64,000 nucleotides of DNA, from assembly GCF_002221595.1 (NCBI RefSeq), contig NZ_NHMP01000002.1, forward strand, positions 1-64,000. The letters run 5' to 3'. Below the pieces are notes generated by a model. The model was not told where the DNA came from. It did not search any database and saw nothing but the letters and a program-made list of their open reading frames with translations. A program made the position numbers and the translations under genes. Of the stretch, positions 1 to 64,000 are shown piece by piece. The DNA is from Turicimonas muris (GTDB taxonomy: Bacteria > Pseudomonadota > Gammaproteobacteria > Burkholderiales > Burkholderiaceae_F). The first letter of the stretch is position 1. Every line of letters begins with the position of its first letter.

Positions 1-1
1 A

Positions 2-112
2 CACGATAAAACCAAGAAGATAGGTTCCTTGGACTTCAAGCACGGACTGGAAGATTACGACCTCAAGCCATGGCTTCCGTCTACCTACAAACAATTGCAA
101 GCAGAGAGCTAA
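2..112 (+). CDS. 3' end of an unidentified protein
   Basis: An open frame enters from outside the window and ends at TAA 110-112, giving the last 36 residues of a protein with the C-terminus ...KPWLPSTYKQLQAES. The piece is hydrophilic and I recognise no family. It converges on rpsJ, so the ribosomal operon does not continue into rplC here as it does in most betaproteobacteria. It could be part of a mobile element or an ordinary gene; the fragment is too short to decide. Confidence 0.45.
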   Translation, partial: HDKTKKIGSLDFKHGLEDYDLKPWLPSTYKQLQAES

Positions 113-200
113 TGCCGGAAAATCCACGGCTCTTATCGAGCCATGGGAACCTTACGATGCTACTCACTTTCGGTGTGAGAGTTTAAAAATTCATCGAGTG

Positions 201-228
201 AAAAAAGCCTCCATAAAAATGGAGGCTC
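201..228 (-). terminator. Intrinsic terminator after rpsJ
   Basis: On the minus strand a 7-bp stem (221-227 with 206-212, AGCCTCC/GGAGGCT) closes an 8-nt A/T loop and is followed by a run of T (complement of 201-206). It lies 18 bases past the rpsJ stop, so the str-operon transcript ends here. Confidence 0.85.
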
Positions 229-245
229 TTGGTTTCAGTCAAGTA

Positions 246-557
246 TTACTGAACTTTAATTTCGACATCGACGCCAGCAGGCAAGTCGAGTTTCATCAAA
301 GCGTCAACTGTTTTGTCAGTCGGATCGATGATGTCCATCAATCTTTGATGAGTTCTGATTTCAAGCTGATCACGGCTTGTCTTGTTGACGTGCGGGCTGC
401 GGAGAATATCAAAGCGCTGAATTCTTGTAGGAAGAGGAACTGGACCTCTAACTAAAGCGCCTGTTCTCTTAGCAGTGTCAACAATCTCAAGAGCGGATTG
501 ATCGATCAACTTGTAATCAAATGCCTTGAGGCGAATACGAATGCGTTGGCTTTGCAT
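246..557 (-). CDS. rpsJ: 30S ribosomal protein S10
   Basis: The 103-residue product has the normal S10 length and hallmark segments: the N-terminal [14 protein letters not shown], a central [22 protein letters not shown] and the C-terminal [12 protein letters not shown]10 is a small-subunit head protein and, as NusE, a partner of NusB in antitermination. A ribosome-binding site (AAAGGA, 7 bases before ATG) supports the start. It is the last gene of the str-type operon (rpsL-rpsG-fusA-tuf-rpsJ). In most Burkholderiales rpsJ continues into rplC; here it is closed by a terminator 18 bases downstream. Confidence 0.97.
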
Positions 558-621
558 TATTTATCCTTTAAAGAGCGAGGGGTCAGAAGCCATTTCTGAC
601 CCGCGAAATTACTTGACTAAA

Positions 622-1812
622 TTAACCTTCGATCTTGGAGACAACACCAGCACCAACTGTGTGGCCGCCTTCACGAATAGCGAAACGAAGACCTTCTTCC
701 ATAGCGATCGGAGCGATCAACTGAACGTCCATGCGGATGTTGTCGCCTGGCATAACCATTTCAACGCCTTCCGGCAATTGGATTGTGCCTGTTACGTCTG
801 TTGTACGGAAGTAGAACTGTGGACGATAGCCTTTGAAGAACGGTGTGTGACGGCCGCCTTCTTCCTTGCTCAATACGTACACTTCTGCCTGGAATTCAGT
901 ATGAGGTGTGATTGTGCCCGGTTTAGCCAATACCTGTCCGCGTTCAACTTCTTCACGCTTTGTACCGCGGAGAAGAATACCGACGTTGTCGCCTGCCTGA
1001 CCCTGGTCAAGAAGCTTACGGAACATTTCAACGCCTGTGCATGTTGTCTTAGCTGTCGGACGAAGACCAACGATTTCGATTTCGTCGCCAACTTTGATTA
1101 CACCGCGTTCTACACGGCCGGTAACAACTGTACCGCGGCCGGAGATGGAGAATACGTCTTCAACCGGCATAAGGAACGGCTGATCGATAGCACGTTCCGG
1201 TGTCGGAATGTAGCTGTCAAGTGTGTCAGCCAACTTAAGAATGGACTGTTCGCCCATCGGACCTTTGTCGCCGTCGAGAGCCATACGAGCAGAACCTTTG
1301 ATGATTGGAATGTCATCGCCTGGGAAGTCGTAGTTGCTCAACAATTCGCGAACTTCCATTTCAACCAATTCGAGAAGTTCTTCATCGTCAACCAAGTCGC
1401 ACTTGTTCATGTAAACGATGATGTAAGGTACACCTACCTGACGGGCAAGAAGGATGTGTTCACGTGTCTGAGGCATAGGACCGTCAGCTGCGGAAACAAC
1501 CAAAATAGCGCCGTCCATCTGAGCAGCACCGGTAATCATGTTCTTAACATAGTCAGCGTGGCCCGGGCAGTCTACGTGAGCGTAGTGACGATGTTCTGTT
1601 TCGTATTCAACGTGAGCTGTGTTAATAGTAATACCACGAGCTTTTTCTTCAGGAGCAGCATCGATCTGGTCGTATGCTTTTGCTTCACCGCCGAACTTCT
1701 GAGAAAGAACGGAAGTAATAGCAGCTGTAAGAGTTGTCTTACCATGGTCAACGTGACCAATAGTACCAACGTTTACGTGGGGCTTGGTACGTTCATACTT
1801 TTCTTTTGCCAT
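622..1812 (-). CDS. tuf: Elongation factor Tu (copy 1)
   Basis: The 396-residue GTPase delivers aminoacyl-tRNA to the ribosome. The G1 loop GHVDHGKT, the DCPGHADY switch II segment and the NKCD guanine-specificity motif are present, followed by the beta-barrel domains II and III. AAAGGATCC precedes the ATG. The gene sits between fusA (39-base gap) and rpsJ. The protein is identical to that of the second copy at 17329-18519, and the DNA appears identical over 622-1758. Only the first 54 coding bases differ, at nine third-codon positions, which points to recent gene conversion. Confidence 0.98.
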
Positions 1813-1851
1813 TTCTGGATCCTTTTAAATCAAATCTAGATTAAAACTTAA

Positions 1852-3954
1852 TTACTTAGCTTTTGCTTCAATAACTGCTTCGGCAACTGTCTTAGGAGCT
1901 TCAGCGTAGTGCTTGAATTCCATAGTGTAGGAAGCACGGCCTTGTGTCAAGGAACGCAACTGAGTTGCATAACCGAACATTTCGGACAGTGGAACTTCTG
2001 CCTTAACAGCTTTTCCGCCGCCAGGAAGATCTTCCATACCCTGAATCATGCCACGGCGGGAGGACAAGTCGCCCATAACGTCGCCCATCTTTTCTTCAGG
2101 AGTTTCAACTTCAACAGCCATAATTGGTTCAAGAAGAACTGGCTGAGCTTGTCTCATACCTTCCTTGAATGCCATGGAGCCAGCCATCTTAAATGCATTT
2201 TCGTTGGAGTCCACTTCGTGGTAAGAACCGAAATGCAATGTGGCTTTAACGTCAACAACCGGGTAACCAGCGAGAACACCAGACTTCATTGTGTCTTCGA
2301 TACCCTTTTCAACAGCTGGGATGTATTCGCGTGGAACAACACCGCCCTTGATGGCGTCAACGAATTCGTAGCCCTTGCCAGGATTTGGTTCGAGCTTAAG
2401 AACAACGTGACCATACTGACCACGGCCGCCGGACTGTTTAACGAACTTAGCTTCAGCGTTTTCTGCGACACCGCGGATTGTTTCACGGTAGGCAACCTGT
2501 GGTTTGCCGACTGTAGCTTCAACGTTGAATTCTCTGCGCATACGGTCTACGAGAATATCCAAGTGAAGTTCGCCCATACCAGAAATAATGGTCTGGCCGC
2601 TTTCTTCGTCTGTCTTAACTCTGAAGGAAGGATCTTCCTGAGCCAAACGATTCAAAGCAAGACCCATTTTTTCCTGGTCAGCTTTAGTCTTGGGTTCAAC
2701 AGCCTGAGAAATAACCGGTTCCGGGAACTCCATTCTTTCGAGAATAATTGGATGTTCGATAGAGCACAGTGTATCGCCTGTTGTAACTTCTTTAAGACCA
2801 ACAGCAGCAGCGATGTCGCCAGAAAGAACTTCTTTGATTTCTTTACGTTCGTTAGCGTGCATCTGAAGCAAACGGCCGATTCTTTCTTTCTTGTTCTTGA
2901 CGGAGTTAAGAACTGTATCGCCGGAGTTAACAACGCCGGAGTAAACACGCAAGAAGGTGAGCTGGCCGACATACGGGTCAGTCATGATCTTGAATGCTAA
3001 ACAAGAGAACGGAGCTTTGTCGTCAGCTTTTCTGGTAGCAGGCTCGTCTGTATCCGGATCAATACCTTCAACATCGGGAATATCAACCGGGCTTGGAAGC
3101 AGTTCAATAACAGCGTCTAGCATTCTCTGAACGCCTTTGTTCTTGAAAGCTGTACCGCAAAGCATCGGCTGAATTTCACCGGCGATTGTACGAGTTCTCA
3201 AGCCTTTAATGATGTCAGCTTCAGAGAGGTCACCGTCATTGAGGTACTTATCCATCAATTCTTCGCTAGATTCAGCAGCTGCTTCAACCATGTAGCTGCG
3301 CCACTTTTCGGCTTCTTCCTTCAATTCTTCAGGAATTTCTTCGAAAGCGAACTTCATACCTTGGGAAGATTCGTCCCAAATGATGGCTTTCATCTTGGCC
3401 AAATCGATAACGCCTTTGAAAGTGTCTTCAGCACCGATTGGAATAACGATAGGTACAGGATTGCCTTTAAGGCGCGACTTCATCTGGTCAAATACTTTGT
3501 AGAAATTCGCACCGGTGCGGTCCATCTTGTTTACGAAAGCAAGACGTGGAACTTTGTACTTGTTGGCCTGACGCCAAACGGTTTCAGACTGAGGCTGTAC
3601 ACCGCCTACAGCGCAGTAAACCATGCAGGCACCGTCAAGAACACGCATGGAACGTTCAACTTCAACTGTGAAGTCAACGTGTCCCGGGGTATCAATGATG
3701 TTGATACGGTGTTCTGGATGGTTCATGTCCATACCACGCCAGAAGGCTGTTGTAGCAGCAGATGTAATGGTGATACCACGTTCCTGTTCCTGCTCCATCC
3801 AGTCCATGGTAGCGGCTCCATCATGAACTTCGCCGATCTTATGGTTTACACCGGTGTAGAACAAAATACGTTCAGTAGTGGTTGTTTTTCCTGCGTCAAT
3901 GTGGGCGGAAATACCGATGTTGCGATAGCGCTCAATCGGAGTTTTACGAGCCAT
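1852..3954 (-). CDS. fusA: Elongation factor G
   Basis: The 700-residue translocase GTPase has the expected length. Visible motifs are the P-loop [15 protein letters not shown] near residue 17, DTPGHVDFT, and [10 protein letters not shown], followed by the EF-G domains II-V. It drives tRNA-mRNA translocation and ribosome recycling. A GAGG motif lies 8 bases upstream of ATG. It lies between rpsG and tuf in the str operon with normal short gaps. I see no frameshift or truncation. Confidence 0.98.
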
Positions 3955-4003
3955 GTTATCTACCTCTAATTAGGGGAAGGGTACCCTCCCCCAGTTACTA
4001 AAA

Positions 4004-4477
4004 TTAGTTAAAACGGAAATGAGAGAAGGCCTTGTTGGCTTCAGCCATACGATGGACTTCTTCACGTTTCTTCATAGCGCCGCCACGGCCTTCGGAAGCG
4101 TCGATGAGCTCGCCAGCCAAACGCTGCGGCATGGATTTTTCGCTTCTGCCTTTAGCGGCTTCGCGCAACCAGCGCATAGCCAAAGCTAAACGGCGAACAG
4201 GGCGAACTTCAACCGGGACCTGGTAGTTAGCACCGCCAACACGGCGGGACTTAACTTCAACCAACGGACGAACATTGTTCAGGGCGGTTGTAAAAACTTC
4301 TAATGGATCTTTTCCAGACTTTGTCTGAATTTCTTCTAAAGCGCCATACACGATTCTTTCTGCAACGGCCTTCTTGCCATCAAGCATAATCATGTTGACG
4401 AATTTTGTGATTTCTACAGAACCAAACTTTGGATCTGGTAATACTTCACGTTTTGGTACTTCGCGACGACGGGGCAT
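4004..4477 (-). CDS. rpsG: 30S ribosomal protein S7
   Basis: The 157-residue protein carries the S7 signature segments (N-terminal [20 protein letters not shown] and the [16 protein letters not shown] loop). S7 nucleates assembly of the small-subunit head and contacts E-site tRNA. GAGG lies 5 bases before the ATG. It follows rpsL by about 100 bases and precedes fusA by about 50. In Escherichia coli S7 is the translational repressor of this operon; I did not identify the corresponding site here. Confidence 0.97.
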
Positions 4478-4580
4478 TTTTACCTCAATTCTGTCTTCAG
4501 TCAGTTAAAAAATATTGCAATTCCAATGAACTGCGACTTACTCGGTCATAAAAAGTGACCGTATCCCGGGTGCGAGCCGG

Positions 4581-4958
4581 TTAAGCCTTCTTGGGGCGCT
4601 TTGCGCCATACTTGGAGCGAGATTGCTTACGATCCTTGACACCTTGTGTATCAAGAGAACCGCGTACAACGTGGTAACGAACACCTGGCAAGTCTTTCAC
4701 ACGGCCGCCACGAATAAGAACAACACTGTGTTCCTGGAGGTTGTGGCCTTCACCGCCGATGTAAGAAATGACTTCGATACCGTTGGTCAAACGTACCTTA
4801 GCAACTTTACGAAGAGCGGAGTTTGGCTTCTTCGGAGTTGTTGTGTATACACGGGTGCAAACGCCGCGCTTCTGCGGGCAGTTTTTGAGCGCAGGGCTCT
4901 TGCTCTTCTCGATAGCTCTCTCGCGAGGCTTACGCACTAATTGGTTAATGGTCGGCAT
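4581..4958 (-). CDS. rpsL: 30S ribosomal protein S12
   Basis: The reading frame is open to 4985, but the conserved S12 start [13 protein letters not shown] begins at 4958, giving 125 residues, the usual length. S12 sits in the decoding centre. The loops [16 protein letters not shown] and [13 protein letters not shown] are of the wild-type, streptomycin-sensitive form, with lysines at the positions classically altered in resistant mutants. It is the first gene of the str operon. A promoter lies about 150 bases upstream, and a small terminator-like hairpin lies about 20 bases before the start. Confidence 0.96.
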
Positions 4959-4976
4959 ATAGTCCGTAACGATTAG

Positions 4977-4996
4977 AAAAACCACTCAAGGAGTGG
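4977..4996 (-). terminator. Terminator-like hairpin in rpsL leader
   Basis: On the minus strand CCACTC-CTT-GAGTGG (4996-4982) is followed directly by TTTTTC, about 20 bases before the rpsL ATG. The stem is only 6 bp, so it is at most a weak terminator or attenuator. Its position between promoter and first gene suggests control of readthrough. Confidence 0.4.
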
Positions 4997-5107
4997 GGGT
5001 TAGTAAAAACACTTTTAGGGGAGCTGCGCCGGATCGCGCATTTAGAACTGGCAGAGAAGCCTATCAAAGAACGCGGATCCCGTCGCGGGTTTCCAAAAAA
5101 GTGCTGT

Positions 5108-5136
5108 ATTTTCACTCTTTTTTTTTGAAAAGTCAA
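5108..5136 (-). promoter_or_regulatory. Probable sigma70 promoter of the str operon
   Basis: On the minus strand TTGACT (5136-5131) is separated by 17 bases, mostly A, from GAAAAT (5113-5108). This is a good -35 element and a moderate -10 element. It lies downstream of the rpoC terminator and about 150 bases upstream of rpsL, the expected place for the str promoter. Confidence 0.6.
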
Positions 5137-5198
5137 ATGAATTCAAAGAGGAATTTCACGATTCAGAATTTTTTACAAAATTACAGAGTGTTCTTTTT

Positions 5199-5232
5199 CC
5201 AAAAATACGAAAGCCGGGCTCATCACCCGGCT
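5199..5232 (-). terminator. Intrinsic terminator after rpoC
   Basis: On the minus strand AGCCGGG (5232-5226) pairs with CCCGGCT (5218-5212) and is followed by TTTCGTATTTTT. It lies about 27 bases past the rpoC stop and separates the rpoBC unit from the str operon. Confidence 0.75.
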
Positions 5233-5258
5233 CTCTTCTTAGCCTACGGTTTTACTAA

Positions 5259-8200
5259 TTACTTAGTAAGTGTATGGTCAATAGCATTCGCTGGTTCGGC
5301 TCTCTTAACCAAATTTTCCTTAGGATCTTCGTACATTCTGTCATGATTTACGATTTCATTATCGAATGGGAAAGGATCCTTCTGGTGACGTGCCTTGTGA
5401 TATGCAAGACCAGTACCGGCAGGAATCAGGCGGCCGACGATAACGTTTTCTTTCAGGCCTCTGAGTTCATCGCGTTTGCCCATAATAGCGGCTTCTGTAA
5501 GAACACGAGTTGTTTCCTGGAAGGAAGCGGCGGAAATGAACGAATCGGTAGACAAGCTGGCCTTTGTAATACCCAAGAGGAGATTATCGTAGGCAGCCGG
5601 ACGTTTGCCTTCGGCAAGCATCTTTTCATTTTCATCGAGCATTTCACTGCGTTCGACCTGTTCACCGTTGATGAATTTGGTATCGCCTGAAGCAGTAATG
5701 ATGACTCTTCTAAGCATCTGACGAACAATAACTTCGATGTGCTTATCACTAATCTTCACACCTTGCAGACGATAAACGTCCTGAACTTCATCAACAACGT
5801 AACGAGCCAAAGCTTCGATACCGTTCAAGCGAAGGATATCATGCGGATCGGCAGGACCGTCGACAATGACTTCACCCTTATGAACAACTTGACCGTCGTG
5901 AACAAGAATTGTCTTGTCCTTCGGAATAAGGAATTCATGTTCCTTACCTTCAGTATCGGTAATGATGAGGCGCTGTTTGCCCTTGGTTTCCTTACCGAAA
6001 GTAACGGTACCGCTGGCTTCAGCCAACACACCGGCATCCTTCGGAGAACGAGCTTCGAACAACTCAGCAACACGCGGCAGACCGCCGGTAATATCACGAG
6101 TCTTCTGGCTTTCTGTCGGAATTCTGGCTAAAACGTCACCGACGCTGGCTTTATCGCCGTCATGAACGGTAATAAGAGCACCTACCGGCAATTGAATACT
6201 TACTGGGTGTTCTGTTCCAGGAATCTTAACGAGTTCACCGTTTTCGTCCAACAACTGAATCATCGGACGTCCAATCTTACTGGAGGCAGAGTGTTTTCCT
6301 TCGATAACAACCAAAGAGCTCAAGCCTGTAACTTCATCAACCTGGCTCTTAACCGTTACGTTGTCGATAACGTTAGCAAATCTAACGACACCGGCATATT
6401 CAGTAACGATCGGACGTGTCAACGGATCCCAGTTGGCCAATTCAGTACCAACCTTAACTTCTTGTCCGTCAATAGCGAGCAAGTTGGCGCCGTAAGGAAT
6501 CTTATGACGTTCTTTTTCGCGGCCGTTAACACCTTCAATAACGATTTCACCGGAGCGGGAAATAACAACCTTATTTCCTTTTTCGCCCGTCACATATCTC
6601 ATAGAGCTTGTGAAACGGACAGTACCGGCAGACTTGGTTTCAACGTTACTGGCAACAGCGGTACGGGAAGCGGCACCACCAATGTGGAAGGTACGCATTG
6701 TCAACTGAGTTCCCGGTTCACCAATTGACTGGGCAGCGATAACCCCAACAGCCTCACCGGTGTTAACCAATGTACCGCGGCCAAGGTCACGTCCGTAGCA
6801 CTTAGCGCAAAGACCATAGCGAGTTTCGCAGGTAAGCGGTGTGCGGACCATCATTTCATCGATGCCGAGCTTAGTAATTGTTTCGACGTCGTCTTCAGTA
6901 ATGAGATGACCGGCTTCGAATACCAGTTCCTGTGTATCCGGGTTATGAACGTCCTGTGCAACAACACGTCCTAAAACACGATCACCCAAAGCTTCAACAA
7001 CGTCACCGCCTTCAACCAGGGCTTTCATGATCACGCCATGGTGAGTTCCGCAATCGTCTTCCGTAACAACCAAATCTTGAGTAACGTCGACGAGACGACG
7101 TGTCAAGTAACCGGAGTTAGCGGTCTTCAAAGCGGTATCAGCCAAACCTTTACGTGCACCGTGGGTTGATACGAAGTACTGCAAAACGTTCAAACCTTCA
7201 CGGAAGTTCGCGGTAATCGGAGTTTCAATAATGGAACCGTCCGGTTTAGCCATCAAACCACGCATACCGGCCAACTGACGAATCTGAGCAGCAGAACCAC
7301 GAGCACCGGAGTCAGCCATCATGTAGATGGAGTTGAAAGACTCTTGTGTTGTCTTGTTGCCGTGACGGTCGATAACCGGTTCTTTGGAAATTTCTTCCAT
7401 CATAACCTTACCGACTTGGTCGGAAGTACGACCCCAAATATCAACGACCTTGTTATAACGTTCGCCGGAAGTAACAAGACCGGAAGTGTACTGAGCTTCG
7501 ATTTCTTTAACTTCTTGTTCTGCTTCGTGAACGAGCTTGTTCTTAGCTTCCGGAACAATCATGTCACCGATAGCGATAGACAAGCCGCCGATAGTAGCCA
7601 AGTGGTAGCCTCTCTGCATAAGCTTGTCAGCAAAGATAACTGTCTCTCTCAAGCCGCAGCGGCGGAAAGCCATATTAATCAACTTGGCGATTTCTTTCTT
7701 CTTCAAAGTCTTGTTGAGGACAGAGAAAGAAAGACCCGGAGGAAGAATTTCTGAAAGTAAAGCACGGCCGGCTGTAGTTTCATAACGAACTATACGCGGT
7801 GTCTTTGTTCCGTCTTCAGCAACATCGAATTCTTTAATTCTGACTGTGCAGCGTGTCTGAAGTTCAATAACCTTGTTGGCTAAAGCTCTCTCAACTTCTC
7901 CGATATCAGCAAAGAACATACCCTCACCCTTCGCATTGATGCGGGAGCGAGTAGAGTAATAAAGACCAAGCACGATATCCTGAGATGGGACGATGGATGG
8001 ATCGCCGTTAGCCGGGAACAACACGTTGTTGGAGGCCAACATCAAAGAACGAGCTTCTAATTGAGCTTCTAAAGAAAGCGGTACGTGAACAGCCATCTGG
8101 TCACCGTCGAAGTCAGCGTTGAACGCTGCGCAGACAAGCGGATGAAGTTGGATAGCTTTACCTTCAATCAAAAGCGGTTCGAAAGCTTGAATACCGAGTC

Positions 8201-9494
8201 TGTGAAGAGTCGGAGCACGGTTAAGCATAACCGGGTGCTCATAAATGACCTCTTCAAGAATATCCCAAACTACCGGTTCTTGGTTTTCAACCATCTTCTT
8301 AGCTGCTTTGATGGTTGTAGCTAAACCGCGGCTTTCCAACTTATTGAAGATGAACGGCTTGAATAATTCAAGAGCCATCAGCTTCGGAAGACCGCATTGG
8401 TGCAGTTTGAGGTACGGACCGACGGTAATAACGGAACGTCCGGAGTAGTCAACACGTTTACCTAACAAGTTCTGACGGAAGCGGCCGCCTTTACCCTTGA
8501 TCATGTCAGCCAAGGATTTAAGCGGACGCTTAGACGGGCCGGACATAGCCTTGCCGCGTCTGCCGTTATCAAGCAAAGAGTCAACAGCTTCCTGAAGCAT
8601 ACGCTTTTCGTTGCGGACGATAATATCCGGAGCTTTGAGCTCGAGAAGCTTCTTCAAGCGGTTATTACGGTTGATAACTCTTCTGTAGAGATCGTTCAAA
8701 TCACTGGTAGCGAATCTGCCGCCGTCCAATGGAACCAACGGACGAAGATCCGGAGGAAGAACCGGGAGAACTTCCATAACCATCCATTCCGGTTTGATGC
8801 CGGAACGTTGGAATCCTTCCAAAACCTTCAAACGCTTAGCAATCTTCTTGAGCTTAGCTTCAGAAGTTGTTTCCTGCAGTTCCTGACGAAGGGTATGAAC
8901 TTCTTCATCGATGTTGATGGAAGAAAGCAATTCACGGATAGCTTCAGCTCCCATCATCGCCTTGAATTCATCACCGTATTCTTCAGTCTTTGCGAAGTAG
9001 TCGTCTTCAGTCATCAACTGGCCGCGTTTGAGCTCAGTCATGCCTGGATCAACAACGATATAAGCTTCGAAGTAAAGTACTCTTTCGATATCTCTCAATG
9101 GAATATCGAGAACCATACCCATACGGGAAGGCAAGCTCTTTAAAAACCAAATGTGAGCAACGGGGCTGGCCAATTCGATATGGCCCATGCGCTCACGTCT
9201 AACTTTAGACAATGTGACTTCAACGCCGCATTTTTCACAGATGACGCCTTGATGCTTAAGTCTCTTGTATTTTCCGCATAGACATTCGTAGTCTTTTACC
9301 GGCCCGAAAATCTTTGCGCAGAACAAACCGTCGCGTTCCGGTTTGAAAGTTCTATAGTTAATTGTTTCGGGTTTTTTGACTTCACCATAGGACCAGGAAC
9401 GAATCTTTTCAGGAGACGCAATACCAATTTTGATTGCGTCAAAAGGTTCGTCCTGTTCAACTTTGCTGAATAGAGAATGTAAAGGTATTGTCAT
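5259..9494 (-). CDS. rpoC: RNA polymerase beta' subunit
   Basis: The 1411-residue product matches the proteobacterial beta' length. It has the N-terminal zinc site (CLCGKY ... CEKCGVEV), the catalytic [14 protein letters not shown] loop at about residues 459-472 that holds the active-site magnesium, and the second zinc site ([16 protein letters not shown]). It forms the RNA polymerase catalytic centre with the beta subunit. The ATG directly follows the rpoB TAA with no spacer, so the two are translationally linked. A terminator follows at 5212-5232. Confidence 0.98.
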
Positions 9495-12400
9495 TTACTT
9501 TGTATCCTTGTCTCGGTGAAGATCGATGTCGATACCGAGTGAACGAATTTCTTTAACCAACACATTGAAAGATTCCGGCATTCCGGCATCAATTACTTGG
9601 TCACCCTTAACAATGTTTTCGTAAAGTTTTGTACGGCCTGTGACGTCGTCAGACTTCACAGTCAGCATTTCCTGCAGAACATAGCTGGCACCGTAAGCCT
9701 CCAAAGCCCAGACTTCCATTTCACCAAATCTCTGACCACCGAACTGTGCCTTACCGCCTAACGGCTGTTGTGTAACCAAAGAGTAAGGTCCGGTTGAACG
9801 AGCATGCATCTTATCGTCAACCAAGTGGTGCAGCTTGAGATAGTGCATAACACCGACGGTAACCGGTCTGTCAAACGGTTCGCCTGTTCTGCCGTCAAAC
9901 AACTGAGCCTGTGTTTTGGATGGGGTCAGCTGCAATTTCTTAGCAGTTTCATCCGGGAAAGCTAAGTTCAGCATTTCCTTAATATCTTCTTCGCTGGCAC
10001 CGTCGAAAACCGGGGTTGCGAATGGAACGCCCTTTCTTAAATGCTTAGCAAGATTGATGATTTCGTCATCCGTTAAGGAATCCAAATCTTCCTTCTTACC
10101 GCTGCGGTTGTAAATTTCAGCCAAGAATTCTCTTAACTGACCAACCTGCTTGGTTCTTTCCTGCTTGAGCATTTCTTCAATTCTCCAGCCCAAGCCGAAA
10201 GCTGCCCAACCCAAGTGGACTTCAAGAACCTGACCGATATTCATACGGGAAGGAACGCCCAAGGGGTTCAAAACGATGTCGACAGGACGCCCGTCGGCCA
10301 TGTACGGCATATCTTCAACGCGGGTAATACGAGAAACCACACCCTTATTTCCGTGACGGCCAGCCATCTTATCGCCAGGCTGCAGTCTGCGTTTGACAGC
10401 GATGTAAACCTTAACCATCTTCTGAACGCCGGCTGGAAGCTCATCACCTTGTGTGAGTTTCTTCTTCTTTTCTTCGAAAGCAGCGTTGAATTCTTTTCTC
10501 TTTTCATCAAGAGAAACACGAACGTCTTCGAGAACTTTCTGGAGTTCGCCGTCGGCTAAGCGAATATCGAACCACAAATGCGGATTTGTGTTGTCAAGAT
10601 ATTCTTGGGTGATCTTCTTGTTCTTGGTCAAACCGTTAGCACCGCCCTGAGCAACTGCGCCGACCAACTGACGGCTCAAACGTTCGAATGCATCGTTTTC
10701 AACGATACGAAGCTGATCGTTCAAGTTTGTTCTATAACGCTTCAATGCTTCGTCAATAATTGACTGAGCGCGTTTGTCTCTTTCGATGCCTTCTCTTGTG
10801 AAGACTTGAACGTCGATAACGGTACCAACCATGCCGCTTGGAACACGCAAAGACGTATCTTTAACATCGCTGGCTTTTTCACCGAAGATCGCCTTCAAGA
10901 GTTTTTCTTCAGCGGTAAGTGTGGTCTCACCCTTCGGTGTTACCTTACCAACCAACACATCACCTGCCTTAACTTCAGCTCCGATATAAACGATGCCGGA
11001 TTCGTCAAGGCGGTTAATTTGGTTTTCACTCAAGTTGGAAATATCGCGAGTGATTTCTTCGTTGCCGAGCTTAGTGTCACGAGCGGAAACTGTGAGTTCT
11101 TCGATATGGATGGAAGAATATCTATCGTCTGCAACAACCTTTTCGCTGACCATCACAGAGTCTTCGTAGTTGTAGCCGTTCCATGGCATAAAGGCGACAA
11201 TCATGTTCTGACCGAGAGCAAGTTCACCTAAGTCAGTAGAAGCACCGTCAGCGATTACGTCACCCTTGGAAATTTTATCGCCGGGGTTGACTATAGGACG
11301 CTGATTAATGTTAGTCCCTTGGTTTGAACGGGTGAATTTCTGCAAGTTGTAGATATCAACACCTACTCTGCCTACAACGTTTTCATCGTCATTGACACGG
11401 ACAACAATACGATTAGCATCAACGGAATCAACGATACCGCCTCTTTCTGCGCGAACGGTTGTTCCGGAATCGACGGCTACTGTTCTTTCAATACCAGTAC
11501 CGACAACCGGTTTTTCAGGACGCAAGCAAGGCACACCCTGACGCTGCATGTTGGAACCCATCAAAGCGCGGTTTGCGTCATCGTGTTCAAGGAACGGAAT
11601 TAAAGAAGCAGCAACGGAAACGATCTGAGCCGGGGCAACGTCCATATACTGGACTCTTTCCGGACGCATCAGAACGAATTCACCTTTGTCTCGGCAGCTG
11701 ACGAGTTCGTCAGTCAAATTGCCTTCGGAATCCAAAGATGCGTTAGCCTGAGCAATAATGTAGTTGCCTTCGTCGATTGCAGATAAGTAAGCGATTTCGT
11801 TTGTTACTTTGCCGTCAATCACCTTGCGGTACGGGGTTTCTAAGAAACCATAATCGTTCAATCTCGCATAAAGAGCCAGAGAGTTGATCAAACCAATGTT
11901 CGGACCTTCAGGGGTTTCAATTGGGCAAACACGACCGTAGTGGGTCGGATGAACGTCTCGAACTTCGAAGCCTGCTCTTTCACGTGTCAAACCGCCGGGG
12001 CCTAAAGCGGAAATTCTTCTCTTATGAGTGATTTCAGACAATGGATTTGTCTGATCCATAAACTGACTCAACTGAGAAGAGCCAAAGAATTCACGAATGG
12101 AGGCGCTGATTGGTTTACTGTTGATCAAGTCATGCGGCATTAAATTATCGGATTCGGCTTGACCCAATCTTTCCTTAACGGCACGTTCAACTCTAACCAA
12201 ACCGGCTCTGAATTGGTTTTCTGTCAATTCACCGACGCAGCGGACACGGCGATTTCCCAAGTGATCGATATCGTCGACCGTGCCTTCACCGTTACGGAGC
12301 TTAACAATAAGCTTCATTGTGTCGATAATGTCTTCCGGTTCCAATGTCATAGGACCTTGTTCAGTTCCGCGTTCGAAACGGGAATTGATCTTCATACGGC

Positions 12401-13619
12401 CGACTTTGGACAAATCGTATGTTTCGTTATCGAAGAACAAGCGGCGGAAGAGTGTTTCAACAGCCTCTTCTGTCGGTGGTTCGCCCGGACGCATCATTCT
12501 GTAGATAGCAACTCTGGCAGAAAGCTGATCCGGTGTTTCGTCTAAACGAAGAGTATCGGAAATGTATGGACCGCGATTCAACTCGTTGATATAGAGAGTT
12601 TCGAAATCGAGGATTCCTTTTTCTTTGAAAACTTCGAGAAGCTTCTCGGTAATTTCTTCGTTGGCATTTGCAATAATTTCACCGGTATCCTCATCGTAAA
12701 TGTTCTTAGCAAGAACTTTGCCGATCAAGAAATCTTCCGGAACCTGAAGTTCAGTAATGCCTAATTTTTCGATATCTCTGACGTGCTTAGCGTTGATTCG
12801 TTTATCTTTAGCAACGACAACCTTGCCGTCTTTGTCTGTGATGTCGAAACGAGCGACTTCGCCGCGAAGACGGGAAGGAACGATAGCCATAGCGTAACCG
12901 CCCGGAGTCATACGGAACTTATCAAAGTCGTAGAACTGGGCTAAAATGCTTTCCGGTGTCATACCGAGTGCCTTGAGCATAATGGTGCCAGGCATCTTGC
13001 GTCTGCGGTCGATACGGAAATGCAGAATGTCTTTAGCGTCGAATTCGAAGTCTAACCAAGAACCACGGTAGGGGATAATCCGAGCACTAAATAATTTTTT
13101 ACCCGAACTATGTGTTTTACCTTTATCATGTTCAAAGAACACTCCGGGAGAACGGTGCAACTGAGAAACGATAACACGTTCGGTACCGTTGATGATGAAA
13201 GAGCCTTTGTTCGTCATCAATGGGATTTCGCCCATGTAAACTTCGGACTCTCTGACTTCCTTTACAGAACTTTGTTTAGGAGAATCTCTGTCGAAGATGA
13301 CTAAGCGAACTTTTGCGCGAAGTCTTGAGCAATAATTTAAGCCACGAAGCTGGCATTCTGCGACGTCAAAAATAGGTTCATCGAGAACGTATTCTTGGAA
13401 TTCAAGCCTTGCCAAACCATTGTGGCTAGTGATAGGGAAAATGGAAGTGAAAGCTCCTTGCAAGCCTTCATCACGACGCTCAGCAGCCGGTACATCCTGC
13501 TGAAGGAACTCGCGATAGGAATGCAATTGAGTTTCAAGCAAAGAGGGCACTTCAAGCACGCTCGGACGCTTTGCAAAGCTTTTCCGGATGCGCTTCTTTT
13601 CAGTGAACGAGTACGACAT
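9495..13619 (-). CDS. rpoB: RNA polymerase beta subunit
   Basis: I place the start at 13619, where GGAG stands 5 bases before ATG and the protein begins [18 protein letters not shown]; the longer frame from 13667 lacks this support. This gives 1374 residues. The rifampicin pocket [17 protein letters not shown] (from about residue 513) and [13 protein letters not shown] are wild type. The beta subunit forms the fork loop and much of the DNA and RNA channel. The gene ends with TAA immediately before the rpoC ATG. Upstream, the 227-base gap to rplL contains two strong hairpins that probably adjust rpoBC expression relative to rplJL. Confidence 0.98.
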
Positions 13620-13687
13620 GAACACTCCGTTCGGAAGAGACAGTAAAATTCCTAAATCCGTAAACACAAGACACGAATAGCCACGCC

Positions 13688-13707
13688 GAGTCCCATTATT
13701 GGGACTC
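13688..13707 (-). promoter_or_regulatory. Hairpin in rplL-rpoB spacer
   Basis: GAGTCCC (13688-13694) and GGGACTC (13701-13707) form a perfect 7-bp stem with a 6-base loop. Flanking GC-rich pairs can extend it on the minus-strand transcript. There is no T tract, so an RNA-processing or translation-control element is more likely than a terminator. In E. coli the rplL-rpoB gap carries an attenuator and an RNase III site. Confidence 0.5.
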
Positions 13708-13801
13708 TCTGCGCGGCAATATTCAATTTGTCTTGTAACTACAGTCTTTAGAAGACTTCGTATATATCTTTAAAATCAGACACATACGAAGGATTCTAAA
13801 C

Positions 13802-13830
13802 TCCGACCCCGTAAAATCAACGGAGTCGGA
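13802..13830 (-). terminator. Attenuator-like hairpin after rplL
   Basis: On the minus-strand transcript TCCGACTCCG (13830-13821) pairs with CGGGGTCGGA (13811-13802), ten pairs with one G-U. It lies just past the rplL stop and is followed only by GTTTAG, a poor T tract. A partial terminator letting a fraction of transcripts continue into rpoBC is the likely role. Confidence 0.55.
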
Positions 13831-13846
13831 TATTATATATGAAGAA

Positions 13847-14224
13847 TTACTTCAATTCAACCTTAGCACCAGCTGCTTCGAGTTTCTTCTTAGCTTCTTC
13901 AGCTTCAGCCTTTGGCAAGCCTTCCTTAACAGCCTTAGGAGCGGATTCTACGAGTTCTTTAGCTTCTTTCAAGCCAAGACCTGTCAATTCACGAACGGCC
14001 TTAATTGTAGCGACCTTGTTGGAACCGATTTCAGAAAGAACTACGTCGAATTCAGTCTTTTCTTCTGCAGGAGCAGCAGCGCCAGCAGCAGGAGCAGCAA
14101 CTGCAACAGCGGCAGCAGCAGCGGAAACACCGAACTTGTCTTCCATCATTTTGATGAGTTCGGAAACTTCGAGAACGGACATGGACGCAATTGCGTCAAG
14201 GATTTCTTCTTTGGACAAAGCCAT
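13847..14224 (-). CDS. rplL: 50S ribosomal protein L7/L12
   Basis: The start is set at 14224 (GGAG, then 6 bases, then [18 protein letters not shown]), giving 125 residues. The N-terminal dimerisation domain, the flexible Ala-rich hinge near residues 35-55 and the C-terminal factor-binding domain ([20 protein letters not shown]) are visible. L7/L12 dimers form the ribosomal stalk that recruits translation GTPases. It is 47 bases downstream of rplJ, whose product anchors it. The attenuator-like hairpin downstream probably explains how this multi-copy protein is made in excess over RNA polymerase. Confidence 0.97.
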
Positions 14225-14271
14225 TTTTAACTCCAAATACGTTGTGTATAAATAAAAAATTTAATTCAAAA

Positions 14272-14799
14272 TCAGGCAGCGGCCTGTTTGGCATCGCGCA
14301 CTGCAGCAACTGTTCTTGTCAAACGTGCAGGTACTTCATTGAGTGTACGTACGAACTTAGCAACAGGTTCGTTCATAGTGGCCATCAACTTAGCCAAGAG
14401 TTCTTCTCTGCTCGGCATAGAGGCCAACTGCTTAACACCTTCAACATCAAGGACGCTGTTAGGCATTGCACCGGCTTTGATGACAAGCTTTTGATTTGTC
14501 TTAGCAAAGTCAGACATCACTTTGGCAGCTGAAACTGGATCAGCAGAGAAACCATAAACGAGAGGACCGACGAATTGATCGGCAAGTCCTTCGAAAGGAG
14601 TTCCCTGAACAGCTCTTCTAGCCAGAGTGTTCTTAAGTACACGCAACTTCACACCTTTTTTACGTGCTTCAGCACGTAATTGAGTAGCTGCATCTACGGT
14701 CAGCCCACGGAATTCAGCAATAACAAGACCCTCAGTATCAGCTACGATTTCGCTGATTTCTTTGATCATGTCAGCCTTTTCTTGTCTATTAAGACCCAT
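14272..14799 (-). CDS. rplJ: 50S ribosomal protein L10
   Basis: The start [14 protein letters not shown] at 14799 has GGAG 6 bases upstream, giving 175 residues; an in-frame GTG four codons earlier overlaps that ribosome-binding site and is unlikely. The [20 protein letters not shown] segment and the C-terminal L7/L12-binding helix ([24 protein letters not shown]) identify L10. L10 binds 23S rRNA and anchors the L7/L12 stalk. The structured leader upstream is the expected site of L10 autoregulation. Confidence 0.96.
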
Positions 14800-14819
14800 G
14801 GTCTGCTCCACTCAGAGGT

Positions 14820-15010
14820 GCTGAATAAATCAGCACCGGTTCAACATAACCGGCTCGCTCCGAGAGCCTAACAATTCTGCCTCCTACGGAGGACACAACG
14901 CAGAATCTCTCTTCGGTTGCCATCTGCGCCGGACAACTAATGTTATTTAAGGGTTGACACCTTCCGGCGGTCTTTGATAGCTACAGTCTCCTGAGAGACT
15001 GTAACCCAAA
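14820..15010 (-). ncRNA. L10-type ribosomal protein leader
   Basis: The 238-base gap between rplA and rplJ has no gene but several hairpins on the minus strand. These are an imperfect stem around CTCAGGAGACTG, a TTCTGC...GCAGAA stem enclosing CCTCCGTAGGAGG, a CCGGTT...AACCGG stem, and GTGCTG...CAGCAC just before the L10 ribosome-binding site. This is the position and style of the L10 leader, where the L10-L7/L12 complex represses translation. The boundaries are approximate. Confidence 0.6.
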
Positions 15011-15037
15011 GTTCTTTACTTAAAAAGTGAATACCTA

Positions 15038-15730
15038 TTAAGCAAGTGTCTGAACATCAACCTTGACGCCAGGGCCCATGGTTGAAGAGACAGCAAGCTT
15101 ACGGAGGTAAACACCCTTAGATGAAGCTGGTTTAGCTTTGTTCAAAGCTTCGATAAGAGCCTTGACGTTAACCAACAATTTGTCGGCTTCAAAAGAAGCA
15201 CGGCCGATTGGGGCATGGATAATACCAGCTTTATCAGCTCTAAACTGTACCTGACCTGCTTTAGCATTCTTAACAGCTTGAGCAACATTCGGTGTTACGG
15301 TTCCGACTTTCGGGTTAGGCATCAATCCGCGTGGACCGAGGATCTGACCTAACTGACCGACAAAGCGCATAGCACTTGGTTCAGCAATAACAACGTCGAA
15401 GTCGAGATTACCACCTTTAACGGAAGCAACAAGATCTTCCAAACCGACAACATCGGCCCCGGCTTCTTTTGCAGCTTCAGCAGCAGCACCAGCAGCAAAA
15501 ACAGCAACTCTTACTGTCTTGCCTGTACCGGCAGGCATAACAACTGCACCGCGAACAGCCTGGTCGCTCTTACGAGGATCGATACCGAGCTGAACGGCAA
15601 CATCAACGGATTCATCGAACTTAGCGTTAGCAAGAGCCTTAACTAATTCGAGAGCTTCGTTGATGGAATAGAATTTCTGAGCTTCAACTTTGGAGTTGTT
15701 CTCTTTTTCACGCTTTCCAAGTTTTGCCAT
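15038..15730 (-). CDS. rplA: 50S ribosomal protein L1
   Basis: The 230-residue protein has the L1 signature ([24 protein letters not shown]) and the C-terminal [10 protein letters not shown] segment. L1 forms the mobile L1 stalk that helps release deacylated tRNA. It overlaps rplK by one base (TAATG), with GGAG just upstream inside rplK, so translation of the two is coupled. In E. coli L1 represses the rplKA mRNA; I did not locate a matching site. Confidence 0.97.
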
Positions 15731-16164
15731 TATTTCACTCCTTCAACCGTAATACCCATTGAACGTGCGCTTCCAGCGATTGTACGCACAGCGGCGTCCA
15801 TATCAGCAGCGGTCAAGTCAGGCATCTTTGTCTTAGCGATTTCTTCTGCCTGTGCACGAGTGATTTTGCCAACTTTGTCAGTATGAGGGCGTGCGGAACC
15901 CTTTTGAATCTTAGCAGCTTTCTTGATCAAGATAGTGGCCGGAGGAGTCTTCATAATGAATGTGAAGCTCTTATCGGCATAAGCTGTGATCACAACTGGA
16001 ATTGGGAGACCAGGTTCAACACCTTGGGTCTTGGCATTAAATGCCTTGCAGAATTCCATAATGTTGAGGCCACGCTGACCTAAAGCCGGACCAATCGGAG
16101 GAGAAGGATTAGCCTTTCCTGCCGGCACTTGAAGCTTAATAAAGCCTACAATTTTCTTTGCCAT
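15730..16164 (-). CDS. rplK: 50S ribosomal protein L11
   Basis: The 144-residue protein has the L11 hallmarks: the N-terminal [23 protein letters not shown] proline-rich loop and the C-terminal RNA-binding domain ending [10 protein letters not shown]11 forms the GTPase-associated centre with L10 and 23S rRNA, is the target of thiopeptides, and is needed for RelA activation. It follows nusG by 88 bases and is coupled to rplA. Confidence 0.97.
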
Positions 16165-16252
16165 TTATTTTCCTTACGGGTAAGACGCTCTGATAAGCTC
16201 CCCGAGGTAAAGTCCACAAAAACGTATTTATTCCCGGACTAAGAAATAAATA

Positions 16253-16795
16253 CTAGGAGATCTTTTCAACTTCGTTAAAAGCCAATTCAACAGGCGTATC
16301 ACGGCTGAAGATTGAAACAATAACAACAAGTTTGTTTTTCTCGTAGCTGACTTCGTCGATATAGCCTTCGAAATCAGCAAACGGACCGCTAGTGATTCGA
16401 ACTTCTTCACCAACCTCAAACTGAAAGCGAGGTCTTGGCGTATCGGTTCTATCTTCCATTCTCTTCTTGATTTCTTCAATCTCTTTAGTAGGAAGCGGAG
16501 TAGGTCTGTTTGCAGAACCACCGAGAAAGCCCGTTATTCTAGGCGTATTTTTGACTAAATGCCAAGTCTCGTCGTTCATTAACATGTTAACAAATATGTA
16601 TCCGGAGTACATACGACGTGTAGACACACGTTTTTTTCCGTCTTTTACTTCGGAAACATCTTCGGTCGGGACTAGGATTTCATCAAAAGCGTCTTCTAAA
16701 CCAGCCCTTTTGATTCTGTCTCTAAGTGCGGTTTCAGCACTTTTTTCCATTCCAGAGTACGTATGAATAACGTACCACTTTTTATCGCCTGTCAT
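16253..16795 (-). CDS. nusG: Transcription factor NusG
   Basis: The 180-residue protein has the NGN domain (KKWYVIHTYSGMEKSAE ... GYIFVNMLMNDETWHLVKNT) and a C-terminal KOW domain (VRITSGPFADFEGYIDEV). NusG binds RNA polymerase, increases processivity, and couples transcription to the ribosome or Rho. GGAG lies 7 bases upstream of ATG. It starts 9 bases after the secE stop, the usual secE-nusG pair. Confidence 0.97.
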   Translation of the reverse strand: MTGDKKWYVIHTYSGMEKSAETALRDRIKRAGLEDAFDEILVPTEDVSEVKDGKKRVSTRRMYSGYIFVNMLMNDETWHLVKNTPRITGFLGGSANRPTPLPTKEIEEIKKRMEDRTDTPRPRFQFEVGEEVRITSGPFADFEGYIDEVSYEKNKLVVIVSIFSRDTPVELAFNEVEKIS

Positions 16796-16804
16796 CTTTG
16801 TCTC

Positions 16805-17173
16805 CTAGATAAGCAAACGGAGAGCCAAATCGATAAGAGAATCAACCAAGAAAAGGAAGAAAGCAACAACGACAACGAAAGCACATACGATACCTGTTGT
16901 GTTCACTGTTTCTTTCCTGGTTGGCCAGACTACTCTGCGCAGTTCTTCGTAAGAGGCTTTGCAGTAAGCTGCGAACTCTTTACCAGGTGCGCTAAACCAA
17001 CCAATAACTGCACCGACGAGAATGCAGCCAAGAAGAACACCAACTCTGACTAAAGCCGGTTGATCAGCAAGAAGAGCAAAAGCGAAAACACCGCTTAATG
17101 CAATGACAATTGCCACTGCCATTAAAGCAATTCCACTCTTGGACTCTACCGGCTTTGCGTTTTGCATACTCAT
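16805..17173 (-). CDS. secE: Preprotein translocase subunit SecE
   Basis: The 122-residue membrane protein has two N-terminal transmembrane helices (about residues 15-60). A conserved amphipathic segment with EELRRVVWPTRKETVNTT follows, then a third transmembrane helix. This is the long three-helix SecE of many proteobacteria. SecE clamps SecY in the translocation channel. An ATG two codons inside could be the true start. It lies between tRNA-Trp and nusG. Confidence 0.93.
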   Translation of the reverse strand: MSMQNAKPVESKSGIALMAVAIVIALSGVFAFALLADQPALVRVGVLLGCILVGAVIGWFSAPGKEFAAYCKASYEELRRVVWPTRKETVNTTGIVCAFVVVVAFFLFLVDSLIDLALRLLI

Positions 17174-17204
17174 TCTTTATCTCTCACCGGTTTCCCGGTA
17201 AACA

Positions 17205-17231
17205 AACCGCGATCCACTAAGGGATCGCGGT
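17205..17231 (-). terminator. Hairpin between tRNA-Trp and secE
   Basis: ACCGCGATCC (17205-17214) and GGATCGCGGT (17222-17231) form a perfect 10-bp stem with a 7-base loop. On the minus strand TTGTTT follows; on the plus strand GTTTTTT follows, so it resembles a terminator in both directions. Between tRNA-Trp and secE it may be a partial terminator or a tRNA-processing boundary. Confidence 0.5.
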
Positions 17232-17240
17232 GTTTTTTAG

Positions 17241-17316
17241 TGGCAGGGGCAGAAGGAATCGAACCCTCAACCTACGGTTTTGGAGACCGTCGCTCTGCCA
17301 ATTGAGCTATACCCCT
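17241..17316 (-). tRNA. tRNA-Trp (CCA)
   Basis: The 76-base minus-strand sequence folds as a cloverleaf starting AGGGGTATAGCTC. It has anticodon loop CTCCAAA (anticodon CCA), T-loop GGTTCGATTCC and encoded CCA. It lies between tuf and secE, as in other Burkholderiales. Confidence 0.97.
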
Positions 17317-17328
17317 AATATTTTGTTA

Positions 17329-18519
17329 TTAACCTTCGATCTTGGAGACAACACCAGCACCAACTGTGTGGCCGCCTTCACGAATAGCGAAACGAAGACC
17401 TTCTTCCATAGCGATCGGAGCGATCAACTGAACGTCCATGCGGATGTTGTCGCCTGGCATAACCATTTCAACGCCTTCCGGCAATTGGATTGTGCCTGTT
17501 ACGTCTGTTGTACGGAAGTAGAACTGTGGACGATAGCCTTTGAAGAACGGTGTGTGACGGCCGCCTTCTTCCTTGCTCAATACGTACACTTCTGCCTGGA
17601 ATTCAGTATGAGGTGTGATTGTGCCCGGTTTAGCCAATACCTGTCCGCGTTCAACTTCTTCACGCTTTGTACCGCGGAGAAGAATACCGACGTTGTCGCC
17701 TGCCTGACCCTGGTCAAGAAGCTTACGGAACATTTCAACGCCTGTGCATGTTGTCTTAGCTGTCGGACGAAGACCAACGATTTCGATTTCGTCGCCAACT
17801 TTGATTACACCGCGTTCTACACGGCCGGTAACAACTGTACCGCGGCCGGAGATGGAGAATACGTCTTCAACCGGCATAAGGAACGGCTGATCGATAGCAC
17901 GTTCCGGTGTCGGAATGTAGCTGTCAAGTGTGTCAGCCAACTTAAGAATGGACTGTTCGCCCATCGGACCTTTGTCGCCGTCGAGAGCCATACGAGCAGA
18001 ACCTTTGATGATTGGAATGTCATCGCCTGGGAAGTCGTAGTTGCTCAACAATTCGCGAACTTCCATTTCAACCAATTCGAGAAGTTCTTCATCGTCAACC
18101 AAGTCGCACTTGTTCATGTAAACGATGATGTAAGGTACACCTACCTGACGGGCAAGAAGGATGTGTTCACGTGTCTGAGGCATAGGACCGTCAGCTGCGG
18201 AAACAACCAAAATAGCGCCGTCCATCTGAGCAGCACCGGTAATCATGTTCTTAACATAGTCAGCGTGGCCCGGGCAGTCTACGTGAGCGTAGTGACGATG
18301 TTCTGTTTCGTATTCAACGTGAGCTGTGTTAATAGTAATACCACGAGCTTTTTCTTCAGGAGCAGCATCGATCTGGTCGTATGCTTTTGCTTCACCGCCG
18401 AACTTCTGAGAAAGAACGGAAGTAATAGCAGCTGTAAGAGTTGTCTTACCATGGTCAACGTGACCGATGGTGCCTACGTTAACATGAGGCTTGGTACGCT
18501 CATATTTTTCTTTTGCCAT
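17329..18519 (-). CDS. tuf: Elongation factor Tu (copy 2)
   Basis: This second complete tuf gene encodes the same 396 residues as the copy at 622-1812, with the same [16 protein letters not shown] and NKCD motifs. It lies in the tRNA-tuf-tRNA-secE cluster (the tufB position), with AGGAGCTACAC before ATG. Nine synonymous differences from copy 1 all fall within the first 54 coding bases; the rest looks identical and the similarity stops at the stop codon. Two co-evolving tuf genes are standard in proteobacteria. Confidence 0.98.
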
Positions 18520-18575
18520 GTGTAGCTCCTGAATTCTGCCTTTGCAGATGTATTAAAAAATCTCGTATATAAATC

Positions 18576-18650
<75 letters not shown>

Positions 18651-18652
18651 GA

Positions 18653-18726
18653 TGGAGCGGGTGAAGGGAATCGAACCCTCGTCGTAAGCTTGGAAGGCTT
18701 CTGCTCTACCATTGAGCTACACCCGC
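18653..18726 (-). tRNA. tRNA-Gly (TCC)
   Basis: The 74-base cloverleaf begins GCGGGTGTAGCTC. It has anticodon loop CTTCCAA (anticodon TCC), T-loop GGTTCGATTCC and encoded CCA. It is separated from tRNA-Thr by only two bases. Confidence 0.95.
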
Positions 18727-18767
18727 GAAACTACAACCGAAGTTACTTTAGTTTCAACTCAGAATAC

Positions 18768-18853
18768 TGGTGGAGAGGGATGGATTCGAACCATCGTAGG
18801 CGTGCGCCAACAGATTTACAGTCTGCCCCCTTTAGCCACTCGGGCACCCCTCC
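18768..18853 (-). tRNA. tRNA-Tyr (GTA), second copy
   Basis: The 86-base class II tRNA has a long variable arm, anticodon loop CTGTAAA (anticodon GTA) and encoded CCA. It differs from the copy at 18938-19023 at one acceptor-stem base, which gives a G-U pair here instead of G-C. Confidence 0.96.
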
Positions 18854-18937
18854 ATGTATCAGAGAGTCGGAGATTTTAACAAGTTTTTAGGACTTGTCAA
18901 GTCAAGCGTTAATTTTTTGAAATATTTTGTTTCCTAT

Positions 18938-19023
18938 TGGTGGAGGGGGATGGATTCGAACCATCGTAGGCGTGCGCCAACAGATTTACAGTCTGCCCCC
19001 TTTAGCCACTCGGGCACCCCTCC
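18938..19023 (-). tRNA. tRNA-Tyr (GTA), first copy
   Basis: The 86-base class II tRNA has anticodon GTA and encoded CCA. It is first in the tRNA-tuf transcription unit and is a tandem near-duplicate of the next tRNA-Tyr, with an 84-base AT-rich spacer. Confidence 0.96.
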
Positions 19024-19038
19024 GAAAAGGAAACTGCC

Positions 19039-19068
19039 ATTCTAACACAGGTTTCTTTACATTAGCAA
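19039..19068 (-). promoter_or_regulatory. Probable promoter of tRNA-tuf cluster
   Basis: On the minus strand TTGCTA (19068-19063) and TAGAAT (19044-19039) are 18 bases apart, ending 15 bases before the first tRNA-Tyr. The -35 element lies inside the 3' end of the membrane protein gene upstream. Confidence 0.55.
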
Positions 19069-19428
19069 CTCAATCGCAATTCCGGCAAACATCAAACCCC
19101 AACCTACTGCAGAAATTCTTCCGAGCCAGGGCTTCCTAGTTTTTTCATTTTCAACTAAGGCTCTAATGACTTTATCCTTCTGCTCAGGGTCTTTAATGTA
19201 GGCGTAGGCTGCGATTTGTTCCCCTCTTGTGCTCAGAACAAGGAAAACTAGAGTCAGTCCAAAATCATTCAGAGCCCCACCCCAAATTTTTGAAGAGAGG
19301 CTAACCAATCCGTCGGCAAATGTCACCGCCGACAGGATATAAAGTACTAGATTCCAATAGTAGGCAATCCTCGTATCTTTAAGACGGATTTTCTTATTGG
19401 AATTAAAGGATTCGTTTTGTTTTTCCAT
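19057..19428 (-). CDS. Small membrane protein of unknown function
   Basis: The 123-residue protein has a charged N-terminus (about 20 residues). Two hydrophobic segments follow at about 25-65 (YYWNLVLYILSAVTFADGL and LNDFGLTLVFLVLSTRG). A polar stretch with KDPEQKDKVIRALVENEKTRKPW comes next, then a final membrane segment (VGWGLMFAGIAIELLM). I recognise no family. It follows the next gene by 12 bases, suggesting a two-gene unit. Its 3' end contains the -35 element of the tRNA-tuf promoter. Confidence 0.7.
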   Translation of the reverse strand: MEKQNESFNSNKKIRLKDTRIAYYWNLVLYILSAVTFADGLVSLSSKIWGGALNDFGLTLVFLVLSTRGEQIAAYAYIKDPEQKDKVIRALVENEKTRKPWLGRISAVGWGLMFAGIAIELLM

Positions 19429-19440
19429 TTCTAAATTAAA

Positions 19441-19752
19441 TTATCTTCTGCCGTTTATTTCGTCTTTAATGACTTCGGCGTCTTCTATCTCTTGTCTCGT
19501 TCTGCCGATTCTGGCAGGTCTGCGGGAACCACGGTTTGAAGAGTGATCCTGATAATTGGTGTCGTATCTATCTTCTTCTGGCTCATTTTTATTAAAAACT
19601 CCCGCAATCCAACGAGAAGCTGCCAACAAAGCACAAACTCCGAAGAATCCCAGAAGCAGAGCACTGATAACCGGAATAACAAACATAGCTAACAGCACAA
19701 TTACTGCCACGGCCGCCGCTACCCAGATAATTTTTTTTATCGGATAGTTCAT
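19441..19752 (-). CDS. Small membrane protein with basic tail
   Basis: The start is set at ATG 19752 (AAGGAACGTG just upstream), giving 103 residues. Two closely spaced hydrophobic segments (about residues 7-55) are followed by a soluble tail with EPEEDRYD and an Arg-rich RRPARIGRTRQEIEDAEVIKDEI. I do not recognise the family. It is divergent from folE2 and lies 12 bases upstream of another small membrane protein gene. Confidence 0.65.
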   Translation of the reverse strand: MNYPIKKIIWVAAAVAVIVLLAMFVIPVISALLLGFFGVCALLAASRWIAGVFNKNEPEEDRYDTNYQDHSSNRGSRRPARIGRTRQEIEDAEVIKDEINGRR

Positions 19753-19858
19753 CACGTTCCTTGTAAATTAATTGTCAACTCATGACTGATTGTTAATCTA
19801 CGTCACTTTACAGGAAAATTTCAAAAGTTTTTTTGTTAAAAAATCCGTCTACCTTCGG

Positions 19859-20770
19859 ATGAACCCAAAGATCCTCGATTATGAAAAAAGTTCACTCTCG
19901 ATTCAAGGTATACTTGACAACTATCTTTGTTTTGGTACGGGTCTTTCCAGACCTTTTGAGGAAAAAATGACAAGTAATGATTTGATGGTCCTTCCGGACG
20001 TTCAATCCTCTCTCGACCGCCGTAATATTCCTATTGAAAAAGTTGGGGTCAAAGGGATCAAAACCCCGATTTTAGTTAAGACTGTTCTGGGTTCCCAGCA
20101 CACTGTAGCCGATGTAGAAATGTACGTTTCTTTGCCGGCAGACAAAAAAGGCACCCATATGTCCCGCTTCTGGACATTACTCGAAAGCATTAATAAGCCT
20201 TTTTGCCCTACTCTTTTAACTGATGTAATGGCACAGATGCTTTCCTCTCTAAAAGCTGATGGCGGTTATATCAGTCTTACCTTTCCGTTCTTTATGGAAA
20301 AAGCCGCCCCGGTTTCTGAACTTCACAGCACAATGAACTATCAGGTTCGATTAGTTGCCGAGGCCAAAAACGGCCATATCAAAATTAATCAGAAAGTTGA
20401 AGCTCCGGTAACAAGTTTGTGCCCATGCAGCAAAGAAATCAGTAAGTATGGTGCACATAACCAGCGTTCTTTAGTTTCTATCAATGCGGAGCTCGAAACC
20501 AATTTTGCAATTGAAAAGCAAATTGAGATGATTGAATCTTCAGCTTCCTGTCCTGTTTGGGGTCTTTTGAAACGTTCTGACGAAAAATATGTTACTGAAC
20601 ATGCTTACGAAAATCCGAAGTTCGTTGAAGACTTAGTCAGAGATGTCGCCATCCTTTGCCAAGACGAACCGGCAATTCTCTCCTTCACAGTGGAAGCAGA
20701 AAACTTTGAGTCTATTCATAATCACTCTGCTTTTGCCTCGATCACTTTTTCTAAGAAAGCTGAAGAATAA
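19859..20770 (+). CDS. folE2: GTP cyclohydrolase FolE2 (type IB)
   Basis: This enzyme converts GTP to 7,8-dihydroneopterin triphosphate, the first step of folate synthesis. The family is recognised by the central ELHSTMNYQVRLVAE segment and the SLCPCSKEISKYGAHNQRS motif that holds the catalytic cysteine. The later ENPKFVEDLVRDVA segment also fits. I chose MNPKILDYEK at 19859 (303 residues) because the longer frame from 19790 adds an uncharacteristic N-terminus; the ribosome-binding site is weak. FolE2 can work with metals other than zinc. It lies 17 bases upstream of argS. Confidence 0.9.
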   Translation: MNPKILDYEKSSLSIQGILDNYLCFGTGLSRPFEEKMTSNDLMVLPDVQSSLDRRNIPIEKVGVKGIKTPILVKTVLGSQHTVADVEMYVSLPADKKGTHMSRFWTLLESINKPFCPTLLTDVMAQMLSSLKADGGYISLTFPFFMEKAAPVSELHSTMNYQVRLVAEAKNGHIKINQKVEAPVTSLCPCSKEISKYGAHNQRSLVSINAELETNFAIEKQIEMIESSASCPVWGLLKRSDEKYVTEHAYENPKFVEDLVRDVAILCQDEPAILSFTVEAENFESIHNHSAFASITFSKKAEE

Positions 20771-20787
20771 GAGAGCGTCTTCAAAAA

Positions 20788-22521
20788 ATGCTTAATACTC
20801 AGAAAGACTATATCTCGAGCCTCTTCACAGAGGCCCTGAAAGAAATTGGTGCTCCAGAAACTGCAAGGGTTATCCTGGAGAAGCCGAAGCAAGCTGCTCA
20901 TGGCGATGTGGCCTGCACTGTGGCATTACAGTGCGCCAAAGCTATGAAGAAAGCACCTCGTGATATCGCCGCACAGCTTGTTGAAAAGATCAATGCACAG
21001 CCCGGTACCAAGACATTCTTTAAAAATATAGAAATTGCCGGTCCGGGCTTCATCAACATGACTTTGTCCGATCACGCAAAGCAGGAAGTCGTGAAGGTTG
21101 TTTTGGAAGAAGGAGCCAAATTCGGCTGTCTTCCAACCGACAAAGATAAAACTATTCTTATTGAGTTTGTTTCTGCGAATCCAACCGGTCCTCTTCACTT
21201 AGGTCACGCTCGCCAGGGTGCCCTCGGTGATGTGTTGACCAATTTGTTTAAGTCTCAAGGATGGGTTGTCAGCCGCGAGTTCTATTACAACGATGCTGGT
21301 GTTCAGATCCAGAAATTAACCGACAGCGTCCAGGCTCGAGCAAAAGAAATTTTGGGTAAAGATGTCAAATTCCCAGGAGACGGCTATCAAGGCGAATATA
21401 TTCGCGATATCGCCCAGAAATATCTGGATAAAGAAAGCTTCACTGCATTCGACGGTGAACCAATTCACAGCAGCGGTAATATCGACGATCTAGAAAACAT
21501 TCGTAAGTACGCTGTTGCTTATCTGAGAAACGAACAATACAACGATCTCCAAGCTTTCGGCGTCTCCTTTGATAACTATTTCTTAGAAAGCTCTTTATAT
21601 AGAGACGGGAGAGTTCAGAACGCGGTTGCAGCCATCGATAAAGCCGGCAAGCTTTACGAGAAAGACGGTGCACTGTGGTTTAAATCCACAGATTTCGGCG
21701 ATGATAAGGACCGTGTCGTAAAGAAGACTGACGGCACTTACACATATTTCGTTCCTGATGTGGCTTATCACCTCAACAAGTTTGAACGAGGATTCAAGAA
21801 AGCTTTGAACATTCAAGGCACAGACCACTTCGGTACAGTAGCACGTGTCCGTGCCGGCATTCAGGCGGCGGCCCCTGCTTTCAACTTTGAAGTTCCAAAA
21901 GATTTCCCTGCATATCTTCTTCATACGATGCTTCACGTCATCAAAGACGGTCAAGAAGTAAAGATGAGTAAGAGAGCCGGAACCTATGTAACTTTGCGTG
22001 ATCTGATAACCTGGATTGGAAAAGACGCTGCCCGTTTGTTCTTAGTTAACAGAAAGAGCGACGCAGAATTCAATCTGGATATCGATTTGGCCCAAAGTCA
22101 GTCTGATGAAAATCCGGTGTATTACCTTCAATACGCTCATGCCCGCATTTGCTCCATTTTTGCGCAAGCTGCGGAAAAAGGATTCAAGGTTCCGAGCGAA
22201 CAGCAGGCCTCAAGCTTCGATCTAAGCGTTTTAACAGCTCCTTCCGAGCTTGCTTTGATGAATTTGCTCTCTGACTACCCGAATGTTCTTGCCTCGTCCG
22301 CAAACGAACTTGCACCTCACAGCTTAGTTGCGTATTTGTCTGATCTGGCATCCAAGTTCCATTCTTTCTACAATTCTGAAAGAGTACTCGTTGAGGATGA
22401 GAAGACAAGAAACGCTCGTCTCGCTTTATTGTTGGCAGTCCAGCAAGTCTTCAAAAACGGCCTCGGAATCTTGGGAGTGTCAGCTCCGGAAAGATTGGAC
22501 AGAGCCGATAAGGAGCAATAG
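20788..22521 (+). CDS. argS: Arginyl-tRNA synthetase
   Basis: The 577-residue class I synthetase charges tRNA-Arg. The N-terminal domain is followed by the HIGH-type motif in SANPTGPLHLGHARQG near residue 128. A KMSKRAGTYVTLRDL segment carries the KMSKS-like loop, and the C-terminal DALR anticodon-binding domain follows. The length is normal. It starts 17 bases after folE2 with only a weak GAGAG upstream. The next gene starts 2 bases after its stop, so these are co-transcribed. Confidence 0.96.
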   Translation: MLNTQKDYISSLFTEALKEIGAPETARVILEKPKQAAHGDVACTVALQCAKAMKKAPRDIAAQLVEKINAQPGTKTFFKNIEIAGPGFINMTLSDHAKQEVVKVVLEEGAKFGCLPTDKDKTILIEFVSANPTGPLHLGHARQGALGDVLTNLFKSQGWVVSREFYYNDAGVQIQKLTDSVQARAKEILGKDVKFPGDGYQGEYIRDIAQKYLDKESFTAFDGEPIHSSGNIDDLENIRKYAVAYLRNEQYNDLQAFGVSFDNYFLESSLYRDGRVQNAVAAIDKAGKLYEKDGALWFKSTDFGDDKDRVVKKTDGTYTYFVPDVAYHLNKFERGFKKALNIQGTDHFGTVARVRAGIQAAAPAFNFEVPKDFPAYLLHTMLHVIKDGQEVKMSKRAGTYVTLRDLITWIGKDAARLFLVNRKSDAEFNLDIDLAQSQSDENPVYYLQYAHARICSIFAQAAEKGFKVPSEQQASSFDLSVLTAPSELALMNLLSDYPNVLASSANELAPHSLVAYLSDLASKFHSFYNSERVLVEDEKTRNARLALLLAVQQVFKNGLGILGVSAPERLDRADKEQ

Positions 22522-22523
22522 AA

Positions 22524-23075
22524 ATGGCAGGCAGATCCGGTTTTGGAACGTGGTTTTATGGATTTTTAGTCGGGGGTGTCGTAGGTGTTGGTGCCTGCGC
22601 AGCGGCTGCTCTTTTCATTACCAATGCACCGATTCCTTTTATCAATAAAGTGAACCAGGCCAGTGAGAAAATCAACCCTATCGCTAACGGTGCAATTCCG
22701 GATCCGAATGCTGCGCTTAACGGAACCGGAGACTCACCAGCCAACGCGCCCAAAAGCAAAGTTGTAACTGTAGAGCCTCAATATCCTAACTCTGCCGATA
22801 CCGCCAACACCAAAGAAGAGGTTAAGCAGCCGGCTGAAGAAACTTACCGTTATGTTGTCCAAGCAGGTGCTTTCAAAGGAGAAGCGGAAGCAGAAAACCT
22901 GAGAGCAGAGCTCGGCCTTCTCGGCTTTGAATCCCGCATCATTAAGAGAGTTGAAAACGGAACAACATGGTACAGAGTCCGTCTCGGACCTTACGGGACC
23001 AATCAAGAAGCCAATGATGTCAAAACCCGCTTAATGCAGAACTCGTTCCAGGCAACAGTAGGACGAGTGAAATAA
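22524..23075 (+). CDS. SPOR-domain (FtsN-like) membrane protein
   Basis: The 183-residue protein has one transmembrane helix near residues 10-32 and a Pro/Asn/Lys-rich linker. The C-terminal SPOR domain runs from about 108 to 180 (YVVQAGAF ... ENLRAELGLLGFES ... WYRVRLGPY). SPOR domains bind denuded septal peptidoglycan, so a cell-division role is likely. The argS-SPOR-dsbA order is typical of Burkholderiales. It starts 2 bases after argS. Confidence 0.88.
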   Translation: MAGRSGFGTWFYGFLVGGVVGVGACAAAALFITNAPIPFINKVNQASEKINPIANGAIPDPNAALNGTGDSPANAPKSKVVTVEPQYPNSADTANTKEEVKQPAEETYRYVVQAGAFKGEAEAENLRAELGLLGFESRIIKRVENGTTWYRVRLGPYGTNQEANDVKTRLMQNSFQATVGRVK

Positions 23076-23094
23076 ACATCTTCAGTAGTATCCG

Positions 23095-23128
23095 ATACGC
23101 AGTCTTTTGACTGCGTATTGTTATTTAA
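23095..23128 (+). terminator. Terminator after SPOR gene
   Basis: ATACGCAGTC (23095-23104) pairs perfectly with GACTGCGTAT (23109-23118) around a TTTT loop, followed by TGTTATTTAATTT. The T tract is interrupted, so readthrough to dsbA is possible. Confidence 0.7.
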
Positions 23129-23186
23129 TTTCTCCTTCAGTTCAATTTACTAGCATTTTTGAATATTTAATTTATTAGGTTTAACT

Positions 23187-23822
23187 ATGCTCAGACGTTC
23201 AATACTTGCTGCAGCTATCGCAGCTTTTATGCCTCTGACAGTTTTTGCATCTGCGGATAAACCAGTTGCCGGAACTGATTACGTTGCTTTAAAAACTCCG
23301 GTTCAAACTTCCAATCCAAAGAAAATCGAAGTTCTTACATTTTTTGCTTATACCTGTCCGCACTGCTACACCTATGAAAAATCAGTAGAGCCTTGGGCAG
23401 CCCAGCTTCCGAATGATGTTGTTTTCAAGAGAATCCCGGTGGCATGGTCTGATAAAACCAAGCACTTCACTCAGACCTATTACGCGCTTGAAGCACTCAA
23501 TAAGCTCGATCCGTACCACGACATGATGTTCAATGCCGTTATTAAAGAAGGCAGAGAAATGCCGGACCTTAACAGCGTTGCTGATTATTTAGCCTCCAAT
23601 GGGCTGAATAAGGAAGAGTTCTTAAAGGCCGCTAATTCTTTCTCCACAAGGATGAACACTGAAAAGGCCCGCAAAACATGGATGGCTTATGACATCGACG
23701 GCACTCCTTGCAATGCAGTCAACGGTAAATACATCACCGCTCCTCATATGGTCGGGACACGCGAGGGTGCAATCCAGGTGATGGATTTCCTGATCAATAA
23801 AGAAAGAGAAAATAACAAATAA
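23187..23822 (+). CDS. dsbA: Thiol:disulfide interchange protein DsbA
   Basis: The 211-residue periplasmic oxidoreductase has a signal peptide (about residues 1-22, ending FASA). The thioredoxin-like active site C57-P-H-C60 lies in TFFAYTCPHCYTYE, and a TP cis-proline motif is in DGTPCNAVNGKY. DsbA introduces disulfides into exported proteins and is reoxidised by DsbB. The extra cysteine right after the cis-proline is uncommon. It is flanked by terminators, so it is probably a monocistronic unit. Confidence 0.93.
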   Translation: MLRRSILAAAIAAFMPLTVFASADKPVAGTDYVALKTPVQTSNPKKIEVLTFFAYTCPHCYTYEKSVEPWAAQLPNDVVFKRIPVAWSDKTKHFTQTYYALEALNKLDPYHDMMFNAVIKEGREMPDLNSVADYLASNGLNKEEFLKAANSFSTRMNTEKARKTWMAYDIDGTPCNAVNGKYITAPHMVGTREGAIQVMDFLINKERENNK

Positions 23823-23839
23823 TTTTCTCTTCTGCGAAC

Positions 23840-23875
23840 AAGCTCCTTAATGTTCTACTTTAAGGGGCTTTTTTT
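23840..23875 (+). terminator. Terminator after dsbA
   Basis: AAGCTCCTTAA (23840-23850) pairs with TTAAGGGGCTT (23860-23870), followed by a run of T to 23875. Confidence 0.85.
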
Positions 23876-23961
23876 CCATTCGCAGCCTGCAGGAATCCCG
23901 ACTGCACGATTAAAATAATCTTTTTATTGCGGTTTTGTACGCTTTCACGGAAATTAAATAA

Positions 23962-24735
23962 ATGAACATTTTTCTCACAGGAGCTTCCAGCGGAATCGGG
24001 GAAGCGCTCGCAAAAGAATTTGCCGCTAAGGGCGCTACTCTCGGACTTGTTGCCAGAAGAAAAGAAAAACTCGATGAGATTATCTCCCGCCTTCCACACT
24101 CTCATTTGCATAAAGCCATTGTCTGCGATGTAACTGATAGAGAAAAACTGATTGAAGAAGCCCGTAAGTTCGATAAAGAATGCGGCGGCGTGGATGTGGC
24201 AATCGCCTGTGCAGGTGTCTCTATCGGAGTCAAAACACAATTCAAAGAGGACTTGGAAGTATTTGACCAAGTATTCGAAACCAATGTGTTATCCATGGCT
24301 TCCACTTTCCACGCTTTTGAAGCACCGATGATGGAAAGAAAAAGAGGAACGTTGGTTGGTATTGCCAGCGTAGCCGGCATCCGCGGCTTACCGGGGAGCG
24401 AAGCGTACTGCGCAAGCAAGTCAGCAGTCATCACTTACTGCGAAAGTCTGCGCGTGGAAATGAAAAAGCACGGCGTGGACGTCGTGACCATTTCTCCGGG
24501 ATTTGTGAAGACACCTTTAACCGCCAAAAATCCCTACAAGATGCCTTTCCTTCTGACACCAGAAGAATTTGCCAAAGAGGCTGTTAAAGCTATCTTTGAG
24601 AAAAAATCTTATGTGACGATTCCTTGGCAAATGGGCGTGCTCTCTAAAGTTCTGAGGATCATTCCAAACTGCTTGTTCGATAAGATTTTGGCTTCAAGAA
24701 AGCAGAAACCAAGAAAAACCTCAACACAGAACTAA
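23962..24735 (+). CDS. Short-chain dehydrogenase/reductase
   Basis: The 257-residue protein has the classical SDR features: nucleotide-binding TGASSGIGEALAKEF at residues 6-20, the structural motif CAGVS, and the catalytic Tyr and Lys in GSEAYCASKSAV. The dinucleotide loop LVARRKEKL suggests NADP(H). The substrate cannot be read from sequence. It sits downstream of dsbA, as in many Burkholderiales, and is followed by a short terminator shared with the convergent metC-like gene. Confidence 0.9.
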   Translation: MNIFLTGASSGIGEALAKEFAAKGATLGLVARRKEKLDEIISRLPHSHLHKAIVCDVTDREKLIEEARKFDKECGGVDVAIACAGVSIGVKTQFKEDLEVFDQVFETNVLSMASTFHAFEAPMMERKRGTLVGIASVAGIRGLPGSEAYCASKSAVITYCESLRVEMKKHGVDVVTISPGFVKTPLTAKNPYKMPFLLTPEEFAKEAVKAIFEKKSYVTIPWQMGVLSKVLRIIPNCLFDKILASRKQKPRKTSTQN

Positions 24736-24741
24736 CAAAAT

Positions 24742-24760
24742 GGCGCTTCTGGCGCCTTTT
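24742..24760 (+). terminator. Short terminator between SDR and metC-like gene
   Basis: GGCGC-TTCTG-GCGCC (24742-24756) is followed by TTTTCTTTC on the plus strand and ATTTTG on the minus strand. It can serve both convergent genes, more strongly the SDR. Confidence 0.65.
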
Positions 24761-24769
24761 CTTTCTTCG

Positions 24770-25960
24770 TTAAGGTGTTTCCTTTCGCAGTGCTTCAAAA
24801 CCTCTCTGAAGGTCTTTTATAAGGTCCTCTGAATCTTCCAGCCCGATAGACAACCGAAGCATCTTTTCAAAAGCGGTTGAGTCGTCTTTGCTTCGCTTTC
24901 CGTAACTTCGGATAAGCAAACTTTCATACCCGCCCCACGAATATCCAAGTCCAAAGAGTTTCAGATTGTCTAAGAAACTATCCAAAGCGGCATCAGGAAT
25001 GCTGTCTTTCAACTTGACAGCGAACAAAGCGGATGCGCCCGTGAAATCTCTTTTCCAAATCGGATAACCGGGATCTTTTTCGTGAGCAGGCCACAAAATC
25101 TTCTCGACCTCGGGCTGCTGTTCTAACCAATGAATAATTCTCTGCGCCGATTTGAACTGTGCCTCCATTCTGACTTTCATCGTCCGAATGCCGCGATGGG
25201 CCAAATAAATAGTGTCTGCCGGAACTAATTGTCCCATCGTAGTGCTGACGGCCTTTACCAAAAGCCACGCCTTGGCATTGCAGGTTGCCGTTGACATCAG
25301 CAAATCAGAATGGCCTCCTATATATTTCGTCACAGCATGTATGACAACATCGACACCGACTTTCAACGGCTGGAAATACATTGGGCTAGCCCAAGTGTTG
25401 TCGATCATGGTCCAGACGTTATGTTTTTGAGCAACACGAACAATCGCCGGGACATCCTGCATCTCAAAGGAGTGACTTCCAGGGCTCTCCATGTAAATCA
25501 AGCGCGTGTTCGAACGTATGAGCTCTTCGATTCCCTCACCTATCGTCGGAATATAAAACTCAACCTCAATTCCTAGTCCTCGTAGAATCGTTTCACAAAA
25601 CTGTCGTGTAGGTCCGTAGACGGAGTCTGTAACCAACACATGGTCGCCTGCCTTCACAAAAGCAAAAAAAGGAATCACGCAGCCGGCAAGTCCGGTGGAA
25701 TAGGCCCAAGTACCAACCCCGCCTTCCAGTTCGTTCATCAATTGATAGAAAGCATCGTGTGTAGGGCCACCCTCGGTCCCATAAGTCAGAACTTCCTCTC
25801 CGTTCATTTGACGGCGTGTCCTTTCTTTCATATCTGCGGAAGAATGATGCAAAACCGTAGAGCCATTAAACGGTGGAATATTGACAAAACCTTGGCTCAC
25901 GCCTGTGTTTCTACCAACATGAACCAGCTTAGTTGAAATACTTGAAGAAAAGTCACTCAT
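24770..25960 (-). CDS. metC: Cystathionine beta-lyase-like PLP enzyme
   Basis: The 396-residue protein belongs to the Cys/Met-metabolism PLP family. The PLP lysine is K212 in HAVTKYIGGHSD. The substrate-binding YGTEGGPTHDAF, the YSTGLAGC segment and the DNTWASP loop are also visible. MetC cleaves cystathionine to homocysteine, pyruvate and ammonia in methionine synthesis. The order of motifs fits MetC better than MetB or MetZ, though specificity is inferred. It is a single gene between two convergent or terminator-bounded neighbours. Confidence 0.88.
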   Translation of the reverse strand: MSDFSSSISTKLVHVGRNTGVSQGFVNIPPFNGSTVLHHSSADMKERTRRQMNGEEVLTYGTEGGPTHDAFYQLMNELEGGVGTWAYSTGLAGCVIPFFAFVKAGDHVLVTDSVYGPTRQFCETILRGLGIEVEFYIPTIGEGIEELIRSNTRLIYMESPGSHSFEMQDVPAIVRVAQKHNVWTMIDNTWASPMYFQPLKVGVDVVIHAVTKYIGGHSDLLMSTATCNAKAWLLVKAVSTTMGQLVPADTIYLAHRGIRTMKVRMEAQFKSAQRIIHWLEQQPEVEKILWPAHEKDPGYPIWKRDFTGASALFAVKLKDSIPDAALDSFLDNLKLFGLGYSWGGYESLLIRSYGKRSKDDSTAFEKMLRLSIGLEDSEDLIKDLQRGFEALRKETP

Positions 25961-26066
25961 ACTCGGCTCCCGTGTGTTCTTCGGCTAGGGCGAAAATTGT
26001 ATACCAGCCGTTATCCTTAAACAATCACCTTAGATTGGAGCGGAGTTATTTCGCGTCGGCCAAAAA

Positions 26067-26094
26067 GAAACCCGAGCGTCAAGGCCCGGGCTTC
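26067..26094 (-). terminator. Terminator of narKGHI
   Basis: On the minus strand GAAGCCCG (26094-26087) pairs with CGGGTTTC (26074-26067) and is followed by TTTTTGG. It lies just past the narI stop. Confidence 0.8.
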
Positions 26095-26111
26095 TCTTCT
26101 GAAACAACCTG

Positions 26112-26828
26112 TTACTTCATTGGTTTCCTATTAATGCGCATAATCTGATGCGGTCTGATAAGAAACAATGGCGTGAAGTATCCGCTCCAGATGTGAGCCA
26201 GTCTGGTAAAAGGAACGACCAAGAAAACCAACAAACCGATGAAGATATGCCATTTCTGAGGTTCAGGAACCTGCAGCATGTATGTCCAGGCGTTCGGGTC
26301 GAAAGTAAGTAAACCGTGAACCCAGGAGCGGAACAATACGATGGTTGCGCCGGAGTGGTCATACAGATAAGACTCAATGACGGAAGCGCATCCGAAGAGC
26401 AGTACAGCAATCAGGAGAATCAAAACCAGGTAGTCGCTTGGTCTTGATGCTGTTCTGACTCTGTCATTGAAACAACGGCGGAAGAACAGAATAAAGATGC
26501 CAAGGACTGCTACAACGGCAAAGGTGCCTCCTACAAAGACTTCAACCAACTGGTGAACGGCAGGAGTCATTCCCATCATGTCGAGGATTGCGCTCGGTGT
26601 AAAGAGGCCGAAGACGTGACCGAAGAACACGATGATGACACCGATGTGGAACAAATTTGCACCCCACATCAAGTCTTTTTTATCGATGAGTTCGCTGCTT
26701 TGGCTCTTCCAGGAAAACGGGCTAATCAGATACCTGGCAAAGCTGCCGAGAAGCAGGATTGCCAAGATCGCATAAGGCATCACTTGGAAGATCACGAAAT
26801 TTAAGGTTAGATAGAGATCATTCATCAT
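26112..26828 (-). CDS. narI: Respiratory nitrate reductase gamma subunit
   Basis: NarI is the membrane diheme cytochrome b that oxidises quinol and passes electrons to NarH. The 238-residue protein has five hydrophobic helices. Paired histidines stand in FHIGVIIVFFGHVFGL and in WHIFIGLLVFLVVPFTRLAH, the expected ligands of the two b hemes. Its ATG overlaps the narH stop by one base (TAATG), leaving no room for narJ, which usually lies here. A terminator follows. Confidence 0.95.
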   Translation of the reverse strand: MMNDLYLTLNFVIFQVMPYAILAILLLGSFARYLISPFSWKSQSSELIDKKDLMWGANLFHIGVIIVFFGHVFGLFTPSAILDMMGMTPAVHQLVEVFVGGTFAVVAVLGIFILFFRRCFNDRVRTASRPSDYLVLILLIAVLLFGCASVIESYLYDHSGATIVLFRSWVHGLLTFDPNAWTYMLQVPEPQKWHIFIGLLVFLVVPFTRLAHIWSGYFTPLFLIRPHQIMRINRKPMK

Positions 26829-28426
26829 TAGCCTCCCACCTTATCGGTACTGCGTTCATACTCTTCGAAAAGAGGGATGACCTTTCGGTTCATTGGACCG
26901 CCGAAGATAACCGACGCTCTGCGGCGCATATCAGCACCGCCGCCCAAGTTAATTCCTTGAGAACCCTGAGACAGCATACTTGCCATATGGTTGCGGTTGG
27001 CTGACGGCACGACAAAGCGATCTTTATAGTCGGCAATAGCAAAGAGGTTATGCATGTCGCAAACATCCTGCAATGTCAGTCCCAAAGAATCCAGAAGCTT
27101 AACGTCCGGACTATTCTTGAGCTCTTCAGGGAACACTTCACAAGTCAGGAACTGAGATATTCCGGCGCCGTTGCTGTAAGAACGAAGGATCTTTCTTTCA
27201 GCCAACAGGCGTCCTAGAGCATCCAGAACCGGTTTTGTATTGCCTGCGGTAAACAGATTTGCCAAGTACTGGACAGGAATACGCAGACTTTCTACATCCG
27301 GAAGATCGCCCTTCAAAGAAAGCTTACCGGCATCGACTGCCTGAGCAATCGGAGAAAGCGGCGGAACATACCAAACCATAGGCAGAGTTCTGAATTCCGG
27401 ATGCAGCGGAAGCGCTACGCCCCATTTGCAGATCATCTTGTAGATCGGAGATTTCTTCGCGGCCTCGATCCAGTCGTGAGAAATTCCGGCTTCAAGCGCC
27501 TGAGCCTCAACATTCGGATCGTTAGGATCCAAGAAAATGGACTTCTGGGCTGCGTAAAGATCTTCTTCGTTTGGTATAGAAGCGAGCTCTTTAACGCGGT
27601 CCGCATCGTAAAGCATTACGCCCATGTAACGAATACGCCCGACGCAGGTTTCAGCGCAAACGGTCGGCTGGCCGCTTTCTACACGCGGATAACAGAAAAT
27701 ACATTTTTCTGCTTTCCCGGTAGACCAGTTGTAATAAACCTTCTTGTACGGGCAGCCGGAGACGCACATTCTCCATCCGCGGCACTTGTTCTGGTCGACC
27801 AAGACAATGCCGTCTTCTTCACGCTTATAGATGGAACCGGACGGACAGCTGGCTACGCAGGCTGGGTTCAAGCAGTGTTCGCATAGACGCGGCAGATAGT
27901 ACAAGAAAGTGTTCTTGTACTGTGCGTAAATTTCGCGCTCTACGTTAGCTAAGTTGACGTCCGGGGTAGTCATCAGATCGGTACCGCCGAGGTTATCATC
28001 CCATGCAGCACTGTTAACAATCTTCTTCATCTTCTTTCCGGTCAGATAAGAGATTGGCTGTGCCGTCACAGAAGTCTTCATACGAGGAGCTTTCTGCAGG
28101 TTCTGATAATCGAAGGTATACGGCTCGTAGTACTCATCAATTCCCGGAAGCTTGCCGTTGGCAAAAATTCCGGCGAGTACGCCGAGTTTGCTGCCGCGGC
28201 GAAGGCGAAGAGTACCGTTTTTAAGTTCCCAGCCGCCCAGCCACTTCTTCTGGTTTTCCCATTGTTTCGGATAACCGATGCCCGGCTTTGTTTCAACGTT
28301 GTTGAACCAAACATATTCGGTGCCGGGGCGGTTAGTCCACACATTCTTACAGGTAACGGAACAAGTATGACAACCGATGCATTTATCGAGGTTTAATACC
28401 ATCCCTATTTGTGCACGGATTTTCAT
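26828..28426 (-). CDS. narH: Respiratory nitrate reductase beta subunit
   Basis: NarH holds one [3Fe-4S] and three [4Fe-4S] clusters linking NarI to NarG. The 532-residue protein shows four cysteine groups: CIGCHTCSVTCK near the N-terminus, CEHCLNPACVASCP, CRGWRMCVSGCP (with Trp in place of one Cys, the [3Fe-4S] mark) and CIFCYPR ... CAETCVGR. The start overlaps the narG stop (ATGA), with GGAGG inside narG, so the subunits are translationally coupled. Confidence 0.97.
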   Translation of the reverse strand: MKIRAQIGMVLNLDKCIGCHTCSVTCKNVWTNRPGTEYVWFNNVETKPGIGYPKQWENQKKWLGGWELKNGTLRLRRGSKLGVLAGIFANGKLPGIDEYYEPYTFDYQNLQKAPRMKTSVTAQPISYLTGKKMKKIVNSAAWDDNLGGTDLMTTPDVNLANVEREIYAQYKNTFLYYLPRLCEHCLNPACVASCPSGSIYKREEDGIVLVDQNKCRGWRMCVSGCPYKKVYYNWSTGKAEKCIFCYPRVESGQPTVCAETCVGRIRYMGVMLYDADRVKELASIPNEEDLYAAQKSIFLDPNDPNVEAQALEAGISHDWIEAAKKSPIYKMICKWGVALPLHPEFRTLPMVWYVPPLSPIAQAVDAGKLSLKGDLPDVESLRIPVQYLANLFTAGNTKPVLDALGRLLAERKILRSYSNGAGISQFLTCEVFPEELKNSPDVKLLDSLGLTLQDVCDMHNLFAIADYKDRFVVPSANRNHMASMLSQGSQGINLGGGADMRRRASVIFGGPMNRKVIPLFEEYERSTDKVGG

Positions 28427-31400
28427 AAATTACCTCCTTTGCTCGGAGCTTCTTCTTCCATCCAGTCGATATCATTCATCTTTCTCATCCACACGAAGTC
28501 ATCTCTGTTTGGAGCGATAGTTCCGTAATAATTGAAGGCATAAGAGAGGTGAGCGTAACCGCCGATCATATGAGTCGGATTGACGATAACTCTTGTCGGG
28601 GAGTTATGGTCGCCGCCTCTCATGTGGTTAATCTCAGATCCCGGTGTATTAACTGTCTTTTCAGTAGCGTGCTGCATGATGCACAGGCCTTCCGGCATTC
28701 TTGAAGAGACAATGGCTCTGGCAACAACTGAACCGTTGCAATTCCAGCATTCGATCCAATCGTTATCAACGATGCCGGCGTTAGCCGCATCGAGGTTGCT
28801 CATCCAAACTACTGGGCCTCCTCTGGACAGCGCAAGCATTCTTTCGTTGTCGTAATAAGTGGAGTGAATACCCCATTTCTGGTGGGCGGTCATAAAGTTC
28901 AACATGATGACTTTATTGCCGTTCGCCGCAATATCCTTATAACCCTCCAACGATCTCTGGAATGCAGGCGGACGATACTGAGCGAATTCCTGACCAAAAG
29001 CTCTCATCCAGCTATGGTCTTGATAGAACTGCTGTCGTCCTGTCAGAGTACGCCACGGAAGTTTAACAAACACGTTCTGCCAGAATGCGACATACGGAGT
29101 TTCCGGAGTAATTGTGCCAGACCAGTCCGGAGCAGTGAATGTCTTTACGGGACGATGAGCCAAATCGTCGAAGGTAATCTTGTCTTCGATATGACCTTCG
29201 GACATCCAGCGGCATTTAACACCGCATTGGTTTTCAACGAATGTCCAGCTGCGGTATGACAAAGCACCGTTAGTTTCCGGAGAAACTCTCATAATGAAGT
29301 TTGCTGCATTGATGTCGGTAAGCATCTTCGGACGGCCTTTGGCGACACCTTCGGTGACCGTACCGTTCAACTGTTTTAACTCTTCAATTTCCGGATCCAG
29401 GTTCCATTTGATGCCGCGATTGCCGCCTCCCTTTGTACTGAGCAAAGGTCCGACAGACGTGTACTTATCGTAAATAGTGCGGTAGTCTCTCGGAACTGCG
29501 TGAATCAACGGAGCCGTCTTGCCTGGAATCAAATCGCATTCGCCCTTATACCAGGCCTTAACATCCAAAGCTTGACCCAATTCATGAGGAGAATCGTGAC
29601 CGAGCGGCGTCATAACCATGTCAACGACGTTGCCGAATTTATCCGGATACATCGCGGCGATTTCAGAAAGTTTTTTGGCGATATCCTTATAAGTATCCCA
29701 GTCGCAGCGGCCTTCCCAAGAACATTGAACGGCTTTAACGAACGGATGGATGAAACTGTGCATATCCGTTGTGTTGATATCGTTCTTTTCGTAGAAAGTA
29801 GCTGTCGGAAGAATGATGTCGGAGTAAATGGACGTTGTACTCATACGGAAGTCCATATTGACCAACAGATCCAATTTACCTGTGACAGGGGGACGCCATT
29901 TAACCATCTGCGGAAGCAGCGTGCCGTCCTTTTCTGTTAATTCCCCGCCAAGAATACCGCTCTGAGTTCCCATTAAATGTCTAAGGAAGTATTCCTGACC
30001 TTTACCGGAAGAACCGAGCAGGTTCGAACGCCAAACAAATAAGTTTCTCGGCCAGTTTTCTTCAGCATCCAAATCTTGGCAGCTGAACTGAATCTTCTTG
30101 GTCTTGAGCTGATCGATCAAATACTGAGTTGGATCCTCGTTGGCCTTCTGAGCAAGCGAAGCAATTTTTGTTGGGTTGACGTTGAGCTGAGGAGCAGAAG
30201 GCAACCAGCCCATCATTTCGGACTTAACGTTATAGTCGACGTAAGTACCGTTATAAACTTTGGTATCTGCTAGAGGAGACAACATATCCGAAAGAGGAAT
30301 TCTTTCGTAACGCCACTGGTCGGTATGTTCATAGAAGTAGCTAGTCGCATTCATATGGCGGCTGGCGGGCTCCCAGTCTTTAGCAAAGGAGTATTCGGAC
30401 CATCCGGCTTCCGGACGAATCTTTTCCTGACCCACATAGTGGCACCAGCCTCCGCCGACGACACCGCAAGTACCGCACATCAACAGAAGATAAATAATCG
30501 TACGGTAAGTGTTATCGGTCTGGAACCACTGGTTAACGCCTGCGCCCATCAGAACGCAGGCACGGCCTTTGGTCTTAGAAGCAGCTTTTGCAAACTCACG
30601 AGCTACAGTGATTGCATATTCGGGTTCAACGCCGGTAATGACAGACTGCCATGCCGGTGTAAACGGCACGTTATCTTCGTAGCTGTGAGCAACTTCACCG
30701 CCCAAGCCTCTGTCGACGCCAAGGTAACTGCCGAACAAATCGAACACTGTAGCAACCAAGTATTCTTTTCCGTCAACTTTAATTGTCTTGGCAGGAACTT
30801 TTCTAACGATAACATCGGAAGTCTGTTCGTTCGGAGTGAACATCGGGCGTTCTCTTCCGCCGAAATACGGGAAGGAAACATCGACTACTTCCGGCGAATC
30901 CTTCAAGAAAGATAGCTGCGGCTTAATTTCTTTGCCGGTACGTCCGTCTACGGAGTTCAAATTCCATTTGCCGAGATCCTGTCCTTCTTTTTGACCCCAA
31001 CGGTAACCCATTGAGCCCTGCGGAACGGCCACATCTTTTGTCAGTTCGTCATAGACGACGGTCTTCCATTCCGGATTGTTTTCTCCGGCCGGAGCGCCGA
31101 TATCGCATTCACGAAGCAGACGTCCCGGAACATATCCGCCCTTCTCATTCTTGTCGAGCATGACAAGCATTGGGAAGTCGGTATAGTTTCTAACGTATTC
31201 GGTGAAGTACGGATCCGGATTTTCATAGTGGAACTCTTTGAAGATGACGTGAGCCATAGACAAAGCCAAAGCAGCATCGGTTGCCTGCTTCGGATGGATC
31301 CACATATCGGCGTCTTTCGTTACTTCCACATAATCCGGGCAGACATTTACAACCTTGGTACCGTTATAACGGGCTTCAATCAGGAAGTGTGCGTCCGGAG

Positions 31401-32181
31401 AACGGGTCATAGAAATATTCGTACCCCAAACAATGATGTAACTGGAGTAGTACCAAGCTTCCGATTCTGGAACGTCAGTTTGTTCGCCCCATGTCTGGGG
31501 AGATGACGGCGGCAAATCGCAGTACCAGTCATAGAAAGAGAGAGGCGTACCGCCGATTAAGCACAGATACCGAGTACCTGCACCGTAGGAGACCATAGAG
31601 TAGCCTGGAATCGGTGAGAAACCGGCGATTCTATCAGGACCGTACTTGTCAATCGTGTAGAGGTTGGCAGTAGCGATAATTTCCAGAGCGGTATTCCAGG
31701 AAGTTCTAACCAATCCGCCCATACCGCGGGCTTCGCAATAGGCCTTCTTCTTTTGCGGATCTTCAACAATGCTCTTCCAAGCAGCTAGCGGATCCATTGT
31801 CTTCCGAGCTTCTTCCCAATAGTTTAGAAGTTCTGCTCTGATTAACGGATGTTTAATTCTGGAGGCACTGTAGAGATACCAAGAGTAACTTGCTCCTCTA
31901 GGACAGCCGCGAGGTTCGTGATTCGGAACTCCGGGAGGCGTTGGGGGGTAGTCAGTTTCTTGGGTTTCCCATGTGACAATACCGTCCTTAACGTATACCT
32001 TCCAGCTGCAGGAGCCGGTACAGTTAACGCCGTGGGTAGAACGGACGATTTTGTCATGTGCCCATCTGTCTCTGTAAGCCTGTTCCCAACCGCGGTCAGC
32101 GTTTACAACTTCACCCCAACCATCTGAATAGGAACCGACCTTCTTTGAGAAGAACAGAGAACTTTTCATCATTCCAGGCAT
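28423..32181 (-). CDS. narG: Respiratory nitrate reductase alpha subunit
   Basis: NarG is the catalytic molybdopterin subunit that reduces nitrate to nitrite on the cytoplasmic face. The 1252-residue length is normal. The N-terminal cluster motif begins with the histidine in STHGVNCTGSCSWKVYVK and ends at PRGCPRGAS. The YIIVWGTNISMTRSPDAHF segment belongs to the Mo-cofactor pocket. GGGAGAACCT precedes the ATG. It lies 36 bases after narK, so narK-narG-narH-narI form one operon. Confidence 0.98.
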   Translation of the reverse strand: MPGMMKSSLFFSKKVGSYSDGWGEVVNADRGWEQAYRDRWAHDKIVRSTHGVNCTGSCSWKVYVKDGIVTWETQETDYPPTPPGVPNHEPRGCPRGASYSWYLYSASRIKHPLIRAELLNYWEEARKTMDPLAAWKSIVEDPQKKKAYCEARGMGGLVRTSWNTALEIIATANLYTIDKYGPDRIAGFSPIPGYSMVSYGAGTRYLCLIGGTPLSFYDWYCDLPPSSPQTWGEQTDVPESEAWYYSSYIIVWGTNISMTRSPDAHFLIEARYNGTKVVNVCPDYVEVTKDADMWIHPKQATDAALALSMAHVIFKEFHYENPDPYFTEYVRNYTDFPMLVMLDKNEKGGYVPGRLLRECDIGAPAGENNPEWKTVVYDELTKDVAVPQGSMGYRWGQKEGQDLGKWNLNSVDGRTGKEIKPQLSFLKDSPEVVDVSFPYFGGRERPMFTPNEQTSDVIVRKVPAKTIKVDGKEYLVATVFDLFGSYLGVDRGLGGEVAHSYEDNVPFTPAWQSVITGVEPEYAITVAREFAKAASKTKGRACVLMGAGVNQWFQTDNTYRTIIYLLLMCGTCGVVGGGWCHYVGQEKIRPEAGWSEYSFAKDWEPASRHMNATSYFYEHTDQWRYERIPLSDMLSPLADTKVYNGTYVDYNVKSEMMGWLPSAPQLNVNPTKIASLAQKANEDPTQYLIDQLKTKKIQFSCQDLDAEENWPRNLFVWRSNLLGSSGKGQEYFLRHLMGTQSGILGGELTEKDGTLLPQMVKWRPPVTGKLDLLVNMDFRMSTTSIYSDIILPTATFYEKNDINTTDMHSFIHPFVKAVQCSWEGRCDWDTYKDIAKKLSEIAAMYPDKFGNVVDMVMTPLGHDSPHELGQALDVKAWYKGECDLIPGKTAPLIHAVPRDYRTIYDKYTSVGPLLSTKGGGNRGIKWNLDPEIEELKQLNGTVTEGVAKGRPKMLTDINAANFIMRVSPETNGALSYRSWTFVENQCGVKCRWMSEGHIEDKITFDDLAHRPVKTFTAPDWSGTITPETPYVAFWQNVFVKLPWRTLTGRQQFYQDHSWMRAFGQEFAQYRPPAFQRSLEGYKDIAANGNKVIMLNFMTAHQKWGIHSTYYDNERMLALSRGGPVVWMSNLDAANAGIVDNDWIECWNCNGSVVARAIVSSRMPEGLCIMQHATEKTVNTPGSEINHMRGGDHNSPTRVIVNPTHMIGGYAHLSYAFNYYGTIAPNRDDFVWMRKMNDIDWMEEEAPSKGGNL

Positions 32182-32217
32182 ATAGGTTCTCCCTTTTTTA
32201 TTTATTTGTTCGACGAA

Positions 32218-33513
32218 TTAGCAAAGATCCGGGGCATCTTTACGGTCGTAGTAATAAATATTGATTAATAAGATAGCGATAAAGATTGCTGTTGTTACGG
32301 CAAACATTGTTGCTGCATTGGTTTCAGCCAAGAGGACGCCGATAGTGAAAGGACCATAAGCACCGATTGCGGAAGTCCAGCCAACGACTGCACCTCCCTG
32401 AAGCGGCGGAAACAGAACAGCCATCTGTTCAGTAGTGGAAGCATTGCCGACACCGGTCCAGAAGAATACCCAGAACATAAAGCCTAACCAAATCCAGCAT
32501 CCCATTACAGAATCTGGTTTGTAGAGCCACAACCCGAGCAAGCCGATGATATTGCAGACAGCCATAATCGTGGTGACGCGGCCGCCGCGGATGGAGTCAG
32601 CAACCTTACCGGCACCGACTCTTGACAAAGCACCGATGACAGGGCCTAACCAAGCTAAAGCAACGACGTTAGGAGCGTTTTCGATATGAGCAAATTCGTG
32701 AGTTCCCAACAAAGCCAACTGAGCACCGAGACCGGCGAATGTAGCGAATGTCCCGTAATAGAACAAGGTCATAAACCAGGTGTGTTTATTGCCGAAAATA
32801 GACCACTGCTTCTTGATATTTGCGGTTACGGGAACTGAACGCAAGCAAAGCCAAGACAGAATAGTAATAATGACGACGAACGGAATCCAAATCCAGGCTG
32901 CATTCTGAAGCCAGTATTGAACCGTCTTGCCGTCAGCCAAGTGAGCGACCTGAGGAGCGCCAAGTGCTGCAAAAGCGCTGAAGCCGATTACTAATGGTGT
33001 GACAAACTGAACTAAACCGGTACCGAAGTCAGACAGGCCGCCCTGGACGCCCAAAGCAAATCCTCTCTGCTTTTTCGGGAAGTAGTAGTTAGTACTTGCC
33101 ATCAAGCCAGAGAATGTACCGCCGCCAATACCACTGAACAAAGAGAACAGCAACAAGACCCAATACGGTGTACCAGGGTTCATTACTGCGTATACCCAGC
33201 AGAACAGCGGGATCAACAGCAAAGCCGTTGAAAAAGTTACTAAAATTCTTGTTCCCAAAATCGGGGGTAAGAAGGTCCAAATAATTCTTAAAGTTCCGGC
33301 GGAAAGGCCTACCATAGCCACCAACCAATACAATTGGCGATGGTCAAGCTGAAAGCCGACCTCATTTAATCTAGGAGCCAAAGAAGGTACCAAGAACCAG
33401 GCACAAAAGCCCAATGTCAAACTGAAGGTACTTAACCAAACTGTTGTCCATGCTAATGTTTTATTCCATTGGGCAGGATTTTCAGGGTTCCAAACCTTAA
33501 TATCTGCACGCAT
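32218..33513 (-). CDS. narK: Nitrate/nitrite MFS transporter NarK
   Basis: The 431-residue protein has about 12 membrane helices. It carries NNP-family features: the conserved arginine in LSAGTLRIIWTF, the glycine-rich GIGGGTFSGLMASTNYYFPKKQRG and the second signature VGAGKVADSIRGGRVTT. It imports nitrate and/or exports nitrite for the adjacent reductase; whether it is a proton symporter or an antiporter cannot be told here. AAAGGAG lies 8 bases before ATG. It is first in the operon and divergent from narJ. Confidence 0.94.
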   Translation of the reverse strand: MRADIKVWNPENPAQWNKTLAWTTVWLSTFSLTLGFCAWFLVPSLAPRLNEVGFQLDHRQLYWLVAMVGLSAGTLRIIWTFLPPILGTRILVTFSTALLLIPLFCWVYAVMNPGTPYWVLLLFSLFSGIGGGTFSGLMASTNYYFPKKQRGFALGVQGGLSDFGTGLVQFVTPLVIGFSAFAALGAPQVAHLADGKTVQYWLQNAAWIWIPFVVIITILSWLCLRSVPVTANIKKQWSIFGNKHTWFMTLFYYGTFATFAGLGAQLALLGTHEFAHIENAPNVVALAWLGPVIGALSRVGAGKVADSIRGGRVTTIMAVCNIIGLLGLWLYKPDSVMGCWIWLGFMFWVFFWTGVGNASTTEQMAVLFPPLQGGAVVGWTSAIGAYGPFTIGVLLAETNAATMFAVTTAIFIAILLINIYYYDRKDAPDLC

Positions 33514-33739
33514 AATGCGCTCCTTTAATTTATGGATTATCTTCTTGAAGTGTAGGAGTTATCCCCTACTACCCCTTTGAAAATCTTCCATTTTGGGCTT
33601 ATCTCCCCGATCTTTATCACTGAAATAAGCATTTACAATTATCGATTTGGGTATTCACACCGCCCCCTGGAGTTGTTAGCGTACTTATCTTTTGTATGAT
33701 CTCTATGTGTAGAGATAACCCTTAATTAGGGGGTAAATA
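33514..33739. promoter_or_regulatory. narK-narJ divergent control region
   Basis: This 226-base gap must drive both narKGHI and narJ. Two heptamers fit the NarL consensus TACYNMT: TACCCCT at 33570-33576 and TACTTAT at 33682-33688. I found no clear full FNR box (TTGAT-N4-ATCAA). Heptamers this short occur by chance, so NarL control is only a suggestion, and no narXL genes are in the window. Confidence 0.35.
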
Positions 33740-34375
33740 ATGAATATTGAATTAAAGGCCATGGCTTGTCTGCTTGTTTACCCGAGGCAGCAATTATTTG
33801 ATGAACTAGATGAGATTTCTTCGTCGATTCAAAATGCGCCTACTCTCAGTCACAAAGTCAAGGAGAATTTGTCCAAGATGATTGAACACTTTTCTTCATC
33901 ATCTTTAGCAAATCTGCAAGGAATTTATGTCTCCACTTTCGATTTAGGTAAGAAAGCCAGTTTGAATTTATTCGAACATCTGCATGGTGATTCCCGCGGC
34001 AGAGGTTCTGCAATGCTCAATCTTCTGCGCCTGTATGAGGATCATGGTCTGAAGTTTGAGAGCAATGAACTACCAGATTTCCTTCCGGCGATCTTGGAGT
34101 TCCTATCCGGACTCAAATTTGCTGATGCTCAGATGTGGCTTGCAAGTGCCGCGCCGCTTATTCAATCCATCAACCGTGAGCTTAAGCTAATGAATAGTCC
34201 GTGGCTTCCGGTCACCGAAGCTTTATTATCGATTGCCAATGTGAAACCGGAGAAAGCGGAGCTTACTCAAGACGATTTAACTCCGACTTTAGATGCCGAA
34301 TGGCAGGATCAGCCCGTTACCTTCGGAGGCGGTGCCAATCCGGTTGAACAGCTTATCCGATTTGTGAAAAAGTAA
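33740..34375 (+). CDS. narJ: Nitrate reductase assembly chaperone NarJ
   Basis: NarJ is the dedicated chaperone for Mo-cofactor insertion into NarG. The 211-residue protein has the family signature YVSTFDLGKKASLNLFEHLHGDSRGRGSAM and a following LYEDHGL. The early ACLLVYPRQ and later DLTPTLDAEWQDQPVTFGG segments fit as well. AGGGGG stands 7 bases before ATG. Instead of its usual place between narH and narI, it is a single gene divergent from narK and closed by a terminator. Confidence 0.92.
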   Translation: MNIELKAMACLLVYPRQQLFDELDEISSSIQNAPTLSHKVKENLSKMIEHFSSSSLANLQGIYVSTFDLGKKASLNLFEHLHGDSRGRGSAMLNLLRLYEDHGLKFESNELPDFLPAILEFLSGLKFADAQMWLASAAPLIQSINRELKLMNSPWLPVTEALLSIANVKPEKAELTQDDLTPTLDAEWQDQPVTFGGGANPVEQLIRFVKK

Positions 34376-34406
34376 GTTTTTTTCGAAGTATTCAAATAGA
34401 AAACAA

Positions 34407-34439
34407 GGAATCCAACTTTAGCTGTTGGAGTCCTTTTTT
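34407..34439 (+). terminator. Terminator after narJ
   Basis: GGAATCCAAC (34407-34416) pairs with GTTGGAGTCC (34424-34433), 9 of 10 positions, followed by six T. Confidence 0.85.
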
Positions 34440-34474
34440 ACTTTCTGAGGTTCAATTTTCCGATTTACCGGAAT

Positions 34475-34514
34475 AAAAATTGCCTGCCTTCATCATTCAA
34501 ACGGAGGCAGGCAA
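34475..34514 (-). terminator. Terminator of sstT
   Basis: On the minus strand TTGCCTGCCTCC pairs with AAGGCAGGCAA (34503-34514 with 34480-34490) and is followed by TTTTTATT. Confidence 0.85.
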
Positions 34515-34545
34515 AAGATTTCTTTATGAACTCGGAAGGTTCAGA

Positions 34546-35778
34546 TTAGTGAACACTTGCTTCTTTTCTTTGATTGTATTCGCAAGCCGCTGCTGTGAAC
34601 AGAACGTCTGTTGAAGAGTTCAAAGCAGTTTCTGCAGAATCTTGTAAGACACCGATTACGAAGCCCACGGCAACAACCTGCATAGCAACGTTCTGTTCAA
34701 TACCGAACAAGCCGCAAGCCAATGGAATAAGGAGAAGAGAACCGCCAGGTACACCGGATGCGCCGCACGCACAAACGGTAGCAACCAAGGAAAGCAAGAG
34801 AGCCGTTCCGATATCAACATGAACGTTCAGTGTAGTAGCGGCAGCCAAAGTCAAAACTGTAATAGTGACAGCAGCGCCGGCCATGTTAATAGTTGCGCCA
34901 ACCGGGATGGAAATAGCGTAAACGTTCTCGTCGAGGTTGAGTTTACGGCAAAGATTCATATTGACCGGAATGTTAGCGGCAGATGAACGGGTGAAGAAAG
35001 CTGTAACGCCGCTTTCCCTCAAGCACATCCAAACCAGAGGGAACGGGTTCTTGCGTGTATAGAACCAAACCAGCAACGGATTGACAACCAAAGCGATGAA
35101 GATCATGCAGCCAATCAAAACGACAAGCAGTTTGACGTAGCTGAGCATTCCTTCCAGGCCGGTTGTAGCAATAACGCCGGCAACCAAGCCAAACACACCG
35201 ATGGGAGCAAGTCGAATAACCAAACGCACGATGTACTCAACGCTGTTGCATAAGTCAGCAACGATTTTCTTGGTTTCATCGCTCGAATGACGAAGAGCAA
35301 TACCCAAGCTAACAGCCCAAGCCAAAATGCCGATGTAGTTTGCATTAGCCAAAGCTTTTACAGGATTATCCACAAGATTGAAAACCAAGTTTCGGATAAC
35401 TTCAGTAATTCCGCCAGGTGCAGTGACTGCGTCTTTAACTTCAACTAACGCAATCGGAGTCGGGAACATAAAGCTTGCAATAACAGCTACCAATGCAGCA
35501 GAAAAGGTTCCTAAGATATAGAGGAAGAGAACCGATTTAATTTTGCCGCCGCTTCCGGTGTCTTGATTAGCGATAGAAGCAGCAACCAGAACAAACACTA
35601 AAACCGGGGCTACTGCCTTCAAAGCAGAGACGAAGAAACTTCCTAAAACCTCCAAGGAGGAAGCACCGCTCGGCCATAAAACCCCAACAGCGATACCAAG
35701 GATCAAAGCCACAATAATCTGCTTGACCAGCGATCCCTGTCGAACCAGTGAAAGTAGAAAAGGTAGGGTACGTTTCAT
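34546..35778 (-). CDS. sstT: Serine/threonine:Na+ symporter SstT
   Basis: The 410-residue dicarboxylate/amino acid:cation symporter family member has the [20 protein letters not shown] start typical of SstT. It has the serine-rich reentrant loop [14 protein letters not shown] and the second hairpin region with [24 protein letters not shown]. It imports serine and threonine with sodium. AGGAATTG precedes ATG. It is a single gene with its own terminator and is divergent from the AAA+ gene. Confidence 0.92.
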
Positions 35779-35898
35779 TTATTCAATTCCTATTGTCAAA
35801 AGTTGTTACTAAATTTTAGATAGGAAACAGCGGCCAAATCGAAAAACTTAGAAGTAATTCCACTAGACAAAATTATTTTTTTATGTCCGATTAAGAAG

Positions 35899-35924
35899 TT
35901 TTACGTACCTTTATTTACGTAAAA
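35899..35924. promoter_or_regulatory. Inverted repeat in sstT/AAA spacer
   Basis: TTTTACGT (35899-35906) and ACGTAAAA (35917-35924) form a perfect 8-bp inverted repeat with a 10-base A/T-rich spacer. It lies in the divergent gap between sstT and the AAA+ gene, about 120 bases upstream of sstT. It looks like a dimeric repressor or activator site. The regulator is unknown. Confidence 0.45.
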
Positions 35925-36071
35925 GTAAAAATCTTCTTCTCAATTAAGACAGGATAAAAATTGAATAAATAGATTGGAGCCGAATTGATTCATAGAGATT
36001 CGAGCTGGCTAATGCGTCATAAATTAACGCTTTAAATATCACAATAGAACAAGATTAAAGGAGCACAAAAT

Positions 36072-38327
36072 ATGCCTAAAAATCTCAGTGTTGTTTTGAG
36101 CTTTACAGGTGCTTGTGAAGAAAGCATAGCTGGCGTTGACTATTGGATTACCAGGATTTTAGTGGAGCGAGGCGGCTGGTTCAAGTTGGAAAAAAACTAT
36201 GAAAGAAGAAGACCAGGTTCTTGGCGCAGAGAAGGATATGACGTTTTACCTGGCACTGAAGTTGGAACGGTCATTACCGATCTTCTTTCTGGGCTGGTTC
36301 AAGAGGTTATTGAATCGGGAAACTTTGAGGACGACGAAGAGCCTAAAACTTTTGAAGAGATCGAGAACGATCTTCCTGAACAAGTATCCCGTGCCTACAA
36401 AGAACTCAGAAAAAAACTAAGAAAAGGAGGTGAAGGTATTCCTCAGGAACTTTCAGACTTCTATCAATCGATATCAGACAAAGTCAAAACAGCCGGTCTC
36501 TTTCCAGAGAAAATGCAAAAGAATGCAGCAGTGCTGCAGGAATGTTTGTGTCTTTCAAGCTTTGAAACTGATATTTTATTTTTTCTTCTTCTTATTCAAG
36601 CCAATCCCCTGCTCAAGGAAGTCATCAATTTCTTTGACTTCACTAATAAAGGCATACATCTGCTGGGAGATATTATGGCGTGGCTTTTCGATGTCTCGAG
36701 TACTGAAGTCATGAAAGTCATTTCTCCGGAAGGAAAATTAGTTAACTGCGGCGTCCTGACACTCAATTGCTATTCTTCTACGGATGCGGAAGATCTGTTC
36801 GAAGTTTTCCACAACAATGATCTGAACCAATATATTTGGGGAACTGTTACCAAACAGAAGCTCTTTTCTCAATACCTGATTCAAACAGAATCGAGTATTT
36901 TATCTTTAAAAGACTTTAATTATCTTCCGGCTATTCCGGACATAATTCTTCCATTTCTAAAGCAGAATGCCTCAAATCCCAGGAAAGGTGTAAACATTCT
37001 CTTGTATGGACCACCTGGAACAGGAAAAACCGAGTTAAGTCGCTTATTAGCTAAAGAATCCGGACTAAAAACTTTTGAACCTTCTCTTTCTACATCCGGC
37101 TCTAAATCATCCGAGTCCACGAGCCGTTGGGAAAACTGGCAAGTTGCTTCTTCCCTGTTGAGTTCCTCCAGCGACTCTCTTCTTGCCGTCGATGAGGCTG
37201 CGGATCTCTTCAACGAAGGAATTCAGAAGTCTTACACCTTTCGTACTAACAAGGCCTTCATCAACAAGTGTCTGGAAGAAAACCAAACTCCAACAATATG
37301 GATGACAAATTCTATTGCAGGCCTCGATCCTGCGATGATTCGAAGATTTACTTTTGTTCTAGAGATAGCAAATCCTCCTTTGAGAGTCCTCAAGGACTTA
37401 ACACATCGGAAACTAGGGAAATTTCTCGACGAAAAAGAATTAACTCGACTTACAAAAAGCAACTTTCTTTCCCCGGGGATTATCGCCCAGGCAGCCGAAA
37501 TTTTAGAGATATTGTCTATGAGTTCATTGAAACTCTCTTCCAAAGTTGCCATGGAGATCATTACAGAAAAACTCAAAGCCCAAGGTCTTCCCAAGCTTCC
37601 TCCTATCGAAAATAATCAAAGCTACTTGTATGATCCGGATTTAACCAATTCCACGCTCGCTCTCAAAAAGATCGCAGAAGGCGTTAAACGTGCCGGGAGT
37701 GCAAAAATTTGCATTTATGGACCTCCCGGGACCGGGAAAACTGCCTATGCCAAGTGGCTGGCAAAATACCTTGAAAAACCACTCATCGTTCGAAAAGCTT
37801 CTGACTTATTGAACTGCTATCTTGGGGAAACGGAAAAGATTATTGCCCAAGCCTTTGAAGACGCACAGAGAGATGATGCCGTTCTGTTGCTTGACGAGAT
37901 CGATTCTTTCTTGAGAGACAGAACCTTAAGCAGTCACTCCTGGGAAGTCACACAAGTCAATGAGCTGCTGACACAAATTGAGAACTTCGAAGGGGTGTTT
38001 ATTGCAACCACCAATTTAATGGATCTTCTTGATCCGGCAGCTTTACGCCGCTTTGACCTCAAAACAAAATTCGACTTCTTAAAACTTGAACAAGCTAAAA
38101 AACTATTCAAAAAGTATTCTTCTCAACTTCGGCTTCAAGGTTCGTTAGCAGAAGTTTTGGCTGAACTTGAAAACCTCGAAAAACTAACCCCCGGTGATTT
38201 TGCCGCCGTCTATCGTCAATTCAAATTCAGAACCGAGAAAACGAAAAAAACTTTCTTAGAGGCCCTTAAAGACGAGGTACGAATCAAAGGAAACGGAGGC
38301 GCCGTCCGAAAAATTGGTTTTTCTTAA
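36072..38327 (+). CDS. Tandem AAA+ ATPase, unknown function
   Basis: The 751-residue protein has an N-terminal alpha-helical region of about 300 residues without a domain I recognise. Two AAA+ modules follow. Module 1 has Walker A GPPGTGKT at 313-320, Walker B AVDEA near 372-376 and an arginine-finger-like RRFTF. Module 2 has GPPGTGKT at 550-557, LLLDEID near 605-611 and RRFDLKTKF. Both look catalytically intact. The modules resemble Cdc48/FtsH-type rather than MoxR-type AAA+ domains. AAAGGAG precedes ATG. With the MerR and VIT-VWA genes downstream it forms an apparent three-gene locus. A remodelling machine paired with a VWA adaptor is a guess by analogy. Confidence 0.85.
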   Translation: MPKNLSVVLSFTGACEESIAGVDYWITRILVERGGWFKLEKNYERRRPGSWRREGYDVLPGTEVGTVITDLLSGLVQEVIESGNFEDDEEPKTFEEIENDLPEQVSRAYKELRKKLRKGGEGIPQELSDFYQSISDKVKTAGLFPEKMQKNAAVLQECLCLSSFETDILFFLLLIQANPLLKEVINFFDFTNKGIHLLGDIMAWLFDVSSTEVMKVISPEGKLVNCGVLTLNCYSSTDAEDLFEVFHNNDLNQYIWGTVTKQKLFSQYLIQTESSILSLKDFNYLPAIPDIILPFLKQNASNPRKGVNILLYGPPGTGKTELSRLLAKESGLKTFEPSLSTSGSKSSESTSRWENWQVASSLLSSSSDSLLAVDEAADLFNEGIQKSYTFRTNKAFINKCLEENQTPTIWMTNSIAGLDPAMIRRFTFVLEIANPPLRVLKDLTHRKLGKFLDEKELTRLTKSNFLSPGIIAQAAEILEILSMSSLKLSSKVAMEIITEKLKAQGLPKLPPIENNQSYLYDPDLTNSTLALKKIAEGVKRAGSAKICIYGPPGTGKTAYAKWLAKYLEKPLIVRKASDLLNCYLGETEKIIAQAFEDAQRDDAVLLLDEIDSFLRDRTLSSHSWEVTQVNELLTQIENFEGVFIATTNLMDLLDPAALRRFDLKTKFDFLKLEQAKKLFKKYSSQLRLQGSLAEVLAELENLEKLTPGDFAAVYRQFKFRTEKTKKTFLEALKDEVRIKGNGGAVRKIGFS

Positions 38328-38352
38328 CCCGACATAACGACTACATCTTTGA

Positions 38353-38392
38353 CCTCTTCGAACTCAACTTTCCGAAGAGGTCTTTGACTTTT
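38353..38392 (+). terminator. Possible terminator after AAA+ gene
   Basis: CCTCTTCG (38353-38360) pairs with CGAAGAGG (38373-38380), followed by TCTTTGACTTTTC. The T tract is broken, so some transcription may continue into the merR-type gene. Confidence 0.5.
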
Positions 38393-38497
38393 CAAACACA
38401 TCTCTCTCAAACCGAATTGAGAACTCCTTAAACATTCAAGAAGGCAGGCACTTTTTGAAGTTTTTGAACAGCAATTTATTTTTATGACACTTTTTAG

Positions 38498-38516
38498 TAC
38501 ACAATTAGTGTATAAT
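38498..38516 (+). promoter_or_regulatory. Palindrome and -10 of merR-type promoter
   Basis: TACAC-N5-GTGTA (38498-38512) runs into a perfect TATAAT (38511-38516), 23 bases upstream of the MerR-type start. MerR proteins bind dyads between -35 and -10, so this is the likely autoregulatory operator. I cannot assign the -35 box with certainty; GACACT at 38486-38491 would give the 19-base spacer typical of MerR promoters. Confidence 0.6.
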
Positions 38517-38539
38517 AAAATTCAATTAAGGAGGAGAGG

Positions 38540-38953
38540 ATGGAAAGCGACAAAAAATTTCGTCTAGAAGATCTCGCTGAACTCACTGGAATACCAAGAA
38601 GGACGATTCGGTTCTACATTCAAAAAGGGTATGTAGCACCCCCATTGGGTCAAAAACGTGGGTCCTACTACACCAATGAACATCTAGAAGAGCTGCTCAA
38701 GATCAAGAGACTATCTCATAAGAATGTTCGGTTAAAAGAAATCACTTCTTATGACGAAGATTCAATCGCACTCCCAGAACCGGAAGTCGGAACAATTTCT
38801 TGGTGTTCTCACATTTTTCTTGGTTCAGGAATGACCTTGGTTCTAGATAACCGAAAGGCAGAAATTAAGGCAGAAGCTCTTCCGGAGATGACAGAAAAAA
38901 TTATTGAACTTGTTCAAGAATACAAACAGAATAAAGGAAAGAACAATGAGTAA
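38540..38953 (+). CDS. MerR-type regulator
   Basis: The 137-residue protein begins with a MerR winged helix (FRLEDLAELTGIPRRTIRFYIQKGYVAPP ... YYTNEHLEELLKIKRL, residues 7-55). Its C-terminal part is short (GTISWCSHIFLGSGMTLVLDN), differs from the usual dimerising coiled coil and has no metal-binding cysteine cluster. AGGAGGAG precedes ATG. Its last 8 bases overlap the start of the VIT-VWA gene, so expression is coupled. It probably controls the palindromic promoter in front of itself; the inducing signal is unknown. Confidence 0.85.
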   Translation: MESDKKFRLEDLAELTGIPRRTIRFYIQKGYVAPPLGQKRGSYYTNEHLEELLKIKRLSHKNVRLKEITSYDEDSIALPEPEVGTISWCSHIFLGSGMTLVLDNRKAEIKAEALPEMTEKIIELVQEYKQNKGKNNE

Positions 38954-41369
38954 TCACGTAAAAGCCAACATTCCTTTGAAATCCATTCAATGGAAAGGTG
39001 AAGTGGACGGTCCTCTTTTCAGATATCAGTCTGTTCAAAACTATGAGAACAGCACGGACGATACCATTGAAATCAGCTACAGCTTTCCGCTGCCTTATGG
39101 CAAGAGTGTGATTACTTCTTTCTCGGCTGAAATAAACGGTGTTGTTCGTCATGCTTGCGCACTTCTAAAGAAGAAGGCAGAAGAGACTTATGAAGATGCC
39201 ATGGAATCCGGCGACTCTCCGGTAATGCTCAAGATCGAAGAGCAGGACTTTTGCACTGCTTCACTCGGCAATCTGAAGCCGGGTGAAAAGGCCAAAATAA
39301 CTGTCGAGTATATGCAGCTATTAGAGTTTCACGGCAAAAAAGTCCGCATCACTATCCCGATGGTATTGGATGAGCGCTATGCCGCCAGCGAAGAATCCTA
39401 TCCATCACCTCTCGCCGGAGTTGAAGCGAATATTTTTGCGGATTACGCCTGTTCCGGAGAGCTTCTAGTTAAGAAGCCGTTCGATGAGGGGACTGTCTAC
39501 TCTCCTTCTCATGCTATCAGATGTTCCTACTCCCAAAAAGGTCTAAAGGTTAGCGCCGTCGGCAAAGCAGACCGAGATTTTGTCGTTGACCTTGAAGTTG
39601 AGAACTCAGGTGTTCTGTGTCTCGCACAAGACGGCAAAGAGTGGGCTGCCTTGGCATCTTTTATTCCGCAGATTGCTCCTAAAAAAGCACCCTTAGATCT
39701 CTGTGTCTTACTTGATTGCTCCGGATCAATGGATGGAAGCCGAATTGAGTGGGCAAAAGAGACTCTGTCAAAAATTGTGGGAGGGTTAGATCCACAGGAT
39801 CAAGTTACCCTGTATCGTTTCGGATCTGATCTGAGACTGGAAAAAATTGCAGAAAATGCCATCATTCCGAAGTGCAACTCAAGAATTAAGGGATGGCTTA
39901 CAAGACCATGGGAAGAAGTCATTAATAACATTCAGGCCGATTTAGGAGGAACTGAGCTTGAAGGCGCCCTGAACGGATGTAGAGACCTGTGCCGAGGGGA
40001 AAGTGAGAATAGCGCCATTCTCTTAATTACCGACGGAGAAGTTTGGGACAATAAGAGCGTAAAAAAAGCTGCTAAAAAGACAGGCCGAAGAATCTTCACC
40101 TTAGGAATCGGCATGGCTCCTTACGGCAGTCTTTTGACTGAAATTTCTGAGTCCACAGGCGGAGTGTATGAGTCGGTTTACAGCTACTCTGACATCGAGG
40201 ATGCTGCAAACAGTGTAATTGTCCGCCTTCAGGCACCACTGTTGAAGTCAGTTAGCATTCACTGGCCTCAAGATGCAATTTGGACCTCTAGGGCCCCGAG
40301 GACTGCTTACTCGGCTGACTCTTGTTCATCAGCTGCTTTCCTGAGAGAGCCGATTGATGAATTAAGAATGTCTTTTTTAGAAGATGGACAGAAGCAAGAA
40401 ATAACCATAAAACGGTTAGACCAAGAATTTGGAAAAGCCCTTGTGCAACTTGTTGCTAATATGCGCATGGTTGCCAGCAAAGATGCCGAAGAACAAGAAT
40501 ATTTAGGTATTCGCTACAACTTGGCGGGGCCCCGCACCAACTTCCTCCTCGTAGTCGAACGTGCAGAAGAAGATAAAGTAGCAGACTTTGCAAAATTGAG
40601 TGTGGTGCCTCAAATGCCGGTTGTCGACAGGATGTGCAACGCTCCCTTTGGAGACCTGGAGGGACCGGGAGACATCTCCTATTGCATGAGCGAACCTATC
40701 AGAAAGTGCTCCAGAGCATCTCACCTAGGCCACTGGCATGCAAGCAGGGCCACACGCCGTTTAGATGATCCTTTGGAAATGATGATTGATGAGGATTTTG
40801 AGGAAGAGGATCCCGATGGAGTTAACAGTACGTTCTTCTCCGGTGAGACGGAAGAAATAGCAAAACAATTAATTGACACTAAACATCTAGTTGAATTGTG
40901 GGAAATTGCTCAGAAGAATGATGAGCTAAAGAAAAAGAATTGCAGAAAGCTACTTCAAAAACTGGAAGAACTGGCTGACTCAAGTGCCCTCGACTGGTAT
41001 CAGATAGGCAAACAGCTGTCTTTCCTTATAGAGCTTTATCACTTTATGGAAATTCCAGGGAAACAAACACTCAGTCTCTTCAACGAATTAAGAATAGCTG
41101 ATGAAAGATTGAATGAACGTTGGCCTGATCTCAGAGACTTTGCTAAGTATATGAGAAAAGAACATGCAAGCTGGCTGACTGAACAGTTCCGACTCTTTAA
41201 AACCGAACGGCATGTTCCAGAAGCCCTCGCAGACATTGTTGAGATACCAGCACTGCAAGAGTGGGACAATACGGACGAGAGAAACTTTGTCAATGCTATC
41301 TTGACAATGCTTTTCGTTGTGAACTTCGTTTTAGATTCCAACAACAAAGAGGAGCAAAAAGAACTCTAA
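38946..41369 (+). CDS. VIT and VWA domain protein
   Basis: I start at ATG 38946 (AAAGGAAAG upstream), inside the merR-type gene, giving 807 residues. The N-terminal part (about 1-140) is a VIT domain (NIPLKSIQWKGEVDG ... SFPLPYGKSVITSFSAEING ... LGNLKPGEKAKITVEYMQLL). A von Willebrand A domain starts near 248 with an intact MIDAS: D257-C-S-G-S, a threonine in LGGTELEGAL, and T362-D363-G. The last 350 residues are mostly helical and unassigned, with an acidic EDFEEEDPDG stretch. There is no signal peptide or membrane helix, unlike animal inter-alpha-trypsin proteins, so it is probably cytoplasmic. A strong terminator follows. Confidence 0.88.
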   Translation: MSNHVKANIPLKSIQWKGEVDGPLFRYQSVQNYENSTDDTIEISYSFPLPYGKSVITSFSAEINGVVRHACALLKKKAEETYEDAMESGDSPVMLKIEEQDFCTASLGNLKPGEKAKITVEYMQLLEFHGKKVRITIPMVLDERYAASEESYPSPLAGVEANIFADYACSGELLVKKPFDEGTVYSPSHAIRCSYSQKGLKVSAVGKADRDFVVDLEVENSGVLCLAQDGKEWAALASFIPQIAPKKAPLDLCVLLDCSGSMDGSRIEWAKETLSKIVGGLDPQDQVTLYRFGSDLRLEKIAENAIIPKCNSRIKGWLTRPWEEVINNIQADLGGTELEGALNGCRDLCRGESENSAILLITDGEVWDNKSVKKAAKKTGRRIFTLGIGMAPYGSLLTEISESTGGVYESVYSYSDIEDAANSVIVRLQAPLLKSVSIHWPQDAIWTSRAPRTAYSADSCSSAAFLREPIDELRMSFLEDGQKQEITIKRLDQEFGKALVQLVANMRMVASKDAEEQEYLGIRYNLAGPRTNFLLVVERAEEDKVADFAKLSVVPQMPVVDRMCNAPFGDLEGPGDISYCMSEPIRKCSRASHLGHWHASRATRRLDDPLEMMIDEDFEEEDPDGVNSTFFSGETEEIAKQLIDTKHLVELWEIAQKNDELKKKNCRKLLQKLEELADSSALDWYQIGKQLSFLIELYHFMEIPGKQTLSLFNELRIADERLNERWPDLRDFAKYMRKEHASWLTEQFRLFKTERHVPEALADIVEIPALQEWDNTDERNFVNAILTMLFVVNFVLDSNNKEEQKEL

Positions 41370-41458
41370 CGAGATATTGAGGAAGAAAAAAATTAAGCAA
41401 CGATCGGAACAGAGCAACTGATTCCGCTCAAGATTTCTTCCCAACCTTTACGAAGTAG

Positions 41459-41492
41459 CCTTGTCGGCATTTCGCCGACAAGGTCTTTTTTT
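41459..41492 (+). terminator. Terminator of the AAA-MerR-VWA locus
   Basis: CCTTGTCGGC (41459-41468) pairs perfectly with GCCGACAAGG (41474-41483), followed by TCTTTTTTT. Confidence 0.9.
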
Positions 41493-41601
41493 GAAGGACT
41501 TATTTACATTCTCATTGGCCTTGTCGCCATCTTAAGTGTTTTCCTCAGGTGTGGATAAAATTCATGTGTTAGATTTTCGGACTTATTCGTGCCGAGGACA
41601 T

Positions 41602-42825
41602 ATGAAGAGAAGTTTCCATCCGGGCCTGCCATTTATTTTGGTATGTGTTCTATTAGACATTTTAGGGATAGGCTTGATTATTCCCGTCCTTCCCCAACTT
41701 GTGGGTAAGCTCGCCGGCAACTCTGCCTCACAGGCCTGGTGGCTTGGTGCAATGCTCGTCAGCTACGGCCTGATGCAATTTTGCTTTGCTCCCACTCTCG
41801 GTGCTTTATCTGATAGATACGGTCGGCGCCCTCTGATGCTTTTAGGAATCTTCGGCCTAAGTATCATGTTTTTAGTTCCGGCCCTGAGTATGTCTTTGCC
41901 AGTAATTTTGGCCTCGCGCTTTGTAGGAGGAATGTTCTCGGCCAACGTAGCGGTAGCTCAGGCTTATATCGCCGACATAACGGCTAAAGAAAAAAGAGCG
42001 GCAGCCTTCGGCATGCTCGGCGCGTGTTTCGGCATCGGTTTTATCTTGGGGCCTCTTATCGGCGGAATCCTCGGAGAACACGATTTGCGGTATCCGTTTT
42101 TCCTGGCCGCCGCCCTATCAGGACTTAACTTCTTATACGGCTTATTTGTTCTTCCTGAATCCTTAAGTCTTAGTCTTCGTACTCCCTTCTCTCTGAGAAG
42201 ATGCAATCCCCTCAGCACTCTTGTTAATTTGTCCAGGCTGAAGAAAATCGGTCTACTCATCGCAGTTATCGCCGTTTCTTCCTTCGCCCAGTCCATGCTT
42301 CACTCTACTTGGACTCTTTATACCGATTACCGCTACGGGTGGACTCCATTTGACATCGGCATTTCTTTAGTTTGTATCGGTGCCGTCAGCGTTGTAATGC
42401 AAGGATTCCTGATGAGAGTGTTCATCCGCAGGATCGGTGAAAAGAAAGTAGTCCTTTGCGGGCTGCTAACCGGCGCATTAGCTTATTTAGGTTTTGGCCT
42501 GGTTACTCAAGGTTCTTGGCTCTACGTCATTATCTTCTTAAATTTTATGTCTGTTGCCGTCCCTCCGACACTAAACGGCATGGTCTCAGAAAATATCAGT
42601 GCCAACGACCAAGGTATCAGCCTCGGAGCTATTTCTTCTCTGAACAGTCTTATCGGTGTTATCGCTCCACTTATCGGAACCCCTCTTCTTGTACATACTG
42701 TCCACCAGGATCCTCAATCCATGCTGTCAGGTCTTGTTTATTTCATTTGTGCCGGACTTTTGTTAATGGCCTTCTTTATCGCCCTTGTTCAGTTCCGCTC
42801 ATTAGGAAGCAGTCAAAAAGTTTAG
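41602..42825 (+). CDS. TetA-like MFS efflux transporter
   Basis: I start at MKRSFHPGLPF (41602, with GAGGACAT upstream), giving 407 residues; the longer frame from 41536 adds a non-hydrophobic stretch. About 12 membrane helices are visible. Motif A is GALSDRYGRRPLML and the proton-antiporter motif C region is GFILGPLIGGILGE. The first helix, LLDILGIGLIIPVLPQL, is typical of TetA-class drug:H+ antiporters. Substrate is unknown; tetracycline export cannot be inferred from these motifs alone. It has no regulator next to it. Confidence 0.82.
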   Translation: MKRSFHPGLPFILVCVLLDILGIGLIIPVLPQLVGKLAGNSASQAWWLGAMLVSYGLMQFCFAPTLGALSDRYGRRPLMLLGIFGLSIMFLVPALSMSLPVILASRFVGGMFSANVAVAQAYIADITAKEKRAAAFGMLGACFGIGFILGPLIGGILGEHDLRYPFFLAAALSGLNFLYGLFVLPESLSLSLRTPFSLRRCNPLSTLVNLSRLKKIGLLIAVIAVSSFAQSMLHSTWTLYTDYRYGWTPFDIGISLVCIGAVSVVMQGFLMRVFIRRIGEKKVVLCGLLTGALAYLGFGLVTQGSWLYVIIFLNFMSVAVPPTLNGMVSENISANDQGISLGAISSLNSLIGVIAPLIGTPLLVHTVHQDPQSMLSGLVYFICAGLLLMAFFIALVQFRSLGSSQKV

Positions 42826-43015
42826 GCGCAGGCTGTCTAGCTACGCTTCATAACCGAGACGTTGAAATCAAAAGCCTCAATCCACCTTCTGTACGCTAGG
42901 CTCACTGAAACCAGTTTGAGGAATTAAGGCTATTTTTGAGTTATTCAATACCCCAAAAACTTTTCTCCTCTTTTTTGATGATTAGACTGACAAAACAATT
43001 TGTCAGGAGAAAAAA

Positions 43016-43942
43016 ATGAGAAAAATCGGTGTTATCGGCCTTGGACACGTTGGATCAACTGTCGCCTACACACTAGTAACCAAGGGTATCGCAGATGAGC
43101 TAGTCCTTATCGACAACAACGATGCCAAATGCACTGCTGAGTTCTATGACTATATGGACTCTTTGCCAAGACTCGATACCAGCACGAAGATACTGAAACA
43201 GAATTATAGCGACCTTGCCGATGCTGATGTTATCGTTACTTCATTCGGCGACATTAAAGCTCTTGCGCAAGGCGGCGATAGATTCTTGGAGTATGAATTC
43301 AACTGCAAGCAAGCTAAGGAAGTCGGAATTAAATTGCATGAAGTTGGCTTTAAAGGTGTACTGATTAATATTTCCAATCCCTGCGATGTCATTACAGGAT
43401 TGCTTCGGTACTATACGGGTTTAAATCGTCGGCAAGTGTTCGGCACAGGCACCTTCTTGGATACTGCAAGAATGCAGAGAGCTGTTGGAATGGCTCTTAA
43501 TCAGAATCCGCATAACATTTCCGGCTACGTTCTCGGAGAGCACGGTGAATCTCAATTTACCGCTTGGTCGACAGTCTGCGTTCAAGGCAAACCAATTGAA
43601 GAGCTCGCTGAAGAAGTCGGACTGAACCTTGGTGAACTCGACAACGCAGCCCGCGGAGGCGGCTGGCTCGTATTTAACGGTAAGAAGTACACTTGTTATG
43701 CGATTGCAACATGTGCCGTTAAGCTTGTTCAGGCAGTATTTTCAGATTCTCGCCTAGTCTGCCCCGCTTCGGTATACGTTGATGAATTCAAATGCTATGT
43801 CGGTTATCCTGCAATCATCACTAAATCCGGCGCGGAAATGGCCATGCCTTTGCCGCTTAGCGCAGAAGAAAAAGAAAAGCTCACTGCGTCAGCCAAGATG
43901 ATTAGAACCAAAACGGAAGAAGGAAAAGGTCGACAGCGTTAA
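43016..43942 (+). CDS. L-2-hydroxyisocaproate dehydrogenase-like
   Basis: The 308-residue protein belongs to the L-lactate/malate dehydrogenase family. It has an N-terminal Rossmann motif GVIGLGHVGSTVAY, NAD-selective acid in LVLIDNND, the NISNPCDVIT loop, GTGTFLDTARMQRAVG and the catalytic histidine in LGEHGESQF. The TSFGDIKAL loop resembles Lactobacillus L-2-hydroxyisocaproate dehydrogenase more than classical lactate dehydrogenase. It probably reduces branched 2-oxoacids with NADH. AGGAGA precedes ATG. Confidence 0.82.
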   Translation: MRKIGVIGLGHVGSTVAYTLVTKGIADELVLIDNNDAKCTAEFYDYMDSLPRLDTSTKILKQNYSDLADADVIVTSFGDIKALAQGGDRFLEYEFNCKQAKEVGIKLHEVGFKGVLINISNPCDVITGLLRYYTGLNRRQVFGTGTFLDTARMQRAVGMALNQNPHNISGYVLGEHGESQFTAWSTVCVQGKPIEELAEEVGLNLGELDNAARGGGWLVFNGKKYTCYAIATCAVKLVQAVFSDSRLVCPASVYVDEFKCYVGYPAIITKSGAEMAMPLPLSAEEKEKLTASAKMIRTKTEEGKGRQR

Positions 43943-43983
43943 AATTACCAGCATCACTGCTTTTAACAACTCCGGACGGCCTT

Positions 43984-44523
43984 ATGAAAACCTACCTGAA
44001 AGCACTTCTTTTTACACTACCAATTTGTCTAGCCGGCTGTTCTACGATTGGAGACAATCTCAGTAGCCTAATACCAGGGACCGGAGGTGTGCCTTCAAAG
44101 CTCACACCGCCAACAGGAAAACCTATTCTTACCCTGCAGGCAAAGGGCGTCCAGGTTTTCAGATGTACAGTGGACTCAAAGGGCCCTTATTACCGTTTCG
44201 AGCGTCCGGATGCCGCTTTGTATGAAGGCTCGGAAAAAGTCGGTACTTTGTCTGGTCCGATGTCTGCTATTTCTTACAAGGACGGCTCTTCGATTATCTC
44301 AACACGAGTATCCGCTTGGGCTAATCCGTCTGATTCTAAAAAAGATCTAGTTTTAGCCCTTCTTTCAGCTGTCCCGAATGACAAGCCTGGAGCGCTGGAA
44401 GGCGTCAGGTATATTCAAAGGTTGGACACAAAGGGAGGCATTCCACAGTCAAACTGTTCCCAAACAGAAGCGGGAAAACTTCTAAAGGTTCCGTTTACGG
44501 CCGAATTCGTATTTTGGAAGTGA
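43984..44523 (+). CDS. DUF3455-like lipoprotein
   Basis: The 179-residue protein has a signal peptide with lipobox LAGC (Cys19). The rest fits the DUF3455 pattern: VQVFRCTVD, PDAALYEGSEKVGTLSGP, a VRYIQRLDTKGGIPQSNC segment and FTAEFVFWK at the end. Function of the family is unknown; it is presumably anchored to the outer or inner membrane. It follows the dehydrogenase gene by 41 bases and is closed by a strong terminator. Confidence 0.78.
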   Translation: MKTYLKALLFTLPICLAGCSTIGDNLSSLIPGTGGVPSKLTPPTGKPILTLQAKGVQVFRCTVDSKGPYYRFERPDAALYEGSEKVGTLSGPMSAISYKDGSSIISTRVSAWANPSDSKKDLVLALLSAVPNDKPGALEGVRYIQRLDTKGGIPQSNCSQTEAGKLLKVPFTAEFVFWK

Positions 44524-44592
44524 GAGATTGGCTGAAAGTGCCTCTTGAAAACCAAAACAATTGAGCCAAACGACTTTTGTTCTTTATCAAAA

Positions 44593-44625
44593 ATTGCCTG
44601 ACTAAAAATATCAGGCAATTTTTAT
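44593..44625 (+). terminator. Terminator after lipoprotein gene
   Basis: AATTGCCTGA (44593-44602) pairs perfectly with TCAGGCAATT (44612-44621), followed by TTTTATT. Confidence 0.88.
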
Positions 44626-44721
44626 TATTGATTAGAAAGACTGTAGGTATCAGCTCTTGAAAGGCCAGCCGCCACTGACCTCAGAAAATAATCTAGGGAC
44701 TCCTGCCGGCAAAAACAATTT

Positions 44722-44741
44722 GAGGCTGGAAAACCAGCCTC
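44722..44741 (-). terminator. Terminator of OFA-type MFS gene
   Basis: GAGGCTGG (44722-44729) and CCAGCCTC (44734-44741) form a perfect stem. On the minus strand AAATTGTTTTTG follows; on the plus strand TTTTG follows. It lies about 30 bases past the MFS stop. Confidence 0.65.
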
Positions 44742-44772
44742 TTTTGTGAGTTAGCCGAGATATATCAGCCGC

Positions 44773-46026
44773 TTAACAACTGGCATTTTGCAATTTACAA
44801 GTATTTTCTCGGGAGGAACGTACCTTCAAAATTCCCGCCAAGAGAACTCCGAGAGAGGCAAGGCAAATTCCAGCCAAGTAAGAATAGTAGAAGTCTCCGT
44901 TATTAGATAGAGCATTCATGAGCCATGGACCAACAGCACCGGACAAAGCAAACCCGCAGAACATAATGCCGTAATTGGTTCCATTGAATCTTGTTCCGAA
45001 AGCTGCAGCAGTATATCCGGGAAAGATGCCTAAGAAAGCACCGAACGGAAAACCGATAATAGTCAAAGCCACGTAGAACAGGACGTCGGAGCCTTGCGTA
45101 CAAGTAATCAGAATCGCTAAACCGCAGATAGTAAGAATACAAGCACCTAAAAGGCTCAACGGCTGCCCGAGCTTGTCAGAGATCACACCGGCAGCCAATC
45201 TTCCGAAAGTATTAATCAAAGCAAGGAAAGCCACTGCACCGGTTGCCGCGGTAACGCTCATTCCAACCTGATTAACTGCAATGCCGACAGCCTGAGAGAA
45301 GATCATCATGCCGGTAATCGCGCCGCACAACAGAAGTGCAATCATGAGCCAGAAGTTAGTGGTTCTGACCATTTCCGACCAGTTGTAGTTGACTGCCGCT
45401 TTAACACTGCGGGGAGAATCTTTGCGGCCTGTTGTCATAAATCCCTGCGGGCACTTCTGGCTTAGAAGTCCGCCAATAACAATTACGGTACCGAAAACAA
45501 CGCCGAGAATCTGGAAAGCTGCCGTGATGCCAAACTGCTGAATTAAAACATGAGCTACAGGTGGAACACCGACGGAACAGAATCCGTAAGCAGCTGTAGT
45601 TAAACCGCCGGCTAGACCCGGATGATCGGGAAAAAACTTAACGGAAGTGTTAACAGTAGCGCTGTAGGTTAAGCCGACACCCAGACAGAAGATGAACCCG
45701 TAGGAAAAGAAAAGAGTAAAGAGAGACTCGGAAGCTCCGGCCCAGCAAAGACCGATAGCTACTAGCAAACCGCCTAAAACAATCTGAATCTTCGGGCCGG
45801 CTTTGTCATTTAAATAGCCGCCTAAAAGCATTGGGATCGGAGCCAGACCATTTCCTAAAGAGAAAGCCAAAGAGAGATCGCCAGCGGTAATGGTCTGACC
45901 TAAAATCTGTGACAATTGCTCAGCCTTCGGACCCGCAAATACGCTCCATGCGTAAATAGAACCGGCGCAAAGATTAATAACGCAGGCAATCGCCAGCAAG
46001 TACCATCTTTTTATCAAAACGTCCAT
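44773..46026 (-). CDS. OFA-type MFS transporter
   Basis: The 417-residue protein has about 12 helices and the start KRWYLLAIACVINLCAGSIYAWSVF typical of the oxalate/formate antiporter (OFA) family. It also has GGYLNDKAGPK in loop 2-3, CLGVGLTYSATVNTSVKFFPDHPGLAGGL and motif A' GRLAAGVISDKLG. The substrate is probably an organic anion, but no arginine or lysine pattern lets me name it. AAAGGAG lies 10 bases upstream. It is divergent from the GntR gene, with one operator-like palindrome between them. Confidence 0.85.
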   Translation of the reverse strand: MDVLIKRWYLLAIACVINLCAGSIYAWSVFAGPKAEQLSQILGQTITAGDLSLAFSLGNGLAPIPMLLGGYLNDKAGPKIQIVLGGLLVAIGLCWAGASESLFTLFFSYGFIFCLGVGLTYSATVNTSVKFFPDHPGLAGGLTTAAYGFCSVGVPPVAHVLIQQFGITAAFQILGVVFGTVIVIGGLLSQKCPQGFMTTGRKDSPRSVKAAVNYNWSEMVRTTNFWLMIALLLCGAITGMMIFSQAVGIAVNQVGMSVTAATGAVAFLALINTFGRLAAGVISDKLGQPLSLLGACILTICGLAILITCTQGSDVLFYVALTIIGFPFGAFLGIFPGYTAAAFGTRFNGTNYGIMFCGFALSGAVGPWLMNALSNNGDFYYSYLAGICLASLGVLLAGILKVRSSRENTCKLQNASC

Positions 46027-46184
46027 CTAGTATTTACTCCTTTGCTTAGTTAATGATTAGATAATTAATTTCCCTGATAAAAGGCTGCCGGCTCGTTTTT
46101 TGAAATTCTTAGAAATTGATTTTCTAAACGGAAAGTCTGCGAAGAATACACGTTCCGTCTAGGTTTGTCTCAGTAAAGAGCAGT

Positions 46185-46232
46185 TCAAGAAGCAGATTTC
46201 ACATCAATGGGAAGGTCTTCGTTAGCCATCAT
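46185..46232 (-). CDS. Short ORF before OFA transporter
   Basis: A 15-codon frame (MMANEDLPIDVKSAS) starts with AAAGGAG 5 bases before ATG, a better translation start than most genes here. It lies between the palindrome and the MFS gene, on the same strand as the MFS gene. It could be a leader peptide, a small protein or the stump of a lost gene. I have no family evidence. Confidence 0.3.
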   Translation of the reverse strand: MMANEDLPIDVKSAS

Positions 46233-46264
46233 TAAAACTCCTTTCAGCGTGTAAACTTCTCTAA

Positions 46265-46278
46265 GTCATATAAATGAC
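46265..46278. promoter_or_regulatory. GntR operator candidate 1
   Basis: GTCAT-ATAA-ATGAC is a perfect inverted repeat with CATA following, 41 bases upstream of the gntR-type ATG and between it and the divergent transporter. Closely related sites occur at 51971-51984 and 52348-52361. Confidence 0.6.
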
Positions 46279-46318
46279 ATAGAACTAGATCCTTACACCC
46301 CCTCCTGAGGAATAAAAA

Positions 46319-47038
46319 ATGAAGCGTTCTAATATTATTCGCATGCCGGTCTATGCGCAGATCAAAGAGGCCATTCTTCAAAAACTTTCTTCGCGAGAAT
46401 GGAAGTTCGACCAGCCGCTGCCCTCAGAATCAAAAATGGCTGAAGACTTTGGTGTATCCATCGGATCGGTTCGTCATGCCGTGGCTGACCTGGAAGATGC
46501 GGGAATATTGGTAAAACGCCAAGGAGTCGGAACTTTTGTGCGAAGCTACAAAGGCACCGGAGTCTGGAACAGATTCCAGAAGTTTATTCGCAAAGACGGC
46601 CGTTTACCTGTCTTTGAGAGCAAACCGATAAAATTTGAAATCATCCCGGCACCGGAAGAGGTAGCCGCAAAAATGAAAATCGTCTCCGGAGATCCGGTAA
46701 TCCATATCTTAAGAGCCATGAGCGACAATGGAGTACACACGGGAGTTGACGAATCCTTCTTAGATTTAGATACTTTCCGCGACTTAAAAATTGAAGATTT
46801 AGAGGCGGTAAAAGGTAACCTCTACAAACTTTATGAAGAAAAACTCGGCATCTATATCGCCGATGTAACCGACCTTCTGGAATTTCTAATTGTCGATGAA
46901 GCTTTAAATAAGCTGACTCTTCTTCCTCTCGGCAGCCCGATGTTCGTGGTAACCCGCCAGGGAAGATTATTAAATAAAAAGACGGTAGAACTGCGCTATG
47001 AACACTGCACCGCCGTCAACTATCTGCTTCGAATTTAA
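46319..47038 (+). CDS. GntR/HutC-type regulator (UTRA domain)
   Basis: The 239-residue protein has an N-terminal winged helix (MPVYAQIKEAILQKL ... LPSESKMAEDFGVSIGSVRHAVADLEDAGILVKRQGVGTFV, residues 8-75). A C-terminal UTRA ligand-binding domain follows (DPVIHILRAMSDNGV ... ESFLDLDTF ... ELRYEHCTAVNY). TGAGGAAT precedes ATG. It sits between an OFA-type and a DcuC-like transporter. The shared GTCAT palindromes upstream of itself, the amidohydrolase and the porin make it the likely repressor of that set, with a small metabolite as effector. Confidence 0.9.
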   Translation: MKRSNIIRMPVYAQIKEAILQKLSSREWKFDQPLPSESKMAEDFGVSIGSVRHAVADLEDAGILVKRQGVGTFVRSYKGTGVWNRFQKFIRKDGRLPVFESKPIKFEIIPAPEEVAAKMKIVSGDPVIHILRAMSDNGVHTGVDESFLDLDTFRDLKIEDLEAVKGNLYKLYEEKLGIYIADVTDLLEFLIVDEALNKLTLLPLGSPMFVVTRQGRLLNKKTVELRYEHCTAVNYLLRI

Positions 47039-47042
47039 AAAT

Positions 47043-47083
47043 AGGTGATTTACCGTTTTGCTCTTAGCAGTAAATCACCTTTT
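47043..47083 (+). terminator. Terminator after gntR-type gene
   Basis: AGGTGATTTAC (47043-47053) pairs perfectly with GTAAATCACCT (47070-47080), followed by TTT. Confidence 0.8.
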
Positions 47084-47145
47084 AATCAACTGTCAAAATG
47101 AGATTCAACAGCCTTAGGAGGAAGAAATTCCGATGTTAATTTAGA

Positions 47146-48429
47146 TTAGAGGATAAGAAGAGCAGCTACTAACATTCCGAACATGACCGGACCAGTTCTC
47201 TTAACAACTTCCATTGGGGAGACACCTGCGATACCGGCAACAAGAATCAAGCCGCCGCAGAGAGGAGAGGACAGACGGCCTAAACCACCGCCAATCGCTG
47301 CGAGGTAACCCAAGTTTTCAATTGTCATACCGAACTTAGCAGCATGAGGTGTAACGGCTTCGTTGAAGGCAAATGCGGCAGCGTCACCGGATCCTGTAAG
47401 GATGCCGAGAAGGTACGGACCAACTGCACCGCCGATCTTTGCAGCACCCTGGGTTTGTGTAAGGAAGGCAACGAAAGCGTCAACAACACCGGCAGCCCTT
47501 AAACCAGCGGCGAACACACCGGCAGCAATGATGATACCGAGAATGTTTGCATAACCTTTGCCCATGCCGTTGAAGAATTCTTTTGTGACTTTTTCCGGAC
47601 TTGTGCGAGTAACAACCATGGCGTATACGGCACCAATGAGCATGGCGGTTGCCACAGACATTTTAATGGACGGAACCCAGAGGGAGAAGATAATCAAAAG
47701 AACAACCGGAACCAGCGGAGCAAGAGCGTAAACGACGTTCGGATGTTCCGGAAGTTCCGGAAGATTAGCGTTAGTAGAGTTTTCTTGTCTGGACAGATCT
47801 GCTTCGCCAACGTTCTTCTTATAATCCTTGTAAAAGAAACATATAACTGTAAGCAAAACAATACCGAATGCGGACAACCCAAGAGTGTACTTGGAGAAGA
47901 TACCAAGGAACTGCATAACTTCCATGGATGCTAACTTAGCCACGAAGACGTTATGAGAAATGCCTGGGTTTACAAGTGCAGGTGTAACACTGCCGACAAC
48001 TGCAGCCGCAGCGACAGCCGGTTTAAAACCAGCTCTAATCATTAATGGGATCAGCGTTGGGCCAACAGCAGCGCAGCAGCCTGCTGTGGAAGGAATAGCG
48101 ATGGAAACAAGACCGGTAACGGCACAGCATGCCGGAAGCAAGAAAATACCAAATTGTTTCAAAGGCTTTGTCAACAAGGAAACCAAATGAAGGTCGCACT
48201 TGGTGATGGAAATAACGCTTGCGAAACCGATTGCCGAGCAGATTGCGATAATCAAAGCTGCGGCGGTCATGGACTTGTCAAACTGTTGGAAAGCCATCAT
48301 TGGCTTCATGGACAACAGTGCCATTAAGAAACCGGCGGTTAAAAGTACTAACCGAGTTTCATAACGTTTAATCAAGGCGTAAATCGTAGCTATAACAACG
48401 GCGGTTGCCATCCAAATTGTCCAGCTCAT
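47146..48429 (-). CDS. DcuC-like anion transporter
   Basis: The 427-residue protein has about 12 helices. The C-terminal half, GSGDAAAFAFNEAVTPHAAKFGM ... LGRLSSPLCGG, matches the pattern of the anaerobic C4-dicarboxylate carrier DcuC; the N-terminal half has AIPSTAGCCAAVGPTLIPLMIRAG. The real substrate may differ, because its upstream partner is an amidohydrolase gene. It starts about 70 bases after that gene's original stop and was probably its operon partner. The IS insertion upstream may be polar on it. Confidence 0.7.
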   Translation of the reverse strand: MSWTIWMATAVVIATIYALIKRYETRLVLLTAGFLMALLSMKPMMAFQQFDKSMTAAALIIAICSAIGFASVISITKCDLHLVSLLTKPLKQFGIFLLPACCAVTGLVSIAIPSTAGCCAAVGPTLIPLMIRAGFKPAVAAAAVVGSVTPALVNPGISHNVFVAKLASMEVMQFLGIFSKYTLGLSAFGIVLLTVICFFYKDYKKNVGEADLSRQENSTNANLPELPEHPNVVYALAPLVPVVLLIIFSLWVPSIKMSVATAMLIGAVYAMVVTRTSPEKVTKEFFNGMGKGYANILGIIIAAGVFAAGLRAAGVVDAFVAFLTQTQGAAKIGGAVGPYLLGILTGSGDAAAFAFNEAVTPHAAKFGMTIENLGYLAAIGGGLGRLSSPLCGGLILVAGIAGVSPMEVVKRTGPVMFGMLVAALLIL

Positions 48430-48497
48430 ATATTTCTCCGAAGGTTTAAGTTAGGTAATAAGAGTTATGGCTAAAGAAGAAGTTTTTCCAAATTAGA

Positions 48498-48766
48498 TTA
48501 GTTATTAGTAATTCCGTTTGTCTGTCTGACCAAGTTCTGACAAAGTTGGATTGCCGGAGGCATGGTGTTGACGTCCTGGAGATCGAAGTCTGCGCGATGA
48601 TGTCCTTTGTTATTTACGCCCCACATGAAGAATGCACCGTCGGCACCATGTTCGACAGCACGTTTGAATAACAAGGAAACGTCTTCGCTGCCGCCGATGG
48701 AGTTATAAATATCAACGGTTTTATAACCTTCCACGGTTTCTGCGGCTCTCTTCAGAAGTTCAACTC
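48498..48766 (-). pseudogene. 3' part of interrupted M20 amidohydrolase
   Basis: This is the C-terminal part of the amidohydrolase whose main body lies at 50784-51893. It begins within the duplicated 101-bp segment and ends ...LCQNLVRQTNGITNN. The last 55 residues (FKRAVEHGADGAFFMWGVNNKGHHRADF ...) include the histidines that complete the M20 metal site. Joined at the repeat, the two parts read in frame as one protein of about 425 residues. A 93-residue frame starting inside the IS could be translated but lacks the catalytic core. Confidence 0.85.
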
Positions 48767-48767
48767 C
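48666..48767. repeat. Long direct repeat, left copy
   Basis: This segment of 101-102 bases is repeated exactly at 50784-50885, on either side of the IS element. It encodes the GVELLKRAAETVEGYKTVDI region of the interrupted amidohydrolase. Exact duplication of target DNA marks it as a target site duplication. Confidence 0.92.
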
Positions 48768-50783
48768 CGAGTTTGACACCTATTTTTGCAGATGAGACCA
48801 GACGCGCTCTGGGTTCCTCTGCAAAAAATTTACCGTCTTTGTAGCGTAAAAGTAGCATGTTTTAAAAAATTCAGGTATAATATCCTTACAGTAGTCGGAG
48901 TCGGAAAAATGCCTTTGCATGTTTCAGTGGTTAAAGTTAAAAATCATCAATACATCCGTGTCTATTCGAGTTATCGAAATGAAAAAGGACAACCTCGTTC
49001 TCGAATAATTGAAAACCACGGCAGACTTGATGCCGCTTTAGAAAAAGATCCTCAGTATGTGGAAAGACTCAAAGAACGCATTGCTAAGGAGAATGCTCTA
49101 GAAGCTCAGAACAAATCTCTGGAACTTGAAAATCAAGCCAAAAGAAGAATGGATAAGTTGGCTGATTCTGCTAAAGGTCTTAACGAGAAACCGGGCAATT
49201 TCAAGAGCCTCAATGTTGGCTCGGCTCTTATAAGGAAGGTGTGGTTAGATTTAAAAATGCCGGAGATGTTCCGCCATCTTCAAAAAGGCAGAAAAATCCA
49301 ATATCCCTATGACCAGACTGCTTACCTTCTGACTGAGCAGAGGTTCTTAAATCCCTCAAGTAAGTTGAAAAGCTTTAATAACCGTGCTCATAGCATCATT
49401 GATCACGGCCAAGTCGATCATCTCGAAGATTTGTATAAAGTTCTCGATGTGCTTCAAGAAGATAAGAAAACCATCGTCAGACATTTAAATAAAGAAATCC
49501 AGAAAAGAACAAAAAGGACTGTCACGGCTGCCTTTTACGATGTGACCACCTACAGTTTTGAGAGCCGGAGTGTCTCTGGATACAAGGATTTCGGTCTAAG
49601 CAAAGATCATAAGGTTAACGAGGTTCAGGGCGTGCTTGGACTTGTTATGGATGAGAACGGCATCCACATTGACTATGAACTCTTTGCAGGCAACACCAGT
49701 GAATTCGAGACGATGGTGCCGTTGATTAAGAAAATAAAAAATACCTATCATCTCAAACAGCTGATTGTGGTTGCTGACCGTGGTTTGAATTGCGCTGAGA
49801 ACCTATTTGCTCTCAAAGAAATTGGCTGCGACTTCGTTATTGCTCAGAAATTTAAAAACTCTGCAGCGGAAATAAAGGCTCAAATTTTGGATCCTGACAA
49901 CTGGGAGGAGTTTATTTGCAAAGACGACGGAGAGGTTAAGTGTCAATATAAGACACTCAATGTGACTCAGGAACTGCACGAGAGGAAAGAAAGTCCGACT
50001 ACTCATCGCCGGTACCGGGGCCCAAAGGTTCTAGGCACCATGGAACTAAATTGGATCGTCTCTTACAGCCCGGCAAGAGCGGCTAAAGATAAGGCCGATA
50101 GAGACAGAGCCATTGAGAAGGCAAAGAAGGCGGTCGATGATCCAAACAGACTTCGAAGCTGCGGGTATAAATCCCTTATTACGATCCCTAAAGGGACCGG
50201 TTCTCCTCGTATAAATTGGGACAAAATTGAAGAACAGGCCAAGTGGGACGGTTATTACGTTATTTGTACGAATCTTGAAATTTCGCCTCATGAAGCAACC
50301 AGTATTTATCGAAAACTCTGGCAAATTGAAGATTGTTTTAGAGTCTCAAAAACTCATCTGGAAACACGTCCGTGCTTCGTGTGGACGGATCCTCACATTT
50401 ATGGACACTTCCTTAGTTGTTTTATAAGCCTGGTCATTGAAAAATACATGCTCTTCATGCTTAAAAGGGAGTTAGGCAAAGAAGAAATCACACACGACAA
50501 GATGCTTGAGAGCATCAAAACCGCCAGTGTTGTTTACGATGATATTAACCCTCAGGTGCCTCTTTATTTAAGACTGTATGAGGCTGGGTTGTTTGACCGA
50601 ATGTCCACCGTATTTGGGCTGGACGCTCTCAATCGAGTGGAAACTCCGTCTTCTCTAAGAAGGAAATTACATTTGCCGATTGCAAAAACTTTAGCTACAC
50701 AGACGTAATTTTTATAAAGTCTGGGAACCTCGATGGAGCCTAGGTTCCCGCAGATTTCTTGATGAATCTGGTGTCAAAGTCGG
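48767..50783 (+). mobile_element. IS1634-family insertion sequence
   Basis: The element is about 2017 bases long. It has 14-bp terminal inverted repeats matching at 13 positions: CCGAGTTTGACACC at 48767-48780 and, on the other strand, CCGACTTTGACACC at 50783-50770. It carries one intact IS1634-type DDE transposase gene and is flanked by the exact 101-bp repeats. IS1634 and IS1549 are known for long, variable target duplications, which fits. Intact transposase and perfect repeats indicate a recent insertion. Confidence 0.9.
48909..50708 (+). CDS. IS1634-family transposase
   Basis: I start at MPLHVSVVKVKNHQYIR (48909, GGAG upstream), giving 599 residues. The acidic triad is visible: D211 in FYDVTTYSFES, D290 in VVADRGLNCAEN, and E474 in YRKLWQIEDCFRVSK with the downstream lysine of the YREK-type motif. 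The N-terminal YIRVYSSYRNEKGQPRSRIIE segment is typical of this family. A TATAAT at 48876-48881 could be its -10. No stop or frameshift interrupts it, so the element is probably active. Confidence 0.93.
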   Translation: MPLHVSVVKVKNHQYIRVYSSYRNEKGQPRSRIIENHGRLDAALEKDPQYVERLKERIAKENALEAQNKSLELENQAKRRMDKLADSAKGLNEKPGNFKSLNVGSALIRKVWLDLKMPEMFRHLQKGRKIQYPYDQTAYLLTEQRFLNPSSKLKSFNNRAHSIIDHGQVDHLEDLYKVLDVLQEDKKTIVRHLNKEIQKRTKRTVTAAFYDVTTYSFESRSVSGYKDFGLSKDHKVNEVQGVLGLVMDENGIHIDYELFAGNTSEFETMVPLIKKIKNTYHLKQLIVVADRGLNCAENLFALKEIGCDFVIAQKFKNSAAEIKAQILDPDNWEEFICKDDGEVKCQYKTLNVTQELHERKESPTTHRRYRGPKVLGTMELNWIVSYSPARAAKDKADRDRAIEKAKKAVDDPNRLRSCGYKSLITIPKGTGSPRINWDKIEEQAKWDGYYVICTNLEISPHEATSIYRKLWQIEDCFRVSKTHLETRPCFVWTDPHIYGHFLSCFISLVIEKYMLFMLKRELGKEEITHDKMLESIKTASVVYDDINPQVPLYLRLYEAGLFDRMSTVFGLDALNRVETPSSLRRKLHLPIAKTLATQT

Positions 50784-50885
50784 GAATAACAAGGAAACGT
50801 CTTCGCTGCCGCCGATGGAGTTATAAATATCAACGGTTTTATAACCTTCCACGGTTTCTGCGGCTCTCTTCAGAAGTTCAACTCC
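50784..50885. repeat. Long direct repeat, right copy
   Basis: This is the right copy of the 101-102-bp duplication described at 48666-48767. The one-base uncertainty arises because the IS end and the target share a C at the junction. Confidence 0.92.
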
Positions 50886-51893
50886 TTTAGGTGTTGTTGT
50901 CAGAGTAGTGGCATGGCCGACAAGCTTGATTTCATACTTGACTTCGTATGCTTCGGCTGCGCCTCTAACGATGTTCGTTACGTTCTTAACCAAGAAGTTG
51001 TTGACTTCTTCTGTTTCTCCGCGGGTTTCCAGCTGAATTGCAGCATGAACCGGAGTAACATTGCGGCCTTCCCCGGCATTCAGTTTGCCGATACTAACGC
51101 GAGTGTCGCCCTCGCTGTTGCGACTGATGCCCTGCATCATCATGACGGCAGAACAGGCTGCGGTCAACGCACTGCGGCCTCTTTCAGGATAAGCACCTGC
51201 GTGAGAAGGAATGCCGGTAAAACTGACATCTAATTTAGATGTGGCGAAGAACCCTTTAGCTCCGATCCCGAGCTGGCCCTGCTGGCAGTACATACCGCAG
51301 TGGCCGGCAAAGAAGAAATTAACATCATCGACCCAGCCTTTAGCAGCAATCGGACCTGCACCACGGGTGCCTTCCTCGGCCGGTTGGAAAATAAATACGA
51401 AAGAACCGCAAAGATCTTCTTTGTTCTCAACAATCCATCTTGCCAAGGCCAATCCTACGGCAGTGTGACCATCGTGGCCGCAAGCGTGCATCATGCCGGG
51501 AATTTGACTTGCAAAACCCTCTTTGACGGGAACGTGATTAGCGTCACTGGTTTCTTGTACCTGAACACAGTCCATATCGAAACGGAATGCTGTACGAGGA
51601 CCTTGTCTGCCGGTATCAAATGTTCCGACAACGCCGGTATAACCTTGAGTGCTTTCTAAGAAAGCTGCAGGAACTCCCTGCTTTGCTGCTCTCTCAATGG
51701 CTTTTTCTACTAATTCCGGATTTCTGCCCAGTACTTCTTCCGGTACCAAGGCATCGAGGCCGATATAAACTTGCCAGCCAAGACTCTTCAATCGTTCGGA
51801 AACAAGATAAGAAGTTTCGAACTCGGTCCATCCTTCTTCAGGACGGGAGTGAATCTTTCTTCTGGTTTGAATGGCTTCTTCCAAAATATTCAT
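50784..51893 (-). pseudogene. AbgA-like M20 amidohydrolase, 5' part
   Basis: The start is ATG 51893 (AAGGAACGAC upstream; MNILEEAIQTRRKIHSRPEEGWTEF). The first 370 residues of a peptidase M20D protein are present: metal ligands in MHACGHDGHT (C138, H140), FIFQPAEEGTRGAG with the catalytic glutamates, and the dimerisation domain with SHAGAYPERGRSAL. Overall pattern resembles AbgA, the p-aminobenzoyl-glutamate hydrolase subunit; other N-acyl amino acids are possible substrates. The frame runs into the IS and stops at 50712 with a foreign tail. The C-terminal metal-binding end is cut off at 48498-48766, so the enzyme is probably inactive. Confidence 0.85.
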
Positions 51894-51970
51894 TTGTCGT
51901 TCCTTGGATTCTTTATTGACTAAAGCGAATACCGCCATTAAAAACCGAATAGAGTCTCAAAATTTCTTAA

Positions 51971-51984
51971 CTCATGTATATGAC
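51971..51984. promoter_or_regulatory. GntR operator candidate 2
   Basis: CTCAT-GTAT-ATGAC, followed by ATA, matches the palindrome at 46265-46278 except in the spacer and one arm base. It lies 78 bases upstream of the amidohydrolase start. Confidence 0.55.
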
Positions 51985-52347
51985 ATATAACCAATTTTTT
52001 AAGGCCATATCCTCTTCTAATTTCAGGTAACAATTAATTCTTTAAAAGTACAGACCAAGCTCAACAAGAAGGCCAAAACCAGAGGACTTTGAACAATTTT
52101 CTTAAGGACGGTCGTGAGTGTTTCTCAATATTTGATATTTGTTTTTCCATGGGATATTCGGGAAAAACCACGAGTGATAGGGAGTTCCCGGATAGCGCCA
52201 CCCTTGAATATTTCTTCAACGCTATTTTTAACTTCAGCAAAATTTCTCATTCATTAGATTTTTTATCTCGAGAAGAAATTAGCTTGCTAAGAAAATATCC
52301 ATTTAACTACTCTCTTTATTTTTTGAGTCCAATTAGGAAAAACATTA

Positions 52348-52361
52348 GTCATGTATAAGAC
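52348..52361. promoter_or_regulatory. GntR operator candidate 3
   Basis: GTCAT-GTAT-AAGAC, followed by ATA, matches the other two sites with one arm mismatch. It lies about 90 bases upstream of the porin ATG. Confidence 0.55.
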
Positions 52362-52451
52362 ATAAGACTTGGCAGATCTCTTGGCGGCAAAAGTTTTTTA
52401 ATAAAAAAAAGAAATTCCCAATTTCACCTCTTTTCTCACCAAGGATAAGAA

Positions 52452-53603
52452 ATGACAAAACTCAAATTAACTGCCCTGCTCGCTTGTATGCTCTCTTCTG
52501 TCGCTTATGCCGACACCGATGTCAAGCTCTACGGAAAAGTAGACTTGGCTATGCAGTACATGAAGGCCCCCGGAAAGTCTGCTGTCGTCAGCATGGAAAA
52601 CCAAACCTCCCGTTGGGGCTTAATGATCAAGGAGCAGCTCAATGCTGATTGGGCAGTCAAAGCCTATTTAGAAGCCGGCTTCAGTGCAGATACCGGCGCT
52701 GAATCTACCGCAGGAGTTGCTTTTGCACGCCGCAGTATTCTTGCTATCTACAACGACAAAATCGGTGAAATCGGTTTCGGCAGAATGGGAACCGTTCAGT
52801 CCATCAGCTCTCCATACGGAATAGGTCTCCCAAATATCGATCCTTTCAGAACAGCCTATGGCCCAGCCTATGAGATCGAAGGTTCTATCGCCGGAGATGG
52901 ACGCGTCAATAACGCTATTGCTTGGCTCTCTAACAAGATGAACGGCCTGCGTATCGGCGTCAGCTACTCTTTAGGAACTGATTCAGATGACCGCACTGTT
53001 CCGCAAAACAACCGCGCCATTTCTCTCGCCGTCAACTACGAGGTTGGTCCTCTCTTGATTGACTTTGGCGGTTCTCAGTTCCGTTGGGGCAAACTTCCTG
53101 CCTCCAGCTTCAGCAAAACAATGTCCAAAGCTGATGCAGCCAAACTCGGAAATAGAAAGAATTCCGAAGAATACTTCGCCGGTTTCCGTTTGAACGCTAC
53201 CGACAGCACAACACTTTATTTCGCTGCGCAATACATGAAGAATTGGCGCACTTTCTATTACTGGATGCCTAAAAACGAAGCTGTCAAAGGCGACAGCACA
53301 ACAGCAGGTAATCAGAATGGCGTTGATGGATGGGGTCTTAACCTGGGCTTCCGTCAAAAACTTTCCGGGAACCTCACATGGGTCGGTGCCGCAGGCTACA
53401 CAGACGCAAGCTTGAAGACTGCTCAGGGTGTTAAGGAAAACGGCGAAAGATTAAGATTTGCTACTGCCTTAGAATATTCTTTAACTAAACGTACCAGCGT
53501 ATATGCTACAGCCGCATACGGCCGAAACTACGGTCAGCTGATTAAATACAGCGGCGGCAAGAACCTTTACACCGGCATGGTCGGAATGGCCCACTGGTTC
53601 TAA
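52452..53603 (+). CDS. Outer membrane porin
   Basis: The 383-residue protein has a signal peptide ending VAYA (about residue 20). It then has the betaproteobacterial general-porin start DVKLYGKVDLAMQYMK, RWGLMIKEQLNADWAVKAYLEAGF, GRMGTVQ, and the terminal beta-strand ending in Phe (GMVGMAHWF) needed for outer-membrane assembly. It forms a trimeric diffusion channel for small solutes. An operator-like palindrome upstream suggests control with the amidohydrolase locus. AAGGATAAG precedes ATG and a terminator follows. Confidence 0.92.
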   Translation: MTKLKLTALLACMLSSVAYADTDVKLYGKVDLAMQYMKAPGKSAVVSMENQTSRWGLMIKEQLNADWAVKAYLEAGFSADTGAESTAGVAFARRSILAIYNDKIGEIGFGRMGTVQSISSPYGIGLPNIDPFRTAYGPAYEIEGSIAGDGRVNNAIAWLSNKMNGLRIGVSYSLGTDSDDRTVPQNNRAISLAVNYEVGPLLIDFGGSQFRWGKLPASSFSKTMSKADAAKLGNRKNSEEYFAGFRLNATDSTTLYFAAQYMKNWRTFYYWMPKNEAVKGDSTTAGNQNGVDGWGLNLGFRQKLSGNLTWVGAAGYTDASLKTAQGVKENGERLRFATALEYSLTKRTSVYATAAYGRNYGQLIKYSGGKNLYTGMVGMAHWF

Positions 53604-53659
53604 TCCGCTCTTTGTTAATTTCTAGCGTTTAGGCTGTCTATGGCATGAGAGACAGCGGA

Positions 53660-53693
53660 AAAGCGGACAGGCAGTTTTGTCCGCTTTCTTTTT
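53660..53693 (+). terminator. Terminator after porin
   Basis: AAAGCGGACA (53660-53669) pairs with TGTCCGCTTT (53678-53687), followed by CTTTTTG. It ends 29 bases before the next ATG. Confidence 0.85.
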
Positions 53694-53721
53694 GCCCATC
53701 ACAAGTAAGGAAGATATAAAG

Positions 53722-55029
53722 ATGAGTACAAAATTCGTAGCCAGCGGAGATTGCTTCATTACTAGAAGCATTCCTGAAAACGGTTATCCGGGATTCAAAG
53801 AAATCAAAGAGCTAATCGAAACGGCAGATGTCCGCTTCACGAATTTAGAGATGACTTTCCATGATCAGGAAGGATATCCGGCAGCTGCGAGCGGCGGTAC
53901 ATGGGCCATGGCAGCTCCAAAACTGATTGATGATGTCTGCAAATACGGCTTCAATTTATTCAATACGGCCAACAACCACTCGGGAGATTTCGGTCAAGAA
54001 GGTGTCATGGCAACAATTCGCCATTTGAAGGAAAGAAAGCTTATCTTTGCCGGCTCCGGCGAAAATCTTAGAGAGGCTGCAAGAGCCGTTTATCTCGATA
54101 CTAAAGAAGCAAGAGTCGCATTGATCGGTATTACGTCTTCTTTTGATCCGGCAGCTGCCGCCGGTGGACCGAGCATTGATATGATGGGCAGACCAGGTCT
54201 GAATCCTCTCAGATTCAAGACCATCCACCACGTCAACGCAAAACACTTTGAAATGGCCAAAGAGCTTGCTGAGGTATCCGAAGCCAACAATTTGAGAACA
54301 CTCAAAACACAAGCCGGTTACCTTCCCCCTCTTCCAAACGATATTTTTCCGTTCGGGAAACTGACTTTCAAACTGAGTGATGGAGAAGAAAGAAATGAAA
54401 CAGTTCCTCATCCGGCAGATGTCGAAAGAACTATTCGGGAGATCAAAGAAGCTAAAAGACAAGCTGACATTGTTTTAGTAAGTGTTCATGCTCATGAATT
54501 CCTCGACCTAGATATGGACAAACCGGCAGAATTCTTAAGAACTTTTTCCAGGAAGTGTATTGATGCCGGTGCTTCCGTTGTAATTGGGCATGGTCCCCAT
54601 GAACTTAGAGGCATTGAAAAGTATGGGGACGGTTTGATTTTTTACAGTCTTGGCAACTTTATTTTTCAAACAGAAACCATCGAAAGACAGCCGGTTGAGG
54701 CTTATACAAACATGGGCATGCCGTCTAACTCACAAGTCGGCGACTTAATGGATAAGAGATCCGGCAACGGTACCCGCGGCTTTGCAGCACAAAAAACAAT
54801 TTGGTCCGCAGTCCTTCCTGTTTGGGAAACGGAGGATGGAAAAATCACTTCTGTCACTCTCCATCCCATCGATCTTCATCAGCATGCTCCTCGTTCAAGA
54901 AAGGGGTCTCCCATTCTTACCGACTCGGAAGAAGTTCTCCATCAACTGAAGAAACTCTCCAAAGAGTTTGGAACCGAGATTCAGATCAAAAACGGTAAAG
55001 GTTACATTGATATGACAGCTGAAGCTTAA
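53722..55029 (+). CDS. CapA-like metallophosphatase-fold protein
   Basis: I start at MSTKFVASGDCFITR (53722, AGGAAG upstream), giving 435 residues. The family (CapA/PgsA, calcineurin-like fold) shows as the VASGDCFI start, FTNLEMTF, FNTANNHSGDFGQEG, the VLVSVHAHEF histidine segment, VVIGHGPHELRG and LIFYSLGNFIFQ. CapA proteins take part in poly-gamma-glutamate capsule synthesis or in cutting related polymers. This one lacks a signal peptide or membrane anchor, so a cytoplasmic hydrolase is more likely than a capsule exporter. No capB or capC genes are nearby. Confidence 0.83.
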   Translation: MSTKFVASGDCFITRSIPENGYPGFKEIKELIETADVRFTNLEMTFHDQEGYPAAASGGTWAMAAPKLIDDVCKYGFNLFNTANNHSGDFGQEGVMATIRHLKERKLIFAGSGENLREAARAVYLDTKEARVALIGITSSFDPAAAAGGPSIDMMGRPGLNPLRFKTIHHVNAKHFEMAKELAEVSEANNLRTLKTQAGYLPPLPNDIFPFGKLTFKLSDGEERNETVPHPADVERTIREIKEAKRQADIVLVSVHAHEFLDLDMDKPAEFLRTFSRKCIDAGASVVIGHGPHELRGIEKYGDGLIFYSLGNFIFQTETIERQPVEAYTNMGMPSNSQVGDLMDKRSGNGTRGFAAQKTIWSAVLPVWETEDGKITSVTLHPIDLHQHAPRSRKGSPILTDSEEVLHQLKKLSKEFGTEIQIKNGKGYIDMTAEA

Positions 55030-55057
55030 TTCAGTTGCTTATCTTCCTGTTGCTTGC

Positions 55058-55090
55058 ATCCTCCTAGGCCGGACTCTAGGAGGATTTTTT
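55058..55090 (+). terminator. Terminator after capA-like gene
   Basis: ATCCTCCTAG (55058-55067) pairs perfectly with CTAGGAGGAT (55076-55085), followed by TTTTTT. Confidence 0.9.
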
Positions 55091-55203
55091 CAGTTCTCGT
55101 TTGAAAGAAAAAGTCTGTAGGAGAAAAGTCGCTAATTCAGTTTTTTCTGCCAATATCTTTACTTTCAAACACTGGCAGGATAGCGCCTCCTCCCAATGCT
55201 TTC

Positions 55204-56247
55204 TCAAAGATTCTTTTTGTAGAAATCCACGATCTTCTGCCACGGAATAAACTTGTCGTTATCGTATAAGTCAACATGATTGGCTCCGGAAACGATCACT
55301 AACTCTTTATTGTCACCCGTCAGCTTTTTAAATGCGTCTTGACTGAAATATAAAGAATGAGCTTTTTCTCCATGCATCATCATTACCGGACTCCGGATTT
55401 CATCGCTGTAAGCCAATATCGGCATATTCATGAATGACAGCTGGGAGGTTTTTGTCCATCCCTCGTTTGAATTCAGAGATCTTGGATGGTAACCGCGAGA
55501 CTGCTTGTAGTACTCCCAGTACTGTTTAACAAACAACGGCTCATCCCCGTTAAGCTTATCCGGAAGGCCGCCGGCTCTTTCAGGCGTACCCGTTAAGGCA
55601 TCCTTGGTTCTTTGCTTATTTAAGGCCTCTCTGAGCTGTTGTCTATCCTCAACCGTCATCGAATCAAAATAGCCTTTAGACAGCACTCTCGCCATGTCAT
55701 ACATAGTTGAAGTAACTGTGGCTTTAATGCGCGGATCATTGGCTGCCGCATTTAGAGCAAAACCACCGAAACCGCATACCCCAAGGATCCCGATTTTATT
55801 GGGATCCACATCTTTTCTTGTAGACAAATAATCAACTGCGGCACTGAAGTCCTCGGTATTGATGTCAGGAGAAGCCACTGCTCTGGCCTCACCTCCGCTT
55901 TCGCCTGTAAATGACGGATCAAAAGCCAAAGTAATAAATCCGTTTTCAGCCAGCCTCTGAGCATACCTTCCTGAAGCCTGTTCCTTCACAGCTCCAAATG
56001 GTCCGGACACAGCAACCGCGGGCAACTGAGTTTTGTTGCTCTTTGGAATATACAGGTCTCCAACTAGCGGAACACCATAACGATTTTTAAAACTGACCTT
56101 AACACACTCAACTTTGTCACTTTGAGGAAAGGTCTTATCCCATTTATCTGCCGTGTTCAACAATGTCACTTTCTTATCCTCTGCATAAGCTAATGAACCA
56201 AGAGCCGCAGTAGCTAAAGAAGCAACTATCAGATCTCGTCTAAACAT
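55204..56247 (-). CDS. Exported alpha/beta hydrolase
   Basis: I start at ATG 56247 (MFRRDLIVASLATAALG; GAGG 6 bases upstream), giving 347 residues with a signal peptide ending LAYA. The fold shows as GDLYIPKSNK, TLAFDPSFTGESGG, the nucleophile elbow ILGVCGFGGFALN and the late histidine in GANHVDLYD. The elbow has cysteine where serine is usual, as in dienelactone hydrolases. Substrate unknown. It is divergent from a LysR-type gene that probably regulates it. Confidence 0.85.
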   Translation of the reverse strand: MFRRDLIVASLATAALGSLAYAEDKKVTLLNTADKWDKTFPQSDKVECVKVSFKNRYGVPLVGDLYIPKSNKTQLPAVAVSGPFGAVKEQASGRYAQRLAENGFITLAFDPSFTGESGGEARAVASPDINTEDFSAAVDYLSTRKDVDPNKIGILGVCGFGGFALNAAANDPRIKATVTSTMYDMARVLSKGYFDSMTVEDRQQLREALNKQRTKDALTGTPERAGGLPDKLNGDEPLFVKQYWEYYKQSRGYHPRSLNSNEGWTKTSQLSFMNMPILAYSDEIRSPVMMMHGEKAHSLYFSQDAFKKLTGDNKELVIVSGANHVDLYDNDKFIPWQKIVDFYKKNL

Positions 56248-56344
56248 CTCAAACCTCAAAAAATTTTTCTAAAATTTTAAGAACGATTAAAATTTATATC
56301 CAATACTTATTTATTTGATAGAGATATAAGAAAAAGGCATATCA

Positions 56345-57256
56345 ATGGACATTCGGGCTTTGAAGTATTTTGTAAAAGTTGCAGATGAGAAGAGTTTTCT
56401 GAGAGCATCCGAAAAATTATTTACTACTCAGCCGAATGTCTCCCGAACTATTAAGCAGCTTGAAGAAGAATTGAATGTACAGCTATTTATTCGGCACGGA
56501 AAAGGAGTCTCATTATCCCAGGCAGGCATTTCATTGCTTAAACGAGCTAAAGTTATCGTTGAGTTGACCGATAAAGCGAAAGCAGAGCTCGCATCCGAAA
56601 CTATTCCTCAAATTAGCATTGCTGCTGGTGAGACAACCGCCATCGGCCCACTCGGAACGGCCTTGAAACAACTCAGAAAACAATATCCCCAAGCACTCCT
56701 GCACATCTATAGCGGCAACGAGGAAGAAGTTTGTACCAAAATCGATGATAGAACCTCTGATCTAGGAATCATTTTTGATTCCAAACGTCTTCATTCCTAC
56801 GACTACTACCGCCTCCCAAGACTAGAAAAATGGGCCTTGGTGATGAGAAACGACGCACCTTTGGCCAAGGAAAAATTTATTACGCCGGAAATGATCAAAG
56901 GTCTGCCGTTAATTCTGAGCAGGACTCTTCTTACCGTAAACATGCTTCCCGGTTGGCTAGGATATGGCATCGATCAGCTAAACATTGCTGCTACATTCAA
57001 CCTTGCGACAACTCCAAAATTTCTTATCCCCACCACCGAATATTACATGTTAACTTTCGGTGATATCGTGGTCGGTCCGGAAGAGAAGAACTTGACGGCA
57101 GTTCCCTTGAAACCTCCTCTCGAAAGTCCGATGTTTCTAATTTGGTCTAAAGAACTTATTTTTAACAAACCTCTTAAACTTTTCTTGGACTGCTTGGTGA
57201 AAACATTTCACGAACAAACCAAAGAAACACAAGAGAAGCCATTTTCTGTTGGTTGA
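56345..57256 (+). CDS. LysR-type transcriptional regulator
   Basis: The 303-residue protein has the LysR winged helix at residues 1-60 (MDIRALKYFVKVADEKSFLRASEKLFTTQPNVSRTIKQLEEEL). A type 2 periplasmic-binding-protein effector domain follows (LGIIFDSKRLHSYDYY ... EKWALVMRNDAPLA). The 97-base gap to the divergent hydrolase gene contains TTATATC (56294-56300) and GATATAA (56323-56329), an inverted pair that could be part of its site. The C-terminal tail beyond about residue 285 is unusually basic and polar. Confidence 0.9.
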   Translation: MDIRALKYFVKVADEKSFLRASEKLFTTQPNVSRTIKQLEEELNVQLFIRHGKGVSLSQAGISLLKRAKVIVELTDKAKAELASETIPQISIAAGETTAIGPLGTALKQLRKQYPQALLHIYSGNEEEVCTKIDDRTSDLGIIFDSKRLHSYDYYRLPRLEKWALVMRNDAPLAKEKFITPEMIKGLPLILSRTLLTVNMLPGWLGYGIDQLNIAATFNLATTPKFLIPTTEYYMLTFGDIVVGPEEKNLTAVPLKPPLESPMFLIWSKELIFNKPLKLFLDCLVKTFHEQTKETQEKPFSVG

Positions 57257-57352
57257 CAACTTCATAAAATTAACGCTTATCACATGGGATCTTAAAATCT
57301 TAAGAAGAATTCTCTCACGGCTTTTGAACCTTCTCATTACGTTTAAATCCGT

Positions 57353-57398
57353 CAAAAAAATCGAGAAGGAACCTCCAAACATTAGAAGCTCATTCTCG
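57353..57398 (-). terminator. Terminator after tetraheme cytochrome
   Basis: On the minus strand TCGAGAA (57398-57392) pairs with TTCTCGA (57366-57360) across a 25-base loop and is followed by TTTTTTT. The long loop lowers certainty. Confidence 0.6.
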
Positions 57399-57419
57399 AC
57401 GGACGGCTATCCTCTATTT

Positions 57420-57731
57420 TTATTTATGGCACTCTGCACAGTTATTAACCGGTGCTTCATGCATGCGGTGGCATAAAATGCACTCGCCGTTATGAGACAG
57501 ATTGTGAGGATTCACAGGTTTATTTAGATGTTTTGTTTTTTCTATCAACTGCTCTCTAGGATGGCACTGCAGACAAACTTTATCGGTCGGCTCCTTTGGC
57601 TTATTCATATCTGCGCCGTGGCAAATCACGCATTGCACGCCTTTTTGAACATGTTTATCCGCACCAAAGTCAGCTGCTTGAACCGTCGTTACCGTGCAAA
57701 GAAGAGCTAGCAAAGTCAAAACTTTTCTCAC
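57420..57731 (-). CDS. Periplasmic tetraheme cytochrome c
   Basis: The 103-residue protein has a signal peptide ending VQA (residues 1-19). Four CxxCH heme sites follow: CVICH, CLQCH, CILCH and CAECH, plus additional histidines as distal ligands. This is the small tetraheme cytochrome domain that feeds electrons to flavocytochrome-c-type reductases. The start is GTG. A decayed flavoprotein gene lies 50 bases upstream on the same strand, which suggests an old two-gene reductase operon. The cytochrome itself is intact and may now serve the flavoprotein at 60729. Confidence 0.9.
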   Translation of the reverse strand: MRKVLTLLALLCTVTTVQAADFGADKHVQKGVQCVICHGADMNKPKEPTDKVCLQCHPREQLIEKTKHLNKPVNPHNLSHNGECILCHRMHEAPVNNCAECHK

Positions 57732-57781
57732 AGTTACTCTTTTTTCTAGGGTTGGGCACCTAAGATGCCCAAGCTAATCGA

Positions 57782-58104
57782 TTATTTAGCTGTCTTAGCT
57801 GCATGTGCATGTTCGCCGGCAATCAAACCGCTGGCGACAACTTCACTGTGGCGAGATGTGGTACAACGCATCCTGCCCCAACCGCATAAAGGCCAGGAAT
57901 AGGTTTATCGTCAGCGTACCTAAGAACCTGGGAATTTGGATTGACTTCCAATCCTCCTTCCGTCTTGTAGATTCCGATATAAGCCGGAGCGCTGATGTAG
58001 TAAGGAACCTTCAAAGGTTTAAAGAAAGAGTTTGCAGTTACTCTGTTCTCAAAGAAATTCCGGCTCTCGGCAATTTCTTTGAATGGCTGATGCTTAAACT
58101 CCAA
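57782..58104 (-). pseudogene. Flavoprotein reductase remnant
   Basis: Only the C-terminal FAD-domain end of a fumarate-reductase-like flavoprotein remains: APAYIGIYKTEGGLEVNPNSQVL ... KPIPGLYAVGAGC. It then loses frame near 57857. In the next frame the expected ending TTSRHSEVVASGLIAGEHAHAAKTAK continues to TAA at 57782-57784, so a one-base deletion separates the two parts. Upstream of about 58050 the similarity fades and a stop lies at 58168-58170; the first 400 or so residues of the normal protein are absent. It is a dead gene next to its likely electron donor. Confidence 0.75.
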
Positions 58105-58258
58105 GAGGCAGAAAACAATTTGTGGAAAACGGTCTACAGAGAGTGCGGAGAACGATTCCCAATTGACTCAGAAGAGAACTTTCAGCCTGTCTAAATACCT
58201 TTATTTTTGATGTCTTTTTCTGAGCTGGATGGTTTATGAAGCTTTACTCGGATTTCTC

Positions 58259-58870
58259 TTACGAAAGTTTGCTTTGCATCAGCAGCTTCCTTAACTGAGC
58301 AAGATTAGAGATTCCTAGTTTCCGATAAGCGTTGGCTCGATGGGTCTCTATCGTCCGTTCACTGAGATTTAATCGACTTGCCACTTGGCAATTCATCAAC
58401 CCCATTGAAACCAGGTTAAGAACTTGTTTCTCACGCTGTGTAAGACATGAGATTTGTTTTTGAGCCGACTCTGCGCTGCCGGAGGAAGAACGGAGTAATT
58501 TTTGGTGTTTTTCTATTGTTTCGCCTACAGCTTGGAGAAGTTGGACGGCATCCACAGGCTTCTGGATTAAGTCATGAGCGCCGCCTTTAAAAATCTTGAT
58601 GGCCATGTCCAAGTCTGCATGCGCAGTCAAAAAAATTGTCGGCGGAGTCAGCCCTCTCGCTTGCAGAAGCTCCAATAACTCAACGCCGTTGATTCCCGGC
58701 ATCTTAAAGTCAAGGATAAGGCAGTCGCAGTCTTTTTCTCCGGTATTCAGATACTCTTCAGCTCGGAGATACATCTTAACTTGATAGCCTTCGTTTTCTA
58801 GAAGAAAGCGCAAGGCATCACAGTGGTCTGCATCATCATCAACAATACAAATAAGTTCTCTGTCGGGCAT
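58259..58870 (-). CDS. FixJ/TtrR-type response regulator
   Basis: The 203-residue protein has a receiver domain (acidic pocket IVDDDAD, phospho-acceptor D54 in LILDFKMPG, threonine in FLTAHAD, lysine in IQKPVDA). A LuxR-type helix-turn-helix follows at about 144-190 (LTQREKQVLNLVSMGL ... LSERTIETHRANAYRKLG). It starts one base after the sensor kinase stop, so the pair is co-translated. It probably activates the divergent reductase gene at 60729. Confidence 0.9.
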   Translation of the reverse strand: MPDRELICIVDDDADHCDALRFLLENEGYQVKMYLRAEEYLNTGEKDCDCLILDFKMPGINGVELLELLQARGLTPPTIFLTAHADLDMAIKIFKGGAHDLIQKPVDAVQLLQAVGETIEKHQKLLRSSSGSAESAQKQISCLTQREKQVLNLVSMGLMNCQVASRLNLSERTIETHRANAYRKLGISNLAQLRKLLMQSKLS

Positions 58871-58871
58871 C

Positions 58872-60617
58872 TTATCTTTCCAAAATTCTTAAGGAGAGGA
58901 CAGCCGTCACTCCGCCTTCCTTTCTAGCGTGCAGTACTAAGCTTCCTCCGTGATTTTCCATTATGTTGTTTACGAGAGAAAGTCCGATTCCCAGACCATT
59001 TTCTTTGTTGCTGCGAAGAGGAACGACAGCGGCCTGTAAATCAGCCTCAGAAACCTTAACTCCATTGTCTTTCACTTCGATTTCTGCAAAATCTCCGTTT
59101 CTTCGTACTGCCAGCTCTATTTTCGGGTCCTTGTGGTTTAACGACGCAAGAGAATCGGCAGAGTTTCGGAGCAAGTTCAAAATAGCGAGTTCAAACTCCA
59201 TCGGATTAGCGAACAGCCTGATATCTTCTGCGATGGAGACGATGACATTTCGACGGAAACGGCCGCTTTGTTTAAAGGCGTATAAGGCGTTATTCACGAT
59301 TTCTGTCAGGCAAATTTCCTGTTTCTCACTCCGTTTGCTTTTCGCATAATTTCTGACGCTCTGAACGATCTGCTCGGCTCTCTCGGCCTGAGTTACGATC
59401 TTGCTCAGAACTTCGCTAGATTGTTCAATGCTCCACTCGCCTCTTTCAAGCTTTCTTTGCAAGCCTTGAGCATAAAGCCGCAATGTAGAAAGAGGCTGCC
59501 TTAATTCATGAGCAATCATTGAGCTCATCTGGCCGATAATGCCTAACTTCTGAAGCGATTCAAACTTTGCTTCGGAATCTCTTGATCTTTTCTGAAGTAC
59601 TTGCTGGTGCTTAATTGATCGTTGAAGCTGACGAGTTTTCTTTCTTACCAAATAATTCAACAGAGCACTGTAACCGGCTAAGCAAATCAACAGCACCGTC
59701 AAAGAGAAAAACCAATGCTTGTATTCTTTGAAAAATGTTTTCAAAGACCATTCATTAAGAATAATGTACATGCCTTCTTTTAAGTCTTTGTATAGCTGAT
59801 CCGTTCCCGAGAAATTTGTAGCGATACTCCAGCGGTAGCCTTTCGAATCCGTAGGCATATCAAGAAGCGTCTTAAGGACATCTCGGGCCACCTCCGGGCT
59901 GGCACCCGGTGAAGAAGAAAAGGCCCAGTTCGGATAGGCAGGCGTCGAACGGACACAAGGCTTGCTTTCCAATACGTTAATCGGTTTTAGATCTTTTCGG
60001 AAAGGATGATCTTCTGGGTAGTTGTCTTCCAAAAAACAGCTTGGTACCGTAGCCACATCGCCTTCTCCCCGCAGTAAAGAAGCCAGGACGTTGTGACTGC
60101 CGGAGTCTAAGAAAATTTCTTTCGAAAAAAAATCCTTAGGTTTATATCCGTGCCGAGCTATCTCTCCGATTGGAACTACATAACCATAAAATCCTAAGGG
60201 TCGGTTGCCAACCAGAACCTTTTCTTGCATGTCGGCGATTGAAGATATTCTCGAGTCCTTTCTTGTAAGAAAAACTGAGCCGTAAGAGAGGTTCGGATTC
60301 GGAAAACGCTTAGAAGTCAAAGTTACCAAATCGCGCGCACCGTCTGCCTGGAGTCTCCGAGAAAGGCCGGTGGTTGAGATGAAAAAATTAACCTCTCCGG
60401 AAAAGATTTTCGAAACCAATTGATTGACGTGGATTAGGTCGAAAGAGACATTTTCTTTGCCGAATTTTTTTATCAATGCATCTCTTGTCTCATCGAAAAC
60501 CTGAGTGTGCTCTTTTTCGTGTCCTCCTTCCGTCATTCCTACGCGAATAAGAGGTTCTGCTCCTTGCGCAATTAAGGAGTAAACCAATAGAAACAAGAAA
60601 AAGAGCCGGAGGATCAT
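58872..60617 (-). CDS. TtrS-like sensor histidine kinase
   Basis: The 581-residue protein has a signal peptide and a periplasmic PhnD/TtrS-like binding domain (about 20-270: IRVGMTEGGHEKEH ... SYGSVFLTRKDSRISSIADM). One membrane helix lies near 305-325. A kinase core follows with the histidine box MIAHELRQPLSTLRL, the N box LLRNSADSL and GLGIGLSLV. TtrS senses tetrathionate; here the neighbouring target is a flavoprotein reductase, so the ligand is more likely that enzyme's electron acceptor. The periplasmic cysteines at VPSCFLE and KPCVRST may matter for sensing. Confidence 0.88.
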   Translation of the reverse strand: MILRLFFLFLLVYSLIAQGAEPLIRVGMTEGGHEKEHTQVFDETRDALIKKFGKENVSFDLIHVNQLVSKIFSGEVNFFISTTGLSRRLQADGARDLVTLTSKRFPNPNLSYGSVFLTRKDSRISSIADMQEKVLVGNRPLGFYGYVVPIGEIARHGYKPKDFFSKEIFLDSGSHNVLASLLRGEGDVATVPSCFLEDNYPEDHPFRKDLKPINVLESKPCVRSTPAYPNWAFSSSPGASPEVARDVLKTLLDMPTDSKGYRWSIATNFSGTDQLYKDLKEGMYIILNEWSLKTFFKEYKHWFFSLTVLLICLAGYSALLNYLVRKKTRQLQRSIKHQQVLQKRSRDSEAKFESLQKLGIIGQMSSMIAHELRQPLSTLRLYAQGLQRKLERGEWSIEQSSEVLSKIVTQAERAEQIVQSVRNYAKSKRSEKQEICLTEIVNNALYAFKQSGRFRRNVIVSIAEDIRLFANPMEFELAILNLLRNSADSLASLNHKDPKIELAVRRNGDFAEIEVKDNGVKVSEADLQAAVVPLRSNKENGLGIGLSLVNNIMENHGGSLVLHARKEGGVTAVLSLRILER

Positions 60618-60659
60618 ATCGGTCAGTTCGTAATTTTTTTTCTAGTCTATGAGGAGATT

Positions 60660-60686
60660 GTACTTAAGTACTGAATACTTACGTAA
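60660..60686. promoter_or_regulatory. Palindromes in TtrS/reductase gap
   Basis: A perfect 12-base palindrome GTACTTAAGTAC (60660-60671) is followed 7 bases later by the 8-base palindrome TTACGTAA (60679-60686). Both lie in the 111-base divergent gap. They are candidate binding sites for the response regulator. Confidence 0.45.
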
Positions 60687-60728
60687 TGGCACTCATACAA
60701 TCAAAACTACTCACCATGGAGAATGCTC

Positions 60729-62510
60729 ATGAACAACAAATTAGTCTTGCCTCTTGCCGCAGCGCTTGCTTTGGCTCTCCCTACCCTTCAAGCTGCACCT
60801 GCAGACGGCACCTACTCTGCCAAAGTTAACGGGCACAATGCTCCGATGACAGTTACCGTCAAAATCGTTAATCACAAAATCGACAGCATCGATACTTCTA
60901 AAAATCTTGAAACTATCGGAGTTGGTAAGCTTGCTCTCGACAAACTCTCAAAACGTATGGTGGAGACTCAGTCAGTTAACGTTGACAACGTGACCGGTGC
61001 CACTCTTTCATCCTTTGCTATTAAGAAAGGCGTTCGAGACTGCCTCACACAAGCTGGTACAGCTAAGAACGAATTCAACAAAAAAGTCGATACGTATCCA
61101 ACCAAAAATGAAACTATCGATACTCAGGTTGTCGTGATCGGCGGCGGCGGAGCTGGTTTGGCAGCTGCGGTATCTGCCGTCCAAAACGGCGCCAAAGTTG
61201 TTGTTTTAGAAAAACTCGGCTATCTTGGAGGCTCAACTAACGTCTCTGGAGGTGCTTTTAACGCTGTCGACCCAAAACGTCAAAAAGCAATGGGTATTGA
61301 AGACTCTGAAGACAAATTCTACGACCAGACCATGAAAGGCGGGCACAATGTGGGAAATCCGGAATTGGTCCGTTACCTTACCAGCAATGCCATGAGCTCT
61401 ATTGAATGGCTTGAATCCTTAGGTTCTCCATTCAAAGATAAAATCGGCACAGCTACAGGAGCTCTCTGGCAAAGAAGCCACTACGGTACTACCCCCTCAG
61501 GCAACCATTACATACGTACTCTTGAAAACTTCTTGGCGGAGCACAAAGACAGTGCAACGATTATTACCGATGCCAACGTTAAGAGCCTCATCAAAGATAA
61601 AGACGGACGGGTCATCGGTGCTGTCGCAGAAAACCACGGCAGGAAGATTACCGTAATAGCCAGCAAGGGAGTTGTTATTACCACCGGCGGATTCGGGGCA
61701 AACGTTGAACTGAGAAGAAGAGTGAACACAGGTGTCTGGAAAGAAGTTGATCTTGGCAAAGGAATCGGTGCTTCAACAATTCAGAAAGCAGCCCAAGGTG
61801 ATGGCATTGCCATGGGTAAAAAAGTTGGAGCTGAGGTCATCGGCATGTCCGACATTCAGCTGCATCCATGCGGAACCCCCGGAACCGGATTGATGGAACA
61901 CATCAGAACTTCCGGCAGAAACCGTCTGTTCATCAATGAAAACGGCGACCGTTTCGTTAACGAAGGTGCGGCCCGCGACACATTGTGTAAAGCTATTTTT
62001 GCCCAACCGCATTCCACCTACTGGCTGGTCGTCAACCATCTAAGATACCCGACCCGCGATACGCCTGATAAAGACGGCTCTACTATTGCCAATATGGCCT
62101 CTCTTGGGGCGGTTATTGAAGGCGCAACACTTGACGACTTAGCCAAGAAGACAGGAATGGATCCAGCAAAGCTTAAGGCTTCCGTTGATGAATATAACAA
62201 AGTAGCAAGCGGCAAAATTGAAAAAGATAAATACGGCTTTGTTGCTAACAACAAAGAAGATAAACCTATGACTGAAGGTCCTTGGTATGCCGTTAAGAAG
62301 GTTCCTACTGTCCACCACACCATGGGCGGCCTGAAGATCAATACACAGACTCAGGTTCTTGATATAGCCGGAAAACCAATTCCAGGACTTTATGCAGCCG
62401 GCGAAGTCACAGGCGGTATTCACGGAGCTAACCGTCTTGGCGGAAATGCTATTGCCGACATCTTTACCTTCGGACGACAAGCAGGTAAAGTAGCAGCAAC
62501 TGCACAATAA
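60729..62510 (+). CDS. FMN/FAD flavoprotein reductase
   Basis: I start at the second ATG (60729; GGAG 7 bases upstream), giving 593 residues. It has a signal peptide ending LQAA and an FMN-binding domain with the flavinylation-type motif NVTGATLSS near residues 95-103. An FAD-binding fumarate-reductase-like domain follows (VVVIGGGGAGLAAA near 134, ... TGGFGAN ... PGLYAAGEVTGGIHGANRLGGNAI). This layout is that of periplasmic reductases such as urocanate reductase and flavocytochrome c, which use organic terminal electron acceptors. It has no heme domain, so it needs a separate donor, perhaps the tetraheme cytochrome at 57420. The acceptor is unknown. Confidence 0.88.
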   Translation: MNNKLVLPLAAALALALPTLQAAPADGTYSAKVNGHNAPMTVTVKIVNHKIDSIDTSKNLETIGVGKLALDKLSKRMVETQSVNVDNVTGATLSSFAIKKGVRDCLTQAGTAKNEFNKKVDTYPTKNETIDTQVVVIGGGGAGLAAAVSAVQNGAKVVVLEKLGYLGGSTNVSGGAFNAVDPKRQKAMGIEDSEDKFYDQTMKGGHNVGNPELVRYLTSNAMSSIEWLESLGSPFKDKIGTATGALWQRSHYGTTPSGNHYIRTLENFLAEHKDSATIITDANVKSLIKDKDGRVIGAVAENHGRKITVIASKGVVITTGGFGANVELRRRVNTGVWKEVDLGKGIGASTIQKAAQGDGIAMGKKVGAEVIGMSDIQLHPCGTPGTGLMEHIRTSGRNRLFINENGDRFVNEGAARDTLCKAIFAQPHSTYWLVVNHLRYPTRDTPDKDGSTIANMASLGAVIEGATLDDLAKKTGMDPAKLKASVDEYNKVASGKIEKDKYGFVANNKEDKPMTEGPWYAVKKVPTVHHTMGGLKINTQTQVLDIAGKPIPGLYAAGEVTGGIHGANRLGGNAIADIFTFGRQAGKVAATAQ

Positions 62511-62885
62511 AAGCAATAGTTACCTAGATTTGATTTGAGTTATTTTGGCGCCCAAGAGAAATCTTGGGCGTTTTTTCTTAGAAAACCGTGCCAAAATAAA
62601 TCAATCAGATATATTGAAAGACTCACGCCTTTGAAAAATGAATTTTCTGGAAATTCGCCATCCAAATTCTTCACAAATTTGCATCACAACGGCCGGAAAT
62701 TGTTTTAAAAATTTCGATTTCTTTTCGATGAGTTGCAAAAAATCATCTATGCATAACTTTTACGGTGAGAATCCCTTGAGAAGACCGAACAATCGGCGCC
62801 CCAGCTCAAATCGTAAAAAACCGTTTTAGATAAATGAGTTATAATGATAGTTTGTCTAAAGATATGTCGTTCATGGAGGAATTTA
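62511..62885. other. Non-coding gap after the reductase
   Basis: After the reductase terminator this 375-base AT-rich stretch shows no convincing gene. A TATAAT at 62840-62845, 41 bases before the next start, is a possible -10 element for the DUF1801-like gene. Confidence 0.5.
62549..62576 (+). terminator. Terminator after flavoprotein reductase
   Basis: CGCCCAAGA (62549-62557) pairs perfectly with TCTTGGGCG (62562-62570), followed by TTTTTT. Confidence 0.92.
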
Positions 62886-63608
62886 ATGGAGCTCAAAGCC
62901 ACGACTGTAGGAGGTTATCTTAGAGAATTACCTGCCGATCGGCGTGTTGCCATGGCTCGCGTCTGCAGTATGATTAGACGTTCGGCTAGAGGCGTCCGCG
63001 AAAGCATGAGATATGGGCTCGCTTTTTATGAACTTCATGGTCCTCTTTTCGCCCTTGAATCAACAGAAAAAACAATGACTCTCTTCATTGCCGAGCCTTC
63101 TGTTGTTGAAAACTATAAAGACAACGTTAAGGGGGTTTTGACTGACCGCAGTGCCATTTGTTTTGACGACCTTAACCGTATCCCGCTCGACAGCCTCGAA
63201 AAAATTGTTCGTGATTCCGTCGCTGCCAGAAGAGAACGCGTAAAAACTACCCCGGCGCCGACACAAAAAGAACTTCTTGAACTCTGGAAAATCACCGAGG
63301 AAGAAGCTAAGGCTCCTCCTCCCATTGTTCGTATTCCAATGGGCAAAGATGAGGAAGAAGTTCAGCAGGAAGTTAAGGTCGAGGTTGAAGAACCAGAAAA
63401 GCCTGTTGAAATCTTGAGAGCCCCGACCTTCAAGGATCCGGCAATGACCGCGAGTTCTCAGCCGAAGAACCCGGCTCTTAAAAAAGTTGCTGCTCCGGCA
63501 AAAAATCCTATTCGCAGAAGAGCCCCTAGAAAAGCTGCTGCGGCCGAAGACACAACACCAAAACCAAAGAGAACCAGAAGAACAAAAGCGAAGACAGATG
63601 AAGAATAA
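62886..63608 (+). CDS. DUF1801-like protein with basic tail
   Basis: I start at ATG 62886 (GGAGG upstream; MELKATTVGGYLRELPADRR), giving 240 residues. The first 120 residues resemble the DUF1801 (YdhG-like) fold: YLRELPADRR, MRYGLAFYE, FIAEPSVVENYK and a closing helix. An acidic stretch (EEEVQQEVKVEVEEPEK) follows. The last 50 residues are a Lys/Arg/Ala/Pro-rich tail (RRRAPRKAAAAEDTTPKPKRTRR) like those of bacterial histone H1-like proteins. The tail suggests nucleic-acid binding. No function is known to me. Confidence 0.78.
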   Translation: MELKATTVGGYLRELPADRRVAMARVCSMIRRSARGVRESMRYGLAFYELHGPLFALESTEKTMTLFIAEPSVVENYKDNVKGVLTDRSAICFDDLNRIPLDSLEKIVRDSVAARRERVKTTPAPTQKELLELWKITEEEAKAPPPIVRIPMGKDEEEVQQEVKVEVEEPEKPVEILRAPTFKDPAMTASSQPKNPALKKVAAPAKNPIRRRAPRKAAAAEDTTPKPKRTRRTKAKTDEE

Positions 63609-63634
63609 AAAGTTGCATACTTTTTAAGCTTAAA

Positions 63635-63684
63635 AACTCTCGATTTCCCAAGGTAAGTTCGAACGGAAATCGAGAGTTTTTTTA
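63635..63684 (+). terminator. Terminator after DUF1801-like gene
   Basis: AACTCTCGATTTCC (63636-63649) pairs with GGAAATCGAGAGTT (63666-63679), followed by TTTTT. Confidence 0.9.
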
Positions 63685-63780
63685 TTGTGTATATTCTTTT
63701 CCTCATGGAACAATGGGGTAAGTGTCCGTTGTACTATTCACGTCTCTTTTTGTACTTTTTTTAATTCGTTTGTATTTACT

Positions 63781-63927
63781 ATGGACTCTCGAGAAAAGAA
63801 AAAACTCTGGAAGTGGCTCGTTGTCGCTGTGGCCTTGATTTTCTTTGCCTTTATGGCATTATTGCCCCTTCCTTGGGAGGAGGGCGATGATGTTCCGGCA
63901 CCGAATCCGAATATCACAAGTCCATGA
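63781..63927 (+). CDS. Small single-pass membrane protein
   Basis: The 48-residue frame MDSREKKKLWKWLVV... has a lysine-rich N-terminus and one membrane helix (about residues 11-30). A short acidic, proline-rich tail follows (WEEGDDVPAPNP). Its composition is that of a real small inner-membrane protein with the positive end inside. No ribosome-binding site is visible before ATG, so certainty is limited. No family is recognised. Confidence 0.45.
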   Translation: MDSREKKKLWKWLVVAVALIFFAFMALLPLPWEEGDDVPAPNPNITSP

Positions 63928-64000
63928 TCCCATTCAGAACATTTTTTCCTATTAGACTTATTGCAATAGGTAATATAACGAATTGAAATTCATTGTTACA

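What the first reader, a model, noticed from the sequence alone, without database searches (positions are those of the whole stretch)
36072..41369. Uncharacterised AAA+ / MerR / VIT-VWA three-gene locus
A tandem AAA+ ATPase with two intact Walker motifs, a small MerR-type regulator and a soluble VIT-VWA protein with an intact MIDAS lie together, bounded by a divergent gene and a strong terminator. AAA+ plus VWA pairs are known as metal-cofactor inserters and chaperones (MoxR, CbbQ/CbbO, RavA-ViaA), but this AAA+ is not MoxR-like, the VWA carries a VIT domain, and a regulator is embedded. No enzyme is next to it to be remodelled. It may be a general chaperone or stress or defence machine. This is the best candidate here for an undescribed system.
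Basis: partly seen in the sequence, partly recalled or inferred. Interest (0 to 1): 0.72.

Follow-up and report, generated by a model that had tools for sequence, protein, structure and literature searches.

The report
Two-gene MerR/VIT-VWA module beside AAA+ ATPase
Two separable pieces of accessory bacterial DNA sit side by side here: a lone molecular-machine gene, and a widespread, apparently undescribed pair made of a probable self-controlling switch protein and a metal-binding adhesion-type protein that often lies near defence-type regulators.

Summary
The three genes are real and intact, but they are not a conserved three-gene system. In 79 relatives' loci from public genomes the small MerR gene lies directly before the VIT-VWA gene for 69 of 80 VWA genes, whereas the AAA+ gene lies within the locus (flanks up to 10 kb, often less) in only 1 of 79. 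Conversely, 0 of 32 other AAA+ loci hold the VWA or MerR. A terminator-like hairpin separates AAA+ from merR. merR has its own promoter with a dyad (ACA-N7-TGT) found upstream of merR in 38 of 66 readable loci against 3.5 expected, so merR-vwa is very probably a self-regulated operon. The AAA+ belongs to a tandem, CDC48/Rix7-like family whose recurrent neighbour is a WYL regulator (9 of 33 loci), sometimes with RtcB, ADP-ribosylglycohydrolase or SIR2 genes. The VWA protein models as a bacterial ITIH/PARP4-like VIT-VWA. All three genes sit, like one insertion, between two genes that are direct neighbours without them in two relatives. WYL genes are enriched near merR-vwa (11 of 79 loci, 0.5 expected). 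Most likely: two accessory stress/defence-type cassettes at one site. My searches found no paper on the pair; its function is untested.

The parts
36072..38327 (+). Tandem AAA+ ATPase (751 aa, helical N-terminal part, two AAA domains), CDC48/Rix7/IetA-like; probably its own transcription unit
   Evidence: neighbour counts
38351..38382 (+). Terminator-like hairpin between the AAA+ gene and merR (10-bp stem, 12-base loop, then TTTGACTTTT)
   Evidence: -17.3 kcal/mol against a shuffled mean of -6.95, z -5.2
38498..38516 (+). Putative MerR operator and promoter: dyad TACAC-N5-GTGTA running into the -10 box TATAAT
   Evidence: ACA-N7-TGT upstream of merR in 38 of 66 loci, 3.5 expected (sd 1.9, highest of 100 shuffles 8); only copy between 35700 and the merR start
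38540..38953 (+). MerR-type regulator, probably an autorepressor; about 50-residue C-terminal sensor part with no conserved Cys
38946..41369 (+). VIT-VWA protein (807 aa), intact MIDAS, ITIH-like VIT/VWA core, variable helical C-terminus; overlaps the merR stop (ATGAGTAA)
41458..41484 (+). Strong intrinsic terminator ending the merR-vwa unit
   Evidence: z -6.5

Best explanation
The locus is an accessory block of about 5.6 kb holding two separable units. Unit 1 is a lone tandem AAA+ ATPase of a CDC48/Rix7-like family, expected to form a two-tiered ring that pulls proteins apart; elsewhere its recurrent neighbour is a WYL regulator (function inferred). Unit 2 is an operon of a MerR-type regulator and a VIT-VWA protein. 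The MerR dimer binds the ACA-N7-TGT dyad that overlaps the promoter of its own operon and keeps it low (site shown by conservation; binding and repression inferred from its place in the promoter). A cytoplasmic signal, probably not a thiol-bound metal, acts on the C-terminal part and releases it (inferred). The VIT-VWA protein then accumulates and uses its Mg-dependent MIDAS face to grip a partner, as VWA proteins of the ITIH/PARP4 kind are thought to do (recalled); its variable helical tail may set the target (inferred). The most likely setting is a stress or anti-phage response (inferred from neighbourhoods).
For: MerR directly before VWA for 69 of 80 VWA genes in 79 loci; of the other 11, four start within 211 bases of a contig end. 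AAA+ in 1 of 79 of these loci, and VWA/MerR in 0 of 32 AAA+ loci. Dyad in 38 of 66 readable upstream regions, 3.5 expected. Internal terminator-like hairpin. The AAA+ genes near a VWA (window, L129, L192) lie on three separate tree branches. In G006 and G032 the flanking symporter and MFS genes are 117 and 81 bases apart with none of the three genes between. WYL genes in 11 of 79 merR-vwa loci, all 11 confirmed by Pfam, against 0.53 expected from 77 WYL in 174.2 Mb of 49 of these genomes. WYL near AAA+ in 9 of 33 loci (three of the nine by plasmid annotation), and within 1 kb in 4, within 4 kb in 6, of 14 AAA+-bearing genomes. VWA model (pLDDT 76.6) best matches ITIH1 (E 1e-31).
Against: All three genes lie in one block, and G298 has the AAA+ about 1.1 kb from merR-vwa, divergent, so a loose link remains possible. 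No expression or binding data exist. Loci are of unequal length: only 31 of 79 have at least 5 kb on both sides, so absence of AAA+ is weaker evidence at the rest. Six VWA genes have no detectable MerR although the contig continues, and a seventh (L219) has it at the other end. The dyad is absent as an exact match from 28 of 66 loci. Immediate neighbours of merR-vwa are otherwise very mixed (92 Pfam families among 137 scanned), so the defence setting rests mainly on WYL, and no WYL gene is next to the block in the window.
Confidence: 0.72

Rival explanations
1. The three genes are one undescribed system in which the AAA+ ring remodels a client chosen by the VIT-VWA protein, like RavA-ViaA or MoxR-VWA, under MerR control.
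For: All three lie in one block absent from the same site in relatives; AAA+ also lies near merR-vwa in G298 (L129, about 1.1 kb) and L192 (about 7 kb). Four same-family genomes hold both.
Against: AAA+ in 1 of 79 loci; 0 of 32 AAA+ loci have VWA or MerR; in G001, G036 and G027 the two lie on different contigs. Internal terminator-like hairpin and separate conserved promoter dyad. The near-VWA AAA+ genes are on separate branches.
Confidence: 0.1
2. merR-vwa is an ordinary stress-response or metabolic pair with no role in phage defence; its closeness to WYL genes reflects shared variable regions only.
For: Immediate neighbours include many housekeeping families, e.g. RelA/SpoT in 3 and UPF0004/radical SAM in 3 of 137, so it often sits at plain chromosomal sites.
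Against: WYL in 11 of 79 loci against 0.53 expected; MTase, AbiLi, DUF499, mad2-like, JetD and integrase hits among neighbours, though mostly single cases and without a matched control.
Confidence: 0.4
3. The VIT-VWA protein is a cytoplasmic variant of the marine proteobacterial sortase target protein (TIGR03788).
For: TIGR03788 is its best NCBIfam match, 139.9 bits; several weaker phylum-wide VWA matches have a small gene directly after them, consistent with that kind (the small genes were not scanned).
Against: Far below the 551.65-bit cut-off; the next gene is an MFS transporter; paired with MerR instead.
Confidence: 0.03

Closest known systems
ITIH heavy chain / PARP4 VIT-VWA proteins (6fpy, 11jf)
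   Same: VIT and VWA domains in the same order, best solved match of the model and best sequence match (PARP4), MIDAS kept
   Different: Bacterial, paired with a MerR gene, variable helical tail; no PARP domain matched in Pfam
RavA-ViaA, MoxR-VWA and CbbQ/CbbO pairs (recalled)
   Same: AAA+ and VWA genes near each other in this genome
   Different: AAA+ is not MoxR-type, VWA carries a VIT domain, adjacency not conserved
CDC48 / Rix7 / anti-phage IetA AAA+ ATPases
   Same: AAA domains of the same kind; closest solved, modelled and family relatives
   Different: Below the NCBIfam cut-offs for IetA (135 of 510 bits) and CDC48 (82 of 803); no subtilase partner beside it
WYL-regulated defence loci (BrxR/CapW type; PMC9122601, abstract and passages seen)
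   Same: WYL regulator recurs beside this AAA+ family and near merR-vwa
   Different: In the window itself no WYL gene is adjacent (its genome has one, on another contig); regulator of the pair is MerR-type
MADS defence system (mad1, mad2, mad8)
   Same: merR product hits mad1 weakly (33 bits); one merR-vwa neighbour elsewhere hits mad2
   Different: The mad1 match covers only the HTH part (residues 4-54); no methyltransferase in the window block

Membership tests
MoxR/RavA-ViaA-type AAA+/VWA pair | AAA+ partner of the MoxR clade | tested here: not met
   bpMoxR 21 bits, cut-off 27; best relatives IetA, CDC48, Rix7
MoxR/RavA-ViaA-type AAA+/VWA pair | AAA+ and VWA genes conserved side by side | tested here: not met
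   1 of 79 VWA loci; 0 of 32 AAA+ loci
Iet anti-phage system | AAA+ above the IetA cut-off | tested here: not met
   135.1 bits, cut-off 510; PADLOC IetA 149.6 bits, no cut-off given
Iet anti-phage system | adjacent subtilase IetS (recalled) | tested here: not met
   The next genes are MerR and VIT-VWA, flanked by SDF and MFS transporters; no subtilase match
CDC48/Rix7-like tandem AAA+ | two intact AAA domains with Walker A and B | tested here: met
   model confidence moderate (pLDDT 71.7)
MerR family | MerR DNA-binding domain | tested here: met
   MerR_1 E 2.8e-15
MerR family | operator dyad in the regulated promoter | tested here: met
   dyad in 38 of 66 loci, 3.5 expected; binding itself not tested
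Metal-sensing MerR (CueR, ZntR, CadR) | C-terminal Cys ligands and family score | tested here: not met
   position 89 is Cys in 4 of 70 (Arg 30, Trp 18), although His91 is kept in 56 of 70; scores far below cut-offs
VIT-VWA proteins (ITIH/PARP4 kind) | VIT domain followed by VWA with complete MIDAS | tested here: met
   five MIDAS residues in 56 of 56
Marine sortase target protein TIGR03788 | score above cut-off and sortase partner | tested here: not met
   139.9 of 551.65 bits; downstream gene is MFS_1
Anti-phage defence system | protects from phage | not testable with these tools
   no PADLOC match for P0003 at E up to 1; neighbourhood evidence only

The most novel reading that the evidence does not exclude
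merR-vwa is an undescribed, self-regulated, horizontally moving two-gene immune or stress module in which a MerR sensor releases a cytoplasmic ITIH/PARP4-like VIT-VWA protein that binds an infection- or damage-related target. The WYL-linked tandem AAA+ is a second, independently moving unit of the same stress network (RNA repair, ADP-ribose), and the window lineage has collected both at one site.
Probability: 0.25. Interest if true: 0.7.

Novelty: new variant of a known kind. Interest (0 to 1): 0.42.

Why it matters
It replaces a one-genome coincidence with a testable unit: a two-gene MerR/VIT-VWA operon found mostly in Burkholderiales and, by record titles, in a few other groups (Desulfovibrio, Campylobacter kin, Planctomycetes), with a conserved promoter dyad, whose effector is a bacterial cousin of the animal ITIH and vault PARP4 proteins. 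The papers my searches reached assign no function to such bacterial proteins. The dyad gives a direct way to find the inducing signal. Separately, the tandem AAA+ family's repeated pairing with WYL regulators, and at times RtcB or ADP-ribose genes, is a lead to another stress or defence system.

Tried and rejected
Rejected: (1) the conserved three-gene system, on adjacency counts, the hairpin and the tree. (2) Metal-sensing MerR: Cys at position 89 in only 4 of 70. (3) Marine sortase target: below cut-off. (4) A shared operator for the AAA+ gene: no ACA-N7-TGT between 35700 and its start. (5) Direct repeats at the edges of the block: nothing longer than 8 bases between 35701-36072 and 41370-41700, so no sign of a specific integrase. 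(6) Presence on viruses: 6 viral contigs for the AAA+ and 8 for the VWA, only one of these 8 strong, so neither looks like a phage gene first.

Led nowhere: a whole-genome search for the dyad with a one-base spacer before the -10 gave 36 one-mismatch hits against 28 for the reversed control, so no regulon can be claimed; that pattern also does not fit the window's own site, which lacks the spacer. The immediate-neighbour scan had no matched control. The list of 137 proteins was changed by hand before it was given: two WYL genes (L181, L201) were put in and two other proteins (from L170, L219) left out, so the WYL counts of 3 are not used as evidence.

Corrections made on checking: the first dyad count (38 of 70) included four upstream regions miscut at contig starts (L175, L189, L190, L193); recounted without them it is 38 of 66, 3.5 expected. 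The dyad was noticed by eye and tested on the same sequences, so its excess is not a blind test; other spacings gave at most 11 of 66 (spacing 2). Of the 38, 22 have a close -10-like match directly after the dyad and 30 a looser one.

Co-occurrence: AAA+ in 14 of 49 genomes with merR-vwa against 42 of 398 across the phylum. The taxonomic mix differs and the number of same-order genomes was not shown in full, so I make no claim.

Sampling: for I gave 50 of the 79 loci (49 genomes), and chose them so that all 11 WYL-bearing loci were among them; this can only raise the background, and the enrichment is stated over all 79. A looser clustering gave 12 of 79. For the VWA alignment and model I gave proteins of 55 of the 79 loci plus the window's. 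For AAA+ neighbours I used 33 loci chosen from the hits, one of them (L129) taken because it also holds the VWA. The four relatives tested for the empty site were chosen by me.

Full report
What is there. The window holds three intact genes on the plus strand: a 751-residue tandem AAA+ ATPase (36072-38327), a 137-residue MerR-type regulator (38540-38953) and a VIT-VWA protein ending at 41369. The VWA gene most likely starts at the ATG at 38946, which overlaps the merR stop codon (ATGAGTAA), so the last two genes are probably translationally coupled. Pfam finds AAA (two stretches), MerR_1, and VIT plus VWA. The five MIDAS residues are present in 56 of 56 aligned sequences. The window lies in a genome of the same genus as G001. 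The VWA-bearing contig of G001 (contig 68, 50084 bases) matches in length and content the public record behind L155, titled uncultured Turicimonas, so the host is probably Turicimonas (inference).

Two transcription units. Between AAA+ and merR lie 212 bases. They hold a hairpin with a 10-base-pair stem and 12-base loop followed by a T-rich tail (-17.3 kcal/mol, z -5.2). The consensus terminator scan did not list it; that scan allows loops of 3-8. Then comes a promoter-like stretch with the dyad TACAC-AATTA-GTGTA running into TATAAT. The core, ACA-N7-TGT, occurs upstream of merR in 38 of 66 loci with a readable upstream region, against 3.5 expected from dinucleotide shuffles (sd 1.9, highest of 100 shuffles 8). 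Spacings 2 to 12 other than 7 gave at most 11. In 22 of the 38 a close -10-like match follows directly, in 30 a looser one. The dyad was noticed by eye and tested on the same sequences, so this is not a blind test, and 28 of 66 loci lack an exact match. A first count (38 of 70) included four miscut regions. The same core is found in L130 and, without a -10 box, in L036. The close relative L155 shows a degenerate form, and none was printed for L034, L039, L043 or L129. No such dyad lies between 35700 and the AAA+ start.

The pair is conserved, the trio is not. Among 37 genomes of the same family (the window's included), VWA relatives with E up to 1.5e-30 occur in 7 and long AAA+ relatives (34-42% identity) in 9. 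Of six VWA loci other than the window's, MerR lies directly before VWA in four (G001, G036, G027, G032; in G032 the VWA gene is split over two contigs). In one (G005) the contig is cut, and in one (G026) none was found. Four genomes hold both AAA+ and VWA; only the window's has them adjacent. A scan of public genomes kept the best 79 loci of 405 relatives. MerR directly precedes 69 of 80 VWA genes. The AAA+ occurs in 1 of 79 loci, L192, about 7 kb away. Only 31 of the 79 loci have 5 kb or more on both sides, and 46 have 2.5 kb or more. The reverse test agrees: 0 of 32 AAA+ loci hold VWA or MerR. One further case exists, G298 (L129), with AAA+ about 1.1 kb from merR-vwa and divergent; it was fetched because both searches hit it, so it is left out of the 32. 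On a tree of 39 AAA+ proteins the three members near a VWA fall on three separate branches; I did not look at support values.

How it came here. In G006 and G032 the genes homologous to the two that flank the block (SDF symporter and MFS transporter) are divergent neighbours, 117 and 81 bases apart between frames, with nothing between. In G001 the MFS gene and a lipoprotein-like gene lie on the other side in turned orientation, and no AAA+, MerR or VWA is beside the symporter. G021 has another gene beside the symporter and no MFS relative at E 1e-60. So none of these four relatives has the block at this site, and a gain of about 5.6 kb in the window's lineage, together or in steps, is the simplest reading; loss in the others is not excluded. 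No long direct repeats mark the edges, and G+C is 39-47% in the block against 42-50% around it.

What the neighbours say. The family found at more than 12 of 79 merR-vwa loci is MerR itself (a second, larger cluster is antisense reading frames of merR); next comes a WYL regulator. WYL genes matched by one WYL query lie in 11 of 79 loci, and all 11 are confirmed by Pfam. The 49 genomes searched hold 77 WYL domains in 174.2 Mb, which predicts 0.53 in the 1.20 Mb of all 79 loci. Other clusters in up to 9 loci are transporter and housekeeping genes shared by related genomes. Near the AAA+ family WYL lies in 9 of 33 loci, in 5 of them within about 150 bases (six confirmed by Pfam, three by plasmid annotation). 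RtcB lies in 4 of 33, ADP-ribosylglycohydrolase in 4, SIR2 in 3 and DUF2779 in 3 (labels by Pfam, or plasmid annotation). Independently, 4 of 14 AAA+-bearing genomes have a WYL domain within 1 kb and 6 of 14 within 4 kb. WYL regulators are known to co-localise with phage-defence systems (PMC9122601, abstract and passages; PMC4012209, passages). Immediate neighbours of merR-vwa include single methyltransferases, AbiLi, DUF499 and a mad2-like protein, three integrases, and in the closest relative a JetD fragment. These have no matched control, only the 25 commonest families were shown, and most neighbours are ordinary genes.

What the proteins look like. The VWA model (pLDDT 76.6) is confident over VIT, VWA and a following part up to about residue 560, and poor beyond. 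Its best solved match is ITIH heavy chain 1 (E 1.3e-31, query TM 0.43); by sequence the best is PARP4. The AAA+ model (8 sequences, pLDDT 71.7, pTM 0.55) best matches Rix7 and Cdc48, and sequence gives VCP-like ATPases. Its first 100 residues are not modelled reliably.

Most likely working. MerR binds the dyad in its own promoter and represses; a signal releases it; VIT-VWA accumulates and grips a partner through its MIDAS. Shown here: gene pairing, dyad conservation, intact MIDAS, fold similarity. Inferred: binding, repression rather than activation, the signal, the partner, and the stress or defence purpose. The AAA+ is a separate unfoldase-type machine; its purpose is inferred only from family.

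Novelty. Searches for VIT with VWA and bacteria, VIT/VWA with MerR and AAA, MoxR/vWA conflict systems, RtcB/WYL/AAA, and VWA with MerR-family regulators listed no paper whose title or abstract start describes this pair or the AAA+/WYL/RtcB neighbourhood. I saw listings only, apart from passages of three papers: the two named above and a butanol transcriptome study (PMC11728337), in which the terms are unrelated table rows. The library lacks most subscription papers, so prior description cannot be excluded. The plasmid records already name the protein VIT and VWA domain-containing protein beside a MerR or helix-turn-helix gene, so the components are annotated while the function is not.

Noticed in passing
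L041, L037, L111, L112, L115, L122, L151, L152, L153; G498, G505, G506, G517: The tandem AAA+ family is repeatedly paired with a WYL regulator, sometimes with DUF2779, RtcB, SIR2 or ADP-ribosylglycohydrolase genes; this looks like a system of its own.
   Followed up: partly
L155:8708-9154 (the same contig as L034): Beside merR-vwa in the closest relative lies a fragment of Wadjet JetD (Pfam JetD_C E 1e-31, PADLOC JetD E 1e-38).
   Followed up: partly
L201: One Polynucleobacter contig carries two complete merR-vwa pairs about 9 kb apart with two WYL genes between them, as if duplicated or collected in an island.
   Followed up: no
L156, L158, L170, L173, L179, L195: VIT-VWA genes without a detectable MerR partner although the contig continues; L179 has a different small gene in its place.
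   Followed up: no
L123, L124, L125, L127: A branch of the AAA+ family has two recurrent small neighbouring genes (about 136 and 153 residues) of unknown kind on the same strand.
   Followed up: no
L234-L239: Six IMG/VR contigs, three of them over 340 kb, encode AAA+ relatives; some may be huge phages or mis-sorted host DNA.
   Followed up: no
L248, L252 (G001 contig 52) against window 33740-44523: The MFS and lipoprotein-like genes beside the site are turned round in the same-genus genome and lie next to each other there, without the dehydrogenase gene that separates them in the window (43016), so the site seems rearrangement-prone.
   Followed up: partly
L131, L132, L133, L138, L144-L148: Weaker phylum-wide VWA hits are VIT-VWA genes followed at once by a small gene (184-228 residues) consistent with the marine sortase pair, a different family from the window's.
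   Followed up: partly
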